Source of the DNA: an uncultured Verrucomicrobiota bacterium
Lineage (GTDB): Bacteria > Verrucomicrobiota > Verrucomicrobiia > Opitutales > Intestinicryptomonadaceae
Length of the DNA: 64,000 nucleotides
Assembly: GCA_949293415.1 (NCBI GenBank)
Contig: CASFDK010000044.1
Coordinates: 1 to 64,000 of the forward strand
Direction: 5' to 3'
Shown here: positions 1 to 64,000 of the stretch, piece after piece
Layout: every line of letters starts with the position of its first letter
Position numbering within the stretch: position 1 is the stretch's first letter
Program-made: the position numbers and the translations under genes
The notes under the pieces: model-generated
Databases searched by the model: none
Told to the model about the DNA's origin: nothing
What the model saw: only the letters and a program-made list of their open reading frames with translations

Positions 1-405
1 CTTAAACTCGTAAGCCAGCTTTATCGCAGGATTGTTCTCAAAAAACTTTTCCAATCGCTCTCGTTCTTCGGAGTTCAACCTATCTCCACGTTTTCGCAAT
101 GGGTATGTCAACTTTCTATTCCATTTTACTTCTTCTTGGGTACGCGCCTTTATGACTACATCGTATATCCGCCCGTCTATCGACGCCAATTATGCTTTCC
201 TGTAATAGTGGTCGTAAAATACAACCTTCTTATGCCCGCACCCGCGACAAGACGGTATACCGTCTTGTTTGTATTCCAACCTCGCAAAAAAGTCTCGACC
301 TTTTCGCCAACTTCGTATTACTCTATAAAAACTAAACAACATCAGAGGCATTGTAGGACTTCCGTCCTCTTTGCCTCCCTTTTTTTCTACTTCTTCTACA
401 CTCAT
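1..405 (-). pseudogene. Decayed ISL3-like transposase remnant, cut by the left edge
   Basis: The minus strand from 405 reads a short Cys-rich zinc-ribbon-like segment (CRGCGHKK, about residues 53-60), then hits an in-frame TAA at 190-192. The same frame stays open from 189 to the window edge. That second part (ending LNSEERERLEKFFENNP and then AIKLAYEFK) resembles the C-terminal helix region of ISL3-family transposases, where a similar 'ee-re-le..l..np' run is common. The catalytic DDE core expected between the two parts is missing, so this looks like an internally deleted and stop-interrupted copy. Family assignment rests on recalled motif similarity only; that it is non-functional is clearer than which family it is. 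Confidence 0.5.
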
Positions 406-654
406 CCCACTATCTTTGACGATGAGCGTGAAAATGTAAGTACTTGAAAACTAGGGTTCAACAAAAAGCCAAGTAGTACGAAAACCGCAACTAAACTGCA
501 ACAGTGTCTCGGACATTTCAAAGTGGCGACACTTTTCTGAAGTCCTATTTTAGCGGGTTTGAAGGGAATTTCTGTATAATTTTCCGGAATTATCTAATTT
601 ATGCTTGTTGTCAACATAAACTTTCCCAACGTTTAGACACGGATGATTATCAAA

Positions 655-1614
655 TTATTCTATCTGGCAAAATAAATCATCAGCAAAATCCACTTGAGCC
701 TGTTTTATTGCTTTCTGTGCAATATTAAAATACTTTTGTATTTTTTCTATTCCGATATATTTACGATTCAATTTTATGGCAGCAATAGCTGTCGTACCAC
801 TTCCTAAAAATGGGTCGAGCACTACATCGCCTTTGTCAGTATATAGTTTTATTACGCGAGATGCTAAAGTTAATGGAAACATAGCAGGATGTATATTATT
901 TGCTCTTACGCTAGATATTTCCCAAATTTGTCTATACCCCCAATCTTTCCATTCTTGTGGTGTAAGACGTTCTCTATTTACAACATATTCGCCAGGTTTC
1001 CAGAAAACATATAAGTCCTCAGCTTCGCTTACGGACTTCAAAGTATTTGTTGTCCATTTACAGTTTGCCCACGCCGGGTCTTTTTTCCATATTCTTTTAT
1101 CATATAGAAACAGTCCTGTATCATATGCATATTGTTCAAGATTACCACCAACTAACTTTACATGAGTTCCTGTCGCATATCTTCCTCCTCTGATGTTATT
1201 GCCATTGAGACGCCTATCAATGGTTTGTTCACTACAGTTGAGTAAAGATGCAAGTTGGTTCCTATTAAAATGAGGGTATTCTTGCTTAGCTTTAATGACC
1301 ATTTCTTTTGTCACTGCACACTTCCTATTTGATGGATTCGCCCCCATAATTTTAGGCATTTTCTCGTCCTTAAAAGACAATATGTCAGCAATGTTAATAA
1401 CAAGGAATCCACCAGGCTTTAATATTCTAAAGTGCTCAGAAATAACCGTTTTAAGCATTTTTTGCCACGTATCATAGGATTCATCCTTCTCATATTCTTT
1501 AGCAAGAAAATATGGAGGTGACCAAAAAGAGAGAGCAATACTATTTCCTTCAATCTCTTTCAGTAATTCGCATGAATTACCCAAATAAATATTATTATTT
1601 TTTATTTTAGCCAT
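655..1614 (-). CDS. Type II DNA methyltransferase, beta-class, probably N4-cytosine
   Basis: About 319 aa. The catalytic motif SPPY lies near residues 32-35 and the AdoMet-binding motif DPFLGSGTT near 267-275. This order (motif IV before motif I with the recognition region between) defines the beta class. A Ser-first SPPY usually marks N4-cytosine methylation, though some N6-adenine enzymes share it. The middle carries an HTH-like stretch (RNQLASLLNCSEQTIDRRL). I chose the start at 1614 because it overlaps the stop of the upstream nuclease by 8 nt (ATGGCTAA), an arrangement typical of translational coupling; an open start at 1650 also exists. It should protect host sites from the adjacent endonuclease. 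Composition is markedly more AT-rich than the core genes to the right. Confidence 0.85.
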   Translation of the reverse strand: MAKIKNNNIYLGNSCELLKEIEGNSIALSFWSPPYFLAKEYEKDESYDTWQKMLKTVISEHFRILKPGGFLVINIADILSFKDEKMPKIMGANPSNRKCAVTKEMVIKAKQEYPHFNRNQLASLLNCSEQTIDRRLNGNNIRGGRYATGTHVKLVGGNLEQYAYDTGLFLYDKRIWKKDPAWANCKWTTNTLKSVSEAEDLYVFWKPGEYVVNRERLTPQEWKDWGYRQIWEISSVRANNIHPAMFPLTLASRVIKLYTDKGDVVLDPFLGSGTTAIAAIKLNRKYIGIEKIQKYFNIAQKAIKQAQVDFADDLFCQIE

Positions 1615-2593
1615 CTTGTATACAGATTTCTCGAACTCTCCAACTGTCAATTTTTTTTAATATATCGAATGACACTCTGGCTCGTATTTTACGTAAATCT
1701 TTTGATTTGTCATCTTTACCAGGGAAAAAGAGTTTAGGATGCTGCTCAATATAATTTGGTTCTTTTGTCAGAAGTAAACCATTGGGAATACTTGCTACTT
1801 TAATTTTATTCAATGGTTGACCTATGTTAACATTGCCTTTATGCATCATGCTATAGACAGGTTTTATGGCAAAAGTAACGAGCGGAGCAATCGTCTCGTC
1901 ACTTAATACGTAAATTGGAGAAAGAGAACACAAAAAATCATGTGTTGCAAACTTTCCTGTTGCTTTAATTGGTGCATTCTTAACACCATCTTCAATATTG
2001 TTCCACACTCCAGACCCAGAAATTTGATATGGGGACATGACTGCGTGATTGAAATCGTCTCTTGGTCCCGCTGATTTTATGTCAATAAAAACCCATACAG
2101 AGTTAGTAATACCAAGTATTTTCTTAATTCTTTCACTTGATATAATACATCTATCATCGGAACCAGATGGTAATCCTGAATCCTTTATTCCAAAATTAGC
2201 CGCAAAATATCTTGACAACTTATTACCAAAAACCTGTTCTCCGACTTCAATCCAAGGGTATTGGTCACCTATAGGTGACCTTCCTCGGTCTAACGGAGGA
2301 TAGTTTTTCCAAAACGAATACAAATATGAAGCCTCGTTGTAATCACGGCTAATTTCTGGTAGATGTAGGTCAATGAAATGAATAATTTCATTCATTACAA
2401 ACTTTTCTACGGCTATAAGTTTAGAAAAATTATTGATATAATATTTAACTGCAAAGTTGTATTTATCAAACTGCATTTCTTTATACTGATTAAACATAGC
2501 ATTTTTATTTGATGTTGTAGTCAATAGCTTTTTTGTCTGTTCCGAATAATTGAACAATCGGTCGGTGCCGTTATAGAATTCACACCTCTTCAT
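1607..2593 (-). CDS. Type II restriction endonuclease, BglI-like
   Basis: 328 aa. A PD-(D/E)xK-type active site can be proposed: D146 or D147 in SGSDDR, then D171 and K173 in VFIDIKS. The D-25-D-x-K spacing is close to that I recall for BglI (D116, D142, K144). The following stretch GPRDDFNHAVMSPYQISGSG and the upstream RGRSPIGDQYPWIEVGE are also BglI-like from memory. BglI cuts GCCNNNNNGGC; whether this enzyme has the same specificity is inference. It is immediately upstream of, and overlaps, its cognate methyltransferase. No controller (C) protein gene is visible. The sequence is AT-rich, consistent with transfer. Confidence 0.72.
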   Translation of the reverse strand: MKRCEFYNGTDRLFNYSEQTKKLLTTTSNKNAMFNQYKEMQFDKYNFAVKYYINNFSKLIAVEKFVMNEIIHFIDLHLPEISRDYNEASYLYSFWKNYPPLDRGRSPIGDQYPWIEVGEQVFGNKLSRYFAANFGIKDSGLPSGSDDRCIISSERIKKILGITNSVWVFIDIKSAGPRDDFNHAVMSPYQISGSGVWNNIEDGVKNAPIKATGKFATHDFLCSLSPIYVLSDETIAPLVTFAIKPVYSMMHKGNVNIGQPLNKIKVASIPNGLLLTKEPNYIEQHPKLFFPGKDDKSKDLRKIRARVSFDILKKIDSWRVREICIQDG

Positions 2594-2650
2594 GAAATAA
2601 TTAAAATTGTATATTATTTGTGATTATAAATTTTACATTACGAGTATACA

Positions 2651-2790
2651 TTATTTCACGGCCAAGTCAAGACATTTCGTGAACGCTTCATCAACATTTC
2701 GATGGTTCAACCGAAAACAGAACTCGTCGATGTACTTCTGCATGTGCTTAGACTACGAGTAATTCATAAAGGCTGGAAGCAAATTACATC
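2651..2790 (-). pseudogene. IS1595-like transposase C-terminal remnant
   Basis: Read on the minus strand, positions 2743 to 2651 give MQKYIDEFCFRLNHRN, then VDEAFTKCLDLAVK and a stop. The pattern 'kH-q-YidEFcFR-NhR' is characteristic of the C-terminus of IS1595/ISXO2-like transposases. The frame upstream reads NYS, a TAG stop, then SKH, so the reading frame is already broken. Only the last 40 or so codons remain. It lies just upstream of the restriction endonuclease and marks past insertion at the island edge. Confidence 0.55.
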
Positions 2791-3052
2791 AATCACAAAA
2801 ATCCCCTCATAGCGAAGCAACCAAAATCAAATTTTCCATATTGCATTTCGCAATATCCTGAAAATTATATAGTAGAAAGGCTGACGCTGAGTTTTCGGAG
2901 GTCGACTCCTCAAAATGTTCAAATTGATAAAGATAAGGTACATATAAAAATAGGCATTGCAACTAAACGCAACTGGCGTTCGCCGTTAAAATTTGCTTGC
3001 TGGTAATAAATGACTTGTGAATTTCGGCGTATTTCCCCCCTCTCCGCGTTTT

Positions 3053-3086
3053 AAATTTCACACGAACCCGTGTGAAATTTTTTTTG
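3053..3086 (+). terminator. Perfect 12-bp palindrome followed by T-run
   Basis: AAATTTCACACG (3053-3064) pairs perfectly with CGTGTGAAATTT (3069-3080) across a 4-nt loop and is followed by more T residues. It looks like a Rho-independent terminator on the plus strand, although no gene is recognised directly upstream on that strand. An alternative is an operator or a relic of a mobile element end. Confidence 0.5.
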
Positions 3087-3181
3087 CCCATTCGCCGCTA
3101 ATCCGCTCCACAAACGGATTTGCGGCGCACAACCCATTTAACACGGTTCGTGTTTTCATTCTGTATTTCGAACCTCCCCGC

Positions 3182-3236
3182 GCCCAAAATCAATCAAGTC
3201 GATTTACTCCCTTAGCTTCCTGCTCTGATTTTGGGC
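3182..3236. repeat. 11-bp inverted repeat with 33-nt spacer
   Basis: GCCCAAAATCA at 3182-3192 is exactly repeated in inverted form as TGATTTTGGGC at 3226-3236. It lies between the restriction island and the first core gene. The spacer shows no tRNA-like or riboswitch-like pattern that I recognise. Confidence 0.5.
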
Positions 3237-3436
3237 ACAGCGTACGGCTTCAATGCAAGTATTAAATCAGGCGTTTGCCAATATAAATACCACTTTCAAT
3301 GTGTATATGCACAAGAAAAAACGAGGAGCGCGGTTATCGGAATCGAGCATAGCCGCCAATACTGCTACGGGGTTTTTGCTTTACTTTTTACTGCCATTTT
3401 GGGAGCATTGCGCATCTTTTGTTCGAAGAATCCATC

Positions 3437-3973
3437 ATGACTTTACTGCAATCGACATATCTTTTCGCCGCTTTATTGGTGCTCGTCGGGGTGCCGTTCG
3501 CCTTTTTTACGGCGGCTTTTGAAAAGCCCGTTTTCGCGTTTTTGCGCAGTATCAAGGCTGCCGTTATTACCTTCGGCGGTTCGGGACTCTGGTTCCTTTA
3601 TGTGTTGTCGCAGCTTGGCGAGTCCGATTTCGGCAACATCAAGGGGCTTTTGATTGCCGTATTCGGCGGCGCGGGGCTGTTGGCGTTTTTCTATCTCAAC
3701 GATTTCCTTTCGGTGCGCGGATTGTGTGTATTCTCGCTTTTGATTGCGCGCGAATTTCTCGATTCGGCGTTTATGCAGGAGCCGTCCTCGCGGCTGGTAT
3801 TGGTATCGCTTTCGTATGTGCTTGTTGTAGCCGCGCTGTATCTGGGGGCAATACCCTACCGTCTGCGCGACTTCTTCACGTTCCTTTTTGAAAAACAAAT
3901 CCGCGCGAAGGCATTCGGTTTTGCGCTGCTTGCCTGTGCGGCGGCGTTGGTTGTTGCGTCGTTTGCGTACTAA
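3437..3973 (+). CDS. Conserved-looking integral membrane protein, unknown function
   Basis: About 178 aa from the ATG at 3437 (an in-frame start 18 nt upstream is also open). Hydrophobic segments cover most of the length (around residues 5-30, 38-55, 68-88, 94-112, 120-140 and 158-175), so five or six membrane passes are likely. There is no catalytic or transporter motif that I can name. It ends 4 nt before gmk and is probably cotranscribed with it. Confidence 0.7.
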   Translation: MTLLQSTYLFAALLVLVGVPFAFFTAAFEKPVFAFLRSIKAAVITFGGSGLWFLYVLSQLGESDFGNIKGLLIAVFGGAGLLAFFYLNDFLSVRGLCVFSLLIAREFLDSAFMQEPSSRLVLVSLSYVLVVAALYLGAIPYRLRDFFTFLFEKQIRAKAFGFALLACAAALVVASFAY

Positions 3974-3977
3974 AATT

Positions 3978-4568
3978 ATGGGCGAAAAAAACATCATTTT
4001 GATAATAAGCGGTCCTGCGGGCAGCGGAAAAAATACGGTTGCGGAGCGGCTGATGGGAGAATACGGCAATGTAAAGCGCGTGATTACGAGCACGTCGCGT
4101 CCGCCCCGCGGCGCGGAAGTGGACGGGATAGACTACCATTTTCTGTCGCCCGAGCAGTTTGAAAGGGACATTGCCGCCGGCAAATTTTACGAGTATGCAA
4201 AGGTTCACGACCGTTATTACGGCACTTCGAAAAAAGCCGTTTCGGAAAGTCTCGAGCGCGGCAACGACCTCATTTTGATTATCGACGTGCAGGGTGCCGA
4301 AACGTGGCGCAGGATTGCCGCGGAGCATCCCGAGCTTGCCGAAAAGCTAACAAGTGTTTTCATTGCGCCTGATTCGATTGACGAGTTGCGCAGGCGGCTG
4401 AAGGGGCGCGCGACGGAATCGGATGCGGACATCGACCGACGGATGAAGACCGCCGAGTACGAGTTCGGGCAGGCGGACAAGTTCGACCGACGCATAGACT
4501 CGAAGACGAAGGACGAAGACTACGCCGCGCTGAAAAAAATCTATCTCGATATAAAGGGCGTAAAATAG
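3978..4568 (+). CDS. gmk: Guanylate kinase
   Basis: 196 aa, the usual length. It phosphorylates GMP to GDP with ATP in the cytosol. The P-loop reads GPAGSGKNT near residues 12-20, where most family members have Ser or Gly instead of Asn. The GMP-binding region STSRPPRGAEVDGIDYHF follows at about 37-54, and IDVQGAETW and the Arg-rich LID (LRRRLKGR) are present. I chose the ATG at 3978, which begins MGEKN; an upstream extension in the same frame overlaps the preceding gene and lacks family similarity. A strong terminator follows. Confidence 0.93.
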   Translation: MGEKNIILIISGPAGSGKNTVAERLMGEYGNVKRVITSTSRPPRGAEVDGIDYHFLSPEQFERDIAAGKFYEYAKVHDRYYGTSKKAVSESLERGNDLILIIDVQGAETWRRIAAEHPELAEKLTSVFIAPDSIDELRRRLKGRATESDADIDRRMKTAEYEFGQADKFDRRIDSKTKDEDYAALKKIYLDIKGVK

Positions 4569-4586
4569 CGCGATACCCAATCGAAA

Positions 4587-4625
4587 AAAATGCGGAACGG
4601 TTGTATTTGCCGTTCCGCATTTTTT
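4587..4625. terminator. Bidirectional Rho-independent terminator
   Basis: AATGCGGAACGG (4589-4600) pairs with CCGTTCCGCATT (4610-4621) around a 9-nt loop, with A-runs on the left and T-runs on the right. It can end gmk on the plus strand and the glycosidase gene on the minus strand. Confidence 0.85.
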
Positions 4626-4643
4626 GTTTGGTTGTATCGTTTT

Positions 4644-7600
4644 TTATTTTTTCGTGAGAACCGATATTTTGCCGACGTTGCCGAATTCAACTTGGCAGTA
4701 GTCGATATTCCACTTCCGCGATTTCCACGTTCCGTTTGCGAACGCCTTGAGCGAATCGAAGAATTTTTCGCCGCGCGGCAGGTCTTGGATTGTATAGAAG
4801 CGCGGCCAAATGTCCATCAGTTCGCCGAGAACGTTGTGCGGGCAGTCCATCAGATTCCTCAGCGAAGCGTACAAGACGACTTCGATTTTGCTTTCGGGTT
4901 TCGAGACGGAATCGGTTATGTCGAGCTCGAACGGCGCGTGTTTGATTACGCCCGCGCGTTTGCCGTCGACAAGCACTTCCGCCACGGGGCAGTCGAGATT
5001 GCCGAGCTTGAGCACCATACGTTCGCCGTCTTTTTTGGGAGTCTCAACGTCCGCCGAGTATGCGAGTCTGCCCGAGTAGAACGGAAGTCCGTTTGCGGTC
5101 GCGTCGCCGAATTTGAGCGGCGCGGGGTTTGTGATTGCAAGCGCGTCCTTTTTTATCATCACAAGGTTCGGTATTTTCGCCTTATAGTCGAGATTGCGCT
5201 TGTTGACGGGGCGCACGCCCGTATCTACCGAAACGACTGAGAAATCGCCGACCAGATAGACGGCTTCAAGTTCGGTGCCGTATCTGCGCCACTGCGGTTT
5301 GTATGTCGCAAGGTCTCCGTACTTGAAATTGCGGTAGTGCATTTCGATTGTATTTTTGCCCTCTTTTGCAAGTCCCGTGATGTCGATGGGCATCCAGCGG
5401 AAATCGCGCCACGCGGGCAGCCCAGCGTACTTCACTTCCGCGCCGTTGACCCTGATTTCCGCGCGTTCGGGATATTCCACGACAAGGCGCAGTTTGCGAT
5501 TGGGGTCGAAATTCTTTGCCACAAAGGAATAGACAACCTTCACGTCGCCGTCGTATTTTATCGAATTCAGATAGTTCATTGCCTCGAGTACGGGAACTTC
5601 GCCGCCGATGCGTTTTTTTTCGCCGTCGTACGAGAACGAAACATAGTCGAGTGTCATCGAATTGTCGTCGAGACGCCGCGCGTTCCACTTCGGAACTTCG
5701 CGTTCGGCAACGGTTTTCGGCTGCGGCGCGATGTCCGATTTTGGCGACTCCGCGGAAACGCGGACGTACATTGCGCCCGCCGTCTCGATTGAAATCGGCA
5801 GTTCGAGCGATCCGTTTTTCTTTTCGGCGGCGACGTCGGAAATTGCGCCCGTTTCAACGTCGAGCAACTGCGCGCGAGAGAAACCGCCGCGAATTTTCGC
5901 AATGCCGTCGAATCTTTCGGTACGGCTGAGGTTTGTGAGCATAATCAGGCGCGAACCGTCGTTGAGGTTGCGCACGTGCGTCCAGAGCTGCGAAGCGTCG
6001 CCCGACTTTTTCCCGAGCTTCACGAATGCGGGCGAGAACTTTTCGATTTCCGCGCCCAAGTCTTCCGTCTTTACCGACTTCACGCCGGCGAAGAACGCCT
6101 CGAGTTCCGCCGACTTTTCGCCGTCGACATATTTCGGCGCGCTGCCCGCACTCAAAATCAGACCGCCCGCCGCCTTGAACTTTTTGAGTTTGTCGAATGT
6201 GGAGGGTCTGATTGTGTCGATTTCCGGCACGACGACGACCTTGTACGACATCTGCCCGATTACGATTCTTTTACCGTCCACGAAGCCGTTTTCCTCGAGT
6301 ATTTGCTCGTCGCCCAAGTCGAATGTCAACTGTTGGGCGCAAATCTGTTCCACCATCGGGCGGAACGATTCGGAAATTTTGGAAACGCGTTCGCGAGCAG
6401 AGCGCGGCACAGGACGGGTTGTGGAACCCTTTGTTTCAAGAATCCAATTCATCGCAACGCTCTCCTGCGGATGGAGCACGAGAATGTCCGCCGCATATTT
6501 GCCTTGCGCCATTGCATAGCACGCGCGGGCGAGCGGAACGTCGATGTACGAATTGAGATTCCACCACGACTGTTGGTAGTTTATATTTTGAGGGAAGTCG
6601 CGCTTGCGGCAACCCGTCATCGAGAAAAGGCTGAGGTGCGGTACAATCAGATTCACACCCAAAATCATCTGCTGATGCGTAATCCACTCGCGGTCTTCGA
6701 ACGACAAAGAACCTCCGCTGCAGCCGTACATTTCGGAAAGCATACGCATTTTGCCCATTTGGTTGCAAACACTCTGGCACTGCTTGCCTGTCTGCGCCCC
6801 GAATACCCTGCGGCTGAGATGGTCGATTCCGGGAATGCCCATTTTGCGGTAGTACGGCATTACCCTGCCGCTCCATCTGTGTTGGTTTGTGGCAGTATCC
6901 TCAGCCATACAGTGTCCCGTCAGGGCTGCACCGCGCGCTGAAAGATAGTCGCCTATCTGACCCATAAAATTCTTTTCGAACAGTGAATTGAGCGTGCGGA
7001 AATATTGCAGGCGGAATTTTTTCGCGCCGTCGCATTCGCTGAACAGTTTGAAGAGATGCGGAACGGGATCGTATCCGTAAACCTTTTTAAACTCCCCGAT
7101 AAAATCGGACGAGTAGGGAACGGTAGTGTTCCAATCGCCGTATTCCTTTTGGCTTGTAAGCGCGGGCTCGTCGGTGAATTCGGCAACGATTGTCGAGCCG
7201 TAAACGTCCTTGTAGCGGTCGAAGTACGATTCGTACGCCAACCGTCTGAATTCGCCCATCGCCTTTTTCGACATCGTATCGACATACGAAGTGCCGTTGA
7301 ACCACGAATTGCCCTGCTTCGCGCGGCATACGTAAATCTGGACATTTTTCTGCGGCTCGCCGAGCGGCGTTGCTTCGGGAGGAACCGGCATACCCACGGG
7401 ACGGGCGAAAAGCGATTTCATTACATAGTTGATATCCGCCTTCAAAACCGCGCCGCCGCTGTATCCGCTCGGCCACTTGTCTTCGTCGTAGAGCCAGACA
7501 TACATTCCGAGCTTGCGGCTTTCGTCCACGCACGCGTCGACCGCCTTGAACCAGTCCTCGCCAAGATATTCGGTTAGCAGACCCGTGCGGCTGTGGACCA

Positions 7601-7877
7601 TCGAGCCGCCCCACCCCGCTTCTTTCATAAGGCGCAGTTGCCGTCTAACTTCCGAAGGCTCCATTTCCTCGTTCCAACTCCAGAACGGCACGATTCTATA
7701 CGATGCGGGCGGATTCTTGAAGTCGTCCGCCGAGAATTGCGAATTTTTGTCGTACTGCAAAGCAACCGCGCACTTCTTTTCGGGTACGGGTTGCGTGTTT
7801 TCGACCCCGCCCGTACATGCGCCCAATGCGAGCGCGGCGAATGCGAAGATATAACAGGGTAGTTTGCTGCCTTTCAT
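4644..7877 (-). CDS. Large lipoprotein glycoside hydrolase, GH106-like
   Basis: About 1077 aa from the ATG at 7877; an upstream open extension adds 31 residues before a clear lipoprotein signal. That signal ends in a lipobox at L18-G-A-C21, so the mature protein should be lipid-anchored at the envelope. The N-terminal catalytic part has VPFWSWNEEMEP near 63-74, an 'mkeaGwGG' stretch near 84-91 and YDEDKWPSGYSGG at 130-142. These are typical of the GH106 alpha-L-rhamnosidase clan. C-terminal parts around residues 800-1050 look like beta-sandwich carbohydrate-binding modules. The likely role is removing rhamnose or a similar sugar from plant or host glycans. The gene stands alone between two terminators. 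Confidence 0.7.
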   Translation of the reverse strand: MKGSKLPCYIFAFAALALGACTGGVENTQPVPEKKCAVALQYDKNSQFSADDFKNPPASYRIVPFWSWNEEMEPSEVRRQLRLMKEAGWGGSMVHSRTGLLTEYLGEDWFKAVDACVDESRKLGMYVWLYDEDKWPSGYSGGAVLKADINYVMKSLFARPVGMPVPPEATPLGEPQKNVQIYVCRAKQGNSWFNGTSYVDTMSKKAMGEFRRLAYESYFDRYKDVYGSTIVAEFTDEPALTSQKEYGDWNTTVPYSSDFIGEFKKVYGYDPVPHLFKLFSECDGAKKFRLQYFRTLNSLFEKNFMGQIGDYLSARGAALTGHCMAEDTATNQHRWSGRVMPYYRKMGIPGIDHLSRRVFGAQTGKQCQSVCNQMGKMRMLSEMYGCSGGSLSFEDREWITHQQMILGVNLIVPHLSLFSMTGCRKRDFPQNINYQQSWWNLNSYIDVPLARACYAMAQGKYAADILVLHPQESVAMNWILETKGSTTRPVPRSARERVSKISESFRPMVEQICAQQLTFDLGDEQILEENGFVDGKRIVIGQMSYKVVVVPEIDTIRPSTFDKLKKFKAAGGLILSAGSAPKYVDGEKSAELEAFFAGVKSVKTEDLGAEIEKFSPAFVKLGKKSGDASQLWTHVRNLNDGSRLIMLTNLSRTERFDGIAKIRGGFSRAQLLDVETGAISDVAAEKKNGSLELPISIETAGAMYVRVSAESPKSDIAPQPKTVAEREVPKWNARRLDDNSMTLDYVSFSYDGEKKRIGGEVPVLEAMNYLNSIKYDGDVKVVYSFVAKNFDPNRKLRLVVEYPERAEIRVNGAEVKYAGLPAWRDFRWMPIDITGLAKEGKNTIEMHYRNFKYGDLATYKPQWRRYGTELEAVYLVGDFSVVSVDTGVRPVNKRNLDYKAKIPNLVMIKKDALAITNPAPLKFGDATANGLPFYSGRLAYSADVETPKKDGERMVLKLGNLDCPVAEVLVDGKRAGVIKHAPFELDITDSVSKPESKIEVVLYASLRNLMDCPHNVLGELMDIWPRFYTIQDLPRGEKFFDSLKAFANGTWKSRKWNIDYCQVEFGNVGKISVLTKK

Positions 7878-7968
7878 AAATGTAATAAAATTGGTTGTGG
7901 ATTTCTGGGTATCAGAAAGCCGTCCGCGTTTCAATGTTTTTTCCAAGATATTCCCAAAATATCGACAC

Positions 7969-8012
7969 AAAAAAACGGGGCATCGATCGGAACCGACGGA
8001 TACCCCGTTTTT
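7969..8012 (-). terminator. Terminator after fabD
   Basis: AAAAACGGGG (7971-7980) and CCCCGTTTTT (8003-8012) form a stem whose loop contains a further imperfect hairpin. On the minus strand it lies just after the fabD stop and ends in a T-run. Confidence 0.75.
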
Positions 8013-8027
8013 GCGGATTTGTTTTTT

Positions 8028-8933
8028 CTACTGGAAATCGCGCAGCTCGGCGAACGAACGTATCGGATAGTCTTTGTTTATGCGCTTCATCATACCAGCG
8101 AGTACCCCGCCGGGGCCGCATTCGAAGAACTGGTCGATACCCAGCTTTGCCGCACTGTTTACGCAATCCGCCCAACGCACCGTGCTTGTCACCTGTTTTA
8201 TCAGGTTTGCCTTGATGTCGGCGGGTGCGCTTACGCGTTCGCCCGTTACATTGGTGAATACGGGAATGTTGGGCGTGTTGAAATCGAACGTGTCGAGGTA
8301 GTTCGCAAACGCGTCGCGGGCGGGCTTCATGAGCCTGCTGTGGTATGCGCCCGCAACCTTGAGCGGAACTACCATTTTGAAGTCCTTGTTCGCCTTTGCC
8401 GCGTCGACTGCGCGGGCGATGTTTTCGGCTTCGCCCGAAATCACAATCTGACCAGGGCAGTTGAGGTTCGACATATCTACGTCGAACTTTGCGCAATATT
8501 CCGCGGCTTTTTCCTCCGTACCGCCGATTAGGCTTGCCATCGCGCCCTTTGTCGCCTCGCAGGCCTCCTGCATAAGTCTGCCGCGCTCGGCGACGATTTT
8601 CAAGCCGTCTTCGAAAGTGTACGTTCCCGCGATTGCGTGCGCCGTAAGTTCGCCGAGCGAAAGACCGAGGGCGGCGGTTATCTCATCTATCATTCCGCGT
8701 TCGCGCAACACCTGTACTACCGCGATTCCGTGGACATACAAGGCGGGCTGGCAGACGCTTGTTTTAGTCAGGTCCGCCATAGGACCTTCGAAACAGTATT
8801 GGGAAAGTTTAAAACCCAGCGTATCGTCGGCACACTGGAAAAGCTCCTTCACCGAAGTGTAGTTGTCGTAGAGCGATTTCGCCATTCCGACGCTCTGCGC
8901 GCCCTGACCCGAGAACAATAATGCAATTTTCAT
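8028..8933 (-). CDS. fabD: Malonyl-CoA:ACP transacylase
   Basis: 301 aa. It transfers malonyl from CoA to acyl carrier protein for fatty acid synthesis. The signature GQGAQ is at residues 8-12. The catalytic Ser is in GLSLGE near 90, and the second catalytic residue, His, is in GAYHSRLM near 200. I chose the ATG at 8933, which gives MKIALLFSGQGAQ; the longer open frame adds a non-homologous 27 residues. It follows the Mla-type lipoprotein gene by 7 nt and so appears to be the last gene of that operon, linking envelope lipid transport and lipid synthesis. Confidence 0.93.
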   Translation of the reverse strand: MKIALLFSGQGAQSVGMAKSLYDNYTSVKELFQCADDTLGFKLSQYCFEGPMADLTKTSVCQPALYVHGIAVVQVLRERGMIDEITAALGLSLGELTAHAIAGTYTFEDGLKIVAERGRLMQEACEATKGAMASLIGGTEEKAAEYCAKFDVDMSNLNCPGQIVISGEAENIARAVDAAKANKDFKMVVPLKVAGAYHSRLMKPARDAFANYLDTFDFNTPNIPVFTNVTGERVSAPADIKANLIKQVTSTVRWADCVNSAAKLGIDQFFECGPGGVLAGMMKRINKDYPIRSFAELRDFQ

Positions 8934-8940
8934 GGTATTA

Positions 8941-9537
8941 TCATTTTGTTGTTGTGTTTTTGGAAATTGTCTTAGCGATGTCCGAAGAAAGCGCGGCGAG
9001 AGCGGCATCGACATCCTTCACGAAGTCGGCGTACGAAGCTCCGCAAGGCTTTTCCAGAACGAAATCGCCCGAGACCGACTTTGCCGCGTCCGCCGAGTCG
9101 AGCTGCCATCTGCCCTTGAACAGGAAGTTGCCGCCGAAAGTCGCTATGCAGTCGTAGACGTATATTTTCAGATTCGGCGCACCGCGCGAAACCGCGGGAT
9201 AGCTGAACGCGTCGATACCGTTGCGCGAAAGGTTTTCGAGCAGCGTGCGTTCGAAACCGCCCTGCGGGGCTTCCGCCCATCTGTCGAACTCGGAAATTTC
9301 GACGGTTCCGTTCTGCGCAAGCATCACAATGTTGTTGCGCGCCATATACTGCGGGATGGTTATGGGCATCATATTTACCGAAATGCGCTTTTGAACGGCG
9401 GATTTTTCCGCCGTCGGGCGCATCATATAGAATACGGTCTGGTCTTCCTTCGGCTCGAGCATTCCGCCGAGGCAGGAAGTCAAGCCGAATACCGAAACCG
9501 CCAGCATTGCCGCCGTTATGAAATTTTTTGCGTTCAT
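8941..9537 (-). CDS. ABC-type transport auxiliary lipoprotein (PqiC/Mla-associated)
   Basis: 198 aa with a lipoprotein signal peptide and lipobox LTSC (C22). The mature part matches the general layout of the ABC_trans_aux family: YMMRPTAEK early, 'ISVNMMPITIPQYMAR' in the middle and a C-terminal helix. Such lipoproteins work with MCE proteins at the outer membrane. Its place directly after the MCE protein gene (1-nt gap) supports that role. Confidence 0.75.
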   Translation of the reverse strand: MNAKNFITAAMLAVSVFGLTSCLGGMLEPKEDQTVFYMMRPTAEKSAVQKRISVNMMPITIPQYMARNNIVMLAQNGTVEISEFDRWAEAPQGGFERTLLENLSRNGIDAFSYPAVSRGAPNLKIYVYDCIATFGGNFLFKGRWQLDSADAAKSVSGDFVLEKPCGASYADFVKDVDAALAALSSDIAKTISKNTTTK

Positions 9538-9538
9538 A

Positions 9539-10552
9539 TTATTTGTCTTTTTCCTTCTTGAGTTTGCCCGTTATGAGCGCGCTCGGATTGCGTTCGAGAT
9601 AGTCTGTGAGGTTTGAAATAGAGTTGAGAGTGTCGTTGATTCCGCGAATCATAACCGCCAATTCGTAGCGGAGCGGAGACTGCGGAGCAATGATTGTATC
9701 CACGTTTTTCAGAACGCTGTCGATGTTCGCGAAAGTCTGTTGCCCCGCCGACGACAGCGACTTCAACTCGGTCTGCGCCGAAACCGCGAACGCGTCGGCA
9801 TTGTCCAAGAGCGTATTGAGTTTGTGCGGAATCTCCTTCGTCTCGGGCGAGGAAACAATCCCGTCGGCGTGCTCGACAAGCCCCGTGGACTTCGACAGCA
9901 GATTGTCGAGCGAGCGCGGGGCGTTGCGCAGGTGCGGGTCGCCCGTCAATGAGGCGATGTTCGCCACGGCGGTGTTTGCGTTATCGCCGATGGATTTGAA
10001 GTCGATTTCCGCAATCTGGCGGATTGTCTTTTCCACCGCCTTTGCGAGTTCCGCAAGCCCCGATTTTTTGCTCGGAATTTCTATGTGCCCGTGTGGTCCC
10101 TTATATTTAAGGGTGTAGTGGTCGTCGCGTTCGCCGAGGTAGTCGAGCTCTATGTAGAGCATACCCGTTACGATACTCTGGTAGTTGAGTTTTGCGCGGA
10201 GACCGTCGGCGATTTGCTCGCGCAGCCATTCGTCGAAATCGACAACCTTTGTATCCGACTTGCGGCGGAGCATTCCGATGTCTATCGAATAGACAACCGC
10301 AACCGAGCCTTCGCGGATTTTGCCCGAGTGCTTGCCGATCATTATCTTTTCTACCTTGCCGATGGGAACGCCCTTGTATTTGAGCGGCGCACCTACATCC
10401 AAGCCGTTGACGCTCTCGGAAAAGAACGATACGAACATTTCGGTTTTCGCGAAAAATTTCGCCGCGCCGAAAACCATCACCGCCGCCACGGCTATCACCG
10501 CCGCAGCCAACACAAACATACCGATTGCCACGGGATTTACATTGTTTTTCAT
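9539..10552 (-). CDS. mlaD: MCE/MlaD-domain substrate-binding protein
   Basis: 337 aa. One N-terminal membrane helix (about 8-30) is followed by an MCE domain beginning near residue 38 with the core 'VNGLDVGAPLKYKGVPIGKV'. A long C-terminal part rich in polar helical segments (about 170-330) could form the tube-like helical tail seen in longer MCE proteins. I chose the ATG at 10552 because it overlaps the stop of the ATPase gene by 4 nt; the frame stays open upstream only as a shadow of the ATPase. It is a periplasmic partner of the MlaE/F-type transporter for phospholipid transport. Confidence 0.88.
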   Translation of the reverse strand: MKNNVNPVAIGMFVLAAAVIAVAAVMVFGAAKFFAKTEMFVSFFSESVNGLDVGAPLKYKGVPIGKVEKIMIGKHSGKIREGSVAVVYSIDIGMLRRKSDTKVVDFDEWLREQIADGLRAKLNYQSIVTGMLYIELDYLGERDDHYTLKYKGPHGHIEIPSKKSGLAELAKAVEKTIRQIAEIDFKSIGDNANTAVANIASLTGDPHLRNAPRSLDNLLSKSTGLVEHADGIVSSPETKEIPHKLNTLLDNADAFAVSAQTELKSLSSAGQQTFANIDSVLKNVDTIIAPQSPLRYELAVMIRGINDTLNSISNLTDYLERNPSALITGKLKKEKDK

Positions 10553-11355
10553 AATACACTCTCCTTTTCCGCACGCGGGTCGACCCCCCTGTTGAGGAAT
10601 ACGCGCACGTCTTTGTTGCCGGAATTTAAAAGGTCTTTGGGCGAGCCTATCGCCGCCTGCGTTTTCGTTGCGGTATCGAGGAAAATCGCACGGTCGGCTA
10701 TGTCGAATATGCTGGCGAGCTCGTGCGAAACGACGACTATCGTCGCCCCGAGAGAGTCGCGCATCTGCACGATGAGTTCGTCGAGTCTGTGCGACGAAAC
10801 GGGGTCGAGCCCCGCCGAAGGTTCGTCGAAAAAGAGCACGAGCGGGTCGAGGGCAATCGCCCGCGCAAGCCCCGCGCGCTTGCACATCCCTCCGCTTATC
10901 TCCGAGGGATAGAACGAGCCGAAACCGTTCAGCCCCACGAGCGAAAGCTTCAAATCGACAATATCCGCCGCCTCGCGCTCCGAGACGTTCGAAAATTCGC
11001 GCAACGGCAACGACACGTTTTCTGCAAGGGTCATCGACGACCACAACGCCCCGCCCTGATACAGCACGCCGAACTGCCGAAGCATTTCGATTTTCTCCTT
11101 TTCCGGCGCGTCGGAAAAATTTTTGCCCCTGAAGAAAATCGTGCCCTTTGCGGGTTTTATCAAGCCAATCATATGGCGTAAAAGCGTGCTCTTCCCGCAT
11201 CCGCTGCCGCCCATAATGAAAAATATTTCGCCGCGCCCGACCGTAAAATTGAGGTCGCGCATAACGACATAGTCGCCGTACGCCATCGTGAGGTTTTCGA
11301 TTCTGAAAATCTCCTCGGGCGGAACATCGGCGGGCTGTTTCTGTGTGTTGCTCAT
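10549..11355 (-). CDS. mlaF: MlaF-type ABC transporter ATPase
   Basis: 268 aa. Walker A GGSGCGKST lies at 49-57, the signature SGGMCKR near 154-160 and Walker B LVLFFDEPSAGLDP near 172-185. The SGGM form of the signature is typical of the Mla subfamily. Its start overlaps the permease stop by 4 nt (ATGA), and its own stop overlaps the mlaD start by 4 nt, so the three are translationally coupled. Confidence 0.92.
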   Translation of the reverse strand: MSNTQKQPADVPPEEIFRIENLTMAYGDYVVMRDLNFTVGRGEIFFIMGGSGCGKSTLLRHMIGLIKPAKGTIFFRGKNFSDAPEKEKIEMLRQFGVLYQGGALWSSMTLAENVSLPLREFSNVSEREAADIVDLKLSLVGLNGFGSFYPSEISGGMCKRAGLARAIALDPLVLFFDEPSAGLDPVSSHRLDELIVQMRDSLGATIVVVSHELASIFDIADRAIFLDTATKTQAAIGSPKDLLNSGNKDVRVFLNRGVDPRAEKESVL

Positions 11356-12515
11356 ATGTCGAAAATCGTGAAAATCACGGCGAAAATCGCGTCGGCAACG
11401 ATAATCCAAGTTATGCTCTGAACCACGCTCGAAGTCGTCGCCATACCGACCCCCGCAGAGCTGTTTTCGCAGCGCAGCCCCATATTGCAGCCGATTCCCG
11501 CAACGATAATGCCGAAAACAAGGCTTTTGCCGATGCCGGTGGAAATCTGGACGATGTTCAGCGCGGTCAGAGTTCTGTTTACGTACTGGTCATAGCTGAT
11601 GTCGAACATACCCGAGCCTATCACGAAGCCGCCGAGCATGCCGATAACATCGGCGAAAATCGTGAGCAGCGGGAACATCAAAACGAGCGCGAGTATGCGC
11701 GGAAAAACCAGAAATTCTATCGGCGAAATCCCGAAAGTCCTGAACGCGGAAATCTCCTCGTTGACCTTCATCGAACCGAGCTCTGCGGCAAACGCCGCGC
11801 CCGTCCTGCCGCTCATAACAATGCCGACCATTATCGCGCCCATTTCGCGGCACATAGCAATGCCCACCAAGTCGGCGACGAATATTTCGGAACCGTATTT
11901 TGCAAGCTGTATCGCGCCCACAAACGCCAGAATAAGCCCTACAAGGAAACTGATGAGAGCAACAATCGGCAAAGCCTCGGGGCCCGATGCCTGAATCACC
12001 GAAAGCAGGTCGCACCCCCTGAAACGCGCCTTTCCGAAAACCGCCTTGACCGCCGCAATCGAGACCTCGCCGACAAAACCGCAACGTTCGGCAAAGGAAT
12101 CAACCGCCTTGATTGCGTGCGTGCCGAGCCTGTTTATTATGTTGAAACTGTCCGACCCTTTTTTTGATGCGTCCGCCTCGGGCACGGCAACGGCAAGACG
12201 CAGCAGATTGCGCAGCCCGTCGGGAAGCGATTCGAAATCGAAATCGACCCCGAACTGCGAACAGCTTTCGTAGCACTTGAAAAGCAGCGAAACCAGAGCC
12301 GAATCGAAAACCTTAAGTTCCGAAGTGTCGAACGAAAGCGAGTCTATTTCGGAGGATATTCTGCGCAAGACCTCGTCGGTCGGCGTGCGGTTGCGCGAAA
12401 CGAGCCAAACGCCCGACAGTCGCAAAACCGCCCTGCCGCAGTCTACCGAGAAAACCGCCTCTGCGTCCACGCGGGGCTTGGCGGCATCGGACTTCACTGT
12501 CTTAAAACCGAACAT
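11352..12515 (-). CDS. mlaE: MlaE-type permease fused to an N-terminal STAS-like domain
   Basis: 387 aa. Residues 1-130 have no membrane segments and resemble a STAS/MlaB-like domain (LSGVWLVSRN, then 'SSEIDSLSFDTSELKVFDSALVSLL' in pattern). The rest is a MlaE permease with the conserved block GRTGAAFAAELGSMKVNEEI and about five membrane helices. In E. coli the STAS partner MlaB is a separate protein; here the two are one chain, as known for a subset of Mla systems. It is the first gene of a five-gene operon ending with fabD. Confidence 0.88.
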   Translation of the reverse strand: MFGFKTVKSDAAKPRVDAEAVFSVDCGRAVLRLSGVWLVSRNRTPTDEVLRRISSEIDSLSFDTSELKVFDSALVSLLFKCYESCSQFGVDFDFESLPDGLRNLLRLAVAVPEADASKKGSDSFNIINRLGTHAIKAVDSFAERCGFVGEVSIAAVKAVFGKARFRGCDLLSVIQASGPEALPIVALISFLVGLILAFVGAIQLAKYGSEIFVADLVGIAMCREMGAIMVGIVMSGRTGAAFAAELGSMKVNEEISAFRTFGISPIEFLVFPRILALVLMFPLLTIFADVIGMLGGFVIGSGMFDISYDQYVNRTLTALNIVQISTGIGKSLVFGIIVAGIGCNMGLRCENSSAGVGMATTSSVVQSITWIIVADAIFAVIFTIFDI

Positions 12516-12606
12516 TACATAAAAGCAATTCGGACATTATCGCCGAAACAATTCAAATGAAAAGCTTTTTCTTCACGCAACGGAGGCGCCGCAATGCGTA
12601 AAACGG

Positions 12607-12645
12607 AAAACCCGCGCGGCTATAAACGCCCCTGCGCGGGTTTTT
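12607..12645 (-). terminator. Terminator after tRNA-Leu
   Basis: AAAACCCGCGC (12607-12617) pairs with GCGCGGGTTTT (12634-12644), with A/T runs on both sides. On the minus strand it is placed just after the tRNA 3' end. Confidence 0.8.
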
Positions 12646-12652
12646 CAAACGG

Positions 12653-12736
12653 TACCTGGAGAGGGGGTCGAACCCTCACGATATTGCTATCGGTGGATTT
12701 TGAGTCCACTGCGTCTGCCGATTCCGCCATCCAGGC
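12653..12736 (-). tRNA. tRNA-Leu (anticodon CAA)
   Basis: The 84-nt minus-strand sequence folds as a class II tRNA. The acceptor arms are GCCTGGA and TCCAGGT (with a G-U closing pair) and the discriminator base is A. The anticodon stem is GTGGA/TCCAC with loop CTCAAAA, giving anticodon CAA. A long variable arm follows, then the T-arm with GGTTCGACCCC. The terminal CCA is not fully encoded (ACCG follows). Confidence 0.95.
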
Positions 12737-12902
12737 TTGATTGAAACCGAACGCCGCAGGCGTCGGTAAATTATCCGCATAAGAATCCAGAAAACCTCCC
12801 GCAAGTCAAGACCATTTTTCGCACTCCCGCGAAAAACGGAGGGGACATCGGCAATATCAAAATAATTCGGCACTTTGGAGAAAAACAGATGTCGAAAAGT
12901 GC

Positions 12903-14438
12903 GTGGGCAAATTAAGAAAATATCTGGCAGTGTTTTTCGGTATGCTAAGCCTGATTTTTGCGGGCATCGCGCTGAAGAACAATCTGCGGGATACCGCGGA
13001 AGTCGGCGAAGACACCCGCCGAGCGGGAGCGGTCTGTTGCCGCTGGGGAACGGAAGCGGAGGCGACCGCCCGCCGCTCGGGCAGACTCGTGTTTGCGGTA
13101 CGCGGCGATGCGGACGGTTTCAAGCCGTCGAAAGCCGCCAAAAAAACGCTCGCCGAACACTACATTTCGGTATCCGTTGCGCCGCAAAACTACCCCGCCG
13201 ACATCGCCGTAATCGACCACTTCTTCGCGGCGGCAGTCGGGCGCAAGGCGGCGTTCAAGGCGGGAATATTTTCCCCGAACCTCGTGCCCATATATATGAC
13301 TTCGAAAGTCGAAACGTCAGACGGGCGCGTTGTGCCGAATCTCGAAAACGCGGTTTTGGGGGCGGCGGCGCAGTTCGAAAAAAATCCGTCAGCTTTGAAA
13401 TCGAAGGCGAAAACGGCGGCGAGAATAGCCGACGCGCCCTCGGACTTCGCAATCCCCGCCGACATTTTCGCATCGGGCGGCAGACTCGGTTTTTTCTATT
13501 CGGAAAGCGCGCGGCTTTTCACCTACTTTTCGAATCCCCGTACGCTCGGCGCACCCCCCGCGGAGCTTTCCGAAAACGCGCGGCTTGCGTTCAGAATAGC
13601 GGGGACGGACATACGGCAGCTTGCCGCCCGCGCGGCGTCGCTCTCGGCTTTGGAAATGCTCTGCGCAAGAATCCCGTCGCCGCAAGAAACGCCGACTTCG
13701 CGCCTGCTCTTTTTGCGCGCGCTTTCGGAATCTGAATACGTCGGGAAGAATCCGAAGGCAACGCGCTTCTTTCTGCATTTTGCGGGGCAGATTGCCGATA
13801 CCCCCAAACAAGCACAGCCCTTTTCTCCCGACAAAAAGCCGCTGGTGCGCGACATCGCCCTCACCGTGCCGATTCTCCTGAAGGCGTACACATTTTCGGG
13901 CGACGACCGCTATTTGAAAAGGGCGTACGCGGCGGGCAAAATACTCGAACGCGCGGTAGCCTCGCACGGCGTGATGGAATCGGTGCTCGGCGAAAGATCG
14001 GAAGCCTCCGCGCTCGAATACGTGCTTTGCGCGCGGGCGTTTTTCGAAATCTCGAAATTCGGCGGCGGACAAAACCGAAAGACCGTCGTCCGCGCACTCG
14101 ACAAGCTCGACGAACTCTTTATGACGCCGCTCGGCGTGTGGTCGATAAACTCGAAGGATTCGGCGTTTGCAAAAATTTCGCGCACCGTCTTCACGCGCGA
14201 CTCCGAATTTCCGTCGTACGTCGGCGAAGCCGCGCAGCTTTTCGCCGAAGACGAAACTCTCAAAAACCGCTCCGCCGTCCGCGCGCTCCGACAGCTCGCC
14301 ACAGCCGCAATAGCCGCTTCGCCCTTCGAAAGCGGGCAATGGGGTTCTCTCAAACTCTCGCTCGTGCCGTCGTTCGAATCGCCGAAAATGCGCGCGCCCG
14401 AAGAATCGGTCGCCGTAGCCGACCCGCTCGGCAGATAG
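12903..14438 (+). CDS. YyaL/DUF255-like protein lacking the thioredoxin CxxC
   Basis: 511 aa starting from GTG (12903), with an N-terminal membrane anchor or signal (about 7-27). Residues 45-160 can be laid against the thioredoxin-like DUF255 domain of YyaL/SSP411: 'WGTEAEATARRSGRLVFAV', 'YISVSVAPQNYPADIAVID' and then a segment corresponding to 'W-P-v-lt'. The CxxC that normally follows is absent (RGDADGF there instead). The C-terminal two thirds is helical, with 'LLKAYTFSGDDRYLKRAYAAG' as in (alpha/alpha)6-barrel proteins. The assignment is inferred from pattern only. No operon partner is evident; it converges with the kinase gene. Confidence 0.55.
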   Translation: MGKLRKYLAVFFGMLSLIFAGIALKNNLRDTAEVGEDTRRAGAVCCRWGTEAEATARRSGRLVFAVRGDADGFKPSKAAKKTLAEHYISVSVAPQNYPADIAVIDHFFAAAVGRKAAFKAGIFSPNLVPIYMTSKVETSDGRVVPNLENAVLGAAAQFEKNPSALKSKAKTAARIADAPSDFAIPADIFASGGRLGFFYSESARLFTYFSNPRTLGAPPAELSENARLAFRIAGTDIRQLAARAASLSALEMLCARIPSPQETPTSRLLFLRALSESEYVGKNPKATRFFLHFAGQIADTPKQAQPFSPDKKPLVRDIALTVPILLKAYTFSGDDRYLKRAYAAGKILERAVASHGVMESVLGERSEASALEYVLCARAFFEISKFGGGQNRKTVVRALDKLDELFMTPLGVWSINSKDSAFAKISRTVFTRDSEFPSYVGEAAQLFAEDETLKNRSAVRALRQLATAAIAASPFESGQWGSLKLSLVPSFESPKMRAPEESVAVADPLGR

Positions 14439-14448
14439 CCCTTTTACC

Positions 14449-14475
14449 GTCGGTGCGGCGCAATCCCGCGCCGAC
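14449..14475. other. GC-rich hairpin between convergent genes
   Basis: GTCGGTGCGG (14449-14458) pairs with CCGCGCCGAC (14466-14475), with one G-U pair and a 7-nt loop. It lies between the convergent 12903-14438 gene and the kinase gene and may help stop transcription, but there is no clear T-run. Confidence 0.4.
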
Positions 14476-14488
14476 CCCGAATGCGCGG

Positions 14489-15610
14489 CTACGAAAGCAG
14501 CTTCACTCTGCGCTCGTTGCGCGGTATCGACACGTCGATGGTCGTGCCCTCTCCGCGCCTGCTTTTGATGTCGATGTGTCCGCCGTGCGCCCGCACGATT
14601 GCGTTTATAATCATCATACCCAAGCCGTGCCCGTTGGGTTTAGTGGTGAAATAGGGCTCGAAGATTTTCGAAAGCTCGTCTTCGGTCATACCGCAACCGC
14701 TGTCGGCAAACGAGATTTTCACGAAATCGTCGTCGCTTGTCGCCTTGATTTTTATAGAGCCGCCCTCCTCCATCGATTCGATGGCGTTTTTGATTATGTT
14801 GAAGTAAAGCTGCTTCAGCAGGTTTTCGTCGGCGCAAACCGCGGGAAGCGCGTTTTCGGAATCGACATCGACCGAAATTTTAAGGTTCAACAACTGCTCG
14901 TTGAGGATTTTCAGCGTTTCGGCGAGCGGCTTTATCGGGTCGCATTCCGACACGTTCGGACGCATCGGGCGGAGTGCCTTGAGGAAGTTTTCTATTATGC
15001 CGTTCAACCGCGAAACCTCCGACGCGCATATTTCGACCGACTCGGAAATCTGCCCCAACGCCTGCGCGTCGCCGATTTTGTCGGCAAGCTTGGCAAGCCT
15101 GCGCCTGACGAGCTGCAGGTGGATGTTTATCGAATTCAGCGGATTGCCCAGCTCGTGCGCAACGCCCGATGCAAGGTTGAGAACCGAGGCTATCTTCTCG
15201 CTTTCAATTCGCTCCTCCGTCGAACGCCTGTCCTGCGTGATGTCGTTTAAAATCAGCGCGTATGTGTCTATTACCCCGCCGAAGTTGAACGGTATTACCT
15301 GCGCACTCAACACGCGCGGTTCGGGATACGTAATTTCGAACTCGCGCATCACAACATTGTCGTCGCGCGAGACCGCCTCGAATGCGTCGCCTATTCCGTG
15401 CAGGAGTTTGAAGACCGACGGGAACGTTTCGCCGAGCCCGAATACCGACTTTGCGAAATTATTTGCAAAATGTATTTCGCCGTTGGAATCGGCAACGACG
15501 ATCGCCGAGCGTATCGCATTGAAAACGGTTTCGACGCGTGAAAGGTCGCGCACAAGCCGCTTGTTTTTGCGGAGTAGCCGCCCGAACGAGTTGTTGCCGT
15601 CGCCGTCCAT
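14489..15610 (-). CDS. Cytoplasmic PAS sensor histidine kinase (NtrB-like layout)
   Basis: 373 aa without membrane segments. A PAS-like domain covers about 25-130 (VVADSNGEIHFANN). The HisKA box VAHELGNPLNS follows with the phosphorylated His at 152. The ATPase domain shows the N box (NAIESM, 275-280), the G1 box DSGCGM (303-308) and the G2 box GHGLGM (328-333). It starts 3 nt after hisD and shares its transcript. No response regulator gene lies in the window, so the partner is unknown. Confidence 0.85.
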   Translation of the reverse strand: MDGDGNNSFGRLLRKNKRLVRDLSRVETVFNAIRSAIVVADSNGEIHFANNFAKSVFGLGETFPSVFKLLHGIGDAFEAVSRDDNVVMREFEITYPEPRVLSAQVIPFNFGGVIDTYALILNDITQDRRSTEERIESEKIASVLNLASGVAHELGNPLNSINIHLQLVRRRLAKLADKIGDAQALGQISESVEICASEVSRLNGIIENFLKALRPMRPNVSECDPIKPLAETLKILNEQLLNLKISVDVDSENALPAVCADENLLKQLYFNIIKNAIESMEEGGSIKIKATSDDDFVKISFADSGCGMTEDELSKIFEPYFTTKPNGHGLGMMIINAIVRAHGGHIDIKSRRGEGTTIDVSIPRNERRVKLLS

Positions 15611-15613
15611 ATG

Positions 15614-16897
15614 CTACTTGAGGCGTTGGAGCAGACTGCCGTAGTGCGCGTCGAGCGACTCCATTTTGCCGAACGCAACGACCACATCGCGCGCCTTTGC
15701 AATCGACTTTCTGTCGTACTTCACAAACGAACTTCTGCGCATAAAGTCCGCAAGCTGCAGACCGCCCGAGAACCTGCCCGTACGCCCCGTCGGGAGCGTG
15801 TGGCTGGGACCCGCAGTGAAGTCGCCCAAAACGGTAGGCGTAAATTCGCCCGCCAAAATCGCGCCGGCCGTGGTGATTTTGCCCGCGAGCTTTTCGGGCG
15901 ATGCAATTTGAAGCTCCATATGCTCGGGCGCAACGTAGTTGGCAACCTCCGCCGCCGCGTCGAGATTCGGAACGAGCACCACATAGCAGCCGTCGGCGAT
16001 AATCTTCTTGAGCTTTTCGGCGCGGGAAAGTTCGGGCGCGAGCTTTTCAATCTGCCTTCGGACGGCTTCGACAACTTTTTTCGAAGTGCACACAAGGAAA
16101 ATCTTCTCCTTGCCGCTGCCGTGCTCGGCTTGGGAAAGCAGGTCGGCGGCGATATAGCGCGGGTTCGCCGAAGCGTCGGCTACAACCAGAACTTCGCTCG
16201 GTCCGGGGAGAAGGTCGCAGCCGACCTCGCCGAAGAGCCTGCGCTTCGCCTCGATGACAAACGCGTTCCCGGGTCCGAAAAGTTTGTCGACGGGCTTGAT
16301 TGTCTGCGTGCCCACTCCCATTGCGGCAATCGCCTGCGCGCCGCCTATTTTGCGGATTTCCCTTACCCCCAAGAGCCCGAGGGCGCAAAGAATGTGCGGG
16401 TTCACCGAACCGTCGCGCGCGGGCGGCGTGCAAACGCAGATTTCGGGGCAGCCCGCGATTTTTGCGAGCGTGACAGTCATTACAACAGTGGAAACGAGCG
16501 GCGCACTGCCTCCGGGGATGTAGATGCCCACGCGGTTTATCGGATAGAAATTTTCGCCGATTGTCGCACCGTGCGGGTTCTTTGCACGCCAATTTTTTGG
16601 CTTTGTATGCAGATGGTACGCCTTGACCGACGCGATTGCCTCGCGCATAGCCTTTTTGTCGGACGCGGAAACGAGTTTCGCGGCGGCTCTCATTTCGGCT
16701 TCGGAAACTGCGGTATCGGCAACGTCCGCACCGTCGAATTTTTTCGTAAGCTCGCGCACGGCGGCATCGCCGCGTTCGCGCACGGCGGCTATCACCGAAT
16801 CAACCGCCGAAACGATTTCGGGCGAAAGCGCGACCGACTCGCACGCCTTTTTCAAATCTTCGGCAAAGGTAGCCGACTTGTAGTCTAAAATCTTCAT
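15614..16897 (-). CDS. hisD: Histidinol dehydrogenase
   Basis: 427 aa, the usual length. It catalyses the last two oxidations of histidine synthesis with NAD and zinc. Family blocks are visible in order: IYIPGGSAPLVSTVVM, GGAQAIAAMGVG, KLFGPGNAFV, DLLPGPSEVLV, LLSQAEHGSG, PEHMELQ (with the catalytic Glu-His pair) and GPSHTLPTGRTGRF. No other his gene is nearby; the gene is instead paired with a histidine kinase. Confidence 0.95.
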   Translation of the reverse strand: MKILDYKSATFAEDLKKACESVALSPEIVSAVDSVIAAVRERGDAAVRELTKKFDGADVADTAVSEAEMRAAAKLVSASDKKAMREAIASVKAYHLHTKPKNWRAKNPHGATIGENFYPINRVGIYIPGGSAPLVSTVVMTVTLAKIAGCPEICVCTPPARDGSVNPHILCALGLLGVREIRKIGGAQAIAAMGVGTQTIKPVDKLFGPGNAFVIEAKRRLFGEVGCDLLPGPSEVLVVADASANPRYIAADLLSQAEHGSGKEKIFLVCTSKKVVEAVRRQIEKLAPELSRAEKLKKIIADGCYVVLVPNLDAAAEVANYVAPEHMELQIASPEKLAGKITTAGAILAGEFTPTVLGDFTAGPSHTLPTGRTGRFSGGLQLADFMRRSSFVKYDRKSIAKARDVVVAFGKMESLDAHYGSLLQRLK

Positions 16898-16969
16898 ACC
16901 TCTCCAATATCAGAAAAACCGCGCGGCAAATCAACGAAAAACCGCGCCGATTTTTCCGAAAAAATACGC

Positions 16970-19159
16970 TCAAAACAACTCGCCCTGAAGCTGCGCTTCG
17001 CCGCCCGCCAAATCGGAGAAATGCTTCCGCCAGTCGTCGATTTTCGCCGAATAGTATTGCGCGTCGTAGGGCGCGGATTGCGGGTCGTAGGCGGAAACGG
17101 GACGGGCTTTTTTCCAGTCGGCATCGCGCGGATTCGCTCCGCGCGCGATGTAGTAGAGTACTTTGTCGCCCGCTTCGGGTCTCGGATTCATCAGCAGGGC
17201 AGCCTCGAGCGCGGCGCGTCTGCCCCGTCCCGTCTTGGCAATGTCCGCCTCGTACTGCGCGGGAGACTTGCTTATGTACTCGCCTTTCGCCAAGTCCTCA
17301 ATCGGCGTTTTACCCGAGAGAATCGACTCTTTTACGCGGTCTATTTCCAGCGGCACTTGGTCGTCGCGCCCCAACAGCAGGTCGGCGACCATCGTTTCTG
17401 TGAGCTTGCGCAGGTACGGCTCGGTCGCCCTGTTGCGGAACGCGGAACCCCGCAGGGTGATTTTCCCGTTCTCCAGAAGCGCGTAGTTTTTCGCCTTGTA
17501 GCAGAGCATTGCCTCGAACTTTCCGTCGAAGTCCAAATCGACCCCCTGCGGCAAAACGGACGAAGCCTTCGCCAAAAGCTCGAGCGGTTTTTCGAAATAT
17601 TTTTCGCTCGAAAGGTAGATGCCGTCGGTATCGGCTTCGAGAACCACACAGCCCTCGGCTGCAAAAAAGTCGATAAGTTTTACGAGCAAATCGCGCCCCG
17701 CGGAGGTTATCTCGGACGCGAGCGAAGCGTCTCCGAAAGTTGCGGTGGAAAGCCCGAGATAGCCGTAAAACGAATTTATGAGAATCTTGTAGCTTTTCTG
17801 GCGCGCATCATACTCTCTGCGCAGCGATTGGTCGTCGGTCTCGCGGGCGAGCTTTTTGTATTCGAGTCTGTATTCGCGCAGCTTGCGCAGCTCGTCCAAG
17901 AACACGCCCAGATAGTCGTTGCGCGGGCATTTGCCTATGACGAGCATCAAACTGGGATACAGCGAAGCCACGTCGTAGTGCAGCACGTTTTTGAATACGC
18001 CCGTCGCGAAGGATTCCGACAGCGCGCCCTCGATATATTCGCCCCGAGCGGGAAGCGGCAACGCCGCGCGCGAACGCAGATATTTTTCCAGAAAAACGCT
18101 CTCCACTTTCATTCCGCTTCCGCGCAGCAGACACTCCTGCAGCGTCATCGGGAAATTGCCGACCTGCGCGACATAGGTGGGCAAAAGCTTTTCGGCAAGC
18201 CCCGCCGTCTCGCGCAAATCGTCCGAGAGATAGGCGCGGAAAGTCTTGCGGTCGGTTTCGAACATATCGCCGATTTTGTCGCCCCCGATGTACGTGCGCG
18301 TCGAAGGATCGCTGATTCCGAAGTGTATCGCCGATTCCTTGAGCGTGTAAGAAAGCATTTCGCGCGCGCCGATGTCGTAGAGCTGCACGAGTATGAGCGT
18401 ATCGACAACCGTGCGCCCCGCGATATCGCAACGCGTGTAGGCGAAGGTGCGTTCGGCTATCGTAAGACGGCTCTTGCGGAACGAGACGCTACCGTCGAAA
18501 CGCCCCCACGACATCGGAACTTTCAGACGCTTCGAACGCTCTGCGATATACGGCAGGTCGAATTTGAATATATTGTGTCCCTCTATTGTGTCGGGATTGC
18601 GGGCGAGAATTTCGGCGCGGAGTTTTTCGAGAAGTTCGCGCTCGGCATTGTCGGTGAAATCGGCTATCTCGATTATCTTTTCGCCGCCGATTCCCGAAAG
18701 CCCCACGGCGATTATCCTGTCGCCCGCGTGCTTTGCCGACGGAAAGCCTCTGCCGTCGGCGCAGTATACTTCGATATCGAGCTGCAGACGGCGCAGTTTG
18801 TGAAACGGCATTCCAGCAAACATACGCCCGCCCGTCTCGCAAAGATACTGGTTTTCGATACTCGAAATTCTGTCGGCGGGCAGCGACTTGTCTCGCAACT
18901 TGAAGTACCTGTCCATATCGTCGGCGTTCTCGAAAAACGCGGCGGTATCGAGCGGAGTATGCGGAACGCCGCCTTCGGGTTTTTTAAGCGGCACGAAATT
19001 CGCCCAATCGCACCGCGCATCGGAGCACGTCCAGAGAAACGGGTTGAACTTCACCGAGGTTTCGCGGCGCGCTCCCGAACCGTCGTCGAGACAGAGCAGA
19101 ATGCCGCCGCCCGAACTCTTGATTCCGCATATCGATTCCCTAAATTCGTCGTTTGCCAT
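16970..19159 (-). CDS. Family B DNA polymerase with 3'-5' exonuclease
   Basis: 729 aa. Exonuclease motifs are Exo I DIEVY (D128, E130), Exo II GHNIFKFDLPYI (D201) and Exo III Y310xxxD314. Polymerase motifs are A (DVASLYPSL, D396), B (KILINSFYGYLG, about 458-469) and C (EADTDG, D510 and D512). All catalytic residues are kept, so both activities are expected. It is shorter than E. coli Pol II (783 aa) and lies alone, divergent from adk with a 60-bp gap. The role may be repair or translesion synthesis; that is inference. Confidence 0.9.
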   Translation of the reverse strand: MANDEFRESICGIKSSGGGILLCLDDGSGARRETSVKFNPFLWTCSDARCDWANFVPLKKPEGGVPHTPLDTAAFFENADDMDRYFKLRDKSLPADRISSIENQYLCETGGRMFAGMPFHKLRRLQLDIEVYCADGRGFPSAKHAGDRIIAVGLSGIGGEKIIEIADFTDNAERELLEKLRAEILARNPDTIEGHNIFKFDLPYIAERSKRLKVPMSWGRFDGSVSFRKSRLTIAERTFAYTRCDIAGRTVVDTLILVQLYDIGAREMLSYTLKESAIHFGISDPSTRTYIGGDKIGDMFETDRKTFRAYLSDDLRETAGLAEKLLPTYVAQVGNFPMTLQECLLRGSGMKVESVFLEKYLRSRAALPLPARGEYIEGALSESFATGVFKNVLHYDVASLYPSLMLVIGKCPRNDYLGVFLDELRKLREYRLEYKKLARETDDQSLRREYDARQKSYKILINSFYGYLGLSTATFGDASLASEITSAGRDLLVKLIDFFAAEGCVVLEADTDGIYLSSEKYFEKPLELLAKASSVLPQGVDLDFDGKFEAMLCYKAKNYALLENGKITLRGSAFRNRATEPYLRKLTETMVADLLLGRDDQVPLEIDRVKESILSGKTPIEDLAKGEYISKSPAQYEADIAKTGRGRRAALEAALLMNPRPEAGDKVLYYIARGANPRDADWKKARPVSAYDPQSAPYDAQYYSAKIDDWRKHFSDLAGGEAQLQGELF

Positions 19160-19219
19160 GGAAAAATGCTTGCCGATTTCGCGATTATTTTCAAACTTAT
19201 AATCTTATTTTCACGAAAA

Positions 19220-19888
19220 ATGAAGAAAGCAAATCTGATAATGTTGGGCGCACCGGGAAGCGGCAAGGGAACGCGCGCGGTCGCCATTTGCGAAGTTATG
19301 GATATTGTGCAGGTCGCCACGGGAGACCTCTTCCGCAATAACCTCAAAAACGGCACGCCGCTCGGACAGCTCGCCAAGTCGTATATGGACAAGGGCGAAC
19401 TCGTGCCCGACGACGTAACCGCGGCAATGGTCAAAGACCGTCTGTCGCAGCCCGACACAGAAAAGGGTTTCGTTCTCGACGGTTTCCCCCGCACAATCAA
19501 ACAGGCGGAAATGCTCGACAAAATGCTCGCCGAGCTCGGGCGCGAAATCACGGCGGTCGTCTACCTCGACGTTCCCGACGAGGAAATCGTAAGGAGAATT
19601 TCGGGCAGAATGATATGCGAAAAGTGCCAAGCCCCCTACCACAAGGTCTTCACGCCCCCGAAAGTCGAAGGCGTATGCGACAAGTGCGGCGGCAGGCTCT
19701 ACACGCGCGACGACGACAAGCCCGAAACCGTCAAGAAACGCCTCGAAGTCTTCCGCAGCACGACACTGCCGCTGGTCGATTTCTATTCGAAAAAAGGTCT
19801 GATTGTTCCGATTCCCCCCGAACTTTCGAAGGCGGGCGCAATCGCCGATATGACCGACCTCTGCCGCAATCTCGGACTCCTCAAATAA
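19220..19888 (+). CDS. adk: Adenylate kinase with zinc-binding LID
   Basis: 222 aa. The P-loop GAPGSGKGT is at 10-18, DGFPRT at 87-92 and the LID zinc ligands at C133, C136, C153 and C156. It interconverts AMP plus ATP with two ADP. I chose the ATG at 19220; the frame stays open far upstream, but only as the antisense of the polymerase gene. ymdB follows after 3 nt. Confidence 0.95.
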   Translation: MKKANLIMLGAPGSGKGTRAVAICEVMDIVQVATGDLFRNNLKNGTPLGQLAKSYMDKGELVPDDVTAAMVKDRLSQPDTEKGFVLDGFPRTIKQAEMLDKMLAELGREITAVVYLDVPDEEIVRRISGRMICEKCQAPYHKVFTPPKVEGVCDKCGGRLYTRDDDKPETVKKRLEVFRSTTLPLVDFYSKKGLIVPIPPELSKAGAIADMTDLCRNLGLLK

Positions 19889-19891
19889 GAG

Positions 19892-20788
19892 ATGCGGATT
19901 TTCTTCATAGGCGACATCGTCGGCAAACCGGGGCGCAAAATCGTCGCGGAGAACCTGCCGTCGATAAGGGAGAAGCTGAACGCGGATTTCGTCGTGGCAA
20001 ACGGCGAAAACTCCGCGGGCGGCAACGGCATAACAAAAAATATGGCAGAGGAACTCTTCCGTGCGGGAATCGACGCGCTCACACTCGGCGACCACATCTG
20101 GGACCAACGCTGTTTCGAGGGCGAAATAGACTCGCTCGAAAACCTGTGCCGTCCCGCAAATATCCCGCGCGACAACCCCGGGCGCGAGTTCGCGGTTGTC
20201 GAAAGAAACGGAATGAAACTGGGCGTGTTCTGCCTGCTCGGTCAAACGCTTATGAAGATAAAGTCGGACTGCCCGTTCGCGGCGGCATCGCGGGTCGTAG
20301 ACGAACTCGCGCCGCTGTGCGACGCGGTGATGCTCGATTTCCACGCCGAAACATCGTCCGAAAAGGTCTCGATGGGCTGGCATATGGACGGCAAGATTCA
20401 GGCTCTTGTCGGCACGCATACGCACATCCCCACAAACGACGCGCGCATTCTCCCTCAGGGGCTGGCATTCCTTTCGGACGCGGGAATGACGGGTCCGTGG
20501 AACTCGTGTCTGGGCAGAAAGTGGGAGCCGATTCTGCAAAAATTCATCGACGGCCGCCCGCGCCACTTCATTATGGCGGAGGGCGACAACCGAATCTGCG
20601 CGGTGCTGATAGACATCGACACGCAGACAAAACGAGCCGTAAATATAGAACCGTTCATCTACCCGCCCTTCCCCAACACCGCCGAACTCTGGCAAAAGGC
20701 GAGGGAAGAGGAAGAGGCGCAACGGCAGGCAAAACTTGCGGCCGAAGCCGCAGAAGCCGAGGCGGGCGCGGAAACAAAAAGCGAATAA
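19892..20788 (+). CDS. ymdB: YmdB-family metallophosphoesterase
   Basis: 298 aa. The N-terminus MRIFFIGDIVGKPGR carries the first metal ligands, followed by ANGENSAGGNGI, TLGDHIWD and VGTHTHIPTND. These are typical of the YmdB/TIGR00282 family, whose B. subtilis member hydrolyses 2',3'-cAMP and shapes development. The last 35 residues are a Glu/Ala-rich helix that most members lack. The gene is 3 nt after adk and ends before a strong terminator. Confidence 0.88.
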   Translation: MRIFFIGDIVGKPGRKIVAENLPSIREKLNADFVVANGENSAGGNGITKNMAEELFRAGIDALTLGDHIWDQRCFEGEIDSLENLCRPANIPRDNPGREFAVVERNGMKLGVFCLLGQTLMKIKSDCPFAAASRVVDELAPLCDAVMLDFHAETSSEKVSMGWHMDGKIQALVGTHTHIPTNDARILPQGLAFLSDAGMTGPWNSCLGRKWEPILQKFIDGRPRHFIMAEGDNRICAVLIDIDTQTKRAVNIEPFIYPPFPNTAELWQKAREEEEAQRQAKLAAEAAEAEAGAETKSE

Positions 20789-20823
20789 TCGAAACGTTTG
20801 CGGAATAAAATTCCGTACCCTAA

Positions 20824-20860
20824 CAAAAAGCGCGACTATAAGTCGCGCTTTTTGTTTTTT
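20824..20860. terminator. Bidirectional terminator
   Basis: GCGCGACT (20830-20837), loop ATA, AGTCGCGC (20841-20848), with AAAAA before and TTTTTGTTTTTT after. It lies between ymdB and the convergent helicase gene. Confidence 0.9.
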
Positions 20861-20881
20861 ATAAAAAAATAACGCCGCAAG

Positions 20882-22381
20882 CTACCTGTTGCGTTTGCGG
20901 TGCTTCTTTGTTTCCTCAACCAGAATCGGCTCGTTGCGGTACGGGAAACCTTCAAGCTTTCTGCGCTCGATTTTCGCGTTTATGAAATCTTCGATGCGGC
21001 GCAGGAACATCGTTTCGTCCGACGAGTACAAGGTAATCGCCGTGCCGTCCTTGTTCGCCCTGCCCGTTCTGCCGATGCGGTGAACATAGTCTTCGGCGTG
21101 TTCGGGCACGTTGTAGTTTATTACATACTGAACGTCGTTGATGTCCAAACCGCGCGAGGCGATGTCGGTGGCGACGAGAATGTTTGTCTTGCGTTCCTTG
21201 AAGTCGGAAAGTGCTTTGTCGCGCTCGCGCTGCGTGCGGTCGGAATGGAGAATGGAAACCTTGTAGTCGTGCCCGATGAGCCATTCGCCGATTCTGTCGG
21301 CGTCAATCCTCGTACGGGTGAATACAATCAGGGAGTCGAACGTTATCGACTTCAGATATTCTATCAGCAGGTCGTATTTCTGGATTCCGTCCACGGGGTA
21401 CACGAAGTGTTCGATTGTATCCGCGGGACTATTCTGGACAATGCCGGTGTCGAGCCGCTGCGGATCGCTCAACGCCCACTTCGAAAGGCGCATAACCGCG
21501 TCGGGCATCGTCGCCGAGAAGAAGAGGGTCTGGCGTTCCTTGGGGCAGTATCTGATGATGTTGGAAACGTCTTCTATAAAGCCCATATCGAACATTCTGT
21601 CGACCTCGTCGAGCACGAGCCACTTTATTTTTTTGAGCGATATCGCGCGCTGGCGGTTGAGGTCGAGCAAGCGTCCTGGGGTTGCCACAACGACATCCAC
21701 GCCGCTTTTGAGCGCGGCGATCTGCCGCTCCATCGATACGCCGCCCTGAACGAGAAGCGTTTCAATCGGCGAGTATTTCGAGAAATTGCCGAACGCCTCC
21801 GCAGTCTGCGAAGCAAGCTCGCGCGTGGGACTGAGCACCAGAACGCGCGGTTCGAACTGCGGTCTGCCGAGCATATCGATAATCGGTAACGAGAATGCCG
21901 CCGTCTTGCCCGTGCCCGTCTGCGCCGTACCTATCACGTCCGCGCCCGAAAGGACAATCGGAATCGCCTTGCTCTGAATGGGGGTGGGAGCGGAGTAGCC
22001 CATATCCTTTACGGCGGCGAGCACCGCGGGCGACAACCCGAGCGAGGCAAATTCGGGAAGGGCGGCGAAAAGCTCGGCAGAATCGGGGAGCGCGGGAACC
22101 GGCTTGGGCGCGCGAGGCTTTGCGGCAACCGCCTGTACGTCTATTTCGCCCGAACGCTTCGAGCGGTCTCCGCGTCCGCGGGCGTTTCCGCGACCGCGAG
22201 ATTGGCGGTTTTCCGAAGGTTGTTCCTCACGCTGTCTGCGTTTTGAATTGGATGCGTTTTCGGAAGGTCTGCCCTTTTTGCCCCTACGCTGCGCATCTCC
22301 GTTTTTGCGGGGCTTTCCGTTTTTCTTGGGCTCGGAGAAAAGGCTCTTTCCGAGCGATACGATTTTCTTAAACAAATTCAT
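20882..22381 (-). CDS. DEAD-box RNA helicase, RhlE-like, with basic N-terminal extension
   Basis: 499 aa from the ATG at 22381. Residues 18-95 form a Lys/Arg/Gly-rich low-complexity tail with RG repeats (GRGNARGRGDR). The helicase core follows: Q-motif near 132-136, Walker A AQTGTGKT (153-160), PTRELA, TPGRL, motif II DEVD (258-261) in place of DEAD, SAT (289-291) and HRIGRTGR near the end. Basic tails in this family are usually C-terminal, so the N-terminal position is notable. A longer upstream open frame lacks coding character. The likely role is ribosome assembly or RNA turnover. Confidence 0.88.
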   Translation of the reverse strand: MNLFKKIVSLGKSLFSEPKKNGKPRKNGDAQRRGKKGRPSENASNSKRRQREEQPSENRQSRGRGNARGRGDRSKRSGEIDVQAVAAKPRAPKPVPALPDSAELFAALPEFASLGLSPAVLAAVKDMGYSAPTPIQSKAIPIVLSGADVIGTAQTGTGKTAAFSLPIIDMLGRPQFEPRVLVLSPTRELASQTAEAFGNFSKYSPIETLLVQGGVSMERQIAALKSGVDVVVATPGRLLDLNRQRAISLKKIKWLVLDEVDRMFDMGFIEDVSNIIRYCPKERQTLFFSATMPDAVMRLSKWALSDPQRLDTGIVQNSPADTIEHFVYPVDGIQKYDLLIEYLKSITFDSLIVFTRTRIDADRIGEWLIGHDYKVSILHSDRTQRERDKALSDFKERKTNILVATDIASRGLDINDVQYVINYNVPEHAEDYVHRIGRTGRANKDGTAITLYSSDETMFLRRIEDFINAKIERRKLEGFPYRNEPILVEETKKHRKRNR

Positions 22382-22529
22382 AACAAAGCGGACGATAAAA
22401 TCAAAGACCGCCCCGCGCTTCAAGCTATTTCTTCGCCGATAAAATGCGTTTTTTTGGGGGAACAAAGAGCGAAAATTGCTGTTTAATTGGTTGACAGAAT
22501 CAATATCGAAAATAGGATTTCGGTTTTCT

Positions 22530-24182
22530 ATGAAGAATTTTATTACACCTCTATTCCTTGCGCTTTCCCTTGTTGCCCCCGCGTTCGCACAGGAAATCCC
22601 CGAAGATCTCAAGGCGAAACTCGAAGCGAAATCGGCGCAAATCAACGCCAACAATCCCGCGAAAATCAAGTCGTGGGTCAAGAAACAGACGGAAGCCTGG
22701 GAGACCATCCAGAATATGGCGTTCTCGGCGGACGACAACGATGTAAAACTCATAAAGACCCTTGCCGAGAAAAAATTCCCGCTCGACTACGTTGCACAGG
22801 AACCGTACATCGGCGAGCAGGCAGCAGCCGCTTCGGGGCTTGCCGACTTCAAAACGCAGCTCGGCTCTGCGGCATACAATGCGCTGAGAAACAAATTCAC
22901 CCAGTCGGGCAATACAGACCTCAATACATTTGTCGAGCTGCTGCAGACGGAGTCCGCGGCGAAGATGGAGATAGACTCTATGACGACCGACAAAATGCGT
23001 CCCAGAACTTTCGCGTTAATCAAGCGCGTCGCGGCGGAGGAATTCCCCGGCAATTTCGTCGAACAGCTTTCAACCATCAAGGAAATACTCTCCGGCAAAC
23101 CGCATGAAGCGCAGGCGGCGGACGGCGGCGAACGGTCTGCCGAGCACGAAGCCGCAAAACGTCCCGCGACGATGAGCGAGCTTGAAAAGATAATCAAACA
23201 ACGCTTCGTAGACCAAACCTATATGACCGACGGCGATACCCGCGCTGCGGTTATGCTCGCCGAAATGCAGGGCAGACAGGTTGCGTTCATCCCGTTCAAC
23301 AGCTATACCCCCGGGGTTACGCTCTCGAACGCAAGGGGCGAGCCGCTCGAATACAACGAAAACGATGTGTACGTATCCAAGCGTCTGCCGCTCGTGCTCG
23401 TATTTCCCAAGGGAGTGCCCGAAAACGCGAAAAACGCGGCGTTCATAAACGACAAGCAATACCGCGACTTGGTAGGCAGCACGCTGTTCGTGGTCGGCTA
23501 CCTCAAGCAGAATCTGACTTCTTTCCCCGTCAGAATCAATTCGATAAACGAAAAGTACGTTCTGCTGAACGTGCGTCTGCCCGTAAACTATTGCGAAGGC
23601 ACGCTCGTGCTCGACCCGAAAACGCAGGACACCGTCGCCGTGGTTATGCCCGCAACGCCGAAGGTTCGTAAAATCAACTGGATGCAGCGTTCGGAAGTCA
23701 ACCGCCTCACGCGCGAGCTCGAGCAAAATGCACTGCTTCTCGAAGCGCGCCGCCTCGACAACTTCGGAAAGTGGGAAAAGTTCTCCGCCGACAAGTTCAT
23801 CGAACAGCGTATGAACCTCGACAGGGCAAAAGCGGTTTCAGCCGACTTCGTAAAACTCTTCACAATTACCCAGCTTTCCGACTCGGAAAACTCGCCCGTC
23901 ATCGGCGCGATAGTCAAAAAGCACATCAACACCCTCAAGAAAAAGATGGAAAAGTCGTCGTTCGAACGCGCCTACAAGAGCTATATGCTCGACTTGGCGA
24001 ACCTTCTCAAAGCCGAACTGCGCGAGCTCAAAAGCATCGACTTCTATTCGGGCTTCGAAGGCGAGGCGAACAAATACATCGAAGTTCTCGAACAGGTGCT
24101 GAAAACGCTCGACACCGCATCGAAAAGCCAAGCATATCTGACGCTCGTACAGGAAGACGTAAAACAGCGTCAGGGCTTCTAA
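22530..24182 (+). CDS. Secreted protein of unknown function, 550 aa
   Basis: The ATG at 22530 gives a clean signal peptide (MKNFITPLFLALSLVAPAFA, cleavage before QE). The mature protein is helical and charged at both ends. A middle beta-rich part (about 235-390) contains 'KRLPLVLVFPKG' and 'DTVAVVMPATP'. The motif 'RFVDQTYMTDGDTRAAVMLAEMQ' is unfamiliar to me. It stands alone, transcribed away from the helicase gene, and ends before a terminator. It is likely periplasmic; I do not recognise a family. Confidence 0.75.
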   Translation: MKNFITPLFLALSLVAPAFAQEIPEDLKAKLEAKSAQINANNPAKIKSWVKKQTEAWETIQNMAFSADDNDVKLIKTLAEKKFPLDYVAQEPYIGEQAAAASGLADFKTQLGSAAYNALRNKFTQSGNTDLNTFVELLQTESAAKMEIDSMTTDKMRPRTFALIKRVAAEEFPGNFVEQLSTIKEILSGKPHEAQAADGGERSAEHEAAKRPATMSELEKIIKQRFVDQTYMTDGDTRAAVMLAEMQGRQVAFIPFNSYTPGVTLSNARGEPLEYNENDVYVSKRLPLVLVFPKGVPENAKNAAFINDKQYRDLVGSTLFVVGYLKQNLTSFPVRINSINEKYVLLNVRLPVNYCEGTLVLDPKTQDTVAVVMPATPKVRKINWMQRSEVNRLTRELEQNALLLEARRLDNFGKWEKFSADKFIEQRMNLDRAKAVSADFVKLFTITQLSDSENSPVIGAIVKKHINTLKKKMEKSSFERAYKSYMLDLANLLKAELRELKSIDFYSGFEGEANKYIEVLEQVLKTLDTASKSQAYLTLVQEDVKQRQGF

Positions 24183-24200
24183 ACGGAGTTTTAACCGACG

Positions 24201-24240
24201 AAAAAACGCTCCAATCGGTTCGCGGTTGCGGGCGTTTTTT
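24201..24240. terminator. Terminator between convergent genes
   Basis: AAAAAACGC (24201-24209) and GCGTTTTTT (24232-24240) flank an irregular GC-rich loop. It serves the secreted protein gene on the plus strand and thiL on the minus strand. Confidence 0.6.
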
Positions 24241-24269
24241 GTGTCTTGAAATGCGGAACGTTCGGAGTG

Positions 24270-25247
24270 TCAACGCGCCGCGTAGTGGTCGAAGCCGCCC
24301 GATTTGAAAACTTCGCGCAAACCGCCCGAAACGAGCACAAGAGCACCCTCTTCGCACGCTCCGCGGGGCTTGGTTATTCGTCCGATTTCATGCGCCGAAT
24401 ACCCGAACGCATCTTCGTAGCGGCGCAAAAATTCGTCGAACTGCCCGCGCGTGCCGCGATAGGCAAAAACAAGCTCGTAGTCCTCGCCGTCGCACAACGC
24501 TTGGCGGACTGACGCGCATTTTCCGCCGAACTTGCGGAGCGGCAGATCTTCGGTTGAAATTTCGGCGCAGGAATGCGGCGGCAAAAGACACTTGAGGTCT
24601 GAAGCCAAACCGTCGCTTATGTCCATACACGCCGAAACGGCACTGTCGGCGGCGAGAAAACGCCCCTCGTTCAGACGCGGCTCGAAAGTCAAATGATGGC
24701 CGCTTTCGAACGACGCGCCGAGCTCGCCCGTCGTACAAATGTAGTCGCCAATCTCCGTGCCCGTGCGTAAAAGCGGACGCGCACCGCTCTGCCCCAAAAG
24801 CGTCAAATGCGTGGAAAAGAAGTCGCCGCCGACGGAAGCGAAATCGCCGCCGATTATTTTTACGCCGTAGCGTTCCGCCGCCCGCCCCATACCGCGGCAA
24901 AAGCCGTCGAGCCACCCGAGCGACACGTTCGGCGAACATATCGAACTCGCAAGCGCGGCAAAGGGTGTTGCGCCCATCGCGGCGATGTCGCTTGCGTTGC
25001 GCTTTACGAGCTTTTCGCCCGCCATTTCGGGCGGGGTGTCGGGCGAAAAGTGCCGCCCCAGTATCACCGCATCGCTCGTTATGAAGACGTTTTCGGAGAG
25101 GGCGCGCGAGCGGATGAGCGCGCAGTCGTCGCCCGCGCCAAACGGCGGCGGGAGCGCGGCGGAAGAGCCGAAGTTTTTGCAAACCCGCGCAATGAGAGCC
25201 TTTTCGCCAAGCTCCGAAACAGTGCCGACTTTCGCAAACGGATTCAT
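24270..25247 (-). CDS. thiL: Thiamine-monophosphate kinase
   Basis: 325 aa from the ATG at 25247, which overlaps the stop of the CPBP gene by 4 nt. It phosphorylates thiamine-P to thiamine-PP. Family marks are GAGDDCALI near 42-50, VKRNASDIAAMGATPFAAL, IIGGDFASVGG, SACMDISDGLASDL and CDGEDYELVF. It is the last gene of the pyrB-pyrC-CPBP-thiL chain. The adjacent gene is not a thiamine gene, so the link is operon economy rather than pathway. Confidence 0.92.
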   Translation of the reverse strand: MNPFAKVGTVSELGEKALIARVCKNFGSSAALPPPFGAGDDCALIRSRALSENVFITSDAVILGRHFSPDTPPEMAGEKLVKRNASDIAAMGATPFAALASSICSPNVSLGWLDGFCRGMGRAAERYGVKIIGGDFASVGGDFFSTHLTLLGQSGARPLLRTGTEIGDYICTTGELGASFESGHHLTFEPRLNEGRFLAADSAVSACMDISDGLASDLKCLLPPHSCAEISTEDLPLRKFGGKCASVRQALCDGEDYELVFAYRGTRGQFDEFLRRYEDAFGYSAHEIGRITKPRGACEEGALVLVSGGLREVFKSGGFDHYAAR

Positions 25248-26059
25248 AGCGCAGACAACATCGCAACGTTGACCAAATTGAAAAGCGAATGCGCAACCAC
25301 CGGCGAGACAATCGAATTCGTGCGCTCGTAGGCGCAGACGAGAACCAGCCCCATTAGGAAAATCGGCAATGCCGCGTACGCGCTTGCGTGGATTAGCGAA
25401 AAGAGGAACGAAACCGCCGCCGCCGCCGCAACCGTCGCCGTCTTGCGCCCGAGAACGTTCGCGCATTCGGGAGAACCGCCGCAGAGCACGGTCAAAAACG
25501 CCCCCTTGAACACGGGATAAAGCAAACCGCGGAAAAACAGCTCTTCGGCAATCGGCGCAAACAAGACAATCGAAAGACAGGCAAACGCCTTCGGGAAAAA
25601 TCCGTCAAGCTCCATAAACATCGAAACAACATCCTGCCGCGCAATCTCCCCGCCGAAAACCGCCTTGTAGAAAAGCGCAACCCCCGCCCCCGCAAGCAGA
25701 ATCGAAAGGGTCGGCACGAAGTAGAGAACGCCGTTTTTCAACGCCGAGAAATCGGGCTTGAAATTTATCCGAACCCCCGCGTGGCGCGAGAACAGCACGA
25801 CCGCACCGGCGGTCAAAAGCTGCAATGCGACGGTCGGCAGATACACCCGCGCGACATCGCCTCCGAAGCCCGAACAGAACTTTGAAAGCGACATTCCCGC
25901 CAACGCGATTGCCGCAATCAAAAACATCAAAAACAGCGTATTGAAGGAATCCAAAAAAGACGGAGACACGCCCGCCGCCGTCCTTTCGGTGCGTACCGCC
26001 ACCGCCGCCACGACAGCCAGTGTTGCGGCTACCAAAAGCGATGCGAAAACAACCGCCAT
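25244..26059 (-). CDS. CPBP family intramembrane metalloprotease
   Basis: 271 aa with about seven or eight hydrophobic segments. The CPBP/Abi active-site motifs are present: E172-E173-xxx-R177 (EELFFRGLLYP), H224 (FSLIHASAY) and H257 (VVAHSLFNLVN). The start at 26059 overlaps the pyrC stop by one base (TGATG), favouring it over the upstream in-frame start. Some relatives process CAAX proteins or bacteriocins; no such substrate is visible here. Confidence 0.85.
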   Translation of the reverse strand: MAVVFASLLVAATLAVVAAVAVRTERTAAGVSPSFLDSFNTLFLMFLIAAIALAGMSLSKFCSGFGGDVARVYLPTVALQLLTAGAVVLFSRHAGVRINFKPDFSALKNGVLYFVPTLSILLAGAGVALFYKAVFGGEIARQDVVSMFMELDGFFPKAFACLSIVLFAPIAEELFFRGLLYPVFKGAFLTVLCGGSPECANVLGRKTATVAAAAAVSFLFSLIHASAYAALPIFLMGLVLVCAYERTNSIVSPVVAHSLFNLVNVAMLSAL

Positions 26060-27315
26060 CAATAAATCTTCTTGCCGCCCAAGTAGGTTGCGACAACCTT
26101 TGCCTTGAGCTTTTTGCCGAGCCACGGCGAATTGGACGAACGCGAAAGCGGAGAATCGTAGACGTATTCGGCGTTTTCGTCGATGAGCACAAAGTCGGCG
26201 GGGGCACCCGTGCGCAGCGTGCCCGCGTCGATTTTCAGAATCTGGGCGGGGCGCGTGGACATCAGTTCAATCAGCTTCGAAAGCTTTATCTTCTTCGAGC
26301 GGACAAGCGCGTTGTGGCAGACGCCGAACGCCGTCTCCGAGCCCGTGATTCCGAACGGCGCGCAGTCGAATTCCCTGTCCTTGTCGTTTTGCGAATGCGG
26401 CGCGTGGTCGGTTGCGATTACTTCGATTGTGCCGTCGACAACGCCCTCTATCAGCGCGTCCACATCCGACTGAGACCTGAGCGGCGGACACATTTTATAG
26501 TTCGTGTCGTAGTCCCGCAGACATTCGTCGGTGAGCGAAAGATGGTGCGGAGTTGCCTCGGCCGAAACCGATATGCCGCGCTTTTTTGCGTTGCGGATTA
26601 TGTCGACCGAAAGCGCGCTCGAAATGTGCTGCAAATGGATATGCGACTGCGTGTAGTGCGCCAAAATCACGTCGCGCGAAACGATGATGTCCTCCGCCGC
26701 CGACGGCCAGCCGCCGAGCCCCAGACGCGCCGACCACTCGCCCTCGTGCATCTGCCCCGTGCGTGTAAGTGTCGCCTCCTGACAGTGGTCCATAACGAGC
26801 ATTCCGAACATTTTCGCGTATTCCATCGCGTTGCGCATAAGCTCCGCGCTCTGCACGCACGAGCCGTCGTCGGTAAGGGCAATCACGCCGAGCTTTTTCA
26901 TCGAGCCGTACGGCGCGAGCTTTTCGCCCGCCCTGCCCTCGGTAAGGCACGCGCTCTGGTAGACGCGCACTTTTGCGGTCTCGGAAATGATGTCGTTTAT
27001 CAGGCGGATTGTCGAGGCGTTGTCGGCTGCGGGAACGGTGTTGGGCATTGCCACAATGGAAGTGTAGCCGCCCGCCGCCGCCGCCGCCGTGCCCGTTTCA
27101 ATCGACTCCTTCGAAGTCTGACCGGGTTCCCTGAGATGCACGTGCATATCGACAAAACCGGGGGCTAGGACAAGACCCTTTGCGTCAATTACCTTCGCCT
27201 TCGACGAAACTTTGTCGACGAACACGCCGCCGCAAACGCAAACGTCGCGCACTTTGTCGAGTTTCTGCGAGGGGTCCACAACCCTCGCGTTTTTTATCAA
27301 AATTTCCTTTTTCAT
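26059..27315 (-). CDS. pyrC: Dihydroorotase
   Basis: 418 aa from the ATG at 27315 (MKKEILIKNARVVDP). The metal-binding motif DMHVHLREPGQ lies near 55-65, followed by the class I pattern GGYTSIVAMPNT, a catalytic ATDHAPH and NPSPWLG-like region (NSPWLGKKL). It closes carbamoyl aspartate to dihydroorotate in pyrimidine synthesis. It follows pyrB by 8 nt, the classic bacterial pairing. Confidence 0.95.
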   Translation of the reverse strand: MKKEILIKNARVVDPSQKLDKVRDVCVCGGVFVDKVSSKAKVIDAKGLVLAPGFVDMHVHLREPGQTSKESIETGTAAAAAGGYTSIVAMPNTVPAADNASTIRLINDIISETAKVRVYQSACLTEGRAGEKLAPYGSMKKLGVIALTDDGSCVQSAELMRNAMEYAKMFGMLVMDHCQEATLTRTGQMHEGEWSARLGLGGWPSAAEDIIVSRDVILAHYTQSHIHLQHISSALSVDIIRNAKKRGISVSAEATPHHLSLTDECLRDYDTNYKMCPPLRSQSDVDALIEGVVDGTIEVIATDHAPHSQNDKDREFDCAPFGITGSETAFGVCHNALVRSKKIKLSKLIELMSTRPAQILKIDAGTLRTGAPADFVLIDENAEYVYDSPLSRSSNSPWLGKKLKAKVVATYLGGKKIY

Positions 27316-27323
27316 AATACGAC

Positions 27324-28286
27324 CTATTTTGCGGGCTGGGCGTGATGCATACAAAGGTTCAGAACCGCCATTCTGACCGCCACGCCGTTCGTCACCTGTT
27401 CGAGAATCACCGAGCGGTCGGAGTCGGCAAGCGGAGAGTCAAGTTCCACTCCCCTGTTTATCGGACCGGGGTGCATAATGAACGCGCCTTTTTTGAGCAT
27501 ATTTTCACGGCGCAGATTCAAACCGAACACGTTTGCGTATTCGGAAATCGACGGGAAATGCGTCGCGCTCTGGCGTTCGTGCTGTATGCGCAAAAGCATA
27601 ACGACATCGGCATCAGCCACGGCTTCGGCGATGTCGTAGCATACCCGCACGCCGAGCTTTTCGAACTCGCGCGGAACAAGCGTCGAAGGTCCCGCAAGGG
27701 TTACCAACGCGCCCAGTTTTTGAAGCAGGTAAATGTTGGAACGGGCAACGCGGCTGAAGAGTATGTCCCCCAATATCGTGATTTTTTTTCCCCTGAAATT
27801 GCCGCCGAATTTCTCGCGCATCGTAAACGCGTCGAGCAACGCCTGCGTTGGGTGCGCGTGCGCGCCGTCGCCCGCGTTGACTACGGGAATCTTCACCCTG
27901 TCGGCAAGATATTTCGCCGCGCCCGAAGAGCTGTGGCGGACGATAATCATATCCGCCATCAACGCCTCTATGTTGCGCGCGGTGTCCTTGAGCGTCTCGC
28001 CCTTGACCGACGAGGAAATGTTCGAGGCAACGCTGATTACGTCCGCCCCCAATTTGTGAGCCGCCATTTCGAACGCAGTGCGCGTGCGCGTACTCGGTTC
28101 GAAAAACAGGTTCACAACCACCTTGCCCTTAAGGTAGGGAAGCTTGGTTTTGTCGCTTTTTAGCGAAGCTTTGAAAACGTCCGCCATCGCGAAGATTTTC
28201 CCGATTTCGTCGAGGGACAAATCCTCGGTGGAAATCATATCCTTGCGACGCCACGAAAGGTTCTTCATAAAATCCTGAGAAATCAT
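27324..28286 (-). CDS. pyrB: Aspartate carbamoyltransferase catalytic chain
   Basis: About 320 aa. The carbamoyl phosphate motif FFEPSTRTRTAFE lies near 63-75, with HAHPTQALLDAFT near 145 and HPGPINRGVELDS near 265. I chose the ATG at 28286 with GGCGGA about 9 nt upstream; an ATG at 28268 with AGGA four bases upstream is also possible. It is the first gene of the pyrB-pyrC-CPBP-thiL operon. No pyrI regulatory chain is present. Confidence 0.94.
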   Translation of the reverse strand: MISQDFMKNLSWRRKDMISTEDLSLDEIGKIFAMADVFKASLKSDKTKLPYLKGKVVVNLFFEPSTRTRTAFEMAAHKLGADVISVASNISSSVKGETLKDTARNIEALMADMIIVRHSSSGAAKYLADRVKIPVVNAGDGAHAHPTQALLDAFTMREKFGGNFRGKKITILGDILFSRVARSNIYLLQKLGALVTLAGPSTLVPREFEKLGVRVCYDIAEAVADADVVMLLRIQHERQSATHFPSISEYANVFGLNLRRENMLKKGAFIMHPGPINRGVELDSPLADSDRSVILEQVTNGVAVRMAVLNLCMHHAQPAK

Positions 28287-28435
28287 AGCCAATTTTCCGC
28301 CGAATCTATTTCAAACCCGCGCTTTGTCAAACGCATTATCTTTTTTTTGAAAAGAACCGAAACGGAGCGCGGGAAATGCGCGGAGCTAAAAAAAGCTTTG
28401 TATTCGCCGAAAATATGATAACAATAAGGGGGATT

Positions 28436-29788
28436 ATGAAAATAATAGTAGTTGGAGCGGGCGATGTCGGGCACTATCTCTGCCAAGTGCTGAGCGAGGA
28501 CGGGCACGCCGTAACCCTCATCGAATCGGACGGGGAACGTGCCGACGACGCGGAGGAAAATCTCGACGTGCGCGTAATACGCGGCAACGGAGCATCGGCA
28601 AAGGCCCTCTCCACTGCGGGAGTGGACGACTGCGACTTCCTGCTGGCGATGACCGCCTTCGACCAGCTCAACATTGTAGCCTGCGCAATCGGCAAAAAGC
28701 TCGGCGCAAAAACGACAATCGCCCGGGTACACGACCAAGTATACGCCGACAACTCGCTGGTAAACTACCAAAAGCAGTTCGGCATAGACATCCTCATAAA
28801 CCCAGAGGCGTTGACGGCGGTCGAACTTGCAAAGCACGTCCGCAATCCCGAGAGAATGGCGGTTGAAGACTTCGCGCGCGGACAGATAGAGCTTCAGGAA
28901 ATCGAAGTGGGCAAAGGCGCGAAAGCTGAAGGCGTGCCTCTGCGCGAGGTCAAACTCGATTCCGTCGTAAAAATAGGCTACGTGCAGCGCGGCGAAGAGC
29001 TCTACGTGCCCACCGCCGACACGGTTCTCGAAGCCGGCGACAAAATAACGCTCATCGGCACACCCGACTCGATTTTGAAATACCGCGGAATTTTCTCGCC
29101 GGAAAGGTCGTCGGAGACCGTGAAAATAGTTCTGAACGGCGCGACGGAAACGGCGATTTCGGTAATCCGAAGACTCTCGAACTACCGCTTCAAAATAAGG
29201 GTGATAGACCCCGACCTCAACCGCTGCCGTGAAATCGCCGAACAGTTTCCGCAGGTAACCGTAATCAACGGCAGCGCGACATCCCTTCGCCTTTTGGAAG
29301 AGGAGCAAATCGGCGACGCCGACTATTTCATAGCCTGTACAAAAGACGACGAGGAAAACGTCATGACATCCCTACAGGCGAAAAAGCTCGGCGTAAAATA
29401 CGTCGAACTTGTCATAAACAAGCCCGACTACGAGCAGGTTCTCCAGAACATCAGCGGATTTCTGAACATAACCGCCAACGCCTCGCCGCGGCGCGTGAGC
29501 GCAAACGAAATAAAAAAATACATAACCGACAAAAACTTCACAATCGTCGGCGCGCTCAAGGGCGGCACGGTGGAATTTCTGGAGCTGAAAGTTTCGCCCA
29601 AAAGCGCGGCGTGCGGGCAGACACTGCGCGACATGCCGCTGCCCCCCGCGTGCATAATAGCCGCAATCGTCAACGACGACGGCGCGAAAGTCCCCGGGGC
29701 AAACGATACCGTAAACGCGGGCGACAGAATAATTCTAATCCTCGAAAAGGAGCACGTGCGCGAAGCCGCCGACATATTCGTAAGGTAG
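28436..29788 (+). CDS. trkA: Trk potassium uptake regulator TrkA
   Basis: 450 aa with two repeated RCK units: each has a Rossmann NAD-binding fold (the first starts MKIIVVGAGDVGHYL, the second near 235 with KIVLNGATETAISV) and an RCK_C domain (about 135-220 and 370-450). AAGGGGG sits 5-6 nt before the ATG. It is the cytosolic gate regulator of the TrkH pore, encoded 17 nt downstream. Confidence 0.94.
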   Translation: MKIIVVGAGDVGHYLCQVLSEDGHAVTLIESDGERADDAEENLDVRVIRGNGASAKALSTAGVDDCDFLLAMTAFDQLNIVACAIGKKLGAKTTIARVHDQVYADNSLVNYQKQFGIDILINPEALTAVELAKHVRNPERMAVEDFARGQIELQEIEVGKGAKAEGVPLREVKLDSVVKIGYVQRGEELYVPTADTVLEAGDKITLIGTPDSILKYRGIFSPERSSETVKIVLNGATETAISVIRRLSNYRFKIRVIDPDLNRCREIAEQFPQVTVINGSATSLRLLEEEQIGDADYFIACTKDDEENVMTSLQAKKLGVKYVELVINKPDYEQVLQNISGFLNITANASPRRVSANEIKKYITDKNFTIVGALKGGTVEFLELKVSPKSAACGQTLRDMPLPPACIIAAIVNDDGAKVPGANDTVNAGDRIILILEKEHVREAADIFVR

Positions 29789-29804
29789 AGCGTCCCGACG
29801 CGAA

Positions 29805-31283
29805 ATGAACTATTCGATAATATTCAAAATGCTCTCGATGGTGCTGTGGATTATGGCACTGGCGTTCTCGGCGTGCGCGGGAGTCTCGTTGCTGTACGCC
29901 TCGTCGGCGACGGAAAGCCAAGCCCTGCCCTCGTGGATTTGCCTTATCGCATTTTGCGTTGTCACCGCATTCGCACTCTACCTGCCGAGCCGCAACGCGC
30001 CGCGCAAACTCTTCAAGAAAGAGGCGATGTGCATTGTCGGCACGGGCTGGATTATCGCATCGCTCGTGGGCAGCCTGCCCTACATTTTGATTGTCGAATG
30101 CCGCTTTCCGCAGGCATTTTTCGAATCGGCAAGCGGGCTTACTACTACGGGCGCAAACGGCTTCGCCTCGTATGCCGACTTTCCGAACAGTCTGATGTTC
30201 TGGCGTTGTCTTTCCCACTGGATAGGCGGCATGGGCGTGATCGTCTTCTTCGTGGCGATACTATCGTTTTTGGGCTCGGGCGGCAGGATACTTTTCGCGA
30301 GCGAATCGAGTGCGAACGCGGGCGGCGGAATCGAAACGGAGCGCATCCAAAGCGGAATATTCAAAATGATGGGAATATATCTGGGGCTGTCCGCGCTCTG
30401 CCTGATTTCGTTCAAACTCTGCGGAATGGGATGGTTCGACGGCGTTTGCCATATGTTTTCGACCGTCGCCACGGGCGGCTTCAGCGTCTACGAAGACGGT
30501 ATTGCACACTACGACAGCAACCTCGTCTACTGGATTGTCATTCTGTTTATGTTTCTGGGCGGGGTGAGCTTCGTTCTGATGATTGCGGTGGCTGGAGGCA
30601 ACTTCAAAAAGCTTCTGGAGAACTCGGAATTTTGGACGTACACGGGTTTAATCGCCGCCGCCTCGCTCGCGCTTTCGGCGTTTATCGCCCAAGACCCGTC
30701 TTCGCCAACCGACTACTGGACGGCTTTCACCCGCGCGACTTTCCAAAGCGTGACAACCGTCACAACCACGGGACTTTTCGCTTTCGACTACGAAAAATGG
30801 ACTCCCGCAACGCATTCGGTCATCTTTCTTCTGATGATAATAGGCGGTTGCGCGGGGTCGGCCTCGGGCGGCTTGAAGGTCTCGCGCGTGGTTACGGTCT
30901 GGAGGATAGTCTGGAACGAGGTCGAAAAGTCGTTCCGCCCGCGCGTGGTCAGAAACGTGAGGATAAACGGAAAGACTTTCGACGACGACGACACCAGAGG
31001 CGTGCTCTCGTACTTCGCGCTGTTTTTCCTGCTCTCGGGCGCGGCAATGCTGCTGTTCGGACTGTTCGAGCCGAATATGTCGCTGACGGGCTGCGTGTCG
31101 GCGGCGATAGCGTGCATAAACAACATAGGCCCGGGGTTTGCGGAAGTAGGACCGACAAAAAATTTCGAATTTTTCGGAGACTGGACCAAAATCTTCGCCG
31201 CGTTCCTGATGATTATGGGGCGTATAGAATTCTACGCAATTCTCGCGCTTTTTATGCCGTCGCTCTGGAAAAAATTCCAATAG
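29805..31283 (+). CDS. trkH: Trk potassium uptake channel TrkH
   Basis: 492 aa integral membrane protein of the four-fold pore-loop family. Selectivity-like loops are SASGLTTTGANGF near 109-121, STVATGGFSVYE near 219-230, TVTTTGLFAFDY near 316-327 and ACINNIGPGFAEVG near 438-451. It forms the K+ pore with TrkA. Confidence 0.94.
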   Translation: MNYSIIFKMLSMVLWIMALAFSACAGVSLLYASSATESQALPSWICLIAFCVVTAFALYLPSRNAPRKLFKKEAMCIVGTGWIIASLVGSLPYILIVECRFPQAFFESASGLTTTGANGFASYADFPNSLMFWRCLSHWIGGMGVIVFFVAILSFLGSGGRILFASESSANAGGGIETERIQSGIFKMMGIYLGLSALCLISFKLCGMGWFDGVCHMFSTVATGGFSVYEDGIAHYDSNLVYWIVILFMFLGGVSFVLMIAVAGGNFKKLLENSEFWTYTGLIAAASLALSAFIAQDPSSPTDYWTAFTRATFQSVTTVTTTGLFAFDYEKWTPATHSVIFLLMIIGGCAGSASGGLKVSRVVTVWRIVWNEVEKSFRPRVVRNVRINGKTFDDDDTRGVLSYFALFFLLSGAAMLLFGLFEPNMSLTGCVSAAIACINNIGPGFAEVGPTKNFEFFGDWTKIFAAFLMIMGRIEFYAILALFMPSLWKKFQ

Positions 31284-31301
31284 AAAAAGGAGAAAATCTA
31301 T

Positions 31302-32060
31302 ATGACAAAACTAGGTGTCAACATAGACCACAGCGCAACGCTAAGACAGGCGCGCTACCGCGAATCGCTCGGGAATCCGGCGGTCGTGGTCGAACCCGAT
31401 CCGGTTGAAATCGCCCTCGCGGCGGAACGCGGCGGCGCGGACTCGATAACCGCCCACCTGCGCGAAGACCGCCGCCATATGCAGGACGACGACATCCGCC
31501 GACTGCGCCGCGAAATTTCCACAAAGCTCAACCTCGAAATGGCGTGCTCCGACGAAATCGTGGAGTTCGCCGCCGAAATCCTGCCCGACTACGTGTGCCT
31601 CGTGCCCGAAAACAGACAGGAAGTTACGACCGAAGGCGGCGTAAACCTCGCCGACCCCGCAATCGAAGAAAAGACCGCGCGCGCTGTCGAAACGCTCTCG
31701 AAAAGGGGAATAATCTGCTCGATTTTCATCGACCCCGAACCGGCGCAAATCGCAATCGCAAAGAAAATAGGCGCGCCGACAATAGAACTCCACACGGGCG
31801 CGTACGCAAACGCTTGGGGACTGCCCGAACGTCGCAAGGCGGAGCTCGACCGCATAGCCGCGGCGCGCAACTGCGCGGTGTCGCTCGGGCTTACAGTGAA
31901 CTCGGGACACGGCATAAACTACCAGAACGTTGGCGAGTTGCTGAAGGCCGCAAGCTTCAACGAACTCAATATTGGGCATACGATAATCTCACGCGCGCTG
32001 CTCGTCGGCACGGAACGCGCCGTGGCGGAAATGCGGGCACTGATTGCCGATGCAAAATAA
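31302..32060 (+). CDS. pdxJ: Pyridoxine 5'-phosphate synthase
   Basis: 252 aa. The opening LGVNIDHSATLRQARY and SITAHLREDRRHMQDDD are the family marks, followed by VCLVPENRQEVTTEGGV and LTVNSGHGINYQNV. It forms the B6 ring from 3-hydroxy-1-aminoacetone phosphate and deoxyxylulose phosphate. AAAGGAG lies just before the ATG. Its last codons overlap acpS by 11 nt. The partner pdxA is also in this window, at 60092-61006. Confidence 0.96.
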   Translation: MTKLGVNIDHSATLRQARYRESLGNPAVVVEPDPVEIALAAERGGADSITAHLREDRRHMQDDDIRRLRREISTKLNLEMACSDEIVEFAAEILPDYVCLVPENRQEVTTEGGVNLADPAIEEKTARAVETLSKRGIICSIFIDPEPAQIAIAKKIGAPTIELHTGAYANAWGLPERRKAELDRIAAARNCAVSLGLTVNSGHGINYQNVGELLKAASFNELNIGHTIISRALLVGTERAVAEMRALIADAK

Positions 32061-32454
32061 GCCGCAGTCGGATTGCGCGGTAGTCGGAATCGGCACGGAC
32101 ATCGCGGATGTCGCGCGGATAAAGTCGCTAATCGAAAAATACGGCAACGCGTTTCTCGAGAAAACTTTTACCGCCTCCGAAATCGCCTACTGCAACTCAA
32201 AGGCGGACGCGCCCCTGCACTTTGCGGCGCGGTTCGCCGCAAAGGAGGCGATGGTAAAGGCTCTCGGCACGGGGTTTCGCGACGCACTTACGCCCAAAAG
32301 CGTGTCGGTGGAAAACGACGGTCTCGGCGCGCCTTTCGCCCTGCTCGACGAAGCCGCCCGCAAACGGTTGGAGGAAATCGGCGCGAGGAAAATGCTCGTC
32401 AGTCTCTCGCACCTGAAGGAATACGCGCAGGCTTTCGCCGTGGCGACCCGATAG
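32050..32454 (+). CDS. acpS: Holo-[acyl-carrier-protein] synthase
   Basis: 134 aa from the ATG at 32050 (a TTG two codons upstream is also in frame). VVGIGTDIADVARI holds the first Mg-binding Asp, and HFAARFAAKEAMVKALG holds the Glu and Lys motif. SLSHLKEYAQAFAVA closes the protein. It attaches the phosphopantetheine arm to ACP. The pairing pdxJ-acpS is common in bacteria. Confidence 0.93.
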   Translation: MQNKPQSDCAVVGIGTDIADVARIKSLIEKYGNAFLEKTFTASEIAYCNSKADAPLHFAARFAAKEAMVKALGTGFRDALTPKSVSVENDGLGAPFALLDEAARKRLEEIGARKMLVSLSHLKEYAQAFAVATR

Positions 32455-32466
32455 AAAGCCCCCGAA

Positions 32467-34008
32467 ATGAAAACATGCCATCCCATTCTAACATTCGAAC
32501 AGTCGCAGGAACTTGAACGCAACATTCTCGGCGGTTCGCCCGAACTCCCGTACGCGGCGATGGAACGCGCGGGCACGGGGCTAGCGGAATGTTTTCTGCG
32601 GGAATTTGCATACATCCTGCCGAAACGCCCGAAAATTCTCGCGCTTGTCGGCAACGGACACAACGGCGGCGACGCGCTCATAGCCCTGCGCGAAATAGCG
32701 CTCGAATTTCCCGAAGCGGAAATTTCCGCAGTCTGCAAAGACTCGCCAGACTCGTTCAAACAAAACACGAAAACGGCGTTCGAAAAACTCGCCGCAACTG
32801 CAAAAAAACCCGCAGTAGTACCGCACGGGAGGTTCGGCGAAATCGCGGGTGGAAAGTTCGACCTGCTCGTAGACGGGCTTCTGGGGATGGGTTTCAATCC
32901 GCCGCTAAGGGAATATCTGGCGGAGGAGATCGAAACGGCAAACGCGGTAAATGCAACGCTCAAAATCTCGGTCGATGTGCCCTCGGGCGCGGCCGATATC
33001 GAGCAGTCGCCGATATTTTGCGCCGACGCAACGTACGCGACCGGCATTTGCAAAGACGCGCTTTTCAAGCCTTTCAACCGAAAATTCGCGGGGCGGATAC
33101 GCTATGTGGACATCGGCTTTTTCGACGCTCCCGCCGCAAACGGCTCCGCGCAAATAGACCGATTCATAACACAGCCGAACGCGCTCGACTTTCTGAAAAC
33201 TCCGCGCCGCTCGATTTCCGACAAGCGCACATTCGGACACCTTTTCGTAGTCGCGGGTTCGCGCCGCTACTCGGGCGCGGCAATGCTTGCCGTAAAGTCG
33301 GCTCTGCGCGGCGGCGTGGGGCTTGTTTCGGCGTTCGTGCCCGAAACTTTCGCCGCGGCGTTTGCCGCCGCCGAACCCTCGGCGATGTGGATTGGTTGCC
33401 CCGAAGACGAATCGGGGGCGATTGCGCTCGAATCGTTCGGTATGATGAGAGCAAAGCTTTCTTCGGCGACCGCGTTGCTTTGCGGCTCGGGGCTGTCGGA
33501 CTCGCCCGAAACGCTCGCACTGCTCTGCGAAATTCTCAAGTCCGCCTCCGACCTTCCCGCAGTGCTCGACGCCGACGCAATCCGTAAGCAGACCGCCGAA
33601 GTCCTGCCCGCCCGCAACGCCCCCGCCCTGCTCACTCCGCACGAAGGCGAAATTCTGCGCATCGCGCGGGACGCATCCGACGAATCGCTTCTGGATGCCT
33701 GCAAAAAATACGGCTGCGCCGTCGCCTTGAAATCGTCGGCGACGCGCATTTCGGACGGGTCGAAAATCGTCTATCAAACGCGCGGCAGCCCCGCGCTTGC
33801 GAGGGCGGGAAGCGGCGACATTCTCGCAGGACTTGCGGGTTCGCTTATCGCAAACAAATCGCACGGTTTCGAAAACGCCGCTCTCGAAGCGGGGATATGC
33901 GCGTCGGCATGGCTCGGGCTCGCGGCGGAGAACGCAGCCGCAAAACTCGGCGAAACCGCGCTCGCCACAAGCGACATAATCAAATATCTGCCCGCCGCGC
34001 TGCGGTGA
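32467..34008 (+). CDS. nnr: Bifunctional NAD(P)H-hydrate epimerase/dehydratase
   Basis: 513 aa with two domains. The N-terminal epimerase half (1-210) has ALVGNGHNGGDAL and LKISVDVPSGAAD. The C-terminal dehydratase half (about 225-513) has FVVAGSRRYSGAAML, LTPHEGE and ARAGSGDILAGLAGSL. It repairs damaged NAD(P)H hydrates using ADP or ATP. The dehydratase substrate and phosphate motifs look intact. Confidence 0.92.
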   Translation: MKTCHPILTFEQSQELERNILGGSPELPYAAMERAGTGLAECFLREFAYILPKRPKILALVGNGHNGGDALIALREIALEFPEAEISAVCKDSPDSFKQNTKTAFEKLAATAKKPAVVPHGRFGEIAGGKFDLLVDGLLGMGFNPPLREYLAEEIETANAVNATLKISVDVPSGAADIEQSPIFCADATYATGICKDALFKPFNRKFAGRIRYVDIGFFDAPAANGSAQIDRFITQPNALDFLKTPRRSISDKRTFGHLFVVAGSRRYSGAAMLAVKSALRGGVGLVSAFVPETFAAAFAAAEPSAMWIGCPEDESGAIALESFGMMRAKLSSATALLCGSGLSDSPETLALLCEILKSASDLPAVLDADAIRKQTAEVLPARNAPALLTPHEGEILRIARDASDESLLDACKKYGCAVALKSSATRISDGSKIVYQTRGSPALARAGSGDILAGLAGSLIANKSHGFENAALEAGICASAWLGLAAENAAAKLGETALATSDIIKYLPAALR

Positions 34009-34073
34009 AACGGCGGCGCATAATAGGCTCGACACAAAAAAACAAACGTGCCATTTTGGCAGTGCATTTTACG

Positions 34074-34568
34074 ATGAAAGAAGTCAAACGCAATAAAGTC
34101 ATTTTTGTATGCTCGGGGAACATCTGCCGCTCGCCGATGGGCGAGGCACTCCTCAAACACGCAATCGCCGCAACCGACGAAAACGACCCCGTCCGCAAGC
34201 TCGAAGTCTGTTCGGCAGGCATTTCCACGGTGGACGGAATGCTTCCGAGCGCACACTCAATCGAAGCCCTCGCAAAGGTGGGCATCGACATCAATTCCTA
34301 CCGCTCGACCGCGCTGACACAGAAGCTCGTCGACCAAGCCTTCGCGATTTTCGCAATGGACACAACCCATATCGACGCAATGAAGGCGCGTTTCGACAAC
34401 CTGCCCAAGCGTCTCTTCCGCGTCCTCGATATGGCGGAGAACTCCGAAGACAAAAACGTGCCCGATCCCTACGGCGGCAACCTGCGCGAATACCTGCAGG
34501 TTCGCGACGAAATCGCCTCGGCAATAGGCGGAATTTTAAAATACCTTCAAAATGAAACAAAAAATTAG
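34074..34568 (+). CDS. Low molecular weight protein-tyrosine (or arginine) phosphatase
   Basis: 164 aa. The P-loop CSGNICRSP (C13 to R19) follows the first strand, and the general acid Asp is in VPDPYGGN. Whether the target is phosphotyrosine or phosphoarginine cannot be read with certainty. The 3' end overlaps the rpiB start by 17 nt, as is common for ywlE-rpiB neighbours in Firmicutes, which slightly favours the arginine phosphatase reading. Confidence 0.88.
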   Translation: MKEVKRNKVIFVCSGNICRSPMGEALLKHAIAATDENDPVRKLEVCSAGISTVDGMLPSAHSIEALAKVGIDINSYRSTALTQKLVDQAFAIFAMDTTHIDAMKARFDNLPKRLFRVLDMAENSEDKNVPDPYGGNLREYLQVRDEIASAIGGILKYLQNETKN

Positions 34569-34995
34569 CATAGGTTGCGACCACGGCGCAACGGCACTCA
34601 AAGATGCGCTCGTAAAATCGCTGGCGGACGGTTTCGAAATCATCGACGAAGGCACTTTCGGAACCGAAAGCGTCGACTACCCCGACTTCGCAAAAAAAGT
34701 CTGCGACAGCGTAAAATCGGGCAAAGCCGACTTCGGCGTGTTGCTCTGTACGACGGGTATCGGCATGTCGATAGCCGCGAACAAGGTGTGCGGAATCCGC
34801 GCTGCGCTCTGCCACAACGAAGACTGCGCAAAATTCTCGCGGCTGCACAACGACGCCAACGTAATCTGTATGGGCGCAAAATACGTTCCCGCCGAACTTG
34901 CGGACAAAATGGTGAGAATCTTCGCCGAAACAGAGTTCGAAGGCGGACGCCATCGGCGTCGCGTAGGCAAATTTATGGATTTCGAAAAAGATTAG
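34552..34995 (+). CDS. rpiB: Ribose 5-phosphate isomerase B
   Basis: 147 aa. The start IGCDHGATALKDAL, then 'DEGTFGTESVDYPDFA', GVLLCTTGIGMSIAANKV (with the active-site Cys) and AALCHNED match RpiB. It interconverts ribose 5-P and ribulose 5-P. It overlaps the phosphatase gene and precedes glyA. Confidence 0.93.
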   Translation: MKQKISIGCDHGATALKDALVKSLADGFEIIDEGTFGTESVDYPDFAKKVCDSVKSGKADFGVLLCTTGIGMSIAANKVCGIRAALCHNEDCAKFSRLHNDANVICMGAKYVPAELADKMVRIFAETEFEGGRHRRRVGKFMDFEKD

Positions 34996-35072
34996 AAAAA
35001 TTTGGTTGCAAAAAACCGACAAAACCAAAACCTCAAAACTCCCCGCATCACGCGGACTGAACGCACAATATT

Positions 35073-36332
35073 ATGAACAACGCCATCAAAGCAGCACATC
35101 TCAAGGAAGTCGACGCGGAAGTTTTCGACGCAATCAAAGCGGAAACAAACCGTCAGCAAACGCATATCGAGCTTATCGCCTCGGAGAATTTCGTAATTCC
35201 CGCGGTTATGGAGGCAATGGGCTCGACCCTCACAAATAAATACGCCGAAGGTTATCCGGGCAAGAGATACTACGGCGGTTGCGAATTCGTCGACGTGGTT
35301 GAACAGCTCGCAATCGACAGGGCGAAGAGGCTCTTCGGCGCGGAACACGTCAACGTACAGCCCCACTCGGGCTCGCAGGCGAATATCGCGGTCTACACGG
35401 CGGTACTCAAACCCGGCGACAAAATCCTCACGATGTCGCTCGAACACGGCGGACACCTTTCGCACGGACACCCCAAGAACGTTTCGGGTATACTCTACAA
35501 CGTCGTAAACTACGGCGTAGACGAAAAGACGGGCTACATCGACTACGACAAACTCGAAGAAAAGGCTATGGCGGAAAAGCCCCGTCTCATCACGGTCGGC
35601 GCGTCGGCATATCCCAGACAGATTGATTTCGAAAGAATGGCGGGCATCGCAAAAAAATGCGGCGCAATGATTATGGCGGACATCGCCCACATCGCGGGCT
35701 TGGTCGCCGCGGGCGTACACCCCTCGCCCGTTCCGTTCTGCGACTTCGTAACGACCACAACCCACAAGACCCTCAGAGGTCCGCGCGGCGGTATCATTAT
35801 GTGCCGCGAAGAATACGCCAAGGCGATCGACTCGGCGATATTCCCCGGAACTCAGGGCGGCCCGCTTATGCACGTCATCGCCGGCAAGGCGGTTTGCTTC
35901 GGCGAAGCCCTCAAGGACTCTTTCAGGGAATACCAAAAGCAAATTGTCAAGAACTCGAAGGCGCTCGCCGAAGGGCTTATGAAGCGCGGAATCGGTCTTG
36001 TCTCGGGCGGCACCGACAACCACCTGTTGCTCGTCGACCTGCGCATAAAGCACCCCGACCTCACGGGTAAGGACGCGCAGAACGCGCTCGACAAGGCGAA
36101 CATCACCACGAACAAGAACACCATCCCCGGCGAAACGCGCTCGCCCTTCAAGGCAAGCGGCATCAGACTCGGAACGCCCGCGGTTACAAGCCGTGGTATG
36201 GTCGAAGCCGATATGGACAAGATTGCCGAAGCAATCGTGACGGTGCTCAACGCGCCCGAAGACGAAGCGGAAATCGCCAAGGCAAAGGCAATCGCCGAAG
36301 AGCTCTGCAAGAAATACCCGCTCCCCTACTAA
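35073..36332 (+). CDS. glyA: Serine hydroxymethyltransferase
   Basis: 419 aa. Marks in order are [50 protein letters not shown] and [14 protein letters not shown], with the PLP lysine in THKTLRGPR. It moves one-carbon units between serine and tetrahydrofolate. The rpiB-glyA adjacency occurs in several bacterial groups. Confidence 0.96.
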
Positions 36333-36434
36333 GGCGGAAACGGCATAAAATGACGCTTGGAAACGGGGGATGTGCGACAATTCGGGCATCCCTCTTTTTT
36401 TAAAGAGGAAAACTTTCAACCGAAGAGAATTATT

Positions 36435-38384
36435 ATGACGGAAAACAAACTCGAACAACTCGTAGCCGAAGCCGCAAATGGCGGCAAGATTCTGCCGTCG
36501 GCGGCGGAAAACCTCGGCAAATGGATGTCGCAAAACTTTCTGCCTGAATGGGCGGTGGAATCGCTCGTGGAACTTTTCGAAAACGGCGATTTCGGGGAAA
36601 TCAACGACAGATTTTTCAAACCGCTGGCATTCGGCACGGGCGGCATGCGCGGCAGGACAATCGGCAAGAAATCGGCAAAAGCCGAGCTCGGAAAAATCTC
36701 CGAACAGGGCACGCCCGAACACGCGGCGGTCGGCGCAAGCTATATGAACGACTTCAACGTGGCGCGCGCTACAATCGGACTTTTCGGATACTGCAAATCG
36801 TACACAGAGGCAAACGGCGGCGGAACGCCCAAGCTCGCGGTCGCTTTCGACGTACGCCACTTCTCGGCGCATTTCGCGCAGCTGTGCGCATCGGTCTGGC
36901 GCAAGCTCGGCGGCGAAGTCTACCTTTTCGACTCCCCGCGTTCCACCCCGCAACTTTCATTCACCGTCCGCAACCTGAAAACGACGGCGGGCATAGTAAT
37001 CACGGCAAGCCACAATCCCTCGCACGACAACGGCTACAAAGTCTACTTCGGCGACGGCGCGCAGGTCATCTCTCCGCACGCGGAAGGCATCGTAGCGGAA
37101 GTCAACAAGGTTGCCTGGAGCGAAGTTGGCGACTTTTTGAACATAAATCTCGACGGAGTGAAAGCCGTGCCGCAGTCGTCGGAAGAGGCGTATGTAAAGT
37201 CGATTGAAAACTGCGTAATAGACAAAGATGTAATGGCGGCGAACAAGCCCAAACTCGTCTACACATCGGTGCACGGTACGGGCGCGGCACTCTGCCCGTC
37301 GGTTATGCGCCACTTCGGCATAGAGCCGATTCTCGTGGAAGAACAGATGGATATGGACCCGCGCTTCCCGACCGTCAAACAGCCCAACCCCGAATACGCC
37401 GAAACGCTTTCGATGGGCATCGCCAAGATGCTCGAAACAAACGCCGACTGCCTTATGGCGACCGACCCCGACGCCGACAGAATGGGCGTTGCCATCCGCA
37501 CAAAAGACGGCGGCACGCGCATTCTAACGGGCAATATGATAGGCTCGCTGTTGGCGGAATACCGCGCGGCGCAGATGAAGGCAAAGGGAATTATCGTAAA
37601 GCCCGAAAACTGCGCGTTCATAAAGACCTTTGTCACCACGCCGCTACAGGACAAAATCGCGCACACGCACGGCTTGAAATGCCTCAACACCCTCACCGGT
37701 TTCAAGTGGATAGGCGGCAAGCTGACCAAGTACGAAAACAAACTTATCGCCGCAACGGGTTCGGATTGCACCGACAAACCCTACGCCGAACGCGCAAAAC
37801 TAATGCAGGAATACAGCACGTTCTTCGTCTTCGGCGGCGAGGAAAGCTACGGCTACCTCGGCACAGACTCCGTGCGCGACAAAGACGCAAACGCCGCGGT
37901 GATTATGTTCTCCGAAATGCTCGCATACCTCAAGGCAAACGGCAGAACTGTGGAGGAATATCTCGACTCAATCTACCTCAAGTGCGGATACTATCTTGAA
38001 GAACTCAAGAGCATCTACCGCGAGGGCGCGGAGGGCGCGGCGCAAATCCAGTCGTTCTTGAAAACGCTCGACGAAAAGCCGCTTGCCGAAGTTGCGGGCG
38101 TAAGGGTGGCGAAGTCTGTAAACTTCAACAGGGACGAAATTTTCGATGCCGACGGCGACAGAATCCCGCGCGAAAAGTTCTTCTTCTACACGCTCGAAAA
38201 CGGCTACAGTTTTGCGGTGCGCGGCAGCGGCACCGAGCCGAAAATCAAGTTCTACGCGTTCGCGGTCGAAAAGGCGGACTCGCCCGAACTGCTCGAAACG
38301 GCGAAAAAAACGGCGAGAACCGAACTCGATAAAATGCTCGGCGGACTTGCCGAAATCTTCGAGAAAAGCGCAAAACAGGCTTGA
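36435..38384 (+). CDS. Phospho-sugar mutase (phosphoglucomutase/phosphomannomutase)
   Basis: 649 aa from the ATG at 36435. The phosphoserine loop is in GIVITASHNPSHDNGYKVYF, the metal loop is ATDPDADRMG, the sugar loop is FVFGGEESYGYLG and the phosphate loop is VRGSGTEPKIKFY. The length fits the long phosphoglucomutase/bisphosphate-synthase-like clade rather than the 450-aa ManB/GlmM clade. An N-terminal extension in the same frame is open but unsupported. It probably links glycolysis to glycogen or cell-envelope sugars. Confidence 0.9.
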   Translation: MTENKLEQLVAEAANGGKILPSAAENLGKWMSQNFLPEWAVESLVELFENGDFGEINDRFFKPLAFGTGGMRGRTIGKKSAKAELGKISEQGTPEHAAVGASYMNDFNVARATIGLFGYCKSYTEANGGGTPKLAVAFDVRHFSAHFAQLCASVWRKLGGEVYLFDSPRSTPQLSFTVRNLKTTAGIVITASHNPSHDNGYKVYFGDGAQVISPHAEGIVAEVNKVAWSEVGDFLNINLDGVKAVPQSSEEAYVKSIENCVIDKDVMAANKPKLVYTSVHGTGAALCPSVMRHFGIEPILVEEQMDMDPRFPTVKQPNPEYAETLSMGIAKMLETNADCLMATDPDADRMGVAIRTKDGGTRILTGNMIGSLLAEYRAAQMKAKGIIVKPENCAFIKTFVTTPLQDKIAHTHGLKCLNTLTGFKWIGGKLTKYENKLIAATGSDCTDKPYAERAKLMQEYSTFFVFGGEESYGYLGTDSVRDKDANAAVIMFSEMLAYLKANGRTVEEYLDSIYLKCGYYLEELKSIYREGAEGAAQIQSFLKTLDEKPLAEVAGVRVAKSVNFNRDEIFDADGDRIPREKFFFYTLENGYSFAVRGSGTEPKIKFYAFAVEKADSPELLETAKKTARTELDKMLGGLAEIFEKSAKQA

Positions 38385-38406
38385 AAATAGCGATATGCGA
38401 TTTTAC

Positions 38407-38436
38407 AAATGTCCCCTCCCTCGGGGACATTTTTTG
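38407..38436 (+). terminator. Terminator after the phosphohexomutase gene
   Basis: AATGTCCCC (38408-38416), loop TCCCT, GGGGACATT (38423-38431) followed by a T-run. It closes the plus-strand run that starts at pdxJ. Confidence 0.85.
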
Positions 38437-38466
38437 TTTCCGCAACGCACATTTACCCGTACAAAA

Positions 38467-40173
38467 ATGAACGGAAGAATAATACCGATTATCGCGCTGG
38501 CAAGCGCACTTGCACAACCCCTGTCCGCCCAACAAGCCGAACAGCTCTTCACCGACGAATCTGCGGCGGCTTTCTTCGGGGCGTCGCCGAACTTGGCGGC
38601 GGAATCGCGCAAATACGCAAAAGAGTCGCTCGAAGAGTACAACGGCAAGAAATTCGCCGAAGCCTACGCAAAGCTCGTTGTGTCGAAATATTTTTCGAAT
38701 CTGGCGAAGTTCGGCAAAAACATCGAGCCCGAAATCAGGGCGAAACTGCTCGCCTCTCCCGAACTTCTCGACGACTTCGTTTCGGTGCTCTCGCCCGAAG
38801 ACGACGCGGTGAAAGTCTACGACATCCTCGCAAACATCGCGAAATCGTCGCCCGAAAAGTTCGCGAAATATCCCAAACTTGCAATCGCCGTGGCGGTCGT
38901 ATTCGATACGCCGCCCCCGAAAGACTGGCCGCACGGACAGGTTTCCGAAAAACTCCTGCCCCGCAAGCTGTCCGACCCCGTCGCCCGCTTCAACCAAATC
39001 GTCGATATGCGCGAGCGCGGAAAATTCCTGCTGCCCACTGAAAAGATGTCGATCGAAGAGCTTAAATACCTCGTGCCGTCCACCGCGACCGAAGACGACG
39101 CGCAGTGGGCGCAAAAAAGCGTCTCGGTAAGCCTCTCGAACCTGCCCAAACTCTACCTGTCGATAGCCTACGACCACGGCAGGCTCAACCGCAAACAATT
39201 CGACTGGAACGGCGAAGACTACCGTCTCAAAACAATAAAAACAAAAGGCGGCATTTGCGTCGACCAAGCCTACTACACGATGGAAGTGGCAAAAGCCCGC
39301 GGCGTGCCGGCGTTCATTCTGTCGGGCGCGGGCAGCGACGGATTCCACGCGTGGGTCGCCTATATGCAGCGCCCAGGGACGTGGAATTTTTCGGTCGGTA
39401 GATACGAAAACGCACGTTTCGTAACGGGTAAAACCTACGATCCACAAACGTGGAAGGACGCAACCGACCACGCCTTGGAATCGCTTAGAGAGGGTTTCCG
39501 TAACGGCGCGAAATACAGGCTTTCGGAAATCCACTGCGCGTTTGCCGACGTTTTCGCAAAGCAAAACGACTATGAAAAGTCGCTTGCCTGCGCAAAGGCG
39601 GCGGTCGTCGCCGAACCGCGCAACGCCGACGCTTGGAACAAAATCTTCGCATATCTTGAAAAGCTCGGGAAATCGGAAAGGGAAATTTGCCAAAACTACG
39701 AATTTGCCGTCAGGGCGTTCTCGAAATATCCTGATACCGACGCGGAATTCAGGCGCAAGTTCGCCGACCTCTACCGCAAAAGCGGCGACATCTCGGCGGC
39801 GAAACGCCTGACGACGTCGATTATCCTCAAGACAAAAAATGCGCGCCCCGACATCGCAATGGAATTCGCCCGCAGAGAACTTGAAATCGACATTCAAGAA
39901 GGAACGGCGGAAAAACTGCTGACAACCTACAAAAGATTGCTCGGAACATTCAAAAACGACTCGGCAGTGGCTATCGGCGGAATAACCATCCCGATAATCA
40001 ACACCGTACTCAAAAGCGACAAGTACGCCGCAGCCAAAGACTTGATGAAAGCAACACGCCAAGTTTTAAAACCCTCGAAAGACAGCCTCATAAAACCGAC
40101 CCTCGACGACATCGATCGACAACTCGAAACAATCATTCCTAAAATCGAAGCGGACAAAAAGAAATCCGAATAA
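38467..40173 (+). CDS. Secreted transglutaminase-like protein with TPR-like C-terminus
   Basis: 568 aa with a signal peptide (about 1-21, ending LSA-QQ). A transglutaminase-like core lies around 245-330: C264 in GGICVDQAYY, H294 in GFHAWVAYM and D325 in YDPQTW form a plausible Cys-His-Asp triad. Residues 340-560 are helical with TPR-like repeats (NDYEKSLACAKAAVVAEPRNADAWNK). It is likely periplasmic. The substrate is unknown; relatives act as proteases or crosslinkers. An open frame upstream to 38146 overlaps the previous gene and is not used. Confidence 0.72.
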   Translation: MNGRIIPIIALASALAQPLSAQQAEQLFTDESAAAFFGASPNLAAESRKYAKESLEEYNGKKFAEAYAKLVVSKYFSNLAKFGKNIEPEIRAKLLASPELLDDFVSVLSPEDDAVKVYDILANIAKSSPEKFAKYPKLAIAVAVVFDTPPPKDWPHGQVSEKLLPRKLSDPVARFNQIVDMRERGKFLLPTEKMSIEELKYLVPSTATEDDAQWAQKSVSVSLSNLPKLYLSIAYDHGRLNRKQFDWNGEDYRLKTIKTKGGICVDQAYYTMEVAKARGVPAFILSGAGSDGFHAWVAYMQRPGTWNFSVGRYENARFVTGKTYDPQTWKDATDHALESLREGFRNGAKYRLSEIHCAFADVFAKQNDYEKSLACAKAAVVAEPRNADAWNKIFAYLEKLGKSEREICQNYEFAVRAFSKYPDTDAEFRRKFADLYRKSGDISAAKRLTTSIILKTKNARPDIAMEFARRELEIDIQEGTAEKLLTTYKRLLGTFKNDSAVAIGGITIPIINTVLKSDKYAAAKDLMKATRQVLKPSKDSLIKPTLDDIDRQLETIIPKIEADKKKSE

Positions 40174-40176
40174 TTG

Positions 40177-40205
40177 TTGCATAATTATTGCACAATAATT
40201 ATTAT
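40177..40205 (+). promoter_or_regulatory. Promoter with embedded 22-bp palindrome, upstream of RHH-like gene
   Basis: TTGCAT (40177-40182) and TATTAT (40200-40205) are 17 bp apart and fit a sigma-70 type promoter. The perfect palindrome ATAATTATTG-CA-CAATAATTAT (40181-40202) fills the space between them. A protein bound there would block RNA polymerase, which suits autorepression by the small DNA-binding protein encoded next. This is inference from placement. Confidence 0.5.
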
Positions 40206-40273
40206 ATTGTTTCGATATTTTTATTATTTTAATATTGAATTGTATGATAATGTATGCAATATGTCACAAAAGC

Positions 40274-40537
40274 ATGAGCAACACAGGAAAATATATTAGG
40301 CGGACAATCTCGATTTCCCCGCGCGTAAACGAGATTCTGAGCGACGGAGCCAACAATGAATTCGGCGGTAATTTCAGCGCGTTTTTGGCGCACGTCGTGC
40401 TCGACTACGCGAAGTCTAGGAACTGCTATCCGACAAGCCCGCACGTATGCGAAATATCGGGCAATGCAAAGTACTACAAAACGGCGCGGAGTAAACACCC
40501 GCCGAAAAGCGATACGGTCGCAACCCACGTAGGCTAA
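40274..40537 (+). CDS. Small ribbon-helix-helix-like protein
   Basis: 87 aa if translation starts at the ATG at 40274. An RHH pattern is visible at residues 8-45: a short strand RRTISISP, helix RVNEILSDGANN, then helix NFSAFLAHVVLDYAKSR. It resembles CopG/Arc-type regulators or antitoxins. The C-terminal 40 residues are basic and look unstructured. No toxin gene is adjacent; dprA follows 75 bp downstream. It is preceded by an AT-rich promoter with a palindrome. There is no strong ribosome-binding site before the start. Confidence 0.55.
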   Translation: MSNTGKYIRRTISISPRVNEILSDGANNEFGGNFSAFLAHVVLDYAKSRNCYPTSPHVCEISGNAKYYKTARSKHPPKSDTVATHVG

Positions 40538-40612
40538 ACGCCGCGCGGGTGGTTCGTTCGCGCGATTATTTTCTTTCAAACAACGCGTCGTTGCGCATAC
40601 TGTCGGGAAAAG

Positions 40613-41749
40613 ATGAACGACGATTGCAAGTATTACATCAAACTCTGCGCCATTCCGGAAATCGGGGCGGTAACGGCAATGCGCCTCATACGCCACTTCG
40701 GTTCGCCGCAGGCGGTGCTTGAAGCTGGCAAGTCGGAACTACAAAAGGTGGAGAAAATCGGCAACAAAACCGCCGACTCGATAATTTCGAACCGCGACAA
40801 AATAGACATCGAAAAAATAATCGCGCGGATGCACGCAATCGGCGCACGCTACGTCTGCATCGGTAGCCCGGACTACCCCAAACTTCTGCGCGAAATTCCA
40901 GATCCGCCCGTCGGTTTCTACATGTTGGGCGACTGCAATTTTTCCGCACCGTGCATTTCGATAATAGGCTCGCGAAACTGCTCGGTCTACGGACAGCTTG
41001 TGGCACGGAAATTCGCGGCGTCGTTCGTCCGCGCGGGCTTCAACGTAATCAGCGGAATGGCGCGCGGAATAGACTCGTGCGCGCACTACGGTGCGCTCGA
41101 GGCGGGCGGCAAAACCGCGGCGGTTCTCGGCTGCGGAGTCGACGTGCTCTACCCGCCCGAAAACGGAGACCTCTACAACAGGCTCGTTTCGAACGGCGCG
41201 ATAATTTCGGAATTTCCGCTCGGAACGCGCGCCGATAGGCAGAACTTTCCGATCCGCAACAGAATAGTGGCGGGGCTTAGCGTGGCGACGCTCGTCGTCG
41301 AATCCGACGTCAAAGGCGGCAGTATGATTACCGCTCGGCTCGCGGGCGAACAGGGACGCGAAGTTTTCGCAATCCCAGGCAGAATAGACCAGTCTTCAAG
41401 CCGCGGCTGCAACGCGCTAATCCGCGACGGCGTGCGCCTTGTAACCTGCCCCGAAGACATCATCGACGAACTTTCATTCTCGCGCCAACTCGAAATTTCG
41501 TTCGATTCGGACAAGCCGAAATCGGACGCGAAAAAGTCGGAAAAGTCATCCGCAAAACCCGCAATTTCGCTTTCGGGCGACGAAGCGGCAGTCTACAAAT
41601 GCTTCGAAAAAGTCGAAAATCTCGACGCAGACACGGTAGCGAATCTCTCGGGTCTTAGCGTGCAGAGATGCCTCGGTGCACTGCTTGTGCTCGAGATAAA
41701 AAAGGCGGTCGCCAAACGGGCGGGCGGAATCTGGACAAAGCGAATGTAA
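40613..41749 (+). CDS. dprA: DNA processing protein DprA
   Basis: 378 aa. A helix-hairpin-helix-like N-terminus (IPEIGAVTAMRLIRHFGS) is followed by the Rossmann-like DprA core: ISIIGSRNCSVYG, ISGMARGIDSCAH, AAVLGCGVDVLYPPEN and FPIRNRIVAGLS. A C-terminal winged-helix domain follows (about 310-375). It loads RecA on incoming single strands in natural transformation, so competence is suggested but not shown. Confidence 0.94.
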   Translation: MNDDCKYYIKLCAIPEIGAVTAMRLIRHFGSPQAVLEAGKSELQKVEKIGNKTADSIISNRDKIDIEKIIARMHAIGARYVCIGSPDYPKLLREIPDPPVGFYMLGDCNFSAPCISIIGSRNCSVYGQLVARKFAASFVRAGFNVISGMARGIDSCAHYGALEAGGKTAAVLGCGVDVLYPPENGDLYNRLVSNGAIISEFPLGTRADRQNFPIRNRIVAGLSVATLVVESDVKGGSMITARLAGEQGREVFAIPGRIDQSSSRGCNALIRDGVRLVTCPEDIIDELSFSRQLEISFDSDKPKSDAKKSEKSSAKPAISLSGDEAAVYKCFEKVENLDADTVANLSGLSVQRCLGALLVLEIKKAVAKRAGGIWTKRM

Positions 41750-41790
41750 GCCGCCGAAACCGCGCCGAGCTTGCGCCGCGACTCCGCGAA

Positions 41791-42462
41791 TCAGCGAGAA
41801 AGCCACTCGAGCAGCAACGCCCCGCGCTCGGAATCTGACAGTTTCCAGGAATCGTCGAGCGCACGCATACGCCGCGACAAATCGGACAAACACAGCGCAC
41901 TGAAAACCGACAAGTTGAAGCTCTGTGCAAAACCGAGCATCGGAATAGAGAACAGGAAATCGGCGTTTTCGTGCGCAACTTGGCTAAGCCCCGTAAGCTC
42001 GGTGCCTATCATCAGCGCAAGCGGTCTGTCCACGGGAACGTCAGAAATTCCGCCCGCGCCTTCGCGCAGGGTCGAGGCTACAATAGAATATCCGCGCGCG
42101 CGCAAATCTGCTATGGCGCGGAGCGTGTTTTCCTCCGCACTCCGCGAAACAACGTGCTTTTGCGCAATTCCGTTTTTCGGAACGACCGCCTCGGGGCAGA
42201 CAAAACGCCGAAGCGTCATCCATTTCGACGCGCCCATATCGACGCTTCCGCTGATTCTGGCAATGTATTTGTTTTCGATGAAAACGGCGTCCTGAATGCC
42301 GAATGCGTCGCAGTTGCGCAACACCGCGGCGGCGTTGTGCGCTTGGTAGATGTCCTCGAGAACTACGGTAATTTTGCGCGTGCGGTTCGCCGACACCCGC
42401 AACATCTTTGCGAAACGCTCAGGCGTGATTTTCTTCGAAAGCAATTCTATTTCGGCGTTCAT
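41791..42462 (-). CDS. trmH: SpoU/TrmH family RNA 2'-O-methyltransferase
   Basis: 223 aa. Marks are the N-terminal helix region with 'VVLEDIYQAHNAAAVLRNCDAFG', LALMIGTELTGLS and IPMLGFAQSFNLSVFSAL. These are the SPOUT motifs that form the trefoil knot. The arrangement fits TrmH (Gm18 of tRNA), although related rRNA enzymes share it. The start overlaps the dus stop by 4 nt. Confidence 0.85.
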   Translation of the reverse strand: MNAEIELLSKKITPERFAKMLRVSANRTRKITVVLEDIYQAHNAAAVLRNCDAFGIQDAVFIENKYIARISGSVDMGASKWMTLRRFVCPEAVVPKNGIAQKHVVSRSAEENTLRAIADLRARGYSIVASTLREGAGGISDVPVDRPLALMIGTELTGLSQVAHENADFLFSIPMLGFAQSFNLSVFSALCLSDLSRRMRALDDSWKLSDSERGALLLEWLSR

Positions 42463-43487
42463 TGCTCGTGGTTGGGGCGCGAATACACGCCGTCGTAGGG
42501 TTTGAGCGGATACGGCTTATCGGCGTTCCCGCCGAGCATAAACCCGTCGCAAACTTGCAGCAGCGCATCCATTCCGCGCGCACGGCGCATTTTGTAAAGG
42601 AACGCACCGTCGGGGTCAATGTACGTGCCGACAAAATTCAGAAACTTCTTCAGCCGCGAATCGGCGTACTTCACCGCGCCGCCGCAGGCTTCAACATTCG
42701 AGCGCAGCGCATCGACATACGCCCGCACGTCCGCAAGAGTAGGGACGAAAATTTCGCGCCCTGCAAGCGCGTCGGAAATCTGCCTGAAAATCCACGGATT
42801 TCCCACGGCGTTCCTGCCGCACATAACCCCCGCACAAGCCGTCGATTCCATAATCGCCTTTGCCTTGTGCGCGTCGGTTATGTCGCCGTTTGCGACAATC
42901 GGAATGGCGCACATTTTCACGGCGCGGGCGATGTGCGAGTAGTCGGGCTGCCCGCGGTAAAGCTGCTTGACGGTGCGGGCGTGGATTGTGACGAAATCGG
43001 GCTTTCCCTCCAAAACGGTGCCGAAGAGCTCCTCGAAACGGTCGGCGGAATCGAAACCTACGCGCATTTTCACGCTGAAACAACCGCCCCACTCCGAGCG
43101 CATAACGCGCATAATCTCGGCGATTTTCTTCGGGTCGCGAAGCAGCCCGCCGCCGACGTTCTTGCGGTAGATTTTCGGCGCGGGACAGCCCAAGTTTAAG
43201 TCGAGTTTTGTTATTTGCGGATATTTTTTAAGCTCGGAAATCGCCTTCAAAATGTACCCGACATTCTCGCCGATAAACTGGGCGCAAACTCGCTCGGGAT
43301 TCCACAGAACCGACTCGAGCACGTGCGGCTCAAGCTCGAAAAACTCGTGTATGCGAAAATACTCTGCTATGTAGAAATCGGGCGCGCCGCGGACGGCTAC
43401 CGCCCGCATAAACCCCGCATCGGTGATGTCCTGCATCGGCGCGAGAAACGAAACGCCCGAATCTCGGGAAAACGGAGCCGCACTCAT
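42459..43487 (-). CDS. tRNA-dihydrouridine synthase
   Basis: About 342 aa (an ATG two codons upstream is also possible). FLAPMQDITDAGFMR starts the flavin TIM barrel. DLNLGCPAPKIYRKNVGGGLLRD holds the conserved catalytic-region pattern, though the usual Cys-Pro followed by 'kv.k.g.Ga.Ll' is varied. HARTVKQLYRGQPDYSHI and ANGDITD follow. It reduces specific uridines in tRNA. Together with trmH it forms a tRNA-modification pair. Confidence 0.9.
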   Translation of the reverse strand: MSAAPFSRDSGVSFLAPMQDITDAGFMRAVAVRGAPDFYIAEYFRIHEFFELEPHVLESVLWNPERVCAQFIGENVGYILKAISELKKYPQITKLDLNLGCPAPKIYRKNVGGGLLRDPKKIAEIMRVMRSEWGGCFSVKMRVGFDSADRFEELFGTVLEGKPDFVTIHARTVKQLYRGQPDYSHIARAVKMCAIPIVANGDITDAHKAKAIMESTACAGVMCGRNAVGNPWIFRQISDALAGREIFVPTLADVRAYVDALRSNVEACGGAVKYADSRLKKFLNFVGTYIDPDGAFLYKMRRARGMDALLQVCDGFMLGGNADKPYPLKPYDGVYSRPNHEQ

Positions 43488-43493
43488 CTGCAA

Positions 43494-43928
43494 TCAGCAA
43501 CCCTTGATTTTTCTGAAAGCATCGCCCATATCCGCCACGCTGTCGAGAACCCTGCGCGTTACGAAAATCGGGGCGTTCGCGCGGAGGGCAAGAGCTATTG
43601 TATCGCTGGGTCTGCCGTCGATTTCGGCGATTTTCGAGCCGAGTTCATTGTGCATTTCCACATTGATGTGGGTAAAAAACGTACCATCGTCGACGTGGTA
43701 GATTACCGCGCTTTTAACAGTGCAGTCGAGCGCGTCGAGCATCTGCGAGACAAATTCGAACGTCAGCGGACGCTCAGATTTGTAGCCCGAAAGCGCACTC
43801 TGCAAAGCCATCCCGCGCGGTCTGTCGACGTATATTACGAAAATTTTTCGGGAGGCTCGCAAAAAGACGGCATACCCGTACGGGGACGGGCAGATATCGA
43901 GTATTTCAGCTCTCAACAGGTTGTCCAT
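43494..43928 (-). CDS. Bifunctional nuclease family protein (DUF151)
   Basis: 144 aa from the ATG at 43928. The region 'AVIYHVDDGTFFTHINVEM' followed by 'EIDGRPSDTIALALRANAPIF' is the signature of the BFN/DUF151 family; related proteins have DNase and RNase activity in plants. It lies 6 nt upstream of dus, so it starts the bfn-dus-trmH chain. A longer open frame upstream is not needed. Confidence 0.85.
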   Translation of the reverse strand: MDNLLRAEILDICPSPYGYAVFLRASRKIFVIYVDRPRGMALQSALSGYKSERPLTFEFVSQMLDALDCTVKSAVIYHVDDGTFFTHINVEMHNELGSKIAEIDGRPSDTIALALRANAPIFVTRRVLDSVADMGDAFRKIKGC

Positions 43929-44016
43929 AGTGTGTGTATGCCGTCGGCAGGAACCGCTCCGAAGAATATTATCGGCAAATGCGCAAAATATGAAAATGCG
44001 CAACGGGTGCCGATAA

Positions 44017-44052
44017 AACAAAACTTTCGGTTCCGAACCCCGAAACCGAAAG
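44017..44052 (-). terminator. Terminator after rpsT
   Basis: CTTTCGGTT (44024-44032) pairs with AACCGAAAG (44044-44052). On the minus strand the stem is followed by TTTTGTTTT. Confidence 0.8.
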
Positions 44053-44082
44053 ATTGAAAGTAAAGCAATACGGAAGACCGAA

Positions 44083-44340
44083 CTACTTGGCGAGCTTGTT
44101 GGCTGCCTTTGCCAAGCGGCTCTTTGCGCGCGCAACCTTGTTGGGGTGTACGATGCCGCTCTTTACGGCCTTGTCCATTGCCGAAGCGAGAGCCGCGCCG
44201 TTTTTCTTGAGCGATTCAAGGTCCGTACTTGCCGCGGCATTCTTCGCCAGTGTCTTGATGCGGCTTGCGACCTTGCGGTTGCGGAGAGTGCGCGTTGCCG
44301 TTCTGCGGATGTCTTTTTTGGATGAATTATTGTTTGCCAT
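44083..44340 (-). CDS. rpsT: 30S ribosomal protein S20
   Basis: 85 aa, very basic, mostly helical. KKDIRRTATRTLRNRKVASRI followed by 'SAMDKAVKSGIVHPNKVARAKSRLAKAANKL' in pattern is diagnostic for S20. It binds 16S rRNA early in assembly. It is a single-gene unit with its own terminator. Confidence 0.96.
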   Translation of the reverse strand: MANNNSSKKDIRRTATRTLRNRKVASRIKTLAKNAAASTDLESLKKNGAALASAMDKAVKSGIVHPNKVARAKSRLAKAANKLAK

Positions 44341-44445
44341 ATCAGTTTATTATGAAATTCTGCAAAATGTATATATTATGAAGTAGAAGAAGAAATTGTA
44401 TTTTGGGCAAAACGCAAGAAAAAATCTCGTTTTCAGTGTTTTTTT

Positions 44446-44667
44446 TTATCTTTTGAACAATTTCGCGCCAGTCGGGGCGTTGTCGAATTTAACCAGTTCG
44501 CCGTTTTGCGTTTCCGAAACGACCAAGCCGCCGTTCGGATGGAAGGCGCAGTTGCTCGGATTGCGCCCGTCCAAAACGAGCATATCCACAATCCCGCCGT
44601 CGGGCGAAACCGCTTTGACCGCGCCCGCCGCGCTCGGGGTTGTCCACCCTCGAACGAAACCAGCCAA
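44446..44667 (-). pseudogene. SMP-30/gluconolactonase-like C-terminal fragment
   Basis: About 73 codons read 'GAVKAVSPDGGIVDML', DGRNPSNCAFHPNGG, LVVSETQNGELVKFD and a final GAKLFKR. This matches the last beta-propeller blade of SMP-30/gluconolactonase/LRE-like proteins. No start region remains and the 5' side fuses abruptly to a piece of a different gene. It is most likely a deletion remnant. Confidence 0.6.
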
Positions 44668-44857
44668 TCGAAGCCATCCAGTTAAGACACAGCAAATTTA
44701 TGCCGAGCCGTCCCATATTGCGGAGCATTTGGCGGTACTTTTCTATATACCCGTGTCGGTTGGGCAGACCCAATTTTATCGGCGACATATCGAATTGGTC
44801 GCCCTCGAGCCCGTACACCTTTATGCCGAACTTGCGGAAACGCCCGACGAGGGAGCA
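44651..44857 (-). pseudogene. Mannonate dehydratase (UxuA)-like fragment
   Basis: In another frame, about 69 codons read RFRKFGIKVYGLEGDQFD, then IKLGLPNRHGYIEKYRQMLR and GRLGINLLCLNWMASIGWFR. These match a central N-terminal part of mannonate dehydratases (IKLGLPgRd-yIenyk, vCyNfM, gWtRt in pattern). A TGA at 44858-44860 precedes it and the SMP-30-like fragment follows in a different frame. The pair looks like a chimeric remnant of a lost hexuronate catabolism locus, and it lies directly upstream of a sugar MFS transporter gene. Confidence 0.6.
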
Positions 44858-45064
44858 TCATTGATAATATCATCGTTTCGAAAATATTGCCCGACGCTTG
44901 ATTGCGGCGGATTAAACGTCAGCTCCGCCGATTTTTACGCTTATTGAGCCCGTTATGTTCGATTTTAGGCAAACCGTTTACATGCAAAACGGACGTTTTC
45001 GCAATAAATAATTGACAAAAAACGGAAACTCTGAAAAACTTTGCTTAATCGTTTCACCGCTTTT

Positions 45065-46222
45065 ATGAAAAATACGAAAATATCGCTGTTTGCGCCGATT
45101 CTTGCGGCGTTTTTTGTGATGGGATACATCGATTTGGTCGGCATTTCCGCAAACCATATAAAGTCCGACTTCGGGCTGTCGGACACGATGACGAACCTGT
45201 TAGGTTCGCTTCTGTTCTTCTGGTTCTTGGTGCTCTCGGTGCCCACGGGTATGTTGATGAACAAATTCGGCAGACGCAGGACGGTCGCCCTGAGTGTCGT
45301 AATAACAACGCTTGCAATGCTCGTGCCGATTTTCGACTACTCGTTCGCCTCGATAATGCTTTCGTTTGCGCTATTGGGAATCGGCAACACACTGCTGCAG
45401 GTATCGGTAAACCCGCTCATCGCCGACATCGTGCCGCACGACAAGCTCGCAAGCGCAATCACGCTCGGACAGTTCGTAAAGAGCATTGCGGCGTTCGCAA
45501 CCCCCGTGCTCGTGCTTTTCTTCGCGCGCGAATTCGACAACTGGCGCATAATCTACCCCCTTCTCGCCGCGGTCTCGCTCATCCCGTCGATATGGCTTGC
45601 TTGTGTCAAAATCGACGAAAGCGCGCCCGCAAAAAATTCGTCGTTCGGCGAATGTTTTGCGCTGCTCAAAAACTCGGCGGTTGCGGTTTTGTTCTGCGGC
45701 ATTTTGATACACGTGGGCATCGACGTGGGCGTAAACATAACCGCTCCGAAAATCCTCATCGACAGGGCGGGGCTTCCGCTCTCCGAAGCGGGCTACGCGA
45801 CAAGCCTGTACTTCCTCTGCAAGACGCCTGCGGCGTTCGCGGGCGCGGTGGTTCTGGCGAAGATGAGCCCGCAGAAGTTTTTTGCGGCAAGCGTGGCGGT
45901 TATGCTCGCGGCGGTTGCCGCGCTGCTTTTCGTGTCCGACAAAACCGCGATATTCGTTTGCATCGCGCTGGCGGGCATAGGCAACGCAAACATATTTTCG
46001 GTGATATTCTCGCGCGCATTGCAGATTCTGCCCGAACGCAAAAACGAAATATCGGGACTGATGGTGATGGGCATCGCGGGCGGCGGAATCTTCCCGCTTC
46101 TGATGGGCATTTCGTCCGACCTGACCGGCTCGCAGACGGGCGCAATCGCGGTGATACTGCTGTGTGTTCTGTACCTCTGCTTCGTGGCGACAAAGCTCGG
46201 CGGAGGAGCGAAGCGGGCGTAA
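45065..46222 (+). CDS. MFS transporter, FucP/sugar-type
   Basis: 385 aa with 12 predicted membrane segments. It has 'GYIDLVGISANHIKSDFGLSDTMTN', a loop NKFGRRR of the MFS A motif, and 'GIGNTLLQVSVNPLIADIV', which resembles the fucose/glucose-galactose:H+ symporter branch. It follows the sugar-acid pseudogenes, so it may be the survivor of a carbohydrate cluster. The substrate cannot be read. Confidence 0.8.
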   Translation: MKNTKISLFAPILAAFFVMGYIDLVGISANHIKSDFGLSDTMTNLLGSLLFFWFLVLSVPTGMLMNKFGRRRTVALSVVITTLAMLVPIFDYSFASIMLSFALLGIGNTLLQVSVNPLIADIVPHDKLASAITLGQFVKSIAAFATPVLVLFFAREFDNWRIIYPLLAAVSLIPSIWLACVKIDESAPAKNSSFGECFALLKNSAVAVLFCGILIHVGIDVGVNITAPKILIDRAGLPLSEAGYATSLYFLCKTPAAFAGAVVLAKMSPQKFFAASVAVMLAAVAALLFVSDKTAIFVCIALAGIGNANIFSVIFSRALQILPERKNEISGLMVMGIAGGGIFPLLMGISSDLTGSQTGAIAVILLCVLYLCFVATKLGGGAKRA

Positions 46223-46288
46223 AAATTTTCCTAAAGACAAAAAAATGCAACGAAAGACGGCTTCGACGCCTCTTCCGTTTTCTTTTCC

Positions 46289-46804
46289 CTATTTGGCTGC
46301 GACCGCCGACCACAAGCCGAACGTAAACCACGCGGCAAGAAAGACCATCATGGCGAATTTGAGAACCGACGAAAGCACCGAACCTACGAATGCGCCAACA
46401 CCCGCCCGAGTTGCGGCTTCGAACGAAGCCCCGCCCATCCATTCGAAAAGCAGCGCAAAAACAAGGGGGGCTACGAAAATCCAGAAAAGCGGCGGCGGAA
46501 TGAACATCCCCGCGATTACGCCCACAAACGCCCCGAGTACCCCGCGCCACGTCGCCCCGAACTTTTTCGCTCCCAACCACGTTGCGGCAAAGTCCACAAG
46601 CTGCGCCAAAACCGCAACGACAAGCGACGCCGCCGCCAACCCCCACGACACGGGAAAGTCTGGCGCAAACACCTTCACGCAAAATATCCCCGCCCCCGCA
46701 AGCAGAGGTCCGGGGACGACCGGAACGAACGAGCCCACAGCCCCCACGACTAGCAAAACGTACACAACCGCCGTTACCGACCAAAGATATATCTGATTTT
46801 CCAT
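46289..46804 (-). CDS. DUF456 membrane protein
   Basis: 171 aa with about four or five membrane segments. The family pattern FVPVVPGPLLAGAGIF near 25-40 and AKKFGATWRGVLGAFVG near 80-96 is visible. The function is not established for the family. It is convergent with the MFS gene. Confidence 0.75.
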   Translation of the reverse strand: MENQIYLWSVTAVVYVLLVVGAVGSFVPVVPGPLLAGAGIFCVKVFAPDFPVSWGLAAASLVVAVLAQLVDFAATWLGAKKFGATWRGVLGAFVGVIAGMFIPPPLFWIFVAPLVFALLFEWMGGASFEAATRAGVGAFVGSVLSSVLKFAMMVFLAAWFTFGLWSAVAAK

Positions 46805-46868
46805 TTAATAATGCTTGAAAATAAAACGAATTTTAGATTTTATCGTCGAAAGTTATAGGTTATAAATT

Positions 46869-47390
46869 ATGGAAAACAACGACAGCAAGCTTTTAGAGAT
46901 TCTCCAACAGGAAAAATTCCTAGCCTTTTTCGACTTCCGCAAAATCGGCGAAAACGGCGAAAGCGAATTGGACGGTCTCTGCAAAGTGGCGATTCCCCAA
47001 AACGTGGACAGCATAGACTACATCTGTCTGACATTCATTTTCGACACCCCCGACGAAGCCGCGAGGATCTTGGCAAAGCGCATAATGGGCAAGCTCACGA
47101 CGGAATCGTTCCGACGCGCCGAACCCGCCGTCTACGCGGTTACAAGCGTGCCCGCAATTATGCGTCAAACCGAAAGCTACATCCACCAGCTCGACGTAAT
47201 TTTCAAGGACAAGCTCGCGGAAGACCAGAAGTCGATAATCAACAAACTCGTCTTCACAATCCGTAACGCCGCGGGCTTGAACACCGAAGTGCCCCAGTGG
47301 TGGGACGAAACCGAAGCCCCCGCCCCCACCGAAGAGGAAAAGGCGAACTGGGCGGCGCGTATCAAGGCGTTCCTCGGAATCAAAAAATAG
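46869..47390 (+). CDS. Hypothetical cytosolic protein
   Basis: 173 aa, acidic to neutral, without signal or membrane segments. Strands such as 'SIDYICLTFIFDTPDEAARIL' and the helical C-terminus ending in RIKAFLGIKK give no family I know. The real coding status is supported by length, codon use like its neighbours and a terminator immediately after. Confidence 0.7.
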   Translation: MENNDSKLLEILQQEKFLAFFDFRKIGENGESELDGLCKVAIPQNVDSIDYICLTFIFDTPDEAARILAKRIMGKLTTESFRRAEPAVYAVTSVPAIMRQTESYIHQLDVIFKDKLAEDQKSIINKLVFTIRNAAGLNTEVPQWWDETEAPAPTEEEKANWAARIKAFLGIKK

Positions 47391-47413
47391 CGGCATACGC
47401 AATTTATCACAAC

Positions 47414-47442
47414 GCCGTTTCAATGACTTGAAGCGGCTTTTT
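47414..47442 (+). terminator. Terminator before argS
   Basis: GCCGTTTCAA (47414-47423) pairs with TTGAAGCGGC (47428-47437) with one G-U pair, loop TGAC, then TTTTT. Confidence 0.8.
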
Positions 47443-47465
47443 AATTATTCAAATTTTATACGACA

Positions 47466-49229
47466 ATGGAAATTTGGTTTCACCCCTCGAAAGAGCTTCA
47501 AACACTCGTAAAGAACTGCGCCGAAGCGGCGGGAATGGACGCCGACTTCGACCCGCAAATACGCCCCGCCGACCCGCGTTTCGGCGACTTTCAGGCAAAC
47601 GGCGTTCTCGCCTACGCAAAGGCACGCAAACAAAATCCCCGCGCGGCGGCGGAAAAGCTTGTGGATACCATCAGGCAGTCGCCAGACTTCGACCCCGAAT
47701 GCATCTCAATCTCGATTGCGGGTCCGGGGTTCGTCAACTTCGCCCTCACGCCCAAATTTCTCGGTGCGTGGCTTGCAAAGTTCAAGGGCGAAAGCGAACT
47801 TAAATCGGCGGCGGGAAAATTCTTCAACGGCAAGAAAATGGTCATCGACTACCCGTCGCCCAACACCGCAAAGCAAATGCACGTCGGACACCTGCGCCCG
47901 ATGGTCATCGGCGAAGCGGTCAAACGCCTGCTGAAATTCTGCGGCGCGGACATCATCACCGACAACCATATCGGCGACTGGGGAACGAATTTCGGCATCC
48001 TCATCTACGGAATCAAAACCAACAACTACAAGCTCGACGCATCGAACGAAAATTCGCTCGAAGAGCTGGAGCAAATGTACAAACGCGGCAGCGCGCTCGT
48101 GAAAGACTCGAAGGAAGCCGCCGACGCCGCCCGCGAAGAGCTTGTGAAACTCCAGAACGGAGACCCCGAAAACGTCGCCCTCTGGAACGAAATCAACAAG
48201 GTAAGCACAGCCGCGTTCGACCGTATGTACAAGCGTATGGGGCTTACGATAGACTGCACATTGGGCGAATCGTTCTACCGCGACAAAGTCGGGCGTATCT
48301 ACAAAGAACTTACCGAAACGGGTATCGCCGAAGAAAATCAGGGCGCGCTCGTCGTCTTCTTGCGCGACCACGACAGATTCAAGACACAGCCGTTTATCAT
48401 CCGCAAGAGCGACGGCGCGTCGAACTACGCATCGACCGACTTGGCAACCCTGCTCTACCGCGTGGAGCACTTCGGCGCGGAGGAAGTCGTCTACGTGACC
48501 GACGGCAGACAGCAGGACCACTTCCAACAGCTTTTCCTCACCGCAAAAAAATGGTTCGACGCAAAGGGCTATAAACTTCCCGACCTGCGGCACGTCTGGT
48601 TCGGAACGATTCTCGGCGAAGACGGCAAGGCAATCAAAACCAAGAGCGGCGAGCCAATCCGCCTGCGTATGCTGCTCGACGAATCCGTCGCACGAGCAAA
48701 GGCGATTGTAAAGGAAAAGAACCCCGACATTTCGGAGGACGAAGCCGACAAAATTGCAAACACCGTGGGCGTTGCCGCCCTGCGCTATGCCGACTTGGTA
48801 CAAAACAGAACGAGCGACTACGTGTTCTCGTGGGACAAACTTCTTGCATTTGAAGGCAATACAGCCCCCTACCTGCTCTACGCCGCCGCGCGTATGCACT
48901 CGATTTTCCGCAAGGTCGGCGTTTCCTCCGACGCGCCGTTTGAAGCCGACGCTTCGCCGCTCGAAACCGAGCGCGAAATCGCCCTTGCCCGAAAACTCGT
49001 GGCTCTGCCTGCGGTCTTCGAACAAACCCTGTCGGAATTGCGCCCGCATTACCTCTGCAACTACCTTTACGAGCTAGCGGGCACGTTCTCGACGTTCTAC
49101 AACGCCGACAAGGTTATCACCGACGACAAAGCCGTTATGGCGCGCCGCCTAATGCTCTGTTCCCGCACACTCAGAATTCTCGAAACGGGTCTGCGCCTGC
49201 TCGGAATAGAACCGCTGACAAAAATGTAA
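47466..49229 (+). CDS. argS: Arginyl-tRNA synthetase
   Basis: 587 aa. The N-terminal additional domain covers about 1-110. The HIGH box is SPNTAKQMHVGHLRP near 130-144, and there is a degenerate KMSKS (GKAIKTKSG), as usual for ArgRS. The C-terminal DALR anticodon-binding domain (about 465-587) has 'YLLYAAARMHSIFRK' and ends in LLGIEPLTKM. It charges tRNA-Arg. Confidence 0.96.
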   Translation: MEIWFHPSKELQTLVKNCAEAAGMDADFDPQIRPADPRFGDFQANGVLAYAKARKQNPRAAAEKLVDTIRQSPDFDPECISISIAGPGFVNFALTPKFLGAWLAKFKGESELKSAAGKFFNGKKMVIDYPSPNTAKQMHVGHLRPMVIGEAVKRLLKFCGADIITDNHIGDWGTNFGILIYGIKTNNYKLDASNENSLEELEQMYKRGSALVKDSKEAADAAREELVKLQNGDPENVALWNEINKVSTAAFDRMYKRMGLTIDCTLGESFYRDKVGRIYKELTETGIAEENQGALVVFLRDHDRFKTQPFIIRKSDGASNYASTDLATLLYRVEHFGAEEVVYVTDGRQQDHFQQLFLTAKKWFDAKGYKLPDLRHVWFGTILGEDGKAIKTKSGEPIRLRMLLDESVARAKAIVKEKNPDISEDEADKIANTVGVAALRYADLVQNRTSDYVFSWDKLLAFEGNTAPYLLYAAARMHSIFRKVGVSSDAPFEADASPLETEREIALARKLVALPAVFEQTLSELRPHYLCNYLYELAGTFSTFYNADKVITDDKAVMARRLMLCSRTLRILETGLRLLGIEPLTKM

Positions 49230-49252
49230 TTTTTTGTGTTGGCGACACTTTT

Positions 49253-49278
49253 GGCGCAACTTTAGTTGCGCCTTTTTT
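49253..49278 (+). terminator. Terminator after argS
   Basis: GGCGCAAC (49253-49260), loop TTTA, GTTGCGCC (49265-49272), then six T. Confidence 0.9.
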
Positions 49279-49394
49279 GTAGGAACGCATTGACATAACG
49301 AAGAAAAATGTGCAAAAATGAATGTTATGACGGCATATCGAACGGTCCGGAATTGTCCGATATAAGTTCGAAGCACCGAAGCCATTACGAAGCA

Positions 49395-49511
49395 ATGCGA
49401 ACTTACAAACAAAAAGCGGCGGCTATAGTCGCCGCGAAACATCATAAACACAAACATACAAAAACGAAAGAAACAACGGTGTTTCGAACGGTTCGGAATT
49501 GTCCGATATAA
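49395..49511 (+). CDS. Possible 38-aa basic peptide, repeat unit 1
   Basis: This open frame begins at the ATG in unit 1 and ends in the first block of unit 2. The product is very basic (MRTYKQKA, then IVAAKHHKHKHTKTK, ending FRTVRNCPI). The same peptide recurs from unit 2, with several of the base changes between units synonymous. There is no good ribosome-binding site, so translation is doubtful. Confidence 0.3.
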   Translation: MRTYKQKAAAIVAAKHHKHKHTKTKETTVFRTVRNCPI

Positions 49512-49543
49512 GTTCGAAGCACCTAAGCCATTGCCGAAAGGCA

Positions 49544-49660
49544 ATGCGAACTTATAAACAAAAAGCGGTGGCTATAGTCGCCGCGAAGCATCACAAACAC
49601 AAACATACAAAAACGAAAGAAACAACGGCATATCGAACGGTCCGGAATTGTTCGATATAA
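49544..49660 (+). CDS. Possible 38-aa basic peptide, repeat unit 2
   Basis: It has the same length and nearly the same sequence as the frame in unit 1, ending AYRTVRNCSI in unit 3. AAGG lies very close before the ATG as part of the tetraloop hairpin. A third, shortened frame (49690-49776, 28 codons) starts in unit 3 and runs into the next gene. Confidence 0.3.
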   Translation: MRTYKQKAVAIVAAKHHKHKHTKTKETTAYRTVRNCSI

Positions 49661-49759
49661 GTTCGAAGCACCGAAGCCATTACGAAGCGATGCGAACTTA
49701 TAAACAAAAAGCGGTGGCTATAGTCGCCGCGAAGCATCACAGATATAAAAAAATAAAAA

Positions 49760-50287
49760 ATGAAGATAAGTACTAAAGGCGGCGATTTCGGGAAGACAAA
49801 ACTGGTATTCTTGCGGGAAACTTCAAAAGCTTCGCCGCGCGTTTGCGCATACGGGGCAGTAGACGAATTTTCGGCAACATTGGGATTCGCACGGTCATTT
49901 GCGACGGGCGAACTGAACACGAAAATCCTGCACATACAGGAACGGCTCGTTTTGCTGATGACCGAACTTGCAACCGCAAAAGACGACTTTCCGAAACTCG
50001 CCGAAAAGAAAATCAAAACACTCGGAGAAGCCGACCTTTCGGAAATCGAATCGCAAATAGAGGAATACGAAAAAATCGGCAATATATTCAGCGGGTGGAC
50101 ACACTCGGGCGAAAACACACTGCAAGCCGCCCTCGATATGGCGCGGGCACGCTGCCGCACAGCCGAACGCGAAATCGTAAAACTTGCGGAATCGGAAGGG
50201 CTTGCGCGCAACTTCCCGCTGCAATATGTAAACAGACTTGCCGACCTGCTCTACCTGATGTCGCAAGCCGCGGCACAGACGGAATAA
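49760..50287 (+). CDS. Cob(I)alamin adenosyltransferase, PduO type
   Basis: 175 aa. STKGGDFGKT near 4-13 is the ATP-binding start of the PduO family. DEFSATLGFARS, RARCRTAEREIV and YVNRLADLLYLMSQ are the other conserved blocks. It attaches the adenosyl group to cobalamin, so at least one B12-dependent enzyme and B12 salvage are expected. It lies right after the repeat array, whose last unit reaches to within 20 bp of the start. Confidence 0.88.
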   Translation: MKISTKGGDFGKTKLVFLRETSKASPRVCAYGAVDEFSATLGFARSFATGELNTKILHIQERLVLLMTELATAKDDFPKLAEKKIKTLGEADLSEIESQIEEYEKIGNIFSGWTHSGENTLQAALDMARARCRTAEREIVKLAESEGLARNFPLQYVNRLADLLYLMSQAAAQTE

Positions 50288-50307
50288 CCGCGCTACAACC
50301 GCACAAA

Positions 50308-51303
50308 CTATTCGCCGCCGTTGGACGACGACCTGCGGGACTTGCGCCGCCCGCCTCGAAAGTCGGAATTTCCGCCGCCGCGCTTGGGATTACCATTGCG
50401 GCTTTTCTGCGCATTGCGCCTGCCGCCGTCCCTGCGAGCTGCACCGTCGGAAACGTTTTTATCGGAGTTTCCTCCGCCGTCCGGTTTCCTCCGCACGATT
50501 TTCATCGCAAGCTTTTTCATCGGGAAAACCTTTTTCGCCCCCTTCGCAAGCTTGCCCATCAAATCCGAGACAAACCCGCCCAAATCGAACTTGCGCTTGT
50601 CCTTTTCCTCGGGCTCTATCGCTATGCATGTAGTTTCGAGGGCGTTTTTCAGCTCGAGAAATAGCCTTCGGCTAATCCACGCGTCGGTCGCCGCATACTC
50701 AAGCTGTTTGGGCGTAAGCTTGGGACTTGCCCAGTTTGTAAGCTGCGCCGATTTCGAAATGCGCTCGCCCAGAATCAGCGCGGCAAGATTGCGCATCCCC
50801 GTATTGATTACGCCGATGTTGCGCGTGGACTTCGAAATATCGACAAAGCCCGACGGCGAAAACAGCCAACGCTCCTTGAGCGAAAGAATGTCGCCGTGGA
50901 CGGCAAGCCCGACCTTTTTAATCGACGGATTTTCGAAGATTTCGTAGATGTCGGAAAGCCTGTGCCTAAGCGGCTCAAGCCTTATAATCCATACCTTTTT
51001 CTCGCCGCACAACTGCAGCAGCGACACCAAATAGTGCTTGTTTTTCGAGAAATTCGGACGTGTTTCCGTGTCGAACCCGAGTACGCGCTCGCGCAGAATG
51101 TTCGGAAGCTCGGCATCGAGCCGGTCGTCGTTTTCAACGAGCGTGATTTCGCCCTTGTACGATACAATCGGCAGAAGATTGAGCAGCGCGGGGTCTATCC
51201 TGCGCGGATAGACGCACTTGAAAAGCATGCGCGAATCGTTCGGGTCGTCGGGTTCGCCGAGCAGTTCCACGTCGCGGTGTTCGAATGCGTAGTCCGAGTC
51301 CAT
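50308..51303 (-). CDS. RNase D-like 3'-5' exonuclease with Arg/Gly-rich tail
   Basis: 331 aa. The DEDD-type domain (about 60-225) has D78 and E80 in LGFDTETRPNF, a middle Asp in HGDILSLKE near 138 and a final YAATDAW near 211, which fits the DEDDy class. Residues 230-331 form a basic tail rich in Arg, Gly, Asn and Ser (KRGGGNSDFRGGRR, then KSRRSSSNGGE). The tail likely binds RNA. HRDC domains of true RNase D are missing. The role in tRNA or mRNA trimming is inference. Confidence 0.82.
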   Translation of the reverse strand: MDSDYAFEHRDVELLGEPDDPNDSRMLFKCVYPRRIDPALLNLLPIVSYKGEITLVENDDRLDAELPNILRERVLGFDTETRPNFSKNKHYLVSLLQLCGEKKVWIIRLEPLRHRLSDIYEIFENPSIKKVGLAVHGDILSLKERWLFSPSGFVDISKSTRNIGVINTGMRNLAALILGERISKSAQLTNWASPKLTPKQLEYAATDAWISRRLFLELKNALETTCIAIEPEEKDKRKFDLGGFVSDLMGKLAKGAKKVFPMKKLAMKIVRRKPDGGGNSDKNVSDGAARRDGGRRNAQKSRNGNPKRGGGNSDFRGGRRKSRRSSSNGGE

Positions 51304-51483
51304 CTAAAAAAACCGATTTCAAGCCAATAAAACGTAAATTTTTCAAAAATCCACCTTTTTCGTTGGGGAAATAGCATATCCCCGCAAAAAAGCTTGAAGT
51401 CGGAGTAGAAAAGAATTGCCAAAAGCGCAAAACCCGGCAAACTGACACGCAAAATAATTTCAAAATATACACGAAAGAATACT

Positions 51484-52728
51484 ATGGAAGAACTCAGAGG
51501 AAATGTTTTGGTGGCCCAATCGGGCGGACCTACGGCAGTCATAAACGCAAGCTTGGCGGGCGTAATTACGGAAGCTCTCAACCACGAATGCATTGAAGAA
51601 ATCTACGGCGGGCTCAACGGTATCGAAGGTATTTTGAACGAGCAAATCATAGACTTGGCACAGGAATCGCAACAGACCGTACGCGGTTTGCGCTATACCC
51701 CCGGTTCGGCACTGGGTACGTGCCGCTACAAGCTCAAGTCGGAGCAGGACTTCGCAAAACTGCTCGAAGTCTTCAAGAAATACAACATCCGCTTCTTCTT
51801 CTACATCGGCGGCAACGATTCGCAGGACACAACCAACAGAATCTCGAAATACGCCGACGACAACGGTTACGACCTCCGCGCAATCGGAGTGCCGAAAACC
51901 GTAGACAACGACCTTCCGATGACAGACCACTGCCCCGGCTACGGCAGTGTCGTAAAATACCTCTGCGCGGTAATCCGCGAACTCGCCCAAGACCACGAAT
52001 CGATGGGCAACCACGACCTCGTTTCGATTGTCGAAGTGATGGGTCGCGACGCGGGATGGATTGCCGCGGGCACAAGCATCGCAAAACGCCGCGGCGAACT
52101 GCAGGATCCGCCGCATATCATTCTTCTGCCCGAAGTTGCATTCAACCCCGAATACTTCATCGCCCAAGTTCAGGAATGCCTGAAGAACAACAAATACTGC
52201 CTTGTCGTGGCGAGCGAAGGCATAACCGACGCAAACGGCAACTACGTGGCGGAGGGCGATTCTGCGAAAGACTCTTTCGGACACGCAAAGCTCGGCGGCG
52301 TGGGCACATACCTCGAAGACTTGGTTTCGAAGCACCTGCCCAACGTCAAGGCGCGTTCGTCCAAAATCGGACACGTACAACGCGCGGGGGAAACGTGCGC
52401 ATCGCTGACCGACTCGAACGAAGCGTTTATGTGCGGACAGGCGGCGGTAAAGGCGGCGGTAGACGGCGAATCGGGCGTAATGGTAACGCTCGTGCGCGGC
52501 GATACCGAAAAATACACCTGCGAAACGGTTCTCACAGAACTCGACAAGGTTGCCAACGGCGTAAAGCACTTCCCCGAAAACTGGATTGGCGAAGACAAAA
52601 TCTCCATCAACTACCAGTTCAACAAGTACATTCTGCCCCTCATTCAGGGCGAAGTACAGGTTCCCTACGAAAACGGTATGCCCGCATTCGTAAGACTTGC
52701 GAAAGTCAAAGCGGAACCCGAAGCGTAA
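51484..52728 (+). CDS. pfp: PPi-dependent 6-phosphofructokinase
   Basis: 414 aa. The N-terminal AQSGGPTAVINASL and the motif FYIGGNDSQDT, where ATP-type enzymes have GGDGS, together with GVPKTVDNDL point to the PPi-using clade. MGRDAGWIAAG and the substrate site near EGDSAKDSFG follow. It makes fructose 1,6-bisphosphate with PPi and can run in reverse. It is a single-gene unit with a terminator. Confidence 0.9.
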   Translation: MEELRGNVLVAQSGGPTAVINASLAGVITEALNHECIEEIYGGLNGIEGILNEQIIDLAQESQQTVRGLRYTPGSALGTCRYKLKSEQDFAKLLEVFKKYNIRFFFYIGGNDSQDTTNRISKYADDNGYDLRAIGVPKTVDNDLPMTDHCPGYGSVVKYLCAVIRELAQDHESMGNHDLVSIVEVMGRDAGWIAAGTSIAKRRGELQDPPHIILLPEVAFNPEYFIAQVQECLKNNKYCLVVASEGITDANGNYVAEGDSAKDSFGHAKLGGVGTYLEDLVSKHLPNVKARSSKIGHVQRAGETCASLTDSNEAFMCGQAAVKAAVDGESGVMVTLVRGDTEKYTCETVLTELDKVANGVKHFPENWIGEDKISINYQFNKYILPLIQGEVQVPYENGMPAFVRLAKVKAEPEA

Positions 52729-52753
52729 GAGCGCAACGTTTTCTTAAGACAAC

Positions 52754-52787
52754 ATCCGCAACCGAAATAGGTTGCGGATTTTTTTTT
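52754..52787 (+). terminator. Terminator after pfp
   Basis: ATCCGCAACC (52754-52763), loop GAAATA, GGTTGCGGAT (52770-52779) and a T-run. Confidence 0.92.
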
Positions 52788-52883
52788 GCCCGAAAATCGA
52801 TTTTTTCGGCAAACAGAAAACATACCCATTTTGCCAAAGATACCCAAATATATAATTTGAAGATTCACGAACGCGGGAGTAAA

Positions 52884-52922
52884 ATGGATATGATAGGAAT
52901 TAATGTACACACCCACATTTAA
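52884..52922 (+). CDS. Possible 12-aa leader peptide before the PEP-CTERM gene
   Basis: GGGAG lies 4-5 nt before the ATG, a better ribosome-binding site than most genes here have. The frame reads MDMIGINVHTHI and stops 27 nt before the next start. Three of its last five residues are His or Thr (VHTHI). It could be a translated leader that tunes the surface-protein gene. It may also be chance. Confidence 0.35.
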   Translation: MDMIGINVHTHI

Positions 52923-52949
52923 AACAACCAAAGCTAACTATATAGGAAA

Positions 52950-54959
52950 ATGAAAAAATATCTCATACTTATGTCGATGGCGGCATCTGGCGTTGCGTTT
53001 GCGGCAGGCGGCTCGCGCGATAAGGACAACCCCACCCCCATCTCGAGTTGGACGGACAACCTTACGGGGCAAATCGTCTGGCGCGGCGATGGCTCAGGTG
53101 CCGACCTCACCACAATGACGGACCTCTATGTCAAAGCCGACGGCAACTACACAATCGGCAATTTCACTACATCGGGCACGGGCGGCAACCACACGAATAT
53201 GCACCTCGACCTCGCCGGCAACACGCTTACCTCGACAAGCGGCGAACCCCTCGCATTCAACGACGATTCGCATACAATCCCGACTCCCCGTTCATATGCG
53301 GCAGGCTACTATCTTGAAAACAGTTCCGAACAGGTTGCAACGGTCAACTTTAACGCGGCAAGCACAAAGTTCAACCTCGCAACCTACGACTTCGAATCGC
53401 AGTCGAGCATTCAGCAAAAGTACGGCAGGGTCGTTTCGATTGGCGAAAATGTCGTGATGAACACGAAGAATCTGACGGTCAGCGGCAAGTTTATGAAATA
53501 CGACGGCTACACCGCAGACCCAATAGCCGACTCGGCATTCATCGTAAACGGCACGCTCAACACTGCGGCGTTGAATCTAAGCGGCACTAATGCAAACGTG
53601 GCGGGCACGCTCAATGCGACAAACGATGTTAGCATAGCCAACACCGCTTTCGTAAACTCGGGCACAATCGACGCCAAAGCGGGTACGGCTCTCGGAAACA
53701 TCTATGTCAAGGAAGGTTCGAACTTCTCCAATACTGGAACAATCAAAGCCTCGAACGTGCTCGAAATCGACGGCGCAACATTCACATCCAACGGCGTTCT
53801 GAACACCGGCTGCCTCGGTATAAAGAACGGCGCGGACGTAACCATCGGCGGCACATTCAAGAACTACGCGGGCAACGCGGGCTCGATAGTACGCGCGCGC
53901 GGCACGGGCAACTCGCTCACGGGGCTGAACGGCGAACTCGACTTCAACCACATCGCAGTCAAAAACGACGCTGGAGCTGCGGACCTTACAATCAAGGGTA
54001 AGGTGCTCTCGAGACAGATCACGGTCGAAACAAACACGGCTATGACGGTCGATACCGGCGCGGTTATGGTTATCGGCGACGGTACAAAGAACTCGCAGAG
54101 CCTAATAGCCAACGGCGGCTCGATTCTCGTAAAGGGCACGCTCGTCAACAAAGTCCTCGGCGCGGCGGATATAATTATGGCGGGCGTTTCCCTCGGTAAT
54201 ATCACCGTAGACGGCGGTACGCTTGAGGAAATCGCAATGAACGGAAATTCAGGTTCGGCGGGGTTCGACATCAAAAAGGGTCAAACAATAAAACTCGTCA
54301 ACGGCGGCAAAATCGCATCCTATGCGGGGAACGATCAAAAACAGGCAATCCTCGCTCTCACGGGCGGCACGCTCGAACTCGACGCAACTTCGCGCATTCT
54401 CACAAATCAAATCGCCTTTGCAATCGATACGAACGACAAAGCGAACAACGGCGGCACACTCAAGCTCGGTTCGGCGGCAAACCTCGCGGCGGACACGCAG
54501 ATTATCATCAAGGATAACAACAGCGGGATTTCCAGACTCGAACTTGCGAAGGATTCGTACGAAATCGCAAAAATCAGACTTCTGCGCAACTCGAATCTGA
54601 CAATCGACCTTAGCAACGACGCGCAAATTACAATCGGCAGCGTCGAAAGCTACGGACTGCAGGAGGTAAACTTCGAGCTTGTCCTCGAAGACTTCCAAGC
54701 GGGCTTGGTAAAGGTCAACGGCTGGACGACCGAACTTATCAGCTCGGGCACGTTCTCGCTCTCGAACAGCACGACAGACGCGCCCAAGACAGTCACGCTC
54801 AAGGCTCTCGACGCGTTGGGCAACATCATAGAAGGTCTCTGGAGCGTGGACGAAAACGGCTACCTCTACAACTCGGGTCTCGTTCCCGAACCCGCGGAAT
54901 GGGCGGCAATCTTCGGGGCACTCGCGCTCGGATTGGCTCTCTACCGCCGCCGCAAGTAG
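52950..54959 (+). CDS. PEP-CTERM surface protein with repetitive beta-helix body
   Basis: 669 aa. A signal peptide (about 1-19, ending AFA) is followed by a Gly/Asn/Thr-rich body with many short strands such as 'GTLNAT', 'SGTIDAK' and 'NGGTLKLG'. These suggest a right-handed beta-helix like autotransporter passengers. The C-terminus has the sorting tag: VPEPAEWAAI, a hydrophobic stretch and the basic end YRRRK (residues about 645-669). PEP-CTERM proteins are processed by an exosortase and displayed at or released from the cell surface. No exosortase gene is in the window. Confidence 0.85.
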   Translation: MKKYLILMSMAASGVAFAAGGSRDKDNPTPISSWTDNLTGQIVWRGDGSGADLTTMTDLYVKADGNYTIGNFTTSGTGGNHTNMHLDLAGNTLTSTSGEPLAFNDDSHTIPTPRSYAAGYYLENSSEQVATVNFNAASTKFNLATYDFESQSSIQQKYGRVVSIGENVVMNTKNLTVSGKFMKYDGYTADPIADSAFIVNGTLNTAALNLSGTNANVAGTLNATNDVSIANTAFVNSGTIDAKAGTALGNIYVKEGSNFSNTGTIKASNVLEIDGATFTSNGVLNTGCLGIKNGADVTIGGTFKNYAGNAGSIVRARGTGNSLTGLNGELDFNHIAVKNDAGAADLTIKGKVLSRQITVETNTAMTVDTGAVMVIGDGTKNSQSLIANGGSILVKGTLVNKVLGAADIIMAGVSLGNITVDGGTLEEIAMNGNSGSAGFDIKKGQTIKLVNGGKIASYAGNDQKQAILALTGGTLELDATSRILTNQIAFAIDTNDKANNGGTLKLGSAANLAADTQIIIKDNNSGISRLELAKDSYEIAKIRLLRNSNLTIDLSNDAQITIGSVESYGLQEVNFELVLEDFQAGLVKVNGWTTELISSGTFSLSNSTTDAPKTVTLKALDALGNIIEGLWSVDENGYLYNSGLVPEPAEWAAIFGALALGLALYRRRK

Positions 54960-54980
54960 CGTAAAAAACTTCAAACGCAA

Positions 54981-55016
54981 AACGGTATCGGATTCGTCCC
55001 GATGCCGTTTTTTTTT
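54981..55016 (+). terminator. Terminator after the PEP-CTERM gene
   Basis: AACGGTATCGG (54981-54991), a 7-nt loop and CCGATGCCGTT (54999-55009) with one G-U pair, followed by a T-run. Confidence 0.88.
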
Positions 55017-55086
55017 GCGCCCCGTCCTCCCCTTTTTTCATTCGTTGACAAAAACAAAAGCTTCTGATTAACTATGCGCTTTAAAT

Positions 55087-55584
55087 ATGGATAGACTGCA
55101 CGCATATTGGCGGATGCCCTACATCAAAGCCCCGAAGCCGCGCGACGATTCGGGAAAATCGGGCGGCAATCCGTTCGCGGAAATGGCGAAGTCGGACGAC
55201 TTCAAAAAATACCGCATTCTCTGGAAGGGAAAGTATTCGTTCATCGTGATGAACAAATTTCCCTACAACTGCGGACACCTTCTCGTTCTGCCCCTGCGCG
55301 AAGTGGGCGACATTGAACTGCTCGAAGGCGAAGAGAAGACGGAATTTTTCGACGCGGTAATCAGGGCGAAGAAAATCCTGCGCCTTGCCCTAAAGCCCGA
55401 CGCGTTCAACGTGGGCTTCAACCTCGGCGCGAAAGCGGGCGCGGGAATACCGCAACACCTGCACTGCCACATAGTGCCGCGTTGGGACGGCGACACAAAC
55501 TTTATGCCCGTCATAGCCGATACCCGCGTCCTGCCCGAGGCAATGGACACTCTCTGGGAGCGGTTGCGCGAATTTGTCGATTAA
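55087..55584 (+). CDS. HIT family nucleotide hydrolase/phosphorylase
   Basis: 165 aa. The histidine triad is QHLHCHIVPRW (H124, H126, H128). The N-terminal YWRMPYIKAPK resembles Ap4A-phosphorylase-like HIT proteins found next to phoH in several groups. It ends one base before phoH, so both are on one transcript. Confidence 0.88.
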   Translation: MDRLHAYWRMPYIKAPKPRDDSGKSGGNPFAEMAKSDDFKKYRILWKGKYSFIVMNKFPYNCGHLLVLPLREVGDIELLEGEEKTEFFDAVIRAKKILRLALKPDAFNVGFNLGAKAGAGIPQHLHCHIVPRWDGDTNFMPVIADTRVLPEAMDTLWERLREFVD

Positions 55585-55585
55585 A

Positions 55586-56545
55586 ATGGAAAAAACCCTA
55601 ACATTCGACAACGCCGCCCAGCTTGCGGAAACGTACTGCAACCGACGCGAAAATCTGGAAGCTGCGGAGGAAAAGCTGGGCGTGAAGATAGTCGCGCGCG
55701 ACGGTTGGATGTCGATTTCGGGGCGCGCAAAAAACGCCGCCAATGCCGAAAAATTTTTCGAAGCCCTGCGCTCGGCGCGCAAACAGGGAATCAGAATAGG
55801 CAACGCCGACTTCGGCAATATGCTAACCCGCGCGGCAAATGGCAAAATCGGCGAAATCGCCGAAGTTTTCGAAAACCCCGTCGTCGTAAACCTCAAGCGC
55901 AAAAGCATCGTCCCGAAAAACATCAGCCAGAAAAAATACCTCAATTTCATCAAAGACAACGACATCGTTGTCGGGGTAGGTTCCGCGGGCACAGGCAAAA
56001 CCTATCTGGCGATAGCCGCAGCCCTGAAACTTCTGCAGGACAAAATTGTCGAAAAGGTAATCCTAACGCGCCCCGCAGTGGAGGCGGGCGAGGCTCTCGG
56101 CTTCCTCCCCGGAGACTTGCAGGAAAAGCTCCTGCCCTACCTGCGCCCGCTCTACGACGCAATGAACGATATGCTCGGCGCGGAGGAAATCATAAAACTA
56201 ACCGAACGCCAGATTATCGAAATCGCGCCGCTTGCCTATATGCGCGGAAGAACGCTCTCGAACGCATTCATAATCCTCGACGAAGCCCAAAATACGACAA
56301 TGGAACAGATGATGATGTTCCTGACGCGTCTGGGCGAAAACTCGCGGATGATAATCACGGGCGACATCACGCAGATAGACCTGCCCCGCCACAAAAAATC
56401 GGGGCTCAAGGGCGCGCTCGAAATCCTCGACGGAATAGAGGGCATAAAACTTTTCCAATTCGGCGCGGACGACGTTGTCCGCCATCCGCTCGTGACAAAA
56501 ATTGTCGCGGCATACGAAAAATACACAAAAAACGATGTTCAGTAG
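55586..56545 (+). CDS. phoH: PhoH-like ATPase (YbeZ type)
   Basis: 319 aa. An N-terminal KH-like small domain (1-95) precedes the ATPase with Walker A GSAGTGKTY (132-140), LTRPAVEAGEALGFLPGD and Walker B FIILDEAQN near 229-237. It likely acts with YbeY in rRNA maturation. The next gene starts inside its last codons (56535). Confidence 0.93.
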   Translation: MEKTLTFDNAAQLAETYCNRRENLEAAEEKLGVKIVARDGWMSISGRAKNAANAEKFFEALRSARKQGIRIGNADFGNMLTRAANGKIGEIAEVFENPVVVNLKRKSIVPKNISQKKYLNFIKDNDIVVGVGSAGTGKTYLAIAAALKLLQDKIVEKVILTRPAVEAGEALGFLPGDLQEKLLPYLRPLYDAMNDMLGAEEIIKLTERQIIEIAPLAYMRGRTLSNAFIILDEAQNTTMEQMMMFLTRLGENSRMIITGDITQIDLPRHKKSGLKGALEILDGIEGIKLFQFGADDVVRHPLVTKIVAAYEKYTKNDVQ

Positions 56546-58934
56546 ACTAAAAAACCACAGAGCCGAACGCGCAAGGCGCAAGGTGCTATCGCAGAATTTG
56601 AGGAAGTCGAACTTCAGCAAACGCAACTTCGCGGCTACGGTGGCGGTTGTCTTCGCGCTATCGGCGGTGCTGTACGCAATATGCTTTGCGGGAAAATCCC
56701 CGATAATTCCGCAGATGACGAAGATGAAATCGGCGCAGATAAACCTCGTCTCGCTCCTCGACTTCTCGTACAAAAGCGAACTGCAAACGCAGGCGAACCG
56801 CGAACGCAACGCCGAAAGAATCCCCCCGCTATACAAGACCAATATCGAAATCGTAAAGGTCCAGCAGAACGCCGTAAACAGGCTGTGCGAACTGATAGAC
56901 GACCGCCAGCCCCAGTTCGACGCGCTCTCCGCCGACGAAAAGAAATCGGGAAAATTTTTCGAGGACCTCTCGGGCGAAATCCGCAAAAACATCGACTTTG
57001 CAATCAGCCCCGAAGACCTCAGAACAATCTACGACAACACGTCGCTCTCCGACAGGGCGCGGACATTCGGACAGGTCTTCTTCCACGCAAAAAACATCCT
57101 GCGCGACGGCATCTACGCCGACGGCGACGCGGTTTTTTCGAACATAGACCAGACAAAACCGGACACGCTCGCGCGCGAATTCGGCTCGGACTCGACCGCG
57201 GGAATCGGACTTGCCGACAAGAAAATCGCCGCCTCCGAAATGCAGAGAGCAAAGCTCTACGGCACTATGAACACGTTAAACATCATAGCCGTAAGCGAAT
57301 CGAACGCGCGCAGGGAGCTGCTCGAAAAAACGCGCACCCTCGGGCTTAACGACGCGCTCGCCTACGCCCTCTACCGTACGCTAAACCAGACGCTGCGCCC
57401 GAATGTCGAGTTCGACGAACAACAGACTAAAAAGCTCCGCGACGAAGCGCGGGCAAGGGTGAAAGACGTAATCGTCAAGGTGCGCGAGGGCGACACGCTC
57501 GCCGACTCCAACACGTCGCAGTCGCCGCTTGTCGCCGAAAAAATCAAGGCGTACACGCAGGAGCTTAAAAAGCGCGGCGCGCCTATGCCGTTTTCCAAAG
57601 GGTCTGTGGAATTTATGTTCTGCCTGCTGCTCGTGATGACGGGCACACTCTTCATTCTCATCAGCAAGACGCGCAGAAACAAGTACCCGCGCACGATTGC
57701 CATTTTCTGCACGCTCCTGATTCTGAATTTGGGCATCGAACGCGCGATTGTCGAAATGGGCAACTCGTCGTACTTCGACTCGAACACGACGATGTTGCAG
57801 CTGTTCTCGTACGTCGCCCCGCTGATGCTCGGCCCGATTATCCAAGTGCTTCTATTCGGCTCGTACACGGGCTTCATTATGGCGTTGATGGTGGCGGCGT
57901 TCACCACGATGATGATAGACGAAAGCATAATGTATTTCGTGATATTCCTCGCCTCGGCACTGGTTGCAATCTACTTTTGCGCGAGCGCCTCGACGCGTCC
58001 GCAGGTTGTTTTGGGCGGCGTAATCTACGGACTGTTCATCTCGGCGGTTTCGCTGATACTGGGCGTTTGCATAGATCTGCCGATGGAGATTGTCTGGCGG
58101 CGTTCGCTGCTGGCGGTGCTCTCGGGCGCGGGCACGGGTCTGCTTGCGCTCGCGCTCCTGCCGATTTTCGAAAGGGTCTTCAAACGCTACTCGAACGTCA
58201 CCCTGCTCGACTACACCGACTTCAACAATCCGCTTCTGCGCAAAATGCAAATCGAGGCACCGGGGACGTACCACCACTGCATTATGGTATCGTATCTTGC
58301 CGAAGCGGCGGCGTTGGCGGTTAACGCCAATCCGATGGTCTGCAGGGTCGGCGCGCTGTACCACGACATCGGGAAAATCCAGAAGCCCGAATTTTTCACC
58401 GAAAATCAGGGCGGCGGCAAAAACGCGCACGACGAAACAAACCCGTCGATGAGCGCGCTTATCATCAAAAACCACATCCGCGAGGGCGTGGAAATCGCAA
58501 AGATTGCAAAGCTGCCGCAGCAGGTCATCGACGCAATCGAACAGCACCACGGCAAATCGATAATTTCGTACTTCTACAACAAGGCAAAACAGACCGCAAA
58601 GACAAACGACTACAGCGTAGCCATCCAGACTTTGCGCGACTCGGACATCGAAGAGAGCACCTACCGCCACGAAGGCGTTTTGCCCAACACGATAGAAAAC
58701 GCAATCATTATGATTGCCGACTGCTGCGAGGCAGCCTCGCGCTCGCAGAAAAACATCACAAAACACGGCATCGACGACCTCGTAAGCAAAATCATCCGCG
58801 AAAAAATGAACGACGGTCAGCTCGACGACTGCCCGATAACCGTAAAACAACTTTCGAAAATCAAGGACAGCATCGTATCGACAATGCTCAATATGCTCCA
58901 TACGAGAATCGCCTACAATACGGAAAAGAAATGA
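56535..58934 (+). CDS. 7TM-HD (PgpH-like) cyclic dinucleotide phosphodiesterase
   Basis: 799 aa. A first membrane helix (about 33-55), a large extracytoplasmic region (60-345) and then seven membrane helices (about 355-560) form the 7TM-7TMR_HD layout. The cytosolic HD domain has 'GTYHHCIMVSYLAEAAA' and ALYHDIGKIQKPEFF, then EQHHGKSIISYFY. In Gram-positive bacteria PgpH hydrolyses c-di-AMP. The place after phoH and before lpxD is the usual phoH-yqfF order with lpxD in place of ybeY. Confidence 0.9.
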   Translation: MFSRLKNHRAERARRKVLSQNLRKSNFSKRNFAATVAVVFALSAVLYAICFAGKSPIIPQMTKMKSAQINLVSLLDFSYKSELQTQANRERNAERIPPLYKTNIEIVKVQQNAVNRLCELIDDRQPQFDALSADEKKSGKFFEDLSGEIRKNIDFAISPEDLRTIYDNTSLSDRARTFGQVFFHAKNILRDGIYADGDAVFSNIDQTKPDTLAREFGSDSTAGIGLADKKIAASEMQRAKLYGTMNTLNIIAVSESNARRELLEKTRTLGLNDALAYALYRTLNQTLRPNVEFDEQQTKKLRDEARARVKDVIVKVREGDTLADSNTSQSPLVAEKIKAYTQELKKRGAPMPFSKGSVEFMFCLLLVMTGTLFILISKTRRNKYPRTIAIFCTLLILNLGIERAIVEMGNSSYFDSNTTMLQLFSYVAPLMLGPIIQVLLFGSYTGFIMALMVAAFTTMMIDESIMYFVIFLASALVAIYFCASASTRPQVVLGGVIYGLFISAVSLILGVCIDLPMEIVWRRSLLAVLSGAGTGLLALALLPIFERVFKRYSNVTLLDYTDFNNPLLRKMQIEAPGTYHHCIMVSYLAEAAALAVNANPMVCRVGALYHDIGKIQKPEFFTENQGGGKNAHDETNPSMSALIIKNHIREGVEIAKIAKLPQQVIDAIEQHHGKSIISYFYNKAKQTAKTNDYSVAIQTLRDSDIEESTYRHEGVLPNTIENAIIMIADCCEAASRSQKNITKHGIDDLVSKIIREKMNDGQLDDCPITVKQLSKIKDSIVSTMLNMLHTRIAYNTEKK

Positions 58935-59998
58935 ACCAAAAATATCCCCTCAAAGAAATAGTAAAACTCTTCGACAATCCCGAAGTGGTCGGGAACGTCG
59001 ATGTGGAACTGTCGGCAATAGCGAGCCTCGAAAAGGCGACCCCGACCGACCTTACTTTCCTCGGCAACAAGAAATACGCCCACGAAGTCCCCGCGACAAA
59101 GGCGGGGGCGGTTCTCCTGCCGCGCGATTACAAGGGCGCACTCCCCGAAAACTCGACCGTCGTGCGCGTAGACAATCCGTCGGTTGAGCTCGCCAAGCTT
59201 TGCGAAATAGTCGAAAAGGCGCTCTGGCCCAAACCCGCGCCGCAAATCCACCCCTCGGCGGTAATCGACCCCGATGCAAAAATCGGCAGGGACGTCTTCA
59301 TCGGGCCGAACGTATCGATATGCGAAGGCGCGGTCGTCGGAGACGGTGCGATTCTGCAGGGCAACAACTATATCGGCAGGTTCGCTAAAATTGGCGAAAA
59401 CTCGTTCCTCTTCCCCAACTCGGTGGTTATGGACTACTGCGAGCTGGGCAAGCGCGTGCGCCTGCAACCGGGGGCGGTAATCGGTTCGGACGGCTACGGC
59501 TATGTATTCGTCGACGGCGTACACCGCAAAGTTCCGCAAGTCGGCAAAGTCGTGTTAGAAGACGACGTTGAAATCGGGGCGAATACCTGCATAGACCGCG
59601 CACGTTTCGACACAACACGCGTGGGCGCAGGCACGAAAATCGACAATCTCGTACAGGTTGCGCACAACGTGCAAATCGGCAAGGGCGCACTGCTGGTCTC
59701 GCAAGTCGGCATCTCGGGCAGTACGTCGATTGGCGATTTCGCGGTTCTCGGCGGTCAGGTCGGCGTTGCTGGACACCTGAAAATCGGCGCAGGCTCGATG
59801 ATAGGCGGACAGAGCGGAGTCAACGGCGACATCCCCCCGAAGTCGTATATGCGCGGCACGCCGCCCCGTCCCTATCTGCACGCGCACAAAATCGAAATTC
59901 TGGTAGGTCACCTGCCCGACCTATACAACAGAGTCAAAGACGTGGAAAAGAAGCTCGGCATAGAAACAAAAACCTTCCAACACTCCCACAAAGCGTAG
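58931..59998 (+). CDS. lpxD: UDP-3-O-acylglucosamine N-acyltransferase
   Basis: 355 aa. The N-terminal LpxD domain (1-100) is followed by a left-handed beta helix of hexapeptide repeats (IGRDVFIGPNVSIC, 'AVIGSDGYGYVFVDG', 'IGANTCIDRARF'). The catalytic His lies in VQVAHNVQIG. It adds the N-linked acyl chain to lipid A. The start overlaps the previous stop by 4 nt. Confidence 0.95.
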   Translation: MNQKYPLKEIVKLFDNPEVVGNVDVELSAIASLEKATPTDLTFLGNKKYAHEVPATKAGAVLLPRDYKGALPENSTVVRVDNPSVELAKLCEIVEKALWPKPAPQIHPSAVIDPDAKIGRDVFIGPNVSICEGAVVGDGAILQGNNYIGRFAKIGENSFLFPNSVVMDYCELGKRVRLQPGAVIGSDGYGYVFVDGVHRKVPQVGKVVLEDDVEIGANTCIDRARFDTTRVGAGTKIDNLVQVAHNVQIGKGALLVSQVGISGSTSIGDFAVLGGQVGVAGHLKIGAGSMIGGQSGVNGDIPPKSYMRGTPPRPYLHAHKIEILVGHLPDLYNRVKDVEKKLGIETKTFQHSHKA

Positions 59999-60023
59999 AC
60001 AAACGTCAAAGACATCAAAACTT

Positions 60024-60050
60024 GGGCGCGGCAACAACCGCGTCTTTTTT
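60024..60050. terminator. Weak terminator between lpxD and pdxA
   Basis: GCGCGG and CCGCGT flank a CAACAA loop, followed by a run of six T on the plus strand. Both convergent genes end nearby. Confidence 0.5.
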
Positions 60051-60091
60051 GTAAAAATTCGCGGTCAAGTGAAAATCCGCCGCGCAAAAAA

Positions 60092-61006
60092 TTACATTCC
60101 AGACACCTTCAGGGCAAGCTCCACCGCCGCCGCGAAACTGTTCGACGAGGCTATTCCCTTCCCCGCAATCGAATAGCCCGTGCCGTGGTCGGGACTTGTC
60201 CGCAGGTATTTCAGATTCATCGAAACGTTTACCGCGTTGTCGAATTCCAACGCCTTCAACGGCGCAAGCCCCTGATCGTGGTACATCGAAACGGCACAGT
60301 CGAACTCGCCTTTAAGTACCCTTTCGAATACGGTATCGGGCGGAAGTGCCTTCGATAGGTTCGGGTATTTTTCGCGCAATTTATCGAGCGCGGGGTTGAT
60401 TATTTCGATTTCCTCAAAGCCCAAAATTCCGTCTTCGCCCGCGTGCGGATTCAGGCCGCAGACCGCTATGCGCGGATTTTCCATCCCGCGCGATTTCCGC
60501 GCCAGTTCGCAGGCGGCTTCCACTGCCCGCGAAATTTTCGCTTCGTCGATTGAGTCGGGAACGGCGCGGAGCGGTTCGTGCCAAGTCGCGAGCGAAACTA
60601 TGAGCTTTTTCCCCGCGAATGCCATTACGGGCGTGCCGTGCCAACGGTCGGCGAAAAACTCGGTTTGCCCCGCAAAATTAAAACCGACTTTGCGCATCTC
60701 GAATTTCGAAATCGGCGCGGTCGCAACTGCGCAATAACGCCCGCTTGCGCAACCTGCGGCGGCAACTTCGAGCGATTCGAACGCGACCCTGCAACCCTCC
60801 TCCGAGGGAACTCCTGCGGTCGCCTCGAAGTCGGCGTTGCCGACTGCGCGTTTCGAGATGTCGGCGGGCAGTTTTTCGAGAAACTTTGCGTGCGCTACGA
60901 CCTCCACTTTGCCGTGCAATTCGGGATGTTCGCGCGCCCATTTGAGAATGACTTCCGCGCCCACTCCCGCAGGATCGCCGATTGTAATTGCGATTTTCCC
61001 GCCCAT
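60092..61006 (-). CDS. pdxA: 4-hydroxythreonine-4-phosphate dehydrogenase
   Basis: 304 aa from the ATG at 61006 (MGGKIAITIGDPAGVGAEV). GHTEFF-like FAGQTEFFADRW, LNPHAGEDGILGFEE, MYHDQGLAPLK and SPDHGTGYSIAG are the PdxA marks, including the metal-binding His residues. It makes the substrate for PdxJ, which is encoded elsewhere in this window. It overlaps the lpxA stop region closely (1-nt gap). Confidence 0.94.
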   Translation of the reverse strand: MGGKIAITIGDPAGVGAEVILKWAREHPELHGKVEVVAHAKFLEKLPADISKRAVGNADFEATAGVPSEEGCRVAFESLEVAAAGCASGRYCAVATAPISKFEMRKVGFNFAGQTEFFADRWHGTPVMAFAGKKLIVSLATWHEPLRAVPDSIDEAKISRAVEAACELARKSRGMENPRIAVCGLNPHAGEDGILGFEEIEIINPALDKLREKYPNLSKALPPDTVFERVLKGEFDCAVSMYHDQGLAPLKALEFDNAVNVSMNLKYLRTSPDHGTGYSIAGKGIASSNSFAAAVELALKVSGM

Positions 61007-61007
61007 A

Positions 61008-61799
61008 TTACACCCTGCCGCTAAACGGCGAAAGATAGTGTCTGCCTTCGGGTTCGAAGAACGAAAGGAAAATTCCGCCCGCTTCGGTTTGCGCCGCGCC
61101 TTCGGCAATCAGCGCGAGCGCGTTCTTCCGCGCCGCCGCGTTTGCGTAGACTTTTGCGTAGAGCAACTTGACTTCGGCGATGTCGGCGCGCGGCATTTTG
61201 CGGCGGTTCATTCCGATGAGGTTCAGTCCGCCGAGCGAGTTTCTGGCGTGCGCTATTGTGTACGGCGGAATGTCCATCGACGAAGCCGAGTTGCCGCTTA
61301 CTATCACGCCGTCGCCGATTCTCACGCGTTGGTGAATCATCACGCCGCCGCTTACGAAAACGTCGTTGCCTACGCGACAGTGCCCTGCGAGGGCGGAGAA
61401 ACAGCCTTCGATGAAATTGTCGCCCACAACGCAGTCGTGCCCGACGTGGGAAGATGCCATCATCAGGGCGCGCGCGCCGATTACCGTTGCGCTTTCGGGA
61501 ACTGTCGCCCTGTGGACGGTCGCGCTTTCGCGGATTACCGAGCCTTCGCCGATTTCCACATACGACGGCGTGGATTTGTCGAAGTGCAGGTCTTGCGGTT
61601 CGCCGCCGACCACCGCGAACGAACCTATCTGTACGTTTGCGGCAAGCCGCGCCCATTTGCAGACGCGTGCGTGCGGCTCTATTATGCATCCGTCGCCGAT
61701 TTGCGCGCCGCCCTCGACGATTGCATATGCTCCTATTTGAACGTTGTCTCCGAGCGAAACGCCCCCGCCCAAAATAGCCGTGGGATGTATTGTATTCAT
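61008..61799 (-). CDS. lpxA: Acyl-ACP:UDP-N-acetylglucosamine O-acyltransferase
   Basis: 263 aa. Hexapeptide repeats run from 1 to about 190 (IHPTAILGGGVSLGDNVQIG, 'MMASSHVGHDCVVG' with the catalytic His, VFVSGGVMIHQRVRIGDG). The C-terminal helices contain GLNLIGMNRRKM. It catalyses the first step of lipid A synthesis. Confidence 0.95.
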   Translation of the reverse strand: MNTIHPTAILGGGVSLGDNVQIGAYAIVEGGAQIGDGCIIEPHARVCKWARLAANVQIGSFAVVGGEPQDLHFDKSTPSYVEIGEGSVIRESATVHRATVPESATVIGARALMMASSHVGHDCVVGDNFIEGCFSALAGHCRVGNDVFVSGGVMIHQRVRIGDGVIVSGNSASSMDIPPYTIAHARNSLGGLNLIGMNRRKMPRADIAEVKLLYAKVYANAAARKNALALIAEGAAQTEAGGIFLSFFEPEGRHYLSPFSGRV

Positions 61800-61808
61800 A
61801 CGTCGGGA

Positions 61809-63467
61809 CTACGCCTCCTCTTCGTCGGCTTCGATTAGCAGTTTGCGCTTGTAGCCTCGGACGTGTCCGATTTTCACAATCGCCGTGAACAAAATACCGA
61901 AGAGCGTGGATGCGTACGCAGCCATAAGGCTTGCCGTTACAACGCCCATCGTAAGAAGAATCAGCGAGACAACCGTGCCCGCAAGACCGATGTACAACCC
62001 GAGGTCGAAGAAGTTTTCCTCGTTTTCCAAAAGTTTCAGTTTGAGCTTTGCAGGCGCAACCGTGCGCTTGATTGCCGAAAGGCGAATGACGCACAGCACA
62101 TAGACCGTGAATTGAAGAACCAAAAACAGCCCCACGGCTGCCAATGTTGCGGAATCCGTTTCGAATTTCATAGTTTCCCCTTCGATAGTGTTCAGAACTT
62201 TGTCAAATGCAAATTTTAATTCGGGCGCGGGAGCGTTTTCTATTTTGACCTTGAAGGCGTCGGGCTCGATGGCAAGAAAGAAGAAAAGCCCCACGACAGT
62301 CCCCTCGAGAAGCCCGCGGACGAGTGCCAACGGCGAATACCAAGCGGACGTATCGCGGCGCGGTCTGAACAGGCGTATCAATCCGCGCGCCGAAGAATAA
62401 CCGCCGACGAGCACAAGCAATATTTTCACGACTAGCATTCCTACGGGAAAATCCTTGGCAGCCGAACCGAGTCGTTCGCGGACGGGGTCGCAAACGGACG
62501 CGAGCATTTTCATTGCGTATGAATCGCGGTAAATGGGTTTGTCGCGCCGAAGCAGAAATTTCAGCGAGCCGCTGCCGTTGATGTACGCAAAGGCAAAGTC
62601 GCGCCACTCGGATTCGTCCGCAGATTCGAGATAGCGCGCGCAATCCGGCACATTGCCGAGCATAAGCACGCCAGCGGCAAAAGCGTTGCGCATATCGTCC
62701 GACGGAGCTGCCGCATAGAGTCTGCCGAAATCGTATGCGTCGGAAAGCGACGAAAAGCGGGCGAAGAGCGTGCGCATTGAAGTCCAGTCGAAATTCTTGG
62801 CGAGCACGAGCGCGCCTATGCAGAATTTTTCGAGCTTTTCCTTTTCGGCGGGGTCGCTTTTGATTTTTTCGAAAGTCGAAACGAAGTCGGTAAGAAAACC
62901 CGTCGACATATCGCCCGACTGCGCCAACAACGCGCACGAAAGCAGGGCAGCCTCGAGCGGCGCGCCCGCCGACGTAAAGACGGGCGGCAGAAGCGTCGAG
63001 TTGAGCGAACGCAGCGAAATGAATTTTTTCACCGTCCCCGAACTGCTTTCCGAGAGAAATTCGAGCAGTTTTTTCCTGTTTTCGCCCAACGACAGAATTT
63101 CGTAGACCTTGCGGTTTTTTATTTTGGAATATTCGGGCGGAAGCGTCGAAAGATACGCACAAAAAAACGGTTCGTCGCCCCCCGAAACGCGCCAAGGCGG
63201 GTGTTCGGTGTAGACCGCCTCTATTGCGGGCGAGACGGAATCGAGCTCGGCTGCCGCCTCCGCGACGAGAACTGCGGACGAAAGTTTCGCGCCGTCAAGA
63301 AACACCCGCGCCAAGTCTATCGGCGAAGTCGTTCCCGCGCCCGCAGCGACAACGGCGGACTTGTCGGTTGCCACAAAATGGGCGGGAATCGCCGCGGCGG
63401 CAAGCAGCATTGCAAGCCCGAGCGCGAGCCTCAAAAGCGATGTCGTTATATTTGCGAATGTGCGCAT
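61809..63467 (-). CDS. Large membrane protein of unknown function
   Basis: About 552 aa from the ATG at 63467. An N-terminal signal or anchor (about 8-35) leads to a mostly helical extracytoplasmic part to about 340. Membrane segments lie near 355-375, 390-415, 455-480 and 500-545. The last pair (LGLYIGLAGTVVSLILLTMG and ASTLFGILFTAIVKIG) resembles the paired helices of MotA/TolQ/ExbB proteins, but the link is only pattern level. It is immediately upstream of lpxA on the same strand (9-nt gap). Confidence 0.7.
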   Translation of the reverse strand: MRTFANITTSLLRLALGLAMLLAAAAIPAHFVATDKSAVVAAGAGTTSPIDLARVFLDGAKLSSAVLVAEAAAELDSVSPAIEAVYTEHPPWRVSGGDEPFFCAYLSTLPPEYSKIKNRKVYEILSLGENRKKLLEFLSESSSGTVKKFISLRSLNSTLLPPVFTSAGAPLEAALLSCALLAQSGDMSTGFLTDFVSTFEKIKSDPAEKEKLEKFCIGALVLAKNFDWTSMRTLFARFSSLSDAYDFGRLYAAAPSDDMRNAFAAGVLMLGNVPDCARYLESADESEWRDFAFAYINGSGSLKFLLRRDKPIYRDSYAMKMLASVCDPVRERLGSAAKDFPVGMLVVKILLVLVGGYSSARGLIRLFRPRRDTSAWYSPLALVRGLLEGTVVGLFFFLAIEPDAFKVKIENAPAPELKFAFDKVLNTIEGETMKFETDSATLAAVGLFLVLQFTVYVLCVIRLSAIKRTVAPAKLKLKLLENEENFFDLGLYIGLAGTVVSLILLTMGVVTASLMAAYASTLFGILFTAIVKIGHVRGYKRKLLIEADEEEA

Positions 63468-63572
63468 TCGAATTTTTCCCTCCCGTAGATTTCGGAACAT
63501 TGCCGATTACCGCCAAACTGTTTAAGACGCGGCGCGGGCAAGTCAAGGCAAATGCCCTTTCCCCCTTGGCGG

Positions 63573-64000
63573 CTATTTTGACTGTTCCCCGTCGGCGGCG
63601 GTTTCGGACCGAGTCTGGGCGGATTTCAAACCGTGGTATTTGCAATACTCCTCGGTCTGTTTTTCGCCCATATACGACTTCATCAGCTTGGGATCAACCT
63701 TGAGCATATCCACCATAATAAGCCCGTCTATGCACGAGCCGAAGTCGGGGTCGACATTGAAGGCCAGCAGTTCTCCGTCGAGTTTTAGATAGTGTTTGAG
63801 CAGCGTCGGAATGCCCTTGTTGTCGATTTCTATTTCCGAAACGAGCGCGGAGATGTGGTCGATATTGTGCGCCCCCTCGAGCAGGGCTTTTTTGTCGACA
63901 TTCTTGAGCTTTACTTTCGGCGGTTTTTTGGGCTTTACGAATTTCGCAAGTTCCTCGGAGGTTTTGCGCTCGGTAAGGAACTGCACCATCAGGTCTTTCG
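63573..64000 (-). CDS. C-terminal part of a PlsC/hemolysin-like acyltransferase (cut by right edge)
   Basis: The frame is open to the window edge, so the start lies outside. The visible part has 'IPTLLKHYLKLDGELLAFNVDPDFG' and DGLIMVDMLKVDP, then LMKSYMGEKQTEEY. This is the pattern of the GNAT-like 'hemolysin' acyltransferase half found after a PlsC domain in lysophospholipid or ornithine-lipid acyltransferases. The last 15 residues are polar. Confidence 0.72.
   Translation of the reverse strand, partial: KDLMVQFLTERKTSEELAKFVKPKKPPKVKLKNVDKKALLEGAHNIDHISALVSEIEIDNKGIPTLLKHYLKLDGELLAFNVDPDFGSCIDGLIMVDMLKVDPKLMKSYMGEKQTEEYCKYHGLKSAQTRSETAADGEQSK

Follow-up and report, generated by a model that had tools for sequence, protein, structure and literature searches.

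What fills the space between argS and the gene for a PduO-type cobalamin adenosyltransferase in this genome of a gut Opitutales bacterium, and does the filling belong to these two genes? The gap between them is -1 to 22 nt in all 11 of the relatives that carry both genes; here it is 530 nt, and it is occupied by a degenerate inverted copy of a hairpin repeat, which comes first, followed by three direct units (Table 1). The initial annotation of the window, by which we mean the whole 64,000-nt stretch of DNA analysed here, had described three tandem units of 146-149 bp and read them as a plus-strand structured RNA array. The three units are indeed there: Tandem Repeats Finder places the region's single array at 49330-49741, with 2.8 copies of period 149, a score of 713 and 91% matches, and reading of the sequence agrees. 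We consider it probable, although by no means certain, that the array is built from an interspersed, lineage-specific hairpin repeat of the REP/BIME-like kind, present here in three tandem copies and a degenerate inverted one.

Table 1. Coordinates of the genes, repeat units and hairpins at the argS-pduO locus (positions in the window).
Feature	Position	Strand	Details
argS, arginyl-tRNA synthetase	47466-49229	+	Pfam PF00750, PF05746, PF03485
Whole insert, argS stop codon to pduO-type ATG	49230-49759		absent in 11/11 relatives
Degenerate inverted copy of the A-B core, adjoining the argS stop	~49250-49294	-	nhmmer 24.1 bits, E 2e-6
B hairpin of the inverted copy, GGCGCAACTTTAGTTGCGCC then TTTTTT, intrinsic-terminator-like for argS	49253-49278	+	consensus scan only
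Weak promoter-like TTGACA-18-AAAAAT	49290-49319	+	2 sites in the region vs 1.0 expected, not clearly above chance
Unit 1	49330-49475	+	146 bp
Unit 1 left stem, ATATCG...CGATAT	49335-49363	+	
Unit 1 hairpin A, TAAGTTCG...CGAACTTA enclosing CATT...AATG	49363-49405	+	
Unit 1 hairpin B, GCGGCGGC-TATA-GTCGCCGC	49416-49435	+	
Unit 2	49476-49624	+	149 bp
Unit 2 hairpin A, extended inner stem and GAAA loop	49509-49554	+	
Unit 2 hairpin B, U.G pair	49565-49584	+	
Unit 3	49625-49759	+	3' end CATCACA-GATATAAAAAAATAAAAA, immediately 5' of the adenosyltransferase ATG
Unit 3 hairpin A, U.G pair in the inner stem	49658-49700	+	
Unit 3 hairpin B, U.G pair	49711-49730	+	
PduO-type cobalamin adenosyltransferase	49760-50287	+	Pfam PF01923, E 4.9e-38

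Folding and origin of the array

The spacings from unit to unit are 146 and 149, and the difference of 3 nt is accounted for by the longer small stem of unit 2, CATTGCC-GAAA-GGCAATG, which carries the GAAA tetraloop that had been ascribed to it. The substitutions from which a strand preference had been argued can likewise be read directly from the sequence. In the GC-rich stem, hairpin B, unit 1 pairs GCGGCGGC with GTCGCCGC, and the other two units have GCGGTGGC opposite the same GTCGCCGC arm, a C to T change that converts a C-G pair into U.G on the plus strand and into C.A on the minus strand, and an A to G change in the small stem of unit 3 (CATT...AATG to CATT...GATG) again leaves a U.G pair on the plus strand. 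Two elements of the earlier description had to be amended. Both of the hairpins assigned to each unit are present, but so is a third, the left stem ATATCG...CGATAT, which is disrupted in unit 2 but complete in the other two units. Moreover, the claim that pairing is kept on the plus strand only holds for the B stem and the small stem, but unit 1 departs from it, with an A.C on that strand in the inner part of its left stem.

Compared with dinucleotide shuffles, the plus-strand folds of units 1 to 3 have z scores of -2.9, -7.1 and -3.3, and those of the minus strand are weaker, at -0.4, -2.2 and -1.9. In unit 2 (49476-49624), GGUGUUUCGAAC can pair with GUUCGAAGCACC in an alternative 12-bp hairpin, at the expense of the outer stem of hairpin A; this pairing appears in the predicted fold of unit 2 and in neither of the minimum-energy folds of the other two units.

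We infer that the repeat arrived at the argS-pduO locus by insertion and that the copy in the window was then duplicated in tandem. The terminator-like B hairpin of the inverted copy, together with its run of six T, would end the argS transcript, the adenosyltransferase gene would thereby be uncoupled from argS, and the plus-strand hairpins would come to form the 5' leader of its mRNA. Where the plus strand is the sense strand for the downstream gene, as it is here, only plus-strand pairing would be kept. The locus is a clean case, with the repeats parting genes that adjoin in every relative checked, and an effect on the operon is testable.

A dispersed and modular family of intergenic hairpins

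The units of the array are local copies of a dispersed intergenic hairpin repeat that has about 55 copies in this genome. A 121-base query taken from unit 3 matched 34 places in the 2.32-Mb genome, and a covariance model built on the two hairpins of the unit, A and B, matched 54, with 57 matches in the extracted loci; since the copies were taken piecewise from the genome, a 95%-complete draft in 52 contigs, some may be missing from the count. The proposal of a plus-strand structured RNA array is therefore upheld only in part: the unit is structured, homologues of it covary, and plus-strand pairing is kept through G.T over A.C, but what was taken for a feature of this locus is a set of local copies of a genome-wide interspersed repeat.

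Divergent versions were found in only two relatives, one of the same genus (G004) and one of another genus in the same family (G018), and the repeat is present in 3 of the 273 sampled genomes of the order, this genome included. A scan of species genomes with a 21-mer from the core matched the MAGs of Opitutales bacterium SIG75 and RGIG9302 (yak abomasum). Plasmid records contained no match to the repeat, and viral contigs contained no exact match to the 21-mer core. At gathering scores, Rfam recognised only a tRNA in the window, the best sub-threshold matches at a relaxed threshold were chance-like, and the scan yielded no cobalamin riboswitch. The family is lineage-specific and undescribed, it is supported by covariation, and it belongs to gut Opitutales. 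Outside Opitutales the 21-mer matched exactly once, in a contig of an uncultured Microbulbifer (L092, 7209-7229).

The core unit, about 85-100 nt long, consists of two hairpins, A and B, and a tail, ATCACA. Hairpin A reads TAAGTTCG...CATTG...CAATG...CGAACTTA and is separated by an A-rich spacer from hairpin B, examples of which are GGCGCGAC-TATA-GTCGCGCC and GCGGCAAC-TATA-GTTGCCGC; roughly GAAGTATCACA then follows. The B stem has 8-9 bp and a 4-nt loop, and the inner stem of A is extensible, the part between its conserved arms ranging from 7 to 23 nt and being near-symmetric throughout. Beyond this core most copies have a module C, which reads GGAACGAAGTTCC or CCCGAACGAAGTTCGGG, and at least one module of type D (D1, GCAGGCTGCAGCCTGC; D2, CGTC-AAGGGCTTCGCCTTTG; D3, GGCGCGGCTCGCGCC), with stems of about 5-8 bp in C and D. 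A CGTC tag is carried by D2 in 17 of 18 cases and a GTAG tag by D1 in 13 of 19. Hairpins A and B are untagged, and the copies in the window have these only, without the tagged C and D modules. A dozen copies with the 3' end GATATAAAAAA, unit 3 of the window among them, make up a shorter type.

Modules also appear to have been reshuffled between copies. Two copies (L031, 1163-1434; L017, 1173-1256) are chimaeric, with a D-type hairpin in place of part of A or B, which suggests recombination or template switching at the hairpins. Two others (L057, 1085-1186; L058, 1140-1241) differ by a single base in the core and carry D3 and D2, respectively, and such near-identical cores with different D modules point to a recent exchange of modules. 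The versions in SIG75 (G004) and RGIG9302 (G018) share with the present family the A-B-C-D order and an inner hairpin of the GCGAAGC type, but their B stem is replaced (GCCACGAT-TATA-GTCGTGGC; GGCGCGGGGCTCCGCGCC) and their outer A stem is missing or different. SIG75 has tandem arrays as well; in one of them (L062, 389-1114), 4-5 copies of the divergent version are set in a row with C and D modules between them.

Covariation, strand preference and neighbouring genes

The initial annotation had held that a lack of covariation among homologues would speak against a structured RNA; with a covariance model, strong covariation was found. In the 57-row alignment, 94.5% of cells are paired, 11 pairs show double changes, doubly changed cells number 102 vs 35.4 in shuffles, and the covariation score is 0.276 vs 0.136 shuffled, all of these being figures that lean towards structure because the alignment was fitted to the covariance model and the copies are related. 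When the pair partners are slid against each other, the signal is abolished.

Exceptions to Watson-Crick pairing on the plus strand fall largely on one side. Among the 38 best copies there are 38 G.T and 4 A.C exceptions (23 vs 4 when distinct haplotypes are counted), and among all 57 copies there are 53 and 14; with pair positions as the unit of counting, the excess is less marked (11 vs 3, p ~0.06). Transitions at unpaired sites lack such a bias (69/1028, or 6.7%, vs 26/301, or 8.6%), and a mutational bias as the origin of the G.T pairs was therefore rejected. The G.T excess favours selection on a single strand, whether RNA or ssDNA, and we suggest that it is probably pairing at the RNA level that is selected. 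Setting G.T against A.C, with unpaired sites as the reference, gives a simple probe of whether such palindromes are maintained as duplex DNA or, instead, as RNA (or ssDNA).

By the calls of a gene finder whose codon-usage model was trained on the window, which are not a curated annotation, no copy overlaps a gene by more than 20 nt. Both neighbours were called for 41 of the 57 copies; relative to the element, 18 of these contexts are convergent, 10 and 8 are co-directional and 5 are divergent, the convergent context being the commonest (18/57). A close facing gene is present at the right end of 22 copies, and in about 16 of the 22 the last module is 0-3 nt from its stop. At many loci, the element would follow immediately on the stop of the gene facing its right end. 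Behind hairpin B, 8 nt of the minus strand contain a mean of 5.5 T vs 1.5 on the plus strand, so that a transcript of the facing gene would run into a terminator-like hairpin and be ended by B, read on the reverse strand with its T-run. The combination of a GC-rich hairpin and a U-run is found on the minus strand of B in most copies and on the plus strand for the inverted copy, not on the plus strand of the units.

A G.T pair in hairpin B, which is A.C on the strand of the facing gene, occurs in 2 of the 34 copies that have such a gene vs 9 of 22 without one (p 0.002), a contrast among related copies (about four lineages in the second group) that is probably not significant if related copies are counted once. 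It is suggestive only of hairpin pairing being kept on the transcribed strand, with which the array in the window, lying between two plus-strand genes, is in keeping. The repeat probably acts in mRNA as hairpins and as portable terminators; termination, leader function and mobilising activity alike are what we infer. A more far-reaching version, which we put forward tentatively and regard as rather doubtful, is that of a lineage-specific portable terminator or 3'-end module that spreads without a known transposase, prefers sites behind stop codons, pairs on whichever strand the locus transcribes and rewires operons. If it were true, the cobalamin adenosyltransferase gene, uncoupled here from argS, would be a case of such rewiring.

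Relation to known repeats and other explanations

According to Di Nocera et al. (2013; PMC3733652), REPs lie between convergent and co-directional genes, near 3' ends, and their ends sometimes supply a TAG stop codon; Opitutus terrae (Verrucomicrobia) is rich in GTAG REPs, and CGTC REPs also occur without a dedicated transposase. Evidence cited in PMC12306157 indicates that a REP can stall ribosomes when it lies within 15 nt of a stop codon. The present repeat resembles REPs and BIMEs in being made of intergenic, multi-copy hairpins that are mosaic, partly tandem, and placed between convergent or co-directional genes, near their 3' ends and right behind stops. Its stems fall within 5-13 bp and close on small loops, short palindromes of this kind are present in many extragenic copies in the genome (54-57 model matches), and the CGTC of D2 and, in most cases, the GTAG of D1 are the tags of PMC3733652. 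However, the A-B core is untagged and, at about 85-100 nt, larger than a REP of 20-40 bp; its clustered copies are mainly direct and do not form head-to-head dimers; and, unlike the situation with GTAG REPs, there is no RAYT in the taxonomic family of the host genome. Because A and B are untagged and RAYT is missing from 19 genomes, we refrain from classing the core unit with the GTAG or the CGTC REPs. The repeat works like a REP family and is probably related to one in part. The minus strand of hairpin B is also similar to an intrinsic terminator, with its 8-9 bp GC-rich stem and the T-rich stretch behind it; unlike intrinsic terminators, the repeat is a homologous family with further hairpins, and there is no T-run on the plus strand, yet pairing is better kept on that strand. 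Pneumococcal BOX elements are modular, interspersed, hairpin-forming and intergenic, as the repeat is, but the host phylum differs.

The RAYT/Y1 transposase (PF01797) is absent from this genome (G000) and from all 19 genomes of its taxonomic family, with positive controls, and Y1_Tnp occurs in 8 other genera of the order. RAYT/Y1, IS110 and a reverse transcriptase were each rejected as the mobiliser of the repeat, none being present in this genome. It is unlikely that the repeat is a non-autonomous mobile element with plus-strand hairpins recognised as ssDNA, by an IS200/IS605-like system or another, and with a G.T bias that reflects folding of the transposing strand and not RNA. In its favour are the dispersed copies, the patchy distribution (3/273 genomes), the insert between two genes and the preference for one strand. 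However, Y1_Tnp is found in 0 of the 19 genomes of the family though in 8 other genera of the order, neither a target duplication nor terminal inverted repeats were recognised, and G.T in hairpin B occurs mainly where no facing gene has the minus strand downstream of it, a pattern that RNA fits better.

Nor do we give much credence to neutral spread through gene conversion, template switching and slippage, with symmetry arising from quasipalindrome correction and not from function. The mosaic modules, the chimaeric copies, the tandem duplication and the near-perfect symmetry of inner stems that differ in length are all in keeping with it. Quasipalindrome correction, however, predicts no excess of G.T over A.C without a mutational bias at unpaired sites, and a position directly behind stop codons is not predicted either.

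We also think it improbable that the array is a dedicated structured ncRNA, or a riboregulator in the leader of the adenosyltransferase gene, with units repeated in tandem for the sake of function. The strand-asymmetric pairing, the strong covariation, folds better than those of shuffles and the location immediately upstream of the ATG would all be expected of such an RNA, but the same unit is found beside some 40 other gene pairs, in either orientation, the relatives are without any leader at this position, and the searches gave no Rfam match and no cobalamin riboswitch. A repeated small coding sequence (for a peptide such as MRTYKQKAAAIVAAKHH) in which the 3-nt change preserves the frame is refuted and almost certainly wrong, for all that the units in the window differ by 3 nt and a 67-aa ORF runs through unit 1, given that the inner loop of A is 7, 9, 10, 19, 22 or 23 nt across the family and does not preserve frame, that there is no Pfam match and that the changes are paired rather than codon-like.

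Elsewhere in the window, directly downstream of a phosphofructokinase gene, 52950-54959 encodes a large repetitive surface-type protein with a C-terminal PEP-CTERM-like motif, VPEPAEWAAIFGALALGLALYRRRK.
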